A stretch of DNA of 29,476 nucleotides, from NCBI GenBank assembly GCA_026387965.1, contig JAPLKR010000104.1:1-29476 (forward strand). The letters run 5' to 3'. The notes under the pieces were generated by a model. It was not told the DNA's origin, searched no databases, and saw only the letters and a list, made by a program, of their open reading frames with translations. Positions 1-29,476 of this stretch are shown here, piece after piece (positions within the stretch are counted from its first letter, which is position 1; each line of letters starts with the position of its first letter). The position numbers were made by a program, and so were the translations under genes. The DNA comes from Fusobacteriota bacterium. GTDB taxonomy: Bacteria > Fusobacteriota > Fusobacteriia > JAPLKR01.

Positions 1-2
1 GT

Positions 3-323
3 ATTAAAGTATCGTTGAAGAAAATAACAATATTCCACACCGATAGAGGAAGTGAATTTAAAAATGAAGCAATTGACACACTTCTTAAAACTTTCGAAAT
101 AACAAGATCTCTCAGTGCAAAAGGAACACCATATGACAATGTAGTATCAGAAGCAACCTATAAGATACTTAAAACAGAATTTGTTTATCAGAAACAGTTC
201 AACAGTTTAAACGAACTCAGAATTCTTTTAGCAGATTATGTGCATTGGTATAATTTTATTAGATTACATGGTTCCATTGGTTATATGCCGCCTGAAAAAT
301 ATCGGTTAGTTTCGACTTTTTGA
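3..323 (+). CDS. IS3-family transposase OrfB, C-terminal fragment (5' truncated by window edge)
   Basis: The reading frame is open to the first base of the window, so the TTG at 15 is not a real start. The visible residues are the second half of an rve (retroviral-type integrase) catalytic domain. The HTDRGSEF block carries the second catalytic Asp, and the DNVVSEATYKILKTEF block carries the Glu of the DDE triad in the position usual for IS3 (consensus DNAxxE). It ends with the family's WYNxxRLHGSxGYMPPEKY tail. The first catalytic Asp and the OrfA/OrfB frameshift region lie upstream of the window. In life OrfB joins OrfA to make the transposase. This copy has no internal lesion in the visible part, so it may be intact, but that cannot be judged from here. 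Confidence 0.88.
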   Translation: MKVSLKKITIFHTDRGSEFKNEAIDTLLKTFEITRSLSAKGTPYDNVVSEATYKILKTEFVYQKQFNSLNELRILLADYVHWYNFIRLHGSIGYMPPEKYRLVSTF

Positions 324-351
324 TTTTGTCCAAATAACTGTTGACAATCCA
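323..351 (+). repeat. IS3 terminal repeat (right end of left element)
   Basis: The segment ATTTTGTCCA..., ending GTTGACAATCCA, matches the minus-strand sequence at 29048-29077 with only a few differences, and similarity stops right after the CA. IS3 elements typically end in TG...CA. Confidence 0.6.
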
Positions 352-405
352 AGCCATTAAAATTTAGCTTTTTCACATTTCGCTAAATTCTTAATGGCTT
401 TTTTT
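351..405 (+). terminator. Rho-independent terminator
   Basis: The left arm AAGCCATTAAAATTTAGC (351-368) pairs with GCTAAATTCTTAATGGCTT (382-400) with a single bulged base, and a run of seven T follows from 399. It sits just outside the IS3 end, so it may have ended a chromosomal gene that lay here before the insertion. It now also blocks read-through from the element. Confidence 0.75.
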
Positions 406-465
406 CTTTCTTGGTTACCCTCTAAATAGAATGAGTATTATTAGACTTCCTTCAAAACCCTAAAA

Positions 466-1313
466 ATGATAAAATATGTCATGAACAAACGATATGAAAG
501 AGCCAAAAAGCTCAATGAAAAAACATTTAAAAAATTAATCGGAGTAAAAAAATCGATATTTGAGAAAATACTAGTAATCCTAGATGAATCAGAATTGCGA
601 AAAGAAAAAAAAGTTAATGGGGGAAGACCAAACAAATTAAGCAATTCAGATAAATTGTTCATAGCATTATCTTATTTAAGAGAGTATAGACCACTACAAA
701 TGATAGCTTTTGATTATGGAGTTAGCGAGACAACAATAGGTAGAGCAATTAAAGAAGTAGAGGCTATAATTGCAAAAAGCCCTGAGTTTCGCTTGCCAGG
801 AAAAAAAGCACTACAAAATATAACGCATGAATTTATTGTAGTGGATGCAACAGAAATTAGTATTGACAGACCTAAAAAAAACAAAACGAGTACCACTCAG
901 AAAAACAAAAAGATCACACTTTGAAAGCTCAAATAGCAATTAGTTCAGAATTGTATGTAGACGGCGGTTATCAATGTGTTTTGAAGTTTCATCAATGCTG
1001 TGAACTACCAAAAAAATCTTCAAAACATAATCCTCTTTCTGATGAGGATAAGCTGTCAAATCGAGAAAAAGCAAAAATCAGAATCATTGTCGAACATGTT
1101 AATGCTAAATTGAAAGTTTTCAAAATTTATAGTACACAATATCGCAATAGAAGAAAAGACTTTCTAAAACGCTTTAATATCGTTTGTGCTCTTGTTAATG
1201 CTGATATGGGGTCTGTGGCAAATGAAGTAACGCTCCTTAAAAGAAAAACCTCTCCCTTTAAAATTCTCAAGGGTGAGGTAGAAATTCACATATGTTTTCT
1301 AGCTTTAAAATGA
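466..1313 (+). pseudogene. Decayed IS5-type (DDE_Tnp_4) transposase
   Basis: Two overlapping frames (466-924 and 921-1313) are pieces of one transposase. The first half has a helix-turn-helix-like part (residues about 70-105), an LPGKKAL segment and VVDATEISIDRPKK, which holds the first catalytic Asp. The frame then slips near 895-912: the next frame reads KDHTLKAQIAIS, which belongs directly after. Immediately beyond, the usual 30-40 residues between that block and YVDGGYQ (second Asp) are missing, so there is an internal deletion as well as a frameshift. The rest is typical: ELPKKSSKHNPLS, VEHVNAKLKVFKIY with the catalytic Glu, and YRNRRKDFLKRFN. Homology fades near 1210, and the residual frame runs into the end of the permease on the other strand. 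I could not find matching terminal inverted repeats. It is not expected to be active. Confidence 0.82.
1241..1279 (-). terminator. Rho-independent terminator of the permease operon
   Basis: On the minus strand the arm ACCTCACCCTT (1279-1269) pairs with AAGGGAGAGGT (1258-1248) with one mismatch, followed by TTTTTCTT (1247-1240). It lies 7 bases past the permease stop codon and within the tail of the decayed transposase frame. Confidence 0.75.
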
Positions 1314-2661
1314 CAGATCAGCCATCCTATAATTGCAATGAGTACTGGCCCACCAATAATTTGCGATTCATATGCAATGGTATTTCCAGTTGGAGAAATG
1401 ATTGGTATTACGATAGTTACAATTACAGAAACTAAAGCGACACAAGTTGCAATTAAGGCTCCAGTTTTCTTTCCAGGAATTTCAAAGATATCATCCGAAA
1501 AAGTTTGTTTTGATTGAACCTTCATTTTTATGAATGCAATAAGCAAAATAAAATATGTTGTGAACATAAACATTGTAGACATCAAGACTAAAGCCATATA
1601 GATACTTTGAACTGAAGGCATAATGGTTGTGATAATCATAATGATTGTAATGATTATAGCCTGAACGATTAAAGCTTTTCCGGGAACTCCATTTTTATTT
1701 TCTTCTTTTAAAAATTTAGGAATAAACTTCACATCGTTTCCTTCAGTAAACATTCGAATAGCGCCAACAATCCATACAACTACCCCAGTAAAACAACTAA
1801 AAAAGATTAAATAACACACAAGAGTGCCAATCCAAGAAGCGTGCATACTTTGAGTTACAATGTAGATTAACTGTAAGATTCCATTATCTGCTCCAATTTT
1901 AGCCGGTGAAATAACAAGATTTAAGGCCACAGTTCCTAAAATATAGGCCCCTGCGATAATAAATGCGGATATAAAAATTGCTTTTGGATAGTTTTTTTTA
2001 GGGTTTTCCATATCTTTAACAAAAGCAGAAGATATTTCCACTCCTGACATTGCAAAACTCAGTGTCGAAAGAAAAATTAAATTTTGAGTATTAAAATGTG
2101 GAATCCAAGCGGGCATAGAAAAGTTAGTTGGAATAGGTCTTTTTAAAACAAAGACAGAGATACCAGCTAAAATTAATATGATGACAATAGGGAGTATATT
2201 TCCAAAAAGTCCACCAATTTTTGCAAGCCAAGCGGTTGCTTTAACTCCTTGAATGGCAATAAATGTCCCCAACCAGAATAAGACAATAACAAATATGGCA
2301 ATATATAATTTATTTCCACCAAGATTGGGATTAAAACTAAATGAAAAGGCTATCCCTGCAAAGGTAAGAAGTGCGGGATAGTAGAAAATGTTACTGATTA
2401 AATAAAACCAAGAAGCAAAGAAGGCCGTTTTTTCTCCCATAACACCTTTGATCCAATCCGTAATTCCCCCTTGTGCATCCGGGTATTTCGCCCCAAATTC
2501 AGCGCATATGAGTGAAAGTGGTACGAAAAAAAGAAATGCAGCGAGTAACCAAAGTACAATGGCAGATGCCCCATACGTTGCAGCAGTTGAAAACCAACGC
2601 ACTGTAAGTAGAGCGGCTACATTTATAAATACGATTTCGCCAATGGTTATTTTTTTTTCAA
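1286..2661 (-). CDS. APC-superfamily amino-acid permease (glutamate/GABA antiporter-like), start region slipped
   Basis: This is a polytopic membrane transporter of about 455 residues with 11-12 hydrophobic segments. Family features include WFSTAATYGASAIVLW near the N-terminus, FAMSGVEISSAFVKDMENP in the middle and the general look of the amino acid:glutamate antiporter (AGT) branch. The uninterrupted frame reaches back only to a GTG at 2602, which would remove half of the first membrane helix. Upstream, in the same frame, the sequence KKITIGEIVFINVAALLTV is clearly coding. A GGAGG (2671-2667) sits 5 bases before a TTG at 2661 that is out of frame by one base across a run of nine A. One more A would join them, so this is either a real slip, a sequencing error, slippage rescued in transcription, or use of the in-frame ATT at 2662. 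It follows the peptidase closely (SD only 5 bases past the peptidase stop), suggesting uptake or exchange of the amino acids released. The substrate is unknown. Confidence 0.8.
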
Positions 2662-2666
2662 TTCTA

Positions 2667-2671
2667 CCTCC
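2667..2671 (-). promoter_or_regulatory. Ribosome binding site of the permease
   Basis: GGAGG on the minus strand lies just after the peptidase stop codon (2676-2678). It decides the start question: it points at TTG 2661 (5-base spacing), not at the GTG at 2602. Confidence 0.65.
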
Positions 2672-2675
2672 AAAC

Positions 2676-3749
2676 TTATTGAATAATTGTAAGTTCTTTT
2701 GTATAATGATTTAAGAGTTCATATCCACTCTCGGTAACCATGACGATATCCTCGATACGTACGCCACACACATCTTGTTTATATATTCCTGGTTCAATTG
2801 AAAAGCACATTCCGGGTTTAAGTATGGTTGTATCAGATGATGAAACACTTGGAAGTTCATGAACACACAGTCCAATTCCATGTCCAGTTCGGTGTGTGAA
2901 ATACTCGCCAAATCCAGCTTCTTCAATAACGCTTCGAGCCGCTTCATCTACTTTATTAATAGTGATTCCTGGCTTAACCATTTTGATAGCGGCAAGATTT
3001 GCTCTTAAAACCACCTCATAAATTTTTTTAGCTTCATCAGAAACACTTTTATAGAAAAACGTGCGAGTCATATCTGAACAATAGTCATTGTATATGCCTC
3101 CCATATCTACAATAATACTGTCGCCAATTTGAAGCTTTGTTTCCGTTGGTTCATGATGTGGGTTTGCACAATTTGTCCCATATGCAATAATAGGATTAAA
3201 AGAGAGTTTAGAGGCACCGTTAGTTTCAAATAGTGTTGGCAGTTTTTTGACTAAGTCGCTTTCAGTAAACTCAGATGAAATAAGTTTTACAACTTTGGTC
3301 ATTACAGAATCATTAATTAAAGAAGAGTGGCGCATGTTAGCGGCTTCAAAACTATCTTTCTTACAGCGCATAAAATCAATTAAATAACTGCTATCAAAAA
3401 TAAGTGATGAATTGATTTTTTTAAGAAGTGGAATTAGAAACCGTGAAGGCCAATTACCGTCAATGCCAAGTGTTTTAGAAAGATCGATCTGCTTTGCGAG
3501 TATTTCTATTGGATCTTTTGAATCATTATACAAAATGAGTGAAATTCCATAATTTTTGACATTAAATAGTTCATTAAGAAGGAGAGAGACATCTCCATTA
3601 GAGCGGACTAAAAGTGCAAGACAACGCTCGCTACATTCGAAACGCTCCTGTATTAAATAGTATATTGAAGTTGGGTCTGTAACGAGGATTTGTTCGATTT
3701 TATTTTGATTTAACTGTGATACTAGCTCTTGAATTCGTTTGTTTTTCAT
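2676..3749 (-). CDS. M24B-family Xaa-Pro-type aminopeptidase/dipeptidase
   Basis: A 357-residue cytosolic metallopeptidase of the pita-bread fold. Residues 1-125 form the creatinase-like N-terminal domain and about 130-355 the catalytic domain. All five metal ligands are visible: Asp215 (SIIVDMGG), Asp226 (CSDMTRT), His290 (TGHGIGL), Glu319 (SIEPGIY) and Glu333 (RIEDI). PHHEPTE around residue 197 is the usual substrate-side His segment. The length fits the PepQ/YqhT group, which releases the residue preceding proline from peptides; whether it is an aminopeptidase or a dipeptidase cannot be told from sequence. The ATG at 3749 has AGGA 7 bases upstream. It is the first gene of a two-gene unit with the amino-acid permease, and its promoter lies in the divergent region. 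Confidence 0.9.
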   Translation of the reverse strand: MKNKRIQELVSQLNQNKIEQILVTDPTSIYYLIQERFECSERCLALLVRSNGDVSLLLNELFNVKNYGISLILYNDSKDPIEILAKQIDLSKTLGIDGNWPSRFLIPLLKKINSSLIFDSSYLIDFMRCKKDSFEAANMRHSSLINDSVMTKVVKLISSEFTESDLVKKLPTLFETNGASKLSFNPIIAYGTNCANPHHEPTETKLQIGDSIIVDMGGIYNDYCSDMTRTFFYKSVSDEAKKIYEVVLRANLAAIKMVKPGITINKVDEAARSVIEEAGFGEYFTHRTGHGIGLCVHELPSVSSSDTTILKPGMCFSIEPGIYKQDVCGVRIEDIVMVTESGYELLNHYTKELTIIQ

Positions 3750-3790
3750 TTATGCGTCCTATCTTTTCAAATTTTTAGTTAACTATAACT

Positions 3791-3819
3791 ATTATAACAA
3801 AAAAAAAAGAAGAATTCAA
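3791..3819 (-). promoter_or_regulatory. Sigma-70-type promoter for the peptidase-permease unit
   Basis: On the minus strand TTGAAT (3819-3814) and TATAAT (3796-3791) are separated by exactly 17 bases, many of them T. Transcription would start near 3784, leaving a leader of about 35 bases. Confidence 0.75.
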
Positions 3820-3821
3820 TG

Positions 3822-3836
3822 ATTTAACGATTAAAT
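3822..3836. repeat. Short inverted repeat beside the peptidase -35
   Basis: ATTTAA-CGA-TTAAAT lies directly upstream of the peptidase promoter's -35 box. It is small and AT-rich, so it may be chance; an operator is possible. Confidence 0.3.
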
Positions 3837-3875
3837 TGAATATTTCGGGATTAATATTTATAAAAGAAAGGTAAA

Positions 3876-3900
3876 AATATAATTTTTGAAAAATTATATT
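3876..3900. repeat. Perfect 25-bp palindrome between divergent promoters
   Basis: AATATAATTTTT (3876-3887) and AAAAATTATATT (3889-3900) are exact reverse complements around a single G at 3888. The site is about 26 bases upstream of the DUF116 operon's extended -10. Neither arm is followed by a T-tract within a gene end, so it looks more like a regulator site or a cruciform-prone element than a terminator. Confidence 0.5.
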
Positions 3901-3925
3901 CGTGGTATTAAAAGAGGTTTACCTA

Positions 3926-3934
3926 TGATATAAT
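3926..3934 (+). promoter_or_regulatory. Extended -10 promoter of the DUF116-to-membrane-protein operon
   Basis: TGATATAAT is a perfect -10 box with the TGn extension; no good -35 is visible at 17 bases. Transcription would begin near 3941, which rules out the in-frame GTG at 3937 as the DUF116 start. Confidence 0.65.
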
Positions 3935-3981
3935 AAGTGTATGTGGGAAAGTATTTTGTGAAAAAACTACAAGGAGTATTT

Positions 3982-4539
3982 ATGAATTTGTACCGGTTGG
4001 CTTCAACTTATTATGCACTACTGATAACTTGGCGAAAAAAAATGAAAAAATGGGATCCTAATATTGACTCTCCCTTGGCAAAAAAATTCATTTCATATTC
4101 TAATAAATATTATGTAAAAAAAATGATAAATAGGGATTTAAAACCTGAAAATATTCTTGTATTGATGCCACATTGTGTACAAAGCTTTGAGTGTCCTTTC
4201 AAAGTGACATCATATATTGAAAATTGTAAAAAATGTGGAAAATGTAAGATTCAAAATTTACAGGAATTTCATGAAAAATACGGGGTTCATGTAAAAATTG
4301 CAACTGGAGGAACACTTGCTCGAAAAGTAATTAAAGAGACAAAACCAAAATTTGTAATTGCTGTTGCGTGTGAAAGAGATTTAGTATCAGGTATTTTTGA
4401 TATTTATCCGATGCCTGTTTATGGAATTTTTAATGTAAGACCAAACGGCCCCTGTGTAAGTACGGATTTTAATATGGCAGAAGTTAAAAACGTTGTGTTT
4501 CAAGTATTGGAAAAAAAAAATAGTGAGGGTAAAGAATGA
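3982..4539 (+). CDS. DUF116-family cysteine-rich protein
   Basis: A 185-residue protein whose Cys pattern and VATGGT-like core match the DUF116 family, of unknown function. Seven cysteines are visible: Cys65 and Cys71 (PHCVQSFECPF), Cys82, Cys85 and Cys88 (CKKCGKC), Cys130 (ACERDL) and Cys158 (NGPC). Such spacing suggests metal or Fe-S binding, but that is inference. The middle part reads like a small Rossmann-type fold with ATGGTLARKVIKETKPKFVIAVAC. The ATG at 3982 is chosen because AAGGAG sits 5 bases upstream and the promoter lies past the alternative GTG at 3937. Its stop overlaps the next start (ATGA at 4536-4539), so it is translationally coupled to the TPR protein. It has no signal peptide and is probably cytosolic. 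Confidence 0.75.
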   Translation: MNLYRLASTYYALLITWRKKMKKWDPNIDSPLAKKFISYSNKYYVKKMINRDLKPENILVLMPHCVQSFECPFKVTSYIENCKKCGKCKIQNLQEFHEKYGVHVKIATGGTLARKVIKETKPKFVIAVACERDLVSGIFDIYPMPVYGIFNVRPNGPCVSTDFNMAEVKNVVFQVLEKKNSEGKE

Positions 4540-7487
4540 AAAAACGTTTATGGCTAGCAGCTATTATTATTGCTCTGTCACTCAGTTCAACTCTACTTGC
4601 GGATGAGAGCGATTCATTGAGATATATTTATAAATTATCTCAAAATGGATATTATTCTGAAAGTATTGATCAAATTAATCAGTTCATGTCGCAGTATCCA
4701 AACTCGAATTATTATACAACGGCGTTAAGTTTAAAAGGTTATAACTACTTTATGGAGAAAGATTATGTGAATGCTCAAAAGACGTATTTGCAACTTCTAA
4801 ATACTCAATTTGGTGATGAAGCTAATTATTATCTTGAAATGATAGCGATTGCTCAAGCAAATTCAAATAGTGCAATGCAATATTTAACAGCCATATCGCA
4901 AGACTCCACAATGAAGCCGTATGGTTATTTTGCGTTAGCAAATTATTATTTTAATGCAGGAGATTTTGATGAAGCTATTGTGCTTTTTCAATCACTCGCT
5001 AATGGAAATTCTCAATTTGCGGCACAGTCTCAGTTGAAACTCGGGATAGCTTATTTTAATGATAAAAATTATGCACAATCAGCGAGTTCTCTTATGCTTT
5101 TTGTGAAAATTCCTGCACAAGCTCAATTAGACTTAGCGTTGGCAAATTATTATTTAGGATTAGCCAACGAGCAAATTGGAAATACAAGTGCCGCCCTTCA
5201 AGCGTATAGCTTGGTAGTTACTAATGGACAGTCATCTCCGTATTACCCAGATGCCCTGAACAATAGCGCTAAAATATATTTAACTAACGGGAATTCAACT
5301 CAGTTTTTAGCTACAACAAGTTTAATGGAAAAAACAAGTTATAAAGATAAAGCCTATGCTTTAGAGGGCGAGTATTATTTTAACCAAAAGCAATATTCAT
5401 ACGCAGAGACAGCATTTAAAAGTTCTCTTGCTGTGACGGCAAACCCAGCTGTTTTGTATAATTTAATTCTAACGTATTCACTTGAAAATAAGTACCAAAG
5501 TGTTTCGAGCAGTGTTTCAGGACTTCAAAACACACCATTTCAAACGTCTTATAATTATTACTATGTATGGGCTCAGTTTAATTTGAAAAATTATCAAACA
5601 GTATATACCTTCTCTCAAACGCCTTCTAACCTAAAAGTAGATGCTTCTTTGAACCAAAGTTTTTTAGAGATGTTAGCTACAAGCGATTTTGAAAGTGGTA
5701 ATTATTCTGCTAGCACGCGGATTTTTCAAAAACTAATTCAAATCCAACCGCAGCCTCAATTCTATTATAATTTAATACTGATAGCAAGTAAGACAAATGA
5801 TTTAAGCTTAGCTACGCAAACCTACTCAAGTTATACTAAAATTAATGATACAACCTATACAGAAAAAATCACCGCTCTTATGAGTGATATTTATATTTCG
5901 AATAATCAAAGTGATTCTGCAAAGCAACTCTACGTTAGTTATTTAAAACAGAAACAAAATAGTAAGTTTGCAGCAAATCTTTCTGGAATTTATATTACTC
6001 AAGGCAACTACTCTGAAGCTATAGATAGCGCTTCAGATGTTAAAGATTTGGGTACAGCCGCTTATATCAAAGCGATTGCCTATAGTAAAATGGGTGATTT
6101 ATCGAATGCATCGAAAAATTTCAGAATAGTTGTAGAGAAGAGCAAAGATAGCCAGGAAGTTGAAGATAGTTATTTTAATCTTATTTCGCTTGACCTACAA
6201 ACTTCACAGTATAGTACGGCGATTACTGACAGTCAGAAATTTATTCAAAAATTTCCAACGAGCACTTCGCTAAGCGACGTGCAAAAGATGCAAGCGATGG
6301 CTTATTTTAAGTTAGGTAGTTATGATAAAGCGTTGAGTATTTATCAAACTCTATCAAAAGTTAAAGGCCAAGAGAGTTACGCTATTAGTATGAAGGGCCA
6401 ATGTTACTATAATACGGAGCAATATGATTTGGCTTATAATAGTTATAACACAGTGAATACGGCTTACCCTAAATCAAAAGAAGCCGCTGAGAGTCTATAT
6501 TGGATGATCGTCATTAAAGCGAATGGAAGCGATACGATGAGTGTGAAAAAACTCTCTATGAAATTTATAGAAACTCATCCAAATAGCAGTTACCTTTCTC
6601 AAGTCATTCTGCTAGATACCTCGACTTTAACTCAGAACAAGGATTTAACAGATATAAGCAGCGCATTGATTGCTGCCTACGATAAAGCAAACGATAGTAA
6701 GCAGAAAAATATGATTTCAACACAAGTAAGTAAATTGAATATTTCACTTGAGAATTATTCACTTGCTTTTAACTGGAGTCAAAAAATGAGTAAAAACGAT
6801 GAGCAAAAAAGTTTACAAGCTCAAATATATTATCTGCAGAAAAATTATTCTCAAGCGATTCCGATATTAAAAAGTTTGCTTACAAGCTCAACATACAGTT
6901 CATTTGCAAATTATTATTTAGGCTCAGTTTACTTTCAACAAAATCAGTATTCACAGGCCACACCTTATTTAAATACAGTTATAAATGGAAGTGATTTAAC
7001 CTATCAGGACCAAGCGTTATTTAAACAAGCGATAATACTTGAAAATTCTAAAGATTATAAAAATGCAATAATGCTTCTTTTAAAATTAAAACTCATGTAT
7101 CCAAATAGTTCACTTCAAGAGGGGACGCTTATCAAACTTGCACAAGACTATTATCAACTACAAAACTTTGATAAAGCTATTTCGACCTATCAAGATTTTC
7201 TAGGAGAATATCCTAATTCGCAATATATGCAAGATGCTTTAAAAGGGCTGATTGTTTGTCAAATCGAGATTAAAGATTTTTCAACTGCGCAAAATAATTG
7301 TATTGCACTTTCAAAGATAAATCCAACACTTGCAGCAGAACTTAAAGCTATTGTTAATCAAAAAATACATACCAACTCACAAAGCGGGAGCGCTTCACAA
7401 AGTGGTAGCTCGCAAGGTGGTGGCCTATCAAAAAATGTAAAAAATACAATTGGAACAAGTATGCAAAAAGGCAGTATCGGGAAATAA
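4536..7487 (+). CDS. Large secreted tetratricopeptide-repeat protein
   Basis: A 983-residue protein with a clear signal peptide (MKKRLWLAAIIIALSLSSTLLA, cleavage after about residue 22), so it acts in the periplasm or at the cell surface. Almost all the rest is degenerate TPR repeats, recognisable by recurring units such as ANYYFNAGDFDEAIVLFQSL, AYFKLGSYDKALSIYQTL and KLAQDYYQLQNFDKAISTYQDF. The repeats have an unusually high Gln, Asn, Ser and Tyr content. The last 35 residues are a Ser/Gly/Gln-rich tail (QSGSASQSGSSQGGG). TPR arrays bind other proteins; BamD and YbgF are short relatives in outer-membrane assembly and the Tol system. Its position directly before a barrel gene and exbB-exbD-tonB suggests it is the periplasmic partner of that system. 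The partner itself is not identifiable from sequence. It starts by a 4-base overlap with the DUF116 gene. Confidence 0.85.
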   Translation: MKKRLWLAAIIIALSLSSTLLADESDSLRYIYKLSQNGYYSESIDQINQFMSQYPNSNYYTTALSLKGYNYFMEKDYVNAQKTYLQLLNTQFGDEANYYLEMIAIAQANSNSAMQYLTAISQDSTMKPYGYFALANYYFNAGDFDEAIVLFQSLANGNSQFAAQSQLKLGIAYFNDKNYAQSASSLMLFVKIPAQAQLDLALANYYLGLANEQIGNTSAALQAYSLVVTNGQSSPYYPDALNNSAKIYLTNGNSTQFLATTSLMEKTSYKDKAYALEGEYYFNQKQYSYAETAFKSSLAVTANPAVLYNLILTYSLENKYQSVSSSVSGLQNTPFQTSYNYYYVWAQFNLKNYQTVYTFSQTPSNLKVDASLNQSFLEMLATSDFESGNYSASTRIFQKLIQIQPQPQFYYNLILIASKTNDLSLATQTYSSYTKINDTTYTEKITALMSDIYISNNQSDSAKQLYVSYLKQKQNSKFAANLSGIYITQGNYSEAIDSASDVKDLGTAAYIKAIAYSKMGDLSNASKNFRIVVEKSKDSQEVEDSYFNLISLDLQTSQYSTAITDSQKFIQKFPTSTSLSDVQKMQAMAYFKLGSYDKALSIYQTLSKVKGQESYAISMKGQCYYNTEQYDLAYNSYNTVNTAYPKSKEAAESLYWMIVIKANGSDTMSVKKLSMKFIETHPNSSYLSQVILLDTSTLTQNKDLTDISSALIAAYDKANDSKQKNMISTQVSKLNISLENYSLAFNWSQKMSKNDEQKSLQAQIYYLQKNYSQAIPILKSLLTSSTYSSFANYYLGSVYFQQNQYSQATPYLNTVINGSDLTYQDQALFKQAIILENSKDYKNAIMLLLKLKLMYPNSSLQEGTLIKLAQDYYQLQNFDKAISTYQDFLGEYPNSQYMQDALKGLIVCQIEIKDFSTAQNNCIALSKINPTLAAELKAIVNQKIHTNSQSGSASQSGSSQGGGLSKNVKNTIGTSMQKGSIGK

Positions 7488-7508
7488 TATTTTTTTATGG
7501 AGGATATA

Positions 7509-9251
7509 ATGAAGAGAGTTACGGTTATTAGTTCAATCATTGCAACAGCGTTTTCATTAGGTATCGTTTCGTATGGAGCTGTAGCAAATACATCAGGTTC
7601 AAGTGCTACGAGTTCAAATCCTAGTAGTGGATATAATTTAGGGAGCAAAACGGTTCAAGGCGTTGCACCACAATCTATTTCGGTTCAAAATTCGACTCCA
7701 CTGGTTGCACCAATACTAGCGTCTCCGACTCTAGCGGCGCCTCGAACGGTTCAAGCGGTTCAGACACAAAAGGTTTTGCAAGTTCCAGCAGCCCCAGCGC
7801 CATTAGCGATGCCGTTGGCGCCACCAACATTCAATATGAGCACGCTTTCGGTTGCTCCAGAGCAAAGAGTTGTTATGACTCCAGGAAATGAATTATATGC
7901 AAATTACTTTACATTTGGGCTTGGTGGATATAGTATACCAAATCAAAATATTATTATTCTAGATTACTATAAAGAACTTCCACAATATAATTTAAATACC
8001 TATTTTCATGCGGGGCATGAAGCTGGAGGGCAAACGGGGAACAATTCTGAGCTCACAACGGATAACATGTATTTGAAGGGCGACTGGAACAACTGGACTG
8101 GAATTGTTTCAAATACGAATAATCAAAATATTATTCCAAATATGTATAACAATAGTCAAACGTATTCTGTTAATAATAATGATACCAATCTCTATGGTAT
8201 TTATCATTTTATGAATAATACGCCTCAACCGCTTAATATATGAGAGAACATCTAAACGGATAATCAAAATGGAATTCCAAGTAGAATCTATACGAACAAC
8301 TACTTTAGCTTGTTTGCTAATAAAGACCAGGATTTCTACTTGAATTTTTTACCAGGAATTAATCATTATTCAACATTAGGTGGATCTCTTTATACAGATT
8401 CGATACAAAATTATAGAACGAGTTCATTAAATGGTACTGCAACAGATAGACTTCAATTTGTTAATGATCCTACGTTAACAATGAATGTGACAGGTGGACT
8501 GGAATTTGCTAATAATAACGGGCAGGGTCAACTTAATAGTAAAGTCGGAGCAGATGTTAAAAAAGGGTTAGCTCCAAATTATGGAATTACAGGAACTGTG
8601 GGACAAAATAGTTTTAATACACCAATGAGTCAGACGATTAATGGGTTTATATGGGATACAGATGTAATGCTTAATGATCAAAGTCAACTTCAAAGAGAGA
8701 GTGATTACTATGCTGGAATTGGCGGATACGCAACCTATAATCGACTCTATTCAGAGTTGAAATTAATGGGGAATACATCTACAAATAAAATTGTATATGT
8801 AGGACAACCAGAGGGGATACCAGGTTCATTCGGAACAAATCCGATAATTGTTCAAAATATGCCAGGTACACAGTATTACGTAAATGTTGCGTTTAACAAT
8901 ACGTATACCTTAACTGAAAGTTTTAGAGCCTTAGTTAATTATCAATTTTCAACACTTAAACAAGTGACGTATTCACCGCAAAACACCGTGAATTTGGGTG
9001 TTGTGTATACAGTGGGTTCTTATACAATAACACCAACTATGAATTACTACCAAGGGATGTATGGTGGACTTTATCAAACGGAAGCTTTAAACCCATTTTG
9101 GACGTTTGACATTAAAAACACGTATCAGTTGAATTCACAAGTAGCTTTAAATCTATTAATTGGGAATTTATTAAATGCAACACCAGATTATAAACAAGGG
9201 TACCCAATTGCCGGTAGAGTTGTTACTTTTAGCGTACAAACAGCATTTTAA
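7509..9251 (+). pseudogene. Outer-membrane beta-barrel, TonB-dependent-receptor-like without visible plug, broken by two stops
   Basis: Frames 7509-8243 and 8310-9251 are the same phase and together make one protein of about 580 residues. The start ATG 7509 has GGAGG 5 bases upstream. Residues 1-26 are a signal peptide ending AVA. Residues about 48-120 are rich in Pro, Ala, Val and Gln (VAPILASPTLAAPRTVQAVQ) and look like a flexible periplasmic tether. The rest is amphipathic, Asn/Tyr/Gly-rich beta strand pattern. The C-terminus NLLNATPDYKQGYPIAGRVV...AF matches the closing signature of TonB-dependent receptors, including the final Phe used in barrel assembly. No plug domain is recognisable. 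TGA at 8241 and TAA at 8253 interrupt the frame. Without the first half, the second piece has no signal peptide and could not be exported. It may be a pseudogene, a strain-specific loss, or a locus with compensating indels. Ligand unknown. Confidence 0.7.
8241..8255 (+). other. Tandem in-frame stop codons inside the barrel gene
   Basis: TGA (8241-8243) and TAA (8253-8255) lie four codons apart in the barrel frame. The neighbouring +1 frame is free of stops from before 8221 to beyond 8330 and would read IYERTSKR across the gap. A pair of compensating indels is therefore a possible cause, for example loss of a TA in the ATATAT run at 8236-8241. Confidence 0.7.
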
Positions 9252-9276
9252 TTTAATTTGAAAGGAAGTAAAAAAA

Positions 9277-9882
9277 GTGATCGGATTATTTTTAACAGGA
9301 GGATGGGTAATGTATCCACTTCTCATTGTATCAATTATTGGTTTAGCGGTTATGATTGAAAGAATTATATTTTTTTCGACAGTAGAGAGAGGGAATTTTA
9401 ATCATTATTTCCAAAAACATATTGAAGAGTTGATGAAAAAAGGAGATATAAAAGCAGCAATTGAAATGTGCAAAAACAAAAACAATTCAGTAGCGGTCAC
9501 AATTAGAGCAATACTTGAAAATTATGATAGAGATAGAACTTCTCTTCAAGATTTAATTCAAGAAGTAGCTACTACACGAATTGGTATGATGGATAAATTA
9601 ATGTGGCTTCTTGGAATTATTGCCTCAGTCTCACCACTTCTTGGATTACTTGGAACTGTATGTGGAATTATTGTAGCTTTCCAATCTATGGCGATTGAAA
9701 ATGGACTTGGAAAGCCTGAACTTATGGCAAAAGGGATAGGGGAAGCTCTTATTACAACGGCAGCAGGCCTTATAATTGCCATTCCGTGTATGATTGTGTA
9801 TCGATATCTAGAAAATCAGATTGATAATGTTATTTCTGAAATGGAAAAAGTATCTCTTCGTTTCTTAAATATTCATAAATAG
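9277..9882 (+). CDS. exbB: ExbB/TolQ/MotA-family proton channel subunit
   Basis: A 201-residue inner-membrane protein with the ExbB topology: TM1 at about 10-33, a cytoplasmic domain of some 70 residues, TM2 at about 108-138 (SVSPLLGLLGTVCGIIVAF) and TM3 at about 153-175 (EALITTAAGLIIAIP). The two Thr in the pore-lining TM2 and TM3 motifs and the Glu of GEALITT are those conserved in ExbB/TolQ. Five such subunits enclose two ExbD helices and use the proton gradient to drive TonB. It starts at GTG 9277 with AAGGAAG 9 bases upstream. The gene lies between the barrel and exbD, so it most likely powers this locus rather than flagella. TolQ is the alternative name, but the following tonB favours ExbB. 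Confidence 0.93.
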   Translation: MIGLFLTGGWVMYPLLIVSIIGLAVMIERIIFFSTVERGNFNHYFQKHIEELMKKGDIKAAIEMCKNKNNSVAVTIRAILENYDRDRTSLQDLIQEVATTRIGMMDKLMWLLGIIASVSPLLGLLGTVCGIIVAFQSMAIENGLGKPELMAKGIGEALITTAAGLIIAIPCMIVYRYLENQIDNVISEMEKVSLRFLNIHK

Positions 9883-9890
9883 GAGTTGTT

Positions 9891-10313
9891 ATGAATTTAA
9901 GAGGCGCAAGAAGACAAAGGAAAAAAAGTGGTGTTGGTCTTGATATTATTAACTTAATTGATGTTATGTTGGTACTACTTATATTTTTTATGGCAACAAC
10001 CACATTCATGACGGTAAATGATTCTATTCAGTTGAAGTTACCGCATTCGACTATTGTGAATCAAGCACCAACACAGCAAATTGTTGTTTCTATTGATGCA
10101 AATAAAATGATCTACATAAATGGCCAAAATGTTTCACAAGAAGGATTTGTTGCGGAACTTTCAAAAGTTTTAAATAAAGATGGCAATTCGGATATTGTTT
10201 TAATCAAAGGTGATAAATCACTGAGCTATGGTTATTTAGTAAAAATCATGTCACTGGCTAAGGATGCAGGTGCTACGCAACTCGATATTGCAACGACTAC
10301 TGGAGAAAGTTAG
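9891..10313 (+). CDS. exbD: ExbD/TolR-family motor subunit
   Basis: A 140-residue protein with a short cytoplasmic N-terminus full of Arg and Lys, one membrane helix (about 19-40) containing the proton-carrying Asp24 in NLIDVMLVLLIFF, and a periplasmic domain of about 100 residues ending in the usual LAKDAGATQLDIAT beta-alpha-beta unit. It is the partner of ExbB and lies 8 bases after it with its own AGGAG. Length is normal for the family. Confidence 0.93.
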   Translation: MNLRGARRQRKKSGVGLDIINLIDVMLVLLIFFMATTTFMTVNDSIQLKLPHSTIVNQAPTQQIVVSIDANKMIYINGQNVSQEGFVAELSKVLNKDGNSDIVLIKGDKSLSYGYLVKIMSLAKDAGATQLDIATTTGES

Positions 10314-10321
10314 AGGGGAGT

Positions 10322-11365
10322 ATGAAAACTGCAAATAATAAAAAAAGATTTTCACTATCCATTGTAATTTCAGTTATTATTCATCTATTATTTCTTATAT
10401 ATATAGTCTTTTATGTTGCTACCCACCCACCACAGCCACCACAGACTGTTATCCAAGCTAACTTAGTTGATATTTCATCATCAAGTGATGTTGTACAGTC
10501 AACTGTACTTGAGGGAAGTCGAGAAAATAAGCACCCTACTGTAAGCCAAATATCTCAAGCAAAAAAATCTGCTGCTCAAAGTAAAGTGAGTGAGAGTCAA
10601 GCAAAATCAAAAGTGATTGCTTCGACGCCGACTGTGAAAAAGAAAATACTTGCACAGACAAAAGCAGTTCAAACAAATAAAAAATCGGTCATTAATAGTA
10701 GTGCTACAAAAATTCTCTCATCGAGTCATTCCACTTCAAGGCAAGCGGTTACACCACAACCGAGCTTAAATTCAATTATGAATAGTAATGTGAATGAAAG
10801 TGCATTAAATGGTGTGAGTAGTGGGACAAATACCCATAGTAAGGTTCAAGGTAACTCAAATTATTCGACAAACTATCAACTGAAAGCAGGTTCGCTATAT
10901 AAACAAAACAGCAATACAGGAGCAGTATATTCTAGTAGCGGAAGTGTTAATGGTAAGTTAGCGACATCATCAAGTTCGAGTGCAGGAAAGCTATATAATT
11001 CGAGTAGTTCTGATACAGGCGTTGGTCTGAATTCAGCAGGAACTCAAATTGGCAGCAAAAATGGAGCCAATGGTCTAAATATGCAAGTTGTTGGTGGTGG
11101 AAGTGCTATCTGGGATCCAAATAATAAAATGCCACATTACCCACGAGAAGCTGAAAAAAATAGTGTGCAGGGTAGCGTAGGCCTTATTATGACGGTAAAT
11201 GCGAATGGTCAAGTAATAGGTGTTATTGTTAAGAAAAATAGCGGAGATAGTTCGCTTGATAGTGCAGCAATGAATGCAGCAACAAATTGGAAAATATTTA
11301 TTGTAAGAAATGGGAGCTATATCCCTGGAAAGGTACAAATTACAATTCAATTTAAATTAAAATAA
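10322..11365 (+). CDS. tonB: TonB energy transducer with Ser/Asn-rich linker
   Basis: A 347-residue protein anchored by one N-terminal helix (about 11-33) that keeps the Ser-x3-His pattern (Ser17, His21) needed in TonB for contact with ExbB/ExbD. The C-terminal domain at about 257-347 is a TonB_C fold: PHYPREAEKNSVQGSVGLIM and GDSSLDSAAMNAATNWKI are the usual motifs. TonB spans the periplasm and pulls on outer-membrane receptors. The linker (about 50-255) is not the usual Pro-Glu/Pro-Lys type: it is Ser, Asn, Gly and Lys rich, with a loosely repeated unit around AGSLYKQNSNTGAVYSSSG and AGKLYNSSSSDTGVGLNSAG. Only a short PPQPP stretch follows the membrane helix. The gene is spaced 8 bases after exbD and ends this envelope cassette. 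Confidence 0.92.
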   Translation: MKTANNKKRFSLSIVISVIIHLLFLIYIVFYVATHPPQPPQTVIQANLVDISSSSDVVQSTVLEGSRENKHPTVSQISQAKKSAAQSKVSESQAKSKVIASTPTVKKKILAQTKAVQTNKKSVINSSATKILSSSHSTSRQAVTPQPSLNSIMNSNVNESALNGVSSGTNTHSKVQGNSNYSTNYQLKAGSLYKQNSNTGAVYSSSGSVNGKLATSSSSSAGKLYNSSSSDTGVGLNSAGTQIGSKNGANGLNMQVVGGGSAIWDPNNKMPHYPREAEKNSVQGSVGLIMTVNANGQVIGVIVKKNSGDSSLDSAAMNAATNWKIFIVRNGSYIPGKVQITIQFKLK

Positions 11366-11382
11366 CGAATAGTAGGTGAAAT

Positions 11383-12780
11383 ATGAAATTGGTGTGTTTT
11401 AATTTTATTCCAAGCAAAATACTAAAACTTCGTGAAGAGATGCGTGTGTTTACTGAAATTTATTCTGTTCAATCAGAACAAAATTTACTCACATATATTG
11501 TCGAACAAAAACCGGATGCTATTCTTGTAAACAATAAGGATATGGAAGAGAGTGCGCTCACATTAGTAGAACACATTAAAGGTATTGATAATAAAATACT
11601 TATTTTTTTATACGGCACAGGGGTTAATTTGAAAATAATTATTTCATCTATGAAAATCGGTGCATATGATTATTTAATTGCAAGTGAAAAAGATGAAAAA
11701 AAAGTTTTGGCTACGCTTGAAAAAGCAATTAATAACCAAAAATTAAAATCCAAAAAAATATTTACTGAAAAAGGCATCGATATCGAAGAAGAGATGATCG
11801 GAACAACTGAAGAGATGCTCAATGTGTATAAAATGATAGGCAGAGTATCTAACTTAGATCTGCCTGTTTTGGTTATTGGTGAAACGGGTACAGGTAAAGG
11901 CATTATTTCAAGAGCGATACATCGCTATGGAAATCGAACTGATAAACCATTTGTAACGGTTCGTTGTTCAACTCTTAATACAACACTATTTGATGAAGAG
12001 TTATTTGGCTTTTTGCCTGAAGCCAATTTTGAAGGCACTAAAACAGGTAAATTTGAACTTGCAGAAGATGGGATACTCTGTTTTGAAGATATCAGCGGTT
12101 TAAATTTAGATGTTCAAGGAAAACTTTTGAGTTTACTTCAGGATAAACATTATACGAAAGTAGGCGGAAGCGAGAGAATCCTTATTCAATTCAGAATCAT
12201 TTATACGACGGATAGCGATTTAGAGCAGTTAGTTTCTGAAGGTAAATTCATGCAAGAGCTGTATCATAGAGTTCGAGTTATTAAGATTGAAATTCCGTCT
12301 TTAAGGGAGCGGAAAGAAGATATTCCGTTCTTAGTAAACCAATTTATCAAAGAGTTTAATGATGAACTAGGGAAAAACATCAAAGGAATATCGGAAAACA
12401 CGCTTAAGCTTATACATAGTTACAGTTTTCCAGGGAATATAAGAGAACTTAAAAATATTATTAAAAGTTCAATTGCAGTGTGTCGTGGGAATACAATATT
12501 AGTAGAAGATTTACCTGCAAACATGGTTGAAAATAAAGTAACGACGCGGCATGGCGATTTACAAGATTGGGTACTTCAAGATTGGATCGCAGGGGAAATT
12601 GATATTTTAAAAGAAAATTCAGAACAAGATTATTATGATAGAATTATATCTCGTGTTGAGAGAGAATTGATCACTCAAATCCTGCGTGATACCAATAATA
12701 AAAAAGTTGAAACAGCCGAAATTTTAGGGATAACGCGGAATACCTTACGCTCAAAAATGAAAAATTTTGGAATGGAGTAA
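11383..12780 (+). CDS. NtrC-like AAA+ regulator lacking GAFTGA and phospho-acceptor Asp
   Basis: A 465-residue protein with the NtrC-family order: receiver-like domain (1-120), AAA+ domain (about 138-365) and Fis-type helix-turn-helix (about 430-463, VETAEILGITRNTLRSKM). The receiver has Asn50 where the phosphorylated Asp should be (PDAILVNNKD). The AAA+ part has a good Walker A (GETGTGKG, 166-173) and Arg finger region (LYHRVRV, 293-299). However, the sigma-54 contact loop that normally reads GAFTGA is EANFEGT (213-219), and Walker B ends Phe-Glu-Asp (234-236) instead of Leu-Asp-Glu. This predicts a DNA-binding protein that does not respond to a kinase and does not activate sigma-54 in the usual way; TyrR-like action on sigma-70 promoters is one precedent. 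It follows tonB by 17 bases and overlaps dnaX by one base, so it may regulate this operon. Targets are unknown. Confidence 0.85.
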   Translation: MKLVCFNFIPSKILKLREEMRVFTEIYSVQSEQNLLTYIVEQKPDAILVNNKDMEESALTLVEHIKGIDNKILIFLYGTGVNLKIIISSMKIGAYDYLIASEKDEKKVLATLEKAINNQKLKSKKIFTEKGIDIEEEMIGTTEEMLNVYKMIGRVSNLDLPVLVIGETGTGKGIISRAIHRYGNRTDKPFVTVRCSTLNTTLFDEELFGFLPEANFEGTKTGKFELAEDGILCFEDISGLNLDVQGKLLSLLQDKHYTKVGGSERILIQFRIIYTTDSDLEQLVSEGKFMQELYHRVRVIKIEIPSLRERKEDIPFLVNQFIKEFNDELGKNIKGISENTLKLIHSYSFPGNIRELKNIIKSSIAVCRGNTILVEDLPANMVENKVTTRHGDLQDWVLQDWIAGEIDILKENSEQDYYDRIISRVERELITQILRDTNNKKVETAEILGITRNTLRSKMKNFGME

Positions 12781-14183
12781 TGATGCTATATCGTAAATAC
12801 CGACCTTTATGTTTTGAACAAGTTAAGGGGCAAGAGACTACAGTTATCAGTCTTAAAAATGCACTAAAACTTGGAAAGCTACACCATGCAATTCTTTTTT
12901 GCGGACCTCGTGGGCTTGGGAAAACTACGCTTGCAAGAGTGCTTGCAAAATGTGTGAATTGTATTACTCACCCCATGTCAGCTACCCCTTGTTTAGTGTG
13001 TGAAAGTTGTAAGGCCATTACGAACGGAAGTTTTATGGATGTCTTAGAGATTGATGCGGCATCTAATAGAGGAATCGATGAAATTCGTGAATTAAAAGAG
13101 AAAATAAATTATAGACCTTCTGTTGGGATAAAGAAAATTTTTATTATCGATGAAGTTCATATGCTTACAACGGAAGCTTTTAATGCTCTTCTTAAAACCT
13201 TAGAAGAACCTCCAGAGCATATTATGTTTATTTTAGCGACAACCGATCCCGAAAAGTTACCAGACACGATACTTTCGAGGTGTCAACGGTTTGATTTGGC
13301 AAGCATTAACTATAATGACTTAAAAATATTGCTATCTGAAATTTTGCTTCAAGAAGAAGTTAAAATAGAAGACTCTGTCTATAAAGTGATTTTTGAAAGA
13401 AGTGGAGGTAGTATTCGCGATTCACTTTCACTGCTTGAAAAATTAATTTTATCAAGTGCTGATGGTGTGTTAACTTTATCGAGTGTTGAAAAAAATTTAG
13501 GCTTTGTTCCAGAGGAGAAATTTCAATTTTTTGAAAACGTTGTTTTTTCCACACAAATTGGAAAAGTATTAGAGTTTATTGATGAATTATGGCTTGAAGG
13601 AATTGAAGTAGATGATTTTTTTAAGCAGTTTTGTTATTATCTTAAATCAAAAAGCCTACAAAATAAAGAATCGAATTTTGAATGGATTGAAGAAATTTTA
13701 TCTGTACTATATCACTTTAAAAATGAGGAAGATAAGCGATTAATTGGATATGTTGTAGTACATAAAATTAGAGAACTTGAAATTCCACGTGAAAAAAACA
13801 GTAAGAAAAATTTAGTCTCGATGAGAGAAAAAATAAGTGTAAAAAGTGAAATATCACTTAAAGAGATAGAGTCAAGATGGAATGAGTTGCTTTCGATTTT
13901 AAAAAGAAAAAGAATTGTCATGATGGCTTATTTGAGTGGTTCAAAGCCGATTAGCATTGAAGGAAATACTCTGTTAATAGAATTTCCAGAAGGCCATCAA
14001 TTTCATGTTGAATCGATGAGCAAGCCAAAAAATCGTGAGTATTTGGAAGAAATTTTTTTTGAAGTTTTTAATATTGTATTAAAAATAGATATACAAATCG
14101 TTAGAAATTTGGTAGTTGATGAGGAAGAGGATCTTTTGAAGAAAGTAATGGATGTATTTGGTGGAGAAATAGTTTCAAAATAG
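12780..14183 (+). CDS. dnaX: DNA polymerase III subunit gamma/tau
   Basis: The clamp-loader ATPase. The N-terminal AAA+ module is standard: LYRKYRPLCFEQVKGQ, Walker A GPRGLGKT (42-49), zinc-binding cysteines at 61, 71, 74 and 77, Walker B FIIDEVHML (about 122-130), LLKTLEEPPEH and the LSRCQRF sensor/Arg finger. Domain III runs to about residue 350. The remaining 110 residues are short and Lys-rich, so at 467 residues the protein is gamma-sized rather than tau-sized. The first ATG overlaps the previous stop (taATG); the second ATG at 12783 is better spaced from GGAG at 12773-12776 and may be the true start. The Thr of the Walker A GxxGTGKT form is Leu here, which is minor. Confidence 0.94.
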   Translation: MMLYRKYRPLCFEQVKGQETTVISLKNALKLGKLHHAILFCGPRGLGKTTLARVLAKCVNCITHPMSATPCLVCESCKAITNGSFMDVLEIDAASNRGIDEIRELKEKINYRPSVGIKKIFIIDEVHMLTTEAFNALLKTLEEPPEHIMFILATTDPEKLPDTILSRCQRFDLASINYNDLKILLSEILLQEEVKIEDSVYKVIFERSGGSIRDSLSLLEKLILSSADGVLTLSSVEKNLGFVPEEKFQFFENVVFSTQIGKVLEFIDELWLEGIEVDDFFKQFCYYLKSKSLQNKESNFEWIEEILSVLYHFKNEEDKRLIGYVVVHKIRELEIPREKNSKKNLVSMREKISVKSEISLKEIESRWNELLSILKRKRIVMMAYLSGSKPISIEGNTLLIEFPEGHQFHVESMSKPKNREYLEEIFFEVFNIVLKIDIQIVRNLVVDEEEDLLKKVMDVFGGEIVSK

Positions 14184-14195
14184 AAGGGAAGAAAT

Positions 14196-15095
14196 ATGTA
14201 TAAGAGAGTTACCACACAGGTTTTATTAATGGTGCTTACACTTTTCATTCCATTAGTAGCCTTTTTTATTCCTGCATATAGCATGAATTGTAGATTAAAA
14301 ATTGATAAAAATAAGCAATGGCAATTCAACTTTTTTGTGTATTTGATATTTTTAGCTGTTTTAATAGTATTTCAACTTTCAGGTATGTACACGCTAATTT
14401 TTGGAAGTAGTAGCAAAGGTTTAATTCCAATGTATTTTACTCACTCTTTTGAAGGGGTAGTAATTCTTTGGTGTATATTTGTTGTAATGTTTTTAGGATT
14501 TGAAATGCTGCTGTTACTGCTTGCACAAAAAACTAAACTTAATGGATTCAATCAGCTTGTGATTGTTGTTATTATTATGAGTAGTATTGCGTACAGTATT
14601 GTTGAAATGATTAAGAAACCTGTTATGGTTACGCTTATATCACAAATGAACTCTTTAATACAAGCTAATCCAAAAGACACAAATGTACAATATCTTATTG
14701 AACAAGTTAATGTCCTGCGTGCCAATTATATATTAATACTTTTTCTTTCAGTATTTGTGATGGTACTAATTACCTATTGTGTTCTCTTTAAAAAGTATCT
14801 TTTTGGATTTCATATGAGTTATTACTTCACACTTGTATATGCAATACTTTTTTTAATGAAATATATACCAAATATTAATCAAAGTTTGCTGAGCTCATAT
14901 TCAACGCTTATTATGGCAGGGTACTCTCTTTATCTTTGCAAAGAACTCTTTTATATAATGAAAAATAGAGGCAGAAACAGATCTATAATAGTTGTATTAA
15001 TTGTGATACTATGTATTGTACTTCCGCTATTTTTACTTTTTATTCTAGGGGCATTAATGAGTTTTAGAGTGTTGAAAACATATAAAATAAAATGA
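14196..15095 (+). CDS. Unknown 8-TM membrane protein
   Basis: I do not recognise a family. The 299-residue protein has about eight hydrophobic segments (roughly 9-28, 45-66, 86-110, 120-139, 178-198, 207-223, 232-255 and 262-290) and short charged loops. There is a larger hydrophilic loop at about 145-175 with NSLIQANPKDTNVQYLIEQ. No obvious catalytic residues or substrate motifs are visible. The ATG at 14196 is preceded by GAAGGGAAG. It is the last gene of the long operon: its stop codon's A begins the terminator stem. A role in the envelope system is possible from position only. Confidence 0.7.
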   Translation: MYKRVTTQVLLMVLTLFIPLVAFFIPAYSMNCRLKIDKNKQWQFNFFVYLIFLAVLIVFQLSGMYTLIFGSSSKGLIPMYFTHSFEGVVILWCIFVVMFLGFEMLLLLLAQKTKLNGFNQLVIVVIIMSSIAYSIVEMIKKPVMVTLISQMNSLIQANPKDTNVQYLIEQVNVLRANYILILFLSVFVMVLITYCVLFKKYLFGFHMSYYFTLVYAILFLMKYIPNINQSLLSSYSTLIMAGYSLYLCKELFYIMKNRGRNRSIIVVLIVILCIVLPLFLLFILGALMSFRVLKTYKIK

Positions 15096-15131
15096 AAAAA
15101 GGTATTGGGCTTTTAGCCTAATACCTTTTTT
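15095..15131 (+). terminator. Strong terminator ending the TPR/ExbBD/TonB/dnaX operon
   Basis: AAAAAAGGTATTGGGC (15095-15110) pairs with GCCTAATACCTTTTTT (15116-15131) over 16 positions with one G-T wobble and a 5-base loop, and the right arm ends in six T. The shikimate kinase ribosome binding site starts at the next bases, so the hairpin could also act as an attenuator for that gene. Confidence 0.85.
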
Positions 15132-15142
15132 AGGAGAAAATT

Positions 15143-15661
15143 ATGGCCATAATTTTAGTTGGATTTACAGGAGTTGGTAAGTCCACGATTGGACGAGAGA
15201 TAGCACAGGAATTGAAGTTTAAGTTTATTGACTTAGATAACGAAATAGAGTGTAGAGAGAGAGAGTTAATTAAATCAATTTTTTCAAATCATGGAGAAGA
15301 TTATTTTAGAAGTGTTGAGATTAGAATTCTAAAAGAAATAATAGGTGAAAATCTAGGGAGCATATCTGTTATTTCAACGGGCGGTGGTACTATTGAGAGT
15401 AGCGAGGCTAGAGAGGTTATTAAAAACGGAAATGTGGTGGTGTATTTACGATGTGATAAAACCTTAATTGAAAAAAGAAGAAGCGTCTTGAAAGATAGAC
15501 CTATTCTTGAAAGGTGTGATTGGGAAGTTCGGTTTGAAGAGCGAGAAAAGTGGTATGAAAGTGTTTCAACCATAACCTATTTTGTAAGTGATATTTTAGA
15601 GGAAAATGCCCAAAATATTACTGCTGAACTAACAAAAATAATAAAGAAAACAATTAAATAA
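15143..15661 (+). CDS. aroK: Shikimate kinase
   Basis: Phosphorylates shikimate at the 3-hydroxyl with ATP, step five of chorismate synthesis, in the cytosol. The 172-residue length is normal. Walker A is GFTGVGKS (7-14). Substrate residues are visible as Asp30/Asp32 (FIDLDNEIE), Arg56 (YFRSVE) and the STGGGTI loop (78-84). The lid arginine is in KDRPIL (Arg119), followed by the family's RxxWY-like EREKWYES. The ATG is preceded by AGGAG (15133-15137), which abuts the terminator of the previous operon. No separate promoter is evident between them, so expression may depend on read-through. No other aro genes are nearby. Confidence 0.9.
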   Translation: MAIILVGFTGVGKSTIGREIAQELKFKFIDLDNEIECRERELIKSIFSNHGEDYFRSVEIRILKEIIGENLGSISVISTGGGTIESSEAREVIKNGNVVVYLRCDKTLIEKRRSVLKDRPILERCDWEVRFEEREKWYESVSTITYFVSDILEENAQNITAELTKIIKKTIK

Positions 15662-15694
15662 GAGTATAATATAATAATTTTGTTCATATTAAGA

Positions 15695-15723
15695 TTGAAA
15701 AAAATGTGGAATTATGATAGAAT
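15695..15723 (+). promoter_or_regulatory. Promoter upstream of ftsK
   Basis: TTGAAA (15695-15700), 17 bases, then TAGAAT (15718-15723) preceded by TG-A, an extended -10. It lies within the 98-base gap between aroK and ftsK and likely drives the long ftsK-to-galU unit. Confidence 0.65.
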
Positions 15724-15759
15724 TCACTAGATATACTAGAAGAAAATTATGGTGAAAAA

Positions 15760-18021
15760 ATGCGAAATCGAATCATTGGAATATGTCTATTTGCGGTTAC
15801 CCTATATGGTTTTTTTATTCTCACGTCTCAGTTTACAGAAATTAATACCGGAATGCTTGGCAATGTAGTAGAGTTTCTACTGTCGATGTTTTGCGGTATT
15901 TTGTCGTACGTATTTTTATTTATCCTTCTAGGTTACTCTCTTTTGATGATTGCCCTTAAAAACATTAAAATAAAAAAGCTAAAATTTATTGCAATAATTC
16001 TCACTTTTATTACTTTATCGATTCTTCTTGTCATTATACAGTCAAGTGAAGCTAATTTACATAAAAATTTCATTAATGAATTTTTAAGGGTTGGTGGAAG
16101 TGGAAATTCTGGCGGGATGCTAGGGTCAGCCTTTTTGATTGTCTTGTATCCATATTTAGGAACGATTGGGATTTATATTTGCGATAGCGCTATCCTAATT
16201 ATTTCTCTACTTATTCTTTTTGAAGAAGCCCTTAAAAATAGTATTATTAATTTTTGGAGTGGCCGTAGTTCTCGTAGAGAAGCTCGAACTGCTTTAGCAT
16301 TAGAGAGGGGAAAAGCTCGGGAACATAAAATGGCGGTTAAATTTGAGCGTGATTTACAAAAACAAAGAAAAAAAGAAAAATCCTTTGCGAATACCCCTAT
16401 AGAAAAACATTTTGAAGTTGAAGATGAAAGTGTTCAGCCAATCCAAAATGTAAAGAAAAGAGATAAAATAGTAACTTTTCAACTAGATGATATGAAAGGA
16501 ATGCTTAAAGAACCGCTAATTAAAGGCGAAAGACAAAAGATATCTCTATTTGAGTTAGATGATAAGCCTCAAACCGTTGATAAAAAATCTACTGAAATGA
16601 ATACTCAGGGTGTTCAAGTACGCATAAAGCCGCCACAAAACTTACACAATACGAATGACAAAGAGAGTTTAGAAAAAGTTTCGGTAAATGATATTTTTGA
16701 TGAAAAAAGAGTGTCTAAAGTGGACACCGAAAAGGAACGACTCTATTATCTGGATAAAATCATAAAATTAGAAGGTGCTCTTGCTCAGTATGGTATCGCT
16801 GCCACTGTGGTTAATTATGAAGTGGGACCTGTAATCACACGTTTTGAACTCTCAATAGAACAGGGGGTGCGTGTTAAACGTGTATCAAGTCTTTCCGATG
16901 ATATCGCTATGATTTTAGAAGCTAAAAGCATTCGTATCGAGGCCCCGATTCCTGGAAAGAATCTTATTGGAATTGAAGTGCCTAATGGGGTGGCCGAACC
17001 CGTGTATTTTTCTGAAATAGTAAAAGATAAAGCATTTCAAGATAGTACATCGGAACTTTCTGTAATACTTGGAAAAGATATTATAGGTAAAAATGTGGTG
17101 ATTGATCTTAAAAAAATGCCACATCTGCTTATTGCCGGCAGAACAGGAAGTGGAAAATCTGTGGGAATTAATACACTCATTAGCAGTATTTTACTTAAAA
17201 GTGGACCTGATAAAGTGCGTTTTATTATGGTTGATCCTAAAATGGTTGAGTTGATGCCTTACAACGATATTAAGCATCTTTTAGTCCCGGTAATTACAGA
17301 ACCGAAGCTAGCCGCAGTTGCGCTACGTTGGGCAGTAAATGAGATGGAGGAGCGTTATAAAAAACTCTCTGCCTTAGGTGTAAGGAATATTGAGGGATAT
17401 AATGGTAAAAATGTATCAGAATTCATGTATTATATCGTGATAATAATTGATGAGTTTGCCGATTTAATGATGGTAGCTCCAGGAACACTTGAAGAGTCCA
17501 TAGCACGAATTGCTCAAAAAGCAAGGGCCGTTGGGATTCATCTTGTTATGGCAACACAAAGGCCTTCAACGGATGTTATTACAGGTACAATTAAAGCGAA
17601 TTTGCCCTCAAGAATATCATTTTCTGTAGCGTCTCAAATTGATTCTCGAACGATTTTAGACCAAACAGGTGCCGAAAAGCTTCTAGGAAAAGGTGATATG
17701 CTTTATTCAGAATCAAGTTCTCCAAATCTTGTACGAATACAAGGTGCGTTTATATCAGATGATGAAGTAATAAAACTCACTGAACATTTAAAAAAATTAG
17801 GGGAACCAAACTATAATGAGGAAATTATTTCTGAAACAACCAGTATATCTGGTGATGTTGATGATATGTATGACCAAGCTGTGGCTCTTCTTGAAGGAGA
17901 GAGTAAAGTATCTACTTCTTATTTGCAAAGAAAACTTAAGGTAGGGTACTCACGAGCTGCACGTATTATTGATCAGTTACAAGAGAATGGTATTATCAAT
18001 GATAATAAAGAGGTGATGTAA
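15760..18021 (+). CDS. ftsK: DNA translocase FtsK/SpoIIIE
   Basis: A hexameric membrane-anchored motor that pumps chromosomal DNA through the closing septum. Residues 1-170 hold about four membrane helices; about 175-320 is a charged linker much shorter than in E. coli. The alpha-beta motor spans about 330-680, with Walker A AGRTGSGKS near 460-468 and Walker B VIIIDEFADLMM near 560-571. It ends with the gamma winged helix at about 695-750 (DQAVALLEGESKVSTSYLQRKLKVGYSRAARIIDQLQENG), which reads the polarity sequences. The 753-residue length is typical of low-GC bacteria. The ATG 15760 lacks a strong Shine-Dalgarno (only GGTG upstream), unlike its neighbours. maf follows after one base. Confidence 0.96.
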   Translation: MRNRIIGICLFAVTLYGFFILTSQFTEINTGMLGNVVEFLLSMFCGILSYVFLFILLGYSLLMIALKNIKIKKLKFIAIILTFITLSILLVIIQSSEANLHKNFINEFLRVGGSGNSGGMLGSAFLIVLYPYLGTIGIYICDSAILIISLLILFEEALKNSIINFWSGRSSRREARTALALERGKAREHKMAVKFERDLQKQRKKEKSFANTPIEKHFEVEDESVQPIQNVKKRDKIVTFQLDDMKGMLKEPLIKGERQKISLFELDDKPQTVDKKSTEMNTQGVQVRIKPPQNLHNTNDKESLEKVSVNDIFDEKRVSKVDTEKERLYYLDKIIKLEGALAQYGIAATVVNYEVGPVITRFELSIEQGVRVKRVSSLSDDIAMILEAKSIRIEAPIPGKNLIGIEVPNGVAEPVYFSEIVKDKAFQDSTSELSVILGKDIIGKNVVIDLKKMPHLLIAGRTGSGKSVGINTLISSILLKSGPDKVRFIMVDPKMVELMPYNDIKHLLVPVITEPKLAAVALRWAVNEMEERYKKLSALGVRNIEGYNGKNVSEFMYYIVIIIDEFADLMMVAPGTLEESIARIAQKARAVGIHLVMATQRPSTDVITGTIKANLPSRISFSVASQIDSRTILDQTGAEKLLGKGDMLYSESSSPNLVRIQGAFISDDEVIKLTEHLKKLGEPNYNEEIISETTSISGDVDDMYDQAVALLEGESKVSTSYLQRKLKVGYSRAARIIDQLQENGIINDNKEVM

Positions 18022-18022
18022 A

Positions 18023-18604
18023 GTGATTATTCTTGGTTCGAAATCATCTAGAAGATATGAGTTACTCTGTGAATATTTTCATGATATTAAAGTAGTGGCA
18101 CCTGAGATAGATGAGAAAAATATTTTTAATCTATCACCGATTGATTATGTCTCATGGTTGTCGAAGGAGAAAAACCTTGCGGTACTTAAGATGATTGATG
18201 AGAGCGAAAAAGGTAATCTTGTTGTCACAGCCGATACTATAGTTGTTTATAAGGGCACGATTTTAGAAAAGCCTAAAGATAAATCTGAAAATCTGTTATT
18301 TTTGGAAGTACTAAATGGGAATACACACGCGGTTTATACTGCGGTAAGCATTTATTTCAATGGAACAGTTGAGAGCTTTATTAGTTCAACTAAAGTAAGT
18401 TTTTATAAGCTTGAAAAAGAGCAACTAAAATGGTATGTAGATACAGAAGATGGTCTAGATAAAGCTGGTGGATATGGTATACAGGGAAAAGGGAAAATTT
18501 TAGTTAAAAAAATTTCAGGGGACTATTATAGTGTAATGGGATTTCCTATTGCTGAGTTTTATCACTATGTTATCAACAATAATTGGCATGCAGCACTGAG
18601 CTAA
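18023..18604 (+). CDS. maf: Maf-family nucleoside triphosphate pyrophosphatase
   Basis: A house-cleaning enzyme that hydrolyses non-canonical or pyrimidine NTPs to NMP and pyrophosphate. Family motifs are LGSKSSRRYELL at the N-terminus, VTADTIVVYKGTILEKP with the catalytic Asp71, and DKAGGYGIQGKG (about 146-157), the form seen in the dTTP/UTPase (YhdE) group. At 193 residues it has normal length. GTG start at 18023 with GAGGTGATG upstream. Its place between ftsK and mreB matches the frequent association of maf with cell-division and shape genes. Confidence 0.93.
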   Translation: MIILGSKSSRRYELLCEYFHDIKVVAPEIDEKNIFNLSPIDYVSWLSKEKNLAVLKMIDESEKGNLVVTADTIVVYKGTILEKPKDKSENLLFLEVLNGNTHAVYTAVSIYFNGTVESFISSTKVSFYKLEKEQLKWYVDTEDGLDKAGGYGIQGKGKILVKKISGDYYSVMGFPIAEFYHYVINNNWHAALS

Positions 18605-18625
18605 TATGATTGGGAAGGAAAAAAA

Positions 18626-19684
18626 ATGGCAAAAAAGACAAGCTTTTTTAAAAAATTAACAGAGATATTTTCGGAGGATATTGGAATAGATTTAGGTACA
18701 GCGAATACACTGGTTTGCGCTAAATCGCAAGGTATACTTATTTCAGAGCCTTCTGTAGTTGCGATGAATTTGAAAACAGATGAGATATTTGCAATTGGAA
18801 GAAGTGCGAAAGAAATGCTTGGGAAAACCCCAAAACATATTGAAGCTATTAAACCTCTTAAAGATGGCGTCATTGCGGACTATGATATGACAGAAAAAAT
18901 GCTTAAGAATTTTTTGCAGAAAGTTAAAAAACGTAAATTTTTCGGCTCACAGCGTGTTATTATTTGTGTACCTGCTGGCGTAACCCATGTTGAAAAGCGT
19001 GCGGTTCAAGAGGTTGTAAGGGAAGCAGGCGCACGAGAAGCCCTTCTTATTGAAGAGCCTATGGCAGCAGCAATTGGTGCGGGGCTCGATATTTTTCGCC
19101 CTGATGGATACTTAATTGTAGATATTGGTGGAGGAACTTCAGAAATAGCTGTGATATCACTTGGTGGGATTGTCATCACCTCGTCACTTAGACTTGCTGG
19201 AAATAAAATTGATGAAGCGATCATTAATTTTGTAAGAAAAGTGCATAATGTAAATATTGGAGAGCAAACTGCAGAAGAGATTAAAATTGCTGTAGGTTCT
19301 GCAATGAGACTCGAAGAAGTTAAAACGATGGTAGTAAATGGAAGAAGTGCCATTACAGGACTTCCTTGTAACTTTGAAATTTCGTCACGTGAAGTTGAAC
19401 CTGTAGTCGGCGACATTTGTGATCAAATTGTAGATGAGATTAAAGCTATATTGGAGCAAGCACCTCCCGAAATCTCAGCAGATATCAATAAGCGAGGTAT
19501 CGTTATAGCGGGTGGCGGAGCATTGATTCCAAATATTGATAAGAAATTCGCGAAACTCTTAAATTTGCCTGTAACGATATCAGAAAACCCCTTGAACGCT
19601 GTTATTAATGGAATTTATAAAGTTTTAGAGAATTATGAAGAGTATAAAGATGTTTTAGTTACTGAAATTCAAGAGTATAACTAA
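18626..19684 (+). CDS. mreB: Rod shape-determining protein MreB
   Basis: Bacterial actin that directs side-wall peptidoglycan synthesis on the inner face of the cytoplasmic membrane. The 352-residue protein has the actin-fold nucleotide motifs: DIGIDLGTANTLV (phosphate 1), VDIGGGTSEIAVIS (phosphate 2) and IAGGGALIPNIDK (adenosine motif), plus EEPMAAAIGAG. A short Lys/Phe-rich N-terminus may help membrane contact. GGAAGGA precedes ATG 18626. mreC and mreD do not follow, so mreB is separated from its usual partners here. Confidence 0.96.
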   Translation: MAKKTSFFKKLTEIFSEDIGIDLGTANTLVCAKSQGILISEPSVVAMNLKTDEIFAIGRSAKEMLGKTPKHIEAIKPLKDGVIADYDMTEKMLKNFLQKVKKRKFFGSQRVIICVPAGVTHVEKRAVQEVVREAGAREALLIEEPMAAAIGAGLDIFRPDGYLIVDIGGGTSEIAVISLGGIVITSSLRLAGNKIDEAIINFVRKVHNVNIGEQTAEEIKIAVGSAMRLEEVKTMVVNGRSAITGLPCNFEISSREVEPVVGDICDQIVDEIKAILEQAPPEISADINKRGIVIAGGGALIPNIDKKFAKLLNLPVTISENPLNAVINGIYKVLENYEEYKDVLVTEIQEYN

Positions 19685-19686
19685 AA

Positions 19687-20391
19687 GTGAGAATCAATAA
19701 GTTTTTAGCAATGCATGGCATTGCATCAAGGCGAATGATTGATAGACTCGTTGAAAATGGTAAAGTTAAAGTGAATGGTGAAGTTGCATCACTTGGGCAA
19801 GAAGTGAGCGACAAAGATAGTATTAGTGTCGATGGAAAAAAAATAGATATAACAAAGAGCATTAATTTTGAATATTATCTCCTTAATAAGCCACTTTCAG
19901 TTTTATGTACTTTAAAAGACGAAGCTCGTGGTAGACTAAAAGTTACGGATATTGTAAAGAGTAAAGAGAGAATTTACCCTGTTGGAAGACTTGATTACAT
20001 GACAGAAGGGCTGATTATTTTGACAAACGATGGAGAGATTGTAAATAAGCTGTTACATCCGAGTCGGCAGGTTTGGAAGCAATACTATTGTATCGTGGAT
20101 AGTCCCATTCTTGAAGAACATATAGGGAAATGGAAGAAAAGTATTGTTTTAGATGATGGACCAACACTTTCTGCAAAAATCAAAAGAGATTCAAAAAGAA
20201 ATGATGCAATATTTATTGAAATTGCTGAAGGGCGAAATCGCCAAATTCGACGTATGATGGGGTATTTCAGATACAGTGTAAAGTATCTCCAAAGACTTAG
20301 AATTGGCGAAATAGAGCTTGATAAAGACTTAGTGGTTGGTAAATATAGACGGTTAACCGAAAAAGAGATTAACTATCTTCGTTCACTTTAG
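19687..20391 (+). CDS. RsuA/RluB-family rRNA pseudouridine synthase
   Basis: Isomerises a uridine in ribosomal RNA. The first 60 residues are an S4 RNA-binding domain (RINKFLAMHGIASRRMIDRLVENGKVKVNG). The synthase domain follows with the catalytic Asp103 in GRLDYMTEGLIILTNDG, and the family end EGRNRQIRRMMGYF. At 234 residues it is the size of RsuA (16S) and of the RluB-like enzymes of low-GC bacteria; target not decided. It starts with GTG 19687, two bases after mreB, with a weak ribosome binding site, which suggests coupling to mreB translation. Confidence 0.9.
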   Translation: MRINKFLAMHGIASRRMIDRLVENGKVKVNGEVASLGQEVSDKDSISVDGKKIDITKSINFEYYLLNKPLSVLCTLKDEARGRLKVTDIVKSKERIYPVGRLDYMTEGLIILTNDGEIVNKLLHPSRQVWKQYYCIVDSPILEEHIGKWKKSIVLDDGPTLSAKIKRDSKRNDAIFIEIAEGRNRQIRRMMGYFRYSVKYLQRLRIGEIELDKDLVVGKYRRLTEKEINYLRSL

Positions 20392-20399
20392 GAGGAACT

Positions 20400-21380
20400 A
20401 TGTTAAGACCCAAAGTATTAATTATTACGACTGGTGGAACCATTGCAGAAGGTAAAAATGAAGAGGGAAAATTAGTGCCGCTTTTATCAGGAGAGGCACT
20501 AATTGATATTTTAGAAGAAAAATTTCAAATCAGAAAACTAGCTGAAATTGAAATCATTCGTTTTTGTAATGAAGATAGTTCACAGCTTAGTATGAACGAT
20601 TGGGAAGGACTTTCTGAACTCGTTAGTCAAGAACTCGAAAAAGAGTATGATGGCATTGTTATTACACATGGAACGGATACACTTGTGGAAGCTGCTTATT
20701 TTCTTGACTTAACCATAGACAGTAAAAAATCTGTAGTATTTGTTGGCGCACAGCGACCAGCAACAGATCCATATTCTGATGGCCCAACCAACTTAAAAGA
20801 TGCAATACTTCAAGTAATTTCACATGAAGCAAATTGGGGAGTCACCATAACGATGAATCAAATGATACACGATCCACGTTATGTGGATAAAACGCATACT
20901 TTCAATGTTAATGGATTTGATTCAGGGGATAAGGGTTATTTAGGTCAAATATTTTTAGATAGAATGCTTAAAGTCAAGGATAAACTCAGTAGAATACACC
21001 TTCCTATTATTAAACCTCTTGCAAAAGTGGGGTTTTTTTCGATGTATTCAGGGGCTACAGGTAGCGAAATATACTTTCAAGTAGATAATGAAAAAATAGA
21101 GGGGTTAGTTGTTGAAGGGTTTGGGCTTGGAAACGTTAATGAAAATGTATATCATGCATTGAAATATGCTATTAGTAAAGGTGTAAAAGTTGTTTTAACT
21201 AGCCGAATAAAAAATGAAATGGTATATCCAATATATGGCTGCTTAGGTGGCGGCGTATCCCTTCAAGATATTGGCGTAATATTTGGTTCGGATTTAACGG
21301 GTCCCAAAGCTAGAATTGCCTTAACACTTCTTTTAAGTCTTGGGAGCGATAATTTGCAAGAAGAGTATAATAGCCTATGA
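20400..21380 (+). CDS. L-asparaginase (AnsA-type)
   Basis: Hydrolyses asparagine to aspartate and ammonia. The two Thr of the active site are visible: Thr14 in TTGGTIAEG and Thr92 in THGTDTLVE, with Asp93 beside it. NLKDAI carries the conserved Lys. The 326-residue protein lacks a signal peptide, so it is the cytosolic form. AGGAGG lies just before ATG 20400. The last four bases overlap the next start (ATGA), implying coupled translation with the radical SAM activase. No functional link between these two is obvious. Confidence 0.92.
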   Translation: MLRPKVLIITTGGTIAEGKNEEGKLVPLLSGEALIDILEEKFQIRKLAEIEIIRFCNEDSSQLSMNDWEGLSELVSQELEKEYDGIVITHGTDTLVEAAYFLDLTIDSKKSVVFVGAQRPATDPYSDGPTNLKDAILQVISHEANWGVTITMNQMIHDPRYVDKTHTFNVNGFDSGDKGYLGQIFLDRMLKVKDKLSRIHLPIIKPLAKVGFFSMYSGATGSEIYFQVDNEKIEGLVVEGFGLGNVNENVYHALKYAISKGVKVVLTSRIKNEMVYPIYGCLGGGVSLQDIGVIFGSDLTGPKARIALTLLLSLGSDNLQEEYNSL

Positions 21381-22045
21381 AAATAGGAGGCTATAGAACA
21401 CTTTCAACCGTCGATTATCCGGGAAAAATTGTGGCAACAATTTTTACTGTAGGGTGTAATTTTTGGTGTGAATATTGTCATAATTATCAATTCATTAATG
21501 AAACAGAGTATCAAGAATGGCTGAATTTTGATGAGGTACTCTCACATTTGAAAAAAAGAGAAAATCTTTTAGATGGTGTGTGCATTACGGGTGGTGAACC
21601 TCTTATTCATTTTGAGAACATTGTTGAAATGATTAAGCAAATCAAAAAAGCTTGTCCAAGCTTTAAGATAAAACTCGACAGTAATGGAAGTTCTCTGAGT
21701 AAAATAAAGGCGATTACCCCCTATATTGACTATATTGCCGTTGATTTTAAAGGATTTGATTATTATAATTACTCAAAAGCTCCAATAGAACTTGAAGCAA
21801 TTATTCATTACCTTAGTAGTGTCAAAATGCCCTATGAGATACGCCTGACACTCTATCCAGAGTATTTTCCTAAAAAAGATTTTGATAAAGTAGTCAAGAT
21901 ACTTAAAAATGCAGAAAAAGTCTCAATACAGCAATATAAAAGCGAGAATGTTAGAGTAGTAAAAACTCCATATTCACATGATGTATTAAACGATTTAAAA
22001 GAGCGATTTGAAAAGTACGGTTCAAGCGTTACAGTAAAATACTAA
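21377..22045 (+). CDS. nrdG: Anaerobic ribonucleotide-reductase activating protein-like radical SAM enzyme
   Basis: A radical SAM protein of 222 residues with Cys27-x3-Cys31-x2-Cys34 (CNFWCEYCHN) for the 4Fe-4S cluster and GGEP (about 72-75) for SAM binding. The start KIGGYRTLSTVDYPGK is characteristic of the longer NrdG2 group (pyruvate-formate-lyase-activase related) rather than the 155-residue E. coli NrdG. It would install a glycyl radical in the class III reductase, which would suit an anaerobe. The reductase gene nrdD is not in the window, so the partner enzyme is not proven. Start overlaps the asparaginase stop by 4 bases. Confidence 0.82.
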   Translation: MKIGGYRTLSTVDYPGKIVATIFTVGCNFWCEYCHNYQFINETEYQEWLNFDEVLSHLKKRENLLDGVCITGGEPLIHFENIVEMIKQIKKACPSFKIKLDSNGSSLSKIKAITPYIDYIAVDFKGFDYYNYSKAPIELEAIIHYLSSVKMPYEIRLTLYPEYFPKKDFDKVVKILKNAEKVSIQQYKSENVRVVKTPYSHDVLNDLKERFEKYGSSVTVKY

Positions 22046-22055
22046 AGGAGTGTTT

Positions 22056-22685
22056 ATGGCAAACAAATATCGGTTCTATGGACATCTCATGACTGTTATA
22101 TTGAAATTATTGAAAATGACCATAAAAGTCTATTTATACAAATCGAAAGATTATGTAGAAGGAGGAACATATATTTATGTTTTTTGGCATCAATATCTCT
22201 ATGGACCGAGTGTTTCAATAGATAAAATTCGTGTTGAAAAGATCGCTACACTTGCGAGCCCCTCAAATGATGGAGAGATTATTTCGACCGTTTTAAAAAA
22301 TTTTGGATATAAAGTTGTTCGTGGTTCCTCGAATGATAAAAACGTAGGAAGTTTACTTTCACTTATTAAATTATTGAAAAAGGGTTATAGTATTGGCACG
22401 CCTGTTGATGGACCAAAAGGGCCAATTTTTGAAGTTAAACCCGGGTTGGTTTACCTTGCTCAAAAAACAGGAATACCGATAGTGCCAATAGGACTTGCTT
22501 ATTCAAATTATTGGTCTTTTGAAAAAGCGTGGGATAAATTTAAGTTACCAAAACCCTTTTCTAAAATTGCGGGAACGTTACTTGAACCTATATACATTCC
22601 GAGTGAGATGAACATAGTTGAGGCATGTATTATGGTTAAAAATCAAATTGACCTTGCCAATTTAAAAGCTGAAAAGATACTGTAA
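22056..22685 (+). CDS. DUF374 lysophospholipid acyltransferase-family protein
   Basis: Membrane-associated acyltransferase-like protein of 209 residues. It shows the reduced acyltransferase motifs of DUF374: FWHQYLYGP near residue 45, ASPSNDGEI, GSS.., and PVDGPKGPIFEVKPGLVYLAQKTGIPIVPIGLAYS in the second half. Relatives transfer fatty acids in lipid A or phospholipid synthesis; a lipid A or lipooligosaccharide role would fit a diderm but is inference. I chose ATG 22056 because AAAGGAG ends 5 bases before it; the in-frame GTG at 22050 overlaps that site. Confidence 0.85.
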   Translation: MANKYRFYGHLMTVILKLLKMTIKVYLYKSKDYVEGGTYIYVFWHQYLYGPSVSIDKIRVEKIATLASPSNDGEIISTVLKNFGYKVVRGSSNDKNVGSLLSLIKLLKKGYSIGTPVDGPKGPIFEVKPGLVYLAQKTGIPIVPIGLAYSNYWSFEKAWDKFKLPKPFSKIAGTLLEPIYIPSEMNIVEACIMVKNQIDLANLKAEKIL

Positions 22686-22694
22686 GGAGAGCGA

Positions 22695-24251
22695 ATGAAT
22701 GATAAATTTTATGTCACAACAGCCATCGCTTATGTAAATGGAGCCCCACATATTGGGTTTGCATTAGAAGTAATACAAGCGGATGTTTTGGCCAGATATA
22801 ATAGACTGTTAGGGAAAGAGGTTTTTTATTTAACAGGTGTGGATGAACATGGTGTAAAGCTCTATGAAACAGCACAAAAAGTAGGCGTGGACACTCAATC
22901 TTACGTAGATAGTAACGCGATTAAGTTTGAAAAATTGAAAGAAGAGCTGAATCTTTCAAATAGCGATTTTATTCGTACTACGAGTGAAAGGCATAAACGT
23001 GGAGCTCAAAAAATTTGGACTAAAATGTTTGAAAAAGGTGATATTTATAAGCATAGCTACGATGGGAAATACTGTGTAGGATGTGAAGCCTACTTAACAG
23101 AAAAAGATTTAGATGAAAATGGAAATTGCCTGATACATATGACAAAACCGACTATCATACAGGAAGAAAATTATTTTTTTAAACTTTCAAAGTATTCTGA
23201 AAGAATAAAATCGGCCATTTTAAGTGACGATCTCAAAATAGTTCCTGAGAGTAGAAAAAATGAGATGCTAAGTCTAAGTGGGGATGGGCTTCATGATGTA
23301 AGCTTCTCAAGACCAAAATCGGCGCTTCCATGGGGAATAGATGTTCCTCAGGATGAAACTCAGGTGATGTATGTGTGGTGCGACGCTCTTTCCAACTATA
23401 TCACGGCATTAGGGTATGAGCATGAGAGTAAGAATTTTCAAAAATTTTGGCCAGCAAGTGCTCAAATAATCGGGAAAGATATATTGAGATTTCACGCTGG
23501 AATATGGCCGGGAATGTTAATGTCGGCTGAACTCCCACTTCCAAAAAAATTATTTGTACATGGATTTATCACTTCAAATGGCCAAAAGATGTCGAAATCT
23601 ATTGGAAATGTGATTAATCCAGTCGAAGAGATTGAAAAATATGGAGTAGATGCATTTAGATATGTTCTTATTCGTGATACACATTATGGAAATGATGGCG
23701 ATTATACAGAAAAATCAGCTGTGATGCGTATGAATACAGATCTTTCTAATGATCTTGGAAATCTACTTAATCGAACACTTGGGATGATGAAAAAGTATTT
23801 TGATTCTGTATTGCCTGAGAGTTTTGAAAGTGCTGTGATTGACAGTGATATTGAAACATTGTTTACTCAATGCATAGAAAGATATCATCAAAATATGAAT
23901 GAGTTCCAGCTTTCAAAGACATGTGAAAATGTATGGGAATTTGTATCAAGGCTGAATAAATACATTGATGAAACAGCCCCTTGGACGCTTGCAAAAGATG
24001 AGAGCAAAAAGGCAAGACTCGGACAAGTGATGAGAGTATTAATTGAAGGATTAGAAAAAATTTCTATACTCATTTTTCCTGTAATGCCAGGAACTACACC
24101 GAAAATTTTAGAGCAACTTAATTTACTCAGCGGTAAAGACATGGAGAGTTTAAATTTTAATGGCATTGAAATTTTTGGGAAAATTCCACCAGGGCATAGA
24201 GTGAATAGTGCAGAACCAATTTTTCCGAGAATTGAACTAGAGATAAAATAG
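22695..24251 (+). CDS. metG: Methionyl-tRNA synthetase
   Basis: Class I synthetase charging tRNA-Met in the cytosol. The HIGH motif is HIGF (19-22) and KMSKS is intact (about 297-302, GQKMSKSIGN). DEHG and the WCDALSNYITALG block are as in the family. The zinc knuckle region has YCVGC and a following CLIH, i.e. three Cys and a His. At 518 residues the protein stops after the anticodon-binding helical domain and lacks the C-terminal EMAP/Arc1p tRNA-binding extension found in many bacterial MetG. It lies 9 bases after the acyltransferase gene with AAGGAG; there is no room for a T-box leader. Confidence 0.96.
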   Translation: MNDKFYVTTAIAYVNGAPHIGFALEVIQADVLARYNRLLGKEVFYLTGVDEHGVKLYETAQKVGVDTQSYVDSNAIKFEKLKEELNLSNSDFIRTTSERHKRGAQKIWTKMFEKGDIYKHSYDGKYCVGCEAYLTEKDLDENGNCLIHMTKPTIIQEENYFFKLSKYSERIKSAILSDDLKIVPESRKNEMLSLSGDGLHDVSFSRPKSALPWGIDVPQDETQVMYVWCDALSNYITALGYEHESKNFQKFWPASAQIIGKDILRFHAGIWPGMLMSAELPLPKKLFVHGFITSNGQKMSKSIGNVINPVEEIEKYGVDAFRYVLIRDTHYGNDGDYTEKSAVMRMNTDLSNDLGNLLNRTLGMMKKYFDSVLPESFESAVIDSDIETLFTQCIERYHQNMNEFQLSKTCENVWEFVSRLNKYIDETAPWTLAKDESKKARLGQVMRVLIEGLEKISILIFPVMPGTTPKILEQLNLLSGKDMESLNFNGIEIFGKIPPGHRVNSAEPIFPRIELEIK

Positions 24252-24285
24252 TATTTTTTTATATAGTTTAATAGGGGAGGTATTT

Positions 24286-25167
24286 ATGCAACATGTAAGA
24301 AAAGCCGTTATACCAGCAGCAGGGCTTGGTACACGATTTTTGCCAGCTACAAAGGCTCAACCTAAAGAGATGTTGACCATTGTGGATAAGCCTGCAATTC
24401 AGTACATTGTTGAAGAGATTATTGGGGCAGGAATTCGAGATATTACTATTATTACCGGAAGAATGAAGCACTCGATAGAGGATCATTTTGATTATAATGT
24501 TGAGCTAGAAAATGAACTGAGTAAAAAAGGAAAAAACGAACTGCTTAATCTTGTACGTTCGATTTCAGAATATGCTAACGTATATTTTATAAGACAAAAA
24601 TCTCCACTTGGTTTGGGTCACGCAGTTCTCACTGCAGAGCACCACATAGATAATGAACCCTTTTTGGTAGTTCTTGGAGATGATATTGTAGATAGTCCCA
24701 TTCCTGTAGCTAAGCAACTGCTTCAGGTAAGAGCAAAATATCTTGGCGGAAGTGTCATTGGAGTGCAACAAGTTGATAAATCACAAGTAAGTTCTTATGG
24801 AATTATTAAGCCAGGCCAAAGATTGGATGCTAAAACTGTTCTTATGGACGATTTTTTAGAAAAGCCCCCTATTGAGCAAGCACCTTCTAATCTTGCATGT
24901 TTAGGAAGATATGTTCTTGAACCACAAATTTTTGAATATATTAAAAAAACAACTCCAGGAGCAGGGGGAGAAATTCAGCTTACAGATGCAATCTTAAGAA
25001 TGATAAAAAATGGAGATAAAGTTATGGCTTATGATTTTGATGGGAAACGCTATGACACTGGAGATAAATTTGGCTATATTCAAGCAAATATTGAATATGC
25101 TATGAAACATCCAGAAATTCAAGTGAGATTAAAAAAATATTTACAAGAGTATGTAAGAACACTTTAG
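24286..25167 (+). CDS. galU: UTP-glucose-1-phosphate uridylyltransferase
   Basis: Makes UDP-glucose for polysaccharide and glycolipid synthesis. The 293-residue protein has the nucleotidyltransferase signature GLGTRFLPATKAQPKEML, the family's GLGHAVL and VVLGDDIVDSP with the metal Asp, and EKPP...SNLACLGRYVL. GGGGAGG precedes ATG 24286. It is the last gene of the ftsK unit, ended by the hairpin at 25168. Confidence 0.95.
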   Translation: MQHVRKAVIPAAGLGTRFLPATKAQPKEMLTIVDKPAIQYIVEEIIGAGIRDITIITGRMKHSIEDHFDYNVELENELSKKGKNELLNLVRSISEYANVYFIRQKSPLGLGHAVLTAEHHIDNEPFLVVLGDDIVDSPIPVAKQLLQVRAKYLGGSVIGVQQVDKSQVSSYGIIKPGQRLDAKTVLMDDFLEKPPIEQAPSNLACLGRYVLEPQIFEYIKKTTPGAGGEIQLTDAILRMIKNGDKVMAYDFDGKRYDTGDKFGYIQANIEYAMKHPEIQVRLKKYLQEYVRTL

Positions 25168-25192
25168 AAAATCCCTTTCTAGGGATTTTTCT
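25168..25192 (+). terminator. Rho-independent terminator after galU
   Basis: AAAATCCCT (25168-25176) pairs exactly with AGGGATTTT (25181-25189) around TTCT, and the right arm continues into TTTTTC. It separates galU from murI, whose start is only 22 bases further on. Confidence 0.8.
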
Positions 25193-25211
25193 ATTAAAAT
25201 TGGGAGCTAAT

Positions 25212-26012
25212 ATGGACAATAGAGGAATAGGAGTATTTGATTCAGGTGTAGGTGGACTTACAGTTTGTTCCAGCCTTCATAAGATGCTTCCGCAAGAGGA
25301 TATATATTATTTTGGGGATTTAGCTCATGTCCCTTATGGGAATAAATCTCAAAAACTTATCCAACACTATAGCATGCAGATTTCAAAATTTCTAATTGAA
25401 AAAAATATTAAGTTGCTTGTAATTGCCTGCAATACAGCAACAGCGTATGCCTTAGAATATCTTAAAGAAAATTTAAACATTCCTGTAATTGGTGTAGTTG
25501 AACCAGGCTCTAAAGAGGCGATTAGAGTAAGTAAATCTCGTAATATTGGGATAATTGGCACCCTTGGAACGGTCAATAGTGAAGCCTATATTAATTCAAT
25601 TTATGCACTGGATCATCAAGTAAGATTATATCAACAAGCGTGTCCTTTGTTTGTGCCTATTATTGAAGAGGGCATTTTAGAGGGTAAAATTGCGGAAGAA
25701 ATTATTTTGCATTATCTCTCAGATATATCTAAGGAGGTGGATACCATTGTTCTTGGCTGTACACATTATCCTCTTTTGAAAAAAACCATTGCCAAAATTA
25801 TTAACAAAAACATCACTTATGTAGATTCAGCTCAAGTGGTAGCGCAAACTGTATTTTGGCAATTAAAAGAGTCCCAAATGCTAAATTCAAAAGTGGAAGG
25901 AAAGTTAGAGTTTTATGTGTCAGACAGTCCAAAAATGTTCAGAAATTTTTTAAAACTTCTAGAATTTGAAGATAGCCGTTATACGATACATGAAGTGAAT
26001 TTAGAAAATTAG
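25212..26012 (+). CDS. murI: Glutamate racemase
   Basis: Converts L-glutamate to D-glutamate for peptidoglycan. The 266-residue protein keeps both catalytic cysteines, Cys73 (ACNTATAYA) and Cys183 (LGCTHYPLL), plus Asp10/Ser11 (VFDSGVGGL) and His185. ATG 25212 is preferred over the in-frame TTG at 25200 because GGGAG at 25202-25206 falls between them. With a terminator just upstream, murI probably has its own weak promoter or relies on read-through; I see no clear -35/-10 pair. Confidence 0.95.
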   Translation: MDNRGIGVFDSGVGGLTVCSSLHKMLPQEDIYYFGDLAHVPYGNKSQKLIQHYSMQISKFLIEKNIKLLVIACNTATAYALEYLKENLNIPVIGVVEPGSKEAIRVSKSRNIGIIGTLGTVNSEAYINSIYALDHQVRLYQQACPLFVPIIEEGILEGKIAEEIILHYLSDISKEVDTIVLGCTHYPLLKKTIAKIINKNITYVDSAQVVAQTVFWQLKESQMLNSKVEGKLEFYVSDSPKMFRNFLKLLEFEDSRYTIHEVNLEN

Positions 26013-26021
26013 GAGGAATCT

Positions 26022-26663
26022 ATGAATAAAAATTCTGAAAAATATTGGGATATTGTACTAAATGCGATGTCTGAAAATCTTAAAAAAAGACAAATGGTGC
26101 CCTACATAGTAAGTACGATGCTAGATGCTAAAGCGCTGCTTAAAACACTTATAAAAGAAGGCGATTGTATTGCTTGGGGAGGGTCAGAAACTCTCAGTGG
26201 AAGTGGGATTATCTCTGATATTAAAGCTAATAATACGATTACGTACATTGATCGTCTAGAGGGAAAAACGCCTGAAGAAATTACTCGAAAATGTTTAGAT
26301 TCTTTAAGAAGTGATGTGTTTTTGATGAGCTCGAACGCTATAACAAAGCAAGGGGAACTGCTTAATGTTGATGGAAAAGGCAATCGTGTTCAAGGGTTGA
26401 TAATGGGGCCCAAAAGCGTTGTAGTGATTGTAGGAATTAATAAAGTAGTTGAAAATATTGATGAGGGTTATCAAAGAATTAGAAATATTGCGGGGTCAAT
26501 GAATGCACTAAGGCTTGATAGAAAAACTCCTTGTAAAGTAACGGGTAAATGTCATGAGTGTTTTGCCCCAGAGTGCATGTGTGCCAATATTGTATTGACG
26601 CGTTATTCTTATGTAAAAGAGAGAATAAAAGTTATCTTAGTAAAAGAATGTTTAGGATTTTAA
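26022..26663 (+). CDS. LUD-domain protein (LutC/YkgG-like, DUF162)
   Basis: A 213-residue cytosolic protein of the LUD superfamily, members of which take part in lactate oxidation (LutB, LutC). It shows GDCIAWGGSETLSGSGI in the first third, SSNAITKQGELLNVDGKGNRV in the middle and a Cys-rich end, CKVTGKCHECFAPECMCA (about 173-190), usual for the stand-alone group seen in anaerobes. LutA and LutB are absent, so lactate use cannot be concluded. AGGAGG sits before ATG 26022, 9 bases after murI. Confidence 0.85.
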   Translation: MNKNSEKYWDIVLNAMSENLKKRQMVPYIVSTMLDAKALLKTLIKEGDCIAWGGSETLSGSGIISDIKANNTITYIDRLEGKTPEEITRKCLDSLRSDVFLMSSNAITKQGELLNVDGKGNRVQGLIMGPKSVVVIVGINKVVENIDEGYQRIRNIAGSMNALRLDRKTPCKVTGKCHECFAPECMCANIVLTRYSYVKERIKVILVKECLGF

Positions 26664-26724
26664 TAGAATTGTGAGACGAAGCTTTTAGACGTTAAAAATA
26701 TTTAATTCTTACGGATATTTTATA

Positions 26725-26753
26725 TTACTATTATAGGCAAACTCTGATATAAT
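26725..26753 (+). promoter_or_regulatory. Promoter of the HD-GYP gene pair
   Basis: TGATATAAT (26745-26753) is a perfect extended -10, identical to that at 3926-3934. A weak -35, TTACTA (26725-26730), lies 17 bases before TATAAT. The start site would be near 26760, so the ATG at 26754 cannot be used. Confidence 0.65.
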
Positions 26754-26780
26754 ATGAGTATCAGAAGTAGGGAGAGAGAA

Positions 26781-27875
26781 ATGAAACATAAAATACTCGT
26801 CGTCATCGAAAACTTTGACGAATTAGGATATATTTCAGATAATTTAAAGAGCGATTTTCAAGTTTTCACAGCCAATACACTAGAAGAGACAGTTGAAATG
26901 ATAAGAAAATTTCAACCTAATATTCTCCTCGTTGATTCGAGTTTACCAAAAATTTCAGGTGCGGAGCTGTGCCGACAAATAAAAAAATCGTCGTTAAAGT
27001 CTGCTACTCCGTTGATAATACTATCCACTGACAGAAGTAAAGAGAGTGAAGCGTTGGCATTAGAATCTGGTGCGATTGATTATATTTCTAAGCCGTTAAA
27101 TTACAGAATTTTAAAGCTTCGAGTGGATAATATTATTCAATCGAGTTTAGAACAAAAAAATCTAAAAGATATGATTCAAATAAGAACACATGAACTTGAA
27201 AAAATTCAAAACAATATGATTAATACTATATTAATGATTTCAGAGTATAGAGACCCTGAAACTAGTGCACATATCGTTAGAATCAAACATTACGTACTTG
27301 CAGTGGCTCAAAAAATGAGAGAAAATTCAAAGTTTTCCAATATGTTAACATCAAAATTTATTAAAACAATCTATGATGTGTCACCACTACATGATATCGG
27401 AAAAATTATTATTTCAGATTCAGTACTTTTGAAGCCAACTGAATATACAGTTGAAGAGCGACATGTGATGGAGAAGCATACGTTGTATGGAGCCTATATT
27501 GTCGAGTTGATTGAAAAGGGAATTGAAGATAATTTTTATCTTGAAATTGCACATAATATTATACTTCACCATCATGAAAAATGGGATGGAACAGGCTATC
27601 CTGAGGGGCTAAAAGGGGCTAATATTCCGCTATGTGCAAGAATTATGGCTGTAGCAGATACCTTTGATGCTCTTATTACTAAAAAAAGCTATCGAGAAGC
27701 TTCGAGTTTTGAAGATGCGTTTGCTGAAATTAAAAGTCTAAGCGGTAGAAAACTCGACCCAGATGTGGTTGATGCTTTTCTAGCTGTTAAGGAAATTATT
27801 GTCAAAATTGTTCAAAAATATAGCGAAGTTCTAGAAACTTCAAATTTATTAGATATTCGTTTAAGTGGTGATTAA
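26781..27875 (+). CDS. Response regulator with HD-GYP phosphodiesterase domain
   Basis: A 364-residue two-domain protein. Receiver at 1-120 with Asp52 (LLVDSSLP) as phospho-acceptor and Lys104 (ISKPLN). A coiled segment (about 125-150) leads to an HD-GYP domain at about 150-350. Its metal and substrate motifs are complete: SAHIVRIKHY, HDIGK (204-208), HHHEKWDGTGYPEGLKG (263-279) and VADTFDAL (291-298). Such enzymes hydrolyse cyclic di-GMP. ATG 26781 is chosen because AGGGAGAGA precedes it and the promoter lies beyond the other ATG at 26754. No cognate kinase or GGDEF protein is in the window. The next gene is a paralog. Confidence 0.9.
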   Translation: MKHKILVVIENFDELGYISDNLKSDFQVFTANTLEETVEMIRKFQPNILLVDSSLPKISGAELCRQIKKSSLKSATPLIILSTDRSKESEALALESGAIDYISKPLNYRILKLRVDNIIQSSLEQKNLKDMIQIRTHELEKIQNNMINTILMISEYRDPETSAHIVRIKHYVLAVAQKMRENSKFSNMLTSKFIKTIYDVSPLHDIGKIIISDSVLLKPTEYTVEERHVMEKHTLYGAYIVELIEKGIEDNFYLEIAHNIILHHHEKWDGTGYPEGLKGANIPLCARIMAVADTFDALITKKSYREASSFEDAFAEIKSLSGRKLDPDVVDAFLAVKEIIVKIVQKYSEVLETSNLLDIRLSGD

Positions 27876-27911
27876 ATTATTATTGAGTTATATATTGGGA
27901 AAGGAGTTTTT

Positions 27912-29006
27912 ATGAATAAAAGATATTCTCTATGTATTATTTCAAGTGATCCAAAAGAGTATGAAATAATAAGAGAAATAAATAGCGAGATTTTTGAAAG
28001 TCATATTTATACAAAAGGAGTAGAGATCCTTGAAGCATTAAGTACAAATAGATCAGATGGTATTGTCATAGATACAGATATTTTAGATATTGACTGGCAA
28101 GTACTTATAAAAAAATATCGTGAGCATGCTAAGGAAAATGCTCTTCCAATTATGGTGGCAAGTTCTCAAAAATCTTCTTATATAGAGCATCAAGCTTATG
28201 AATTAGGGGTCGAAGAATTCCATCAGAAACCTCTTTCGGCAAAAATTTTTAGGTTAAAATGTCAGAGAGTTATGAAAAGAGTTGAGGAAAAATCAAGTTT
28301 TTCCAGCATGCTAAATCTGCTTAATCATGAGATTGAAAATATTCAAAATAATTTGATTAAGACGATGAATTTAGTTGCTTTAGTTAAAGGACCAGAGTCT
28401 CCGGAGCATATGATACGGATTAAAAATATTTCTATTGCGCTTGGGCAAAAACTTTCTACCCATCCTTTATATGAAAAAATTATTACAAAAAAATACTTAA
28501 AATATCTTTATGAATTAGCTCCAATGCATGATATAGGGTATTTGCTTCTGTCGGAAGGCATTGTAAAAAGGCTTCATAAAGAAAGATTGAGTGATTTAGA
28601 ATTAAATGAAATAAAATGTCATGCAGAATTGGGAAAAGAAATCATAAAGAATATTTCCGAGAAGGTAGAGGATAATCTTTTTCTAGATATTGCTAAAGAG
28701 GTGACATCATTTCACCATGAAGCTTGGGATGGCAGTGGATATCCTCGAGGAATTAAAGGAGATGCAATACCTATATCAGCTCAAATAGTCCATATTGCAG
28801 AATTGTATGACGTTTTAACAAATAAAGAATATATATGTGATATAGAAGTTGAAAAAAGGGAACTGGTCTACTCTCATTTGAGTGCACTAGAGGTACTAAA
28901 GAGTTTAAGTGGAAATATATTTTCTCCTGTGCTTGTTGACTTTTTTATGGAGATTGCTCCTGTTGTTGAGAAAATTGCAAAAGAATATCCGACAAAAGAC
29001 GTTTAA
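27912..29006 (+). CDS. Second receiver/HD-GYP-like protein with degenerate motifs
   Basis: A 364-residue paralog of the preceding protein with the same layout and the same length. The receiver retains Asp54 (IVIDTD) and a Lys in HQKPLS. In the HD-GYP part HDIGK has become HDIGY (206-210), the metal-binding VADTFDAL is HIAELYDVL (Asp to Glu at 297) and SAHIVRIKHY is PEHMIRIKNI. HHEAWDGSGYPRGIKG is preserved. It may have low or no activity, or act as a partner or cyclic-di-GMP sensor. AAAGGAG precedes ATG 27912, 36 bases after its neighbour, so the two are probably co-transcribed from the promoter at 26725. Confidence 0.85.
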   Translation: MNKRYSLCIISSDPKEYEIIREINSEIFESHIYTKGVEILEALSTNRSDGIVIDTDILDIDWQVLIKKYREHAKENALPIMVASSQKSSYIEHQAYELGVEEFHQKPLSAKIFRLKCQRVMKRVEEKSSFSSMLNLLNHEIENIQNNLIKTMNLVALVKGPESPEHMIRIKNISIALGQKLSTHPLYEKIITKKYLKYLYELAPMHDIGYLLLSEGIVKRLHKERLSDLELNEIKCHAELGKEIIKNISEKVEDNLFLDIAKEVTSFHHEAWDGSGYPRGIKGDAIPISAQIVHIAELYDVLTNKEYICDIEVEKRELVYSHLSALEVLKSLSGNIFSPVLVDFFMEIAPVVEKIAKEYPTKDV

Positions 29007-29024
29007 TTGCGTCTTTTGTCTTTT
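28991..29024 (+). terminator. Terminator overlapping the end of the second HD-GYP gene
   Basis: GACAAAAGACG (28991-29001) pairs perfectly with CGTCTTTTGTC (29010-29020), loop of 8, followed by TTTT. The stop codon lies in the loop. Confidence 0.8.
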
Positions 29025-29047
29025 CAGAGGAGTGGTAAAATTTCAAT

Positions 29048-29077
29048 TGGATTGTCAACTAATTATTGGACAAAATT
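29048..29077 (-). repeat. IS3 terminal repeat (right end of right element)
   Basis: Read on the minus strand this 30-base segment ends TTGACAATCCA and nearly matches 322-351 of the plus strand. Only scattered differences lie in the middle. Confidence 0.6.
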
Positions 29078-29094
29078 GAAAAGATGCAGCTGTC

Positions 29095-29476
29095 CTAAAT
29101 TTTTTTTGGCGGCATGTATCCAATAAAACCATGTAAACGAATTGCATTATACCAATTGATATAATCAGCAAGCTGTAGTTTAAGTCCTTCAAATGTGTTG
29201 AATGTCATCAGATTTACAAATTCAGTTTTAGTATCTTATAAATAGCATCTGAAACGGCATTATCATACGGATTTCCCTTTGCACTTAAAGAACGGGTTAT
29301 TTCAAAAGCTTTTAGTAATTTATAGATAGCATCAATTTTGAATTCACTACCCCTATCAGTATAATAAAGTGTGATTTTTTTTAATGAGACTTGAATACTG
29401 CTAAAAGCTTCAAGTAACAGATTAGTATTCTTGTGTACTTCAGCACTATGACCTATGATTTCTCTATTAAACAAAT
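29095..29476 (-). pseudogene. IS3-family transposase OrfB fragment, frameshifted
   Basis: On the minus strand the frame runs in from the window edge (FNREIIGHSAEVHKNTNLLLEAF) through YTDRGSEF, which carries the second catalytic Asp. It then hits a stop at 29214-29216, after KILKLNL. Compared with the left copy (AAA ACA GAA TTT), this copy has AAA CT GAA TTT near 29222-29226, a one-base loss. Reading on in the shifted frame restores the family tail: VNLMTFNTFEGLKLQLADYI, then WYNAIRLHGFIGYMPPKK, stopping at 29095. In addition the catalytic Glu position is Asp here (DNAVSDA against DNVVSEA). Both lesions predict an inactive transposase. Confidence 0.82.

Follow-up and report, generated by a model that had tools for sequence, protein, structure and literature searches.

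A TPR protein, a plug-less receptor barrel and an ExbB–ExbD–TonB motor encoded together in Fusobacteriia: a candidate envelope machine that may act without plug-type receptors

The established role of TonB is to energise gated receptors. Several described systems each resemble in part the locus considered here. TonB-dependent receptors have a barrel homologous to the one found in this locus and an N-terminal TonB box, where the protein of the locus has a box-like motif after its signal peptide, but the barrel of the locus is without a plug. The Tol-Pal system (TolQ-TolR-TolA-TolB-Pal-CpoB) shares with the cassette a motor of the same family driven by the proton motive force, a transducer of the TonB/TolA type, a TPR protein in the operon and, as proposed here, an outer-membrane partner not engaged in transport; it differs in that the cassette transducer is a TonB_C protein and not TolA, that TolB was not detected, that either a receptor barrel lacking a plug or a mini protein would be the outer-membrane partner, and that the cassette TPR protein is about 950 aa long. 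Akin to the cassette, the Vibrio TonB2 operon (ttpB2-ttpC2-exbB2-exbD2-tonB2-ttpD2) encodes a TPR protein, TtpD2 (PMC6957404), along with exbB, exbD and tonB, although TtpD2 has 425 aa and is encoded last, and TonB2 serves siderophore receptors whereas the cassettes persist without detected receptors; no ORFs resembling TtpB or TtpC were found in the sampled cassettes. Uncharacterised TPR genes also adjoin TolQ/R-type motors in TPR-TolQ-TolR-TolR-vWA loci, in which the transducer is a vWA protein and no plug-less receptor barrel has been described (PMC12204202). Finally, the TPR-barrel exporters of polysaccharides (AlgK-AlgE, PgaA, BcsC, PelB) combine a periplasmic TPR part with an outer-membrane barrel as the cassette does, but the cassette has no synthase or glycosyltransferase nearby, its barrel is related to TonB-dependent receptors and it is energised by TonB. 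In the open-access literature we found no described system of a TPR protein with a plug-less TonB barrel.

The window, by which we mean the whole stretch of DNA analysed (29,476 nucleotides, contig JAPLKR010000104.1 of assembly GCA_026387965.1, Fusobacteriota bacterium), belongs to a genome of 1.79 Mb in 141 contigs that is 95.5% complete (G000 in our set). The features of the locus are as follows.

3937..4539, plus strand: DUF116 protein gene (Pfam PF01976, 2e-49), overlapping the TPR start by 4 bp
4536..7487, plus strand: TPR gene, product exported, 983 aa, with TPR Pfam matches
7497..9251, plus strand: barrel gene, TonB-receptor-like and without a plug, its frame broken by stops in the window genome; profile match to receptor barrels only
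7632..7670, plus strand: N-terminal TonB-box-like motif YNLGSKTVQGVAP in the barrel gene, followed by a proline-rich linker; empirical p 0.008
7914..9248, plus strand: beta-barrel region, start approximate, from the alignment and hhalign to receptor barrels
8241..8255, plus strand: two in-frame stops in the barrel gene, TGA 8241-8243 and TAA 8253-8255
9277..9882, plus strand: exbB (PF01618, MotA_ExbB, 1.5e-28), Thr127 and Thr161 conserved
9891..10313, plus strand: exbD (PF02472, 3.6e-27), transmembrane Asp24
10322..11365, plus strand: tonB (PF03544, TonB_C, 2.3e-15, domain at 11132-11359), SxxxH in the transmembrane helix
11383..12780, plus strand: NtrC-type AAA+ regulator gene (PF00158, 8e-45), conserved downstream neighbour
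12780..14183, plus strand: dnaX, by homology with dnaX-like ORFs of related loci, conserved downstream neighbour

The TPR, barrel, exbB, exbD and tonB genes form a run of five, as the first-pass annotation had described. They lie on one strand with a spacing of 8-25 bp; over the stretch from the DUF116 gene to dnaX the intergenic gaps are between -4 and 25 bp. The complete ExbB/ExbD/TonB motor that it reported is borne out by the three Pfam matches given above and by the conservation of motor residues: Thr127 and Thr161 of ExbB are kept in the cassette copies, and the transmembrane Asp24 of ExbD in at least 19 of 20 of them. TonB has the transmembrane SxxxH in the window and in several relatives; in most lineages with the mini protein (see below) and in G076 and G077 Asn replaces the His (SxxxN), a change that, going by work in E. 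coli, would be tolerated. In E. coli TonB the Ser/His pair contacts ExbB (PMC12215075). A single TonB_C match, the cassette's own, was detected in the window genome, and no plug domain was detected there. The first gene of the run encodes, as claimed, a secreted TPR protein of 983 residues with an N-terminal signal peptide; no lipobox was seen in it. It matches NCBIfam TIGR02795 (YbgF) at 137.8 bits (cut-off 90.1), a match that is repeat-generic, and scores far below cut-off against CpoB PRK10803. Assignment as a specific ortholog of YbgF, GltE or PorW was rejected, the matches being repeat-generic. Two ORFs resembling a broken transposase lie at the start of the contig (window 466-1313).

The barrel was compared with known receptors by profile alignment. 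With hhalign against sixteen plug-bearing Fusobacteriota receptors, residues 125-553 of the barrels align with receptor residues 174-648 (Prob 97%, E 4e-11), leaving the receptor plug region unaligned, and the first 113 residues align weakly, only with the signal peptide and TonB-box region of the receptors (E 0.0013). Since the alignment spans the barrel part of the receptors only, the window protein is, as judged from its sequence, a TonB-receptor barrel without a plug. In accord with the plug-less barrel proposed earlier, the plug domain PF07715 has no match in the window barrel, nor was a plug detected in the intact homologues examined, where finding one had been named as a way to refute the proposal. 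The Fusobacteriota barrel homologues examined fall under no Pfam or NCBIfam family; the homologue from Ca. Desantisbacteria matches PF00593 at 73.8 bits, again without a plug. A PDB sequence search placed BtuB chains among the best matches, over the last strands only. An AlphaFold2 model of the window barrel, translated across its stops, is unusable, with a mean pLDDT of 30.

The gene order is not peculiar to this strain, the second outcome that had been named as refuting: DUF116-TPR-X-exbB-exbD-tonB-NtrC-dnaX recurs across the class, with DUF116 beside the TPR gene in most loci examined, so that the cassette is no chance juxtaposition. A single TPR ortholog is present in 61 of 98 class genomes (E below 1e-30) and absent at that threshold from family f4, which would include Fusobacterium. 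What varies is the gene at position X. In eight genomes (the window genome, G027, G040, G057, G073, G001, G076 and G077, the last split by contig ends) it encodes the plug-less barrel; in 51 class genomes (mini-profile search, E below 1e-15) it encodes an exported mini protein of about 115 aa, whose matches sit by coordinates directly 3' of the TPR gene. Likewise, the slot between TPR gene and exbB holds an exported protein of 98-126 aa in 12 sampled genera and in Fusobacteriaceae bacterium UBA2433 (NCBI lineage Fusobacteriota, Fusobacteriia). A hydrophobic C-terminal helix is found in 10 of 13 sampled minis and is absent from three. In a tree of DnaX, ExbB and ExbD the sampled minis (n=13) form one clade (UFBoot 96) among the barrel lineages, with the root on G001, and the TPR tree groups them likewise; given this root, the simplest reading of the trees is that the barrel would have been replaced by the mini once. 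The 0.8-Mb genome G001 itself, which has no plug receptor, retains a strongly diverged TPR-barrel-exbB-exbD-tonB cassette (L044).

The minis share with the barrel only the N-terminal TonB-box-like motif, which in them (DKEVTGVNK-like) directly follows the signal peptide, and which in the barrels reads NKEVQGVNQ (G077), TKDVIGVNE (G076), EKDVVGKDK (G027), EKEIVGEDK (G040) and SKTVQGVAP (window). When a motif profile built from the minis alone was scanned against a background of 2927 ORFs, the G077 and G076 barrels outscored every background ORF, and empirical p values were 0.0017 for G027, 0.002 for G040 and 0.008 for the window; the barrels of G057, G073 and G001, where the motif is weak, were not significant, and ordinary receptor TonB boxes gave no scoring match to the mini profile. 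An hhalign comparison of minis with barrels (Prob 84%, E 8e-6) covers the signal peptide and the motif, the signal peptide accounting for part of it. The window motif aligns with the motifs of other barrels. The motif is conserved and is placed as receptor TonB boxes are, in the region of the weak N-terminal alignment to receptors noted above.

Loci in other phyla were reached by a DUF116 scan, the barrel alignment being too divergent; it returned mostly loci without a cassette, yet led to Ca. Desantisbacteria and Cloacimonadota. In Ca. Desantisbacteria (G107, L162) a TPR gene is followed by a plug-less PF00593 barrel with the N-terminal motif QDILITGED and by exbB and exbD, with no tonB up to the end of the contig. 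In three Cloacimonadota genomes (G166, G152, G171) a TPR protein of about 980 aa is followed by an exported protein of 491-492 aa with boxes of the LPDIEVSGES type. G104 likewise has a TPR protein, and the ORF after it, which is cut off, carries PDIIITGES. At their ends the Cloacimonadota TonB-box proteins show a weak match to the ends of receptors, and exbBD do not adjoin the pair. The boxes of both phyla resemble ordinary TonB boxes and may thus bridge the Fusobacteriota motif to them. At L165:1902-4014, and at equivalent places in L164 and L166, the Cloacimonadota pair has near it a membrane protein of about 280 aa without a Pfam match as well as a divergent deacetylase of the polysaccharide type (PF04748), and three genomes share this order. 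In a further 41 genomes no TPR protein matched at 1e-20. Distant cassettes would escape this threshold, as the first case from Cloacimonadota, with an E-value above it, shows, and the other phyla covered here are a sample only.

These comparisons bear on a transport machine, in which the barrel would be a channel, the TPR protein would take the place of the plug, and TonB would power the passage of a large substrate into or out of the cell. The receptor origin of the barrel and a TPR scaffold adjoining it, with a full motor, are what such a machine would look like; however, a protein of about 115 aa replaces the barrel in 51 class genomes with TPR and motor retained, from which it follows that the conserved core needs no pore encoded in the cassette, and the cargo-channel idea is weakened by a barrel that can be dispensed with. 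The conserved neighbours (DUF116, the NtrC-type regulator and dnaX, and further out HEAT, rplI or dnaB) moreover include no synthase, no glycosyltransferase and no substrate-related gene. We therefore consider transport unlikely, and the earlier suggestion that the TPR protein takes over the gating of large cargo is not supported, the mini standing in for the barrel and no polymer-synthesis genes lying nearby. (A specific tie of the cassette to the replication genes was considered and rejected, the nearby dnaX, rplI and dnaB being housekeeping genes.)

Genomes in which no plug domain was detected speak to the use of the cassette TonB. Among the class genomes tested, all eight plug-free ones with the cassette keep TonB (G000, G001, G015, G050, G057, G074, G075, G076), while tonB is found in none of nine plug-free class genomes without the cassette (G003, G018, G021, G026, G029, G039, G042, G045, G051), a contrast with a p of 4e-5 when kinship is ignored, although the nine all come from one family. 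A second TonB occurs in G015 and in G076, the latter genome being only 70% complete. In light of this contrast, the cassette TonB is probably used for something besides receptors. In three cassette genomes with one TonB and one receptor (G027, G040, G073) it may serve both, as would be expected were the cassette a general TonB energiser of ordinary receptors, with the TPR protein as an accessory and the barrel or mini as an accessory or a degenerate receptor. Such an arrangement has a precedent in the V. vulnificus TonB2 operon, where the uptake of siderophores requires the TPR protein (PMC6957404), but we think it improbable here, as the cassette is kept in G000, G001, G050, G057, G074 and G075, where plug receptors were not found, and receptor-rich genomes (e.g. 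G034) often have a further TonB near their receptors. The first-pass proposal of a dedicated energised envelope machine is thereby well supported, the window genome having no detected plug-type receptor and a single detected TonB and the other plug-free cassette genomes keeping tonB, and we lean towards a dedicated TonB machine independent of receptors.

In the window the barrel gene is not intact. Its frame runs for 248 aa to the TGA at 8241-8243, meets a TAA at 8253-8255 and continues in the same frame, so that the barrel of about 580 residues taken as intact in the first-pass annotation is a read-through; a whole-genome search reported the same two stops. In the seven other genomes the barrel homologues are without in-frame stops, six being intact frames of 510-595 aa and that of G077 consisting of two stop-free halves split by contig ends. 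A frameshift as the origin of the window stops was rejected, since the frame is identical on both sides and aligns with homologues across them; the stops may be genuine or an assembly error. A product ending at them would retain signal peptide, motif and linker, like the minis of relatives. A decay of the cassette in the window genome, with the barrel a pseudogene and the system on its way out, has in its favour the two stops, 12 bp apart, and a barrel paralogue without the motif that exists elsewhere in the genome. We regard decay as decidedly improbable: the remaining four genes are intact and the motor residues conserved, the barrel frame is otherwise open and can be aligned in frame across the stops, an assembly error is possible, and the truncated product would still bear the motif. 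The paralogue mentioned (L011:6606-9983, G000:C50, minus strand) shares one frame with an upstream CydC-like ABC transporter, the junction having neither a stop nor a start codon; this may be a genuine fusion by deletion or an artefact of the assembly.

Export of polysaccharide by TPR protein and barrel, as in AlgK-AlgE, PgaA, BcsC or PelB, has the architecture in its favour and is nonetheless very improbable, given conserved neighbours without synthase or glycosyltransferase, a barrel akin to receptors and the dispensability of that barrel.

The explanation that we prefer is a dedicated TonB-driven force machine that would act on the envelope by way of an adaptor with a TonB box and a TPR scaffold, independently of plug-type receptors and with a possible role at the outer membrane; taken as a whole, we hold it to be evenly poised between right and wrong. 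In such a machine the C-terminal domain of TonB would bind the N-terminal box and pull on it by means of the proton motive force, and the TPR protein would surround the adaptor as a scaffold in the periplasm. In lineages that have the barrel, it would serve as an outer-membrane anchor for the pull and not as a gated pore. The inner membrane would in this way be coupled mechanically to the outer one by the cycle. The likeliest role would be stabilisation of the outer membrane, constriction, or recycling of outer-membrane components. These are functions of a Tol-Pal-like kind, and TolB is all but missing from the class: TolB_N (PF04052) has weak matches only, in 4 of 98 genomes, and is absent from the window genome. 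As a published survey finds Tol-Pal confined to Gracilicutes (PMC12204202), a Tol-Pal-like envelope role of the cassette is attractive, if unproven, and we put it forward tentatively. Also tentative is the full proposition that the cassette would be a widespread and hitherto uncharacterised TonB-powered machine for outer-membrane stabilisation or division, a functional counterpart of Tol-Pal in diderms without the latter, in which a receptor barrel would have lost its plug, become an outer-membrane anchor for force and later given way to the mini.

Here, a motor and its TonB are kept without a detected gated receptor; their neighbours are a TPR scaffold and a receptor barrel bereft of its gate, and this suggests that TonB motors do mechanical work on the envelope besides importing nutrients. 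The exchange of the barrel for a TonB-box-like protein of about 115 aa amounts to a natural experiment on the purpose of the barrel. Both the origin of Tol-Pal from a TonB-type system and the energising of the outer membrane in diderms that lack Tol-Pal would, through this cassette, become testable in culturable relatives.
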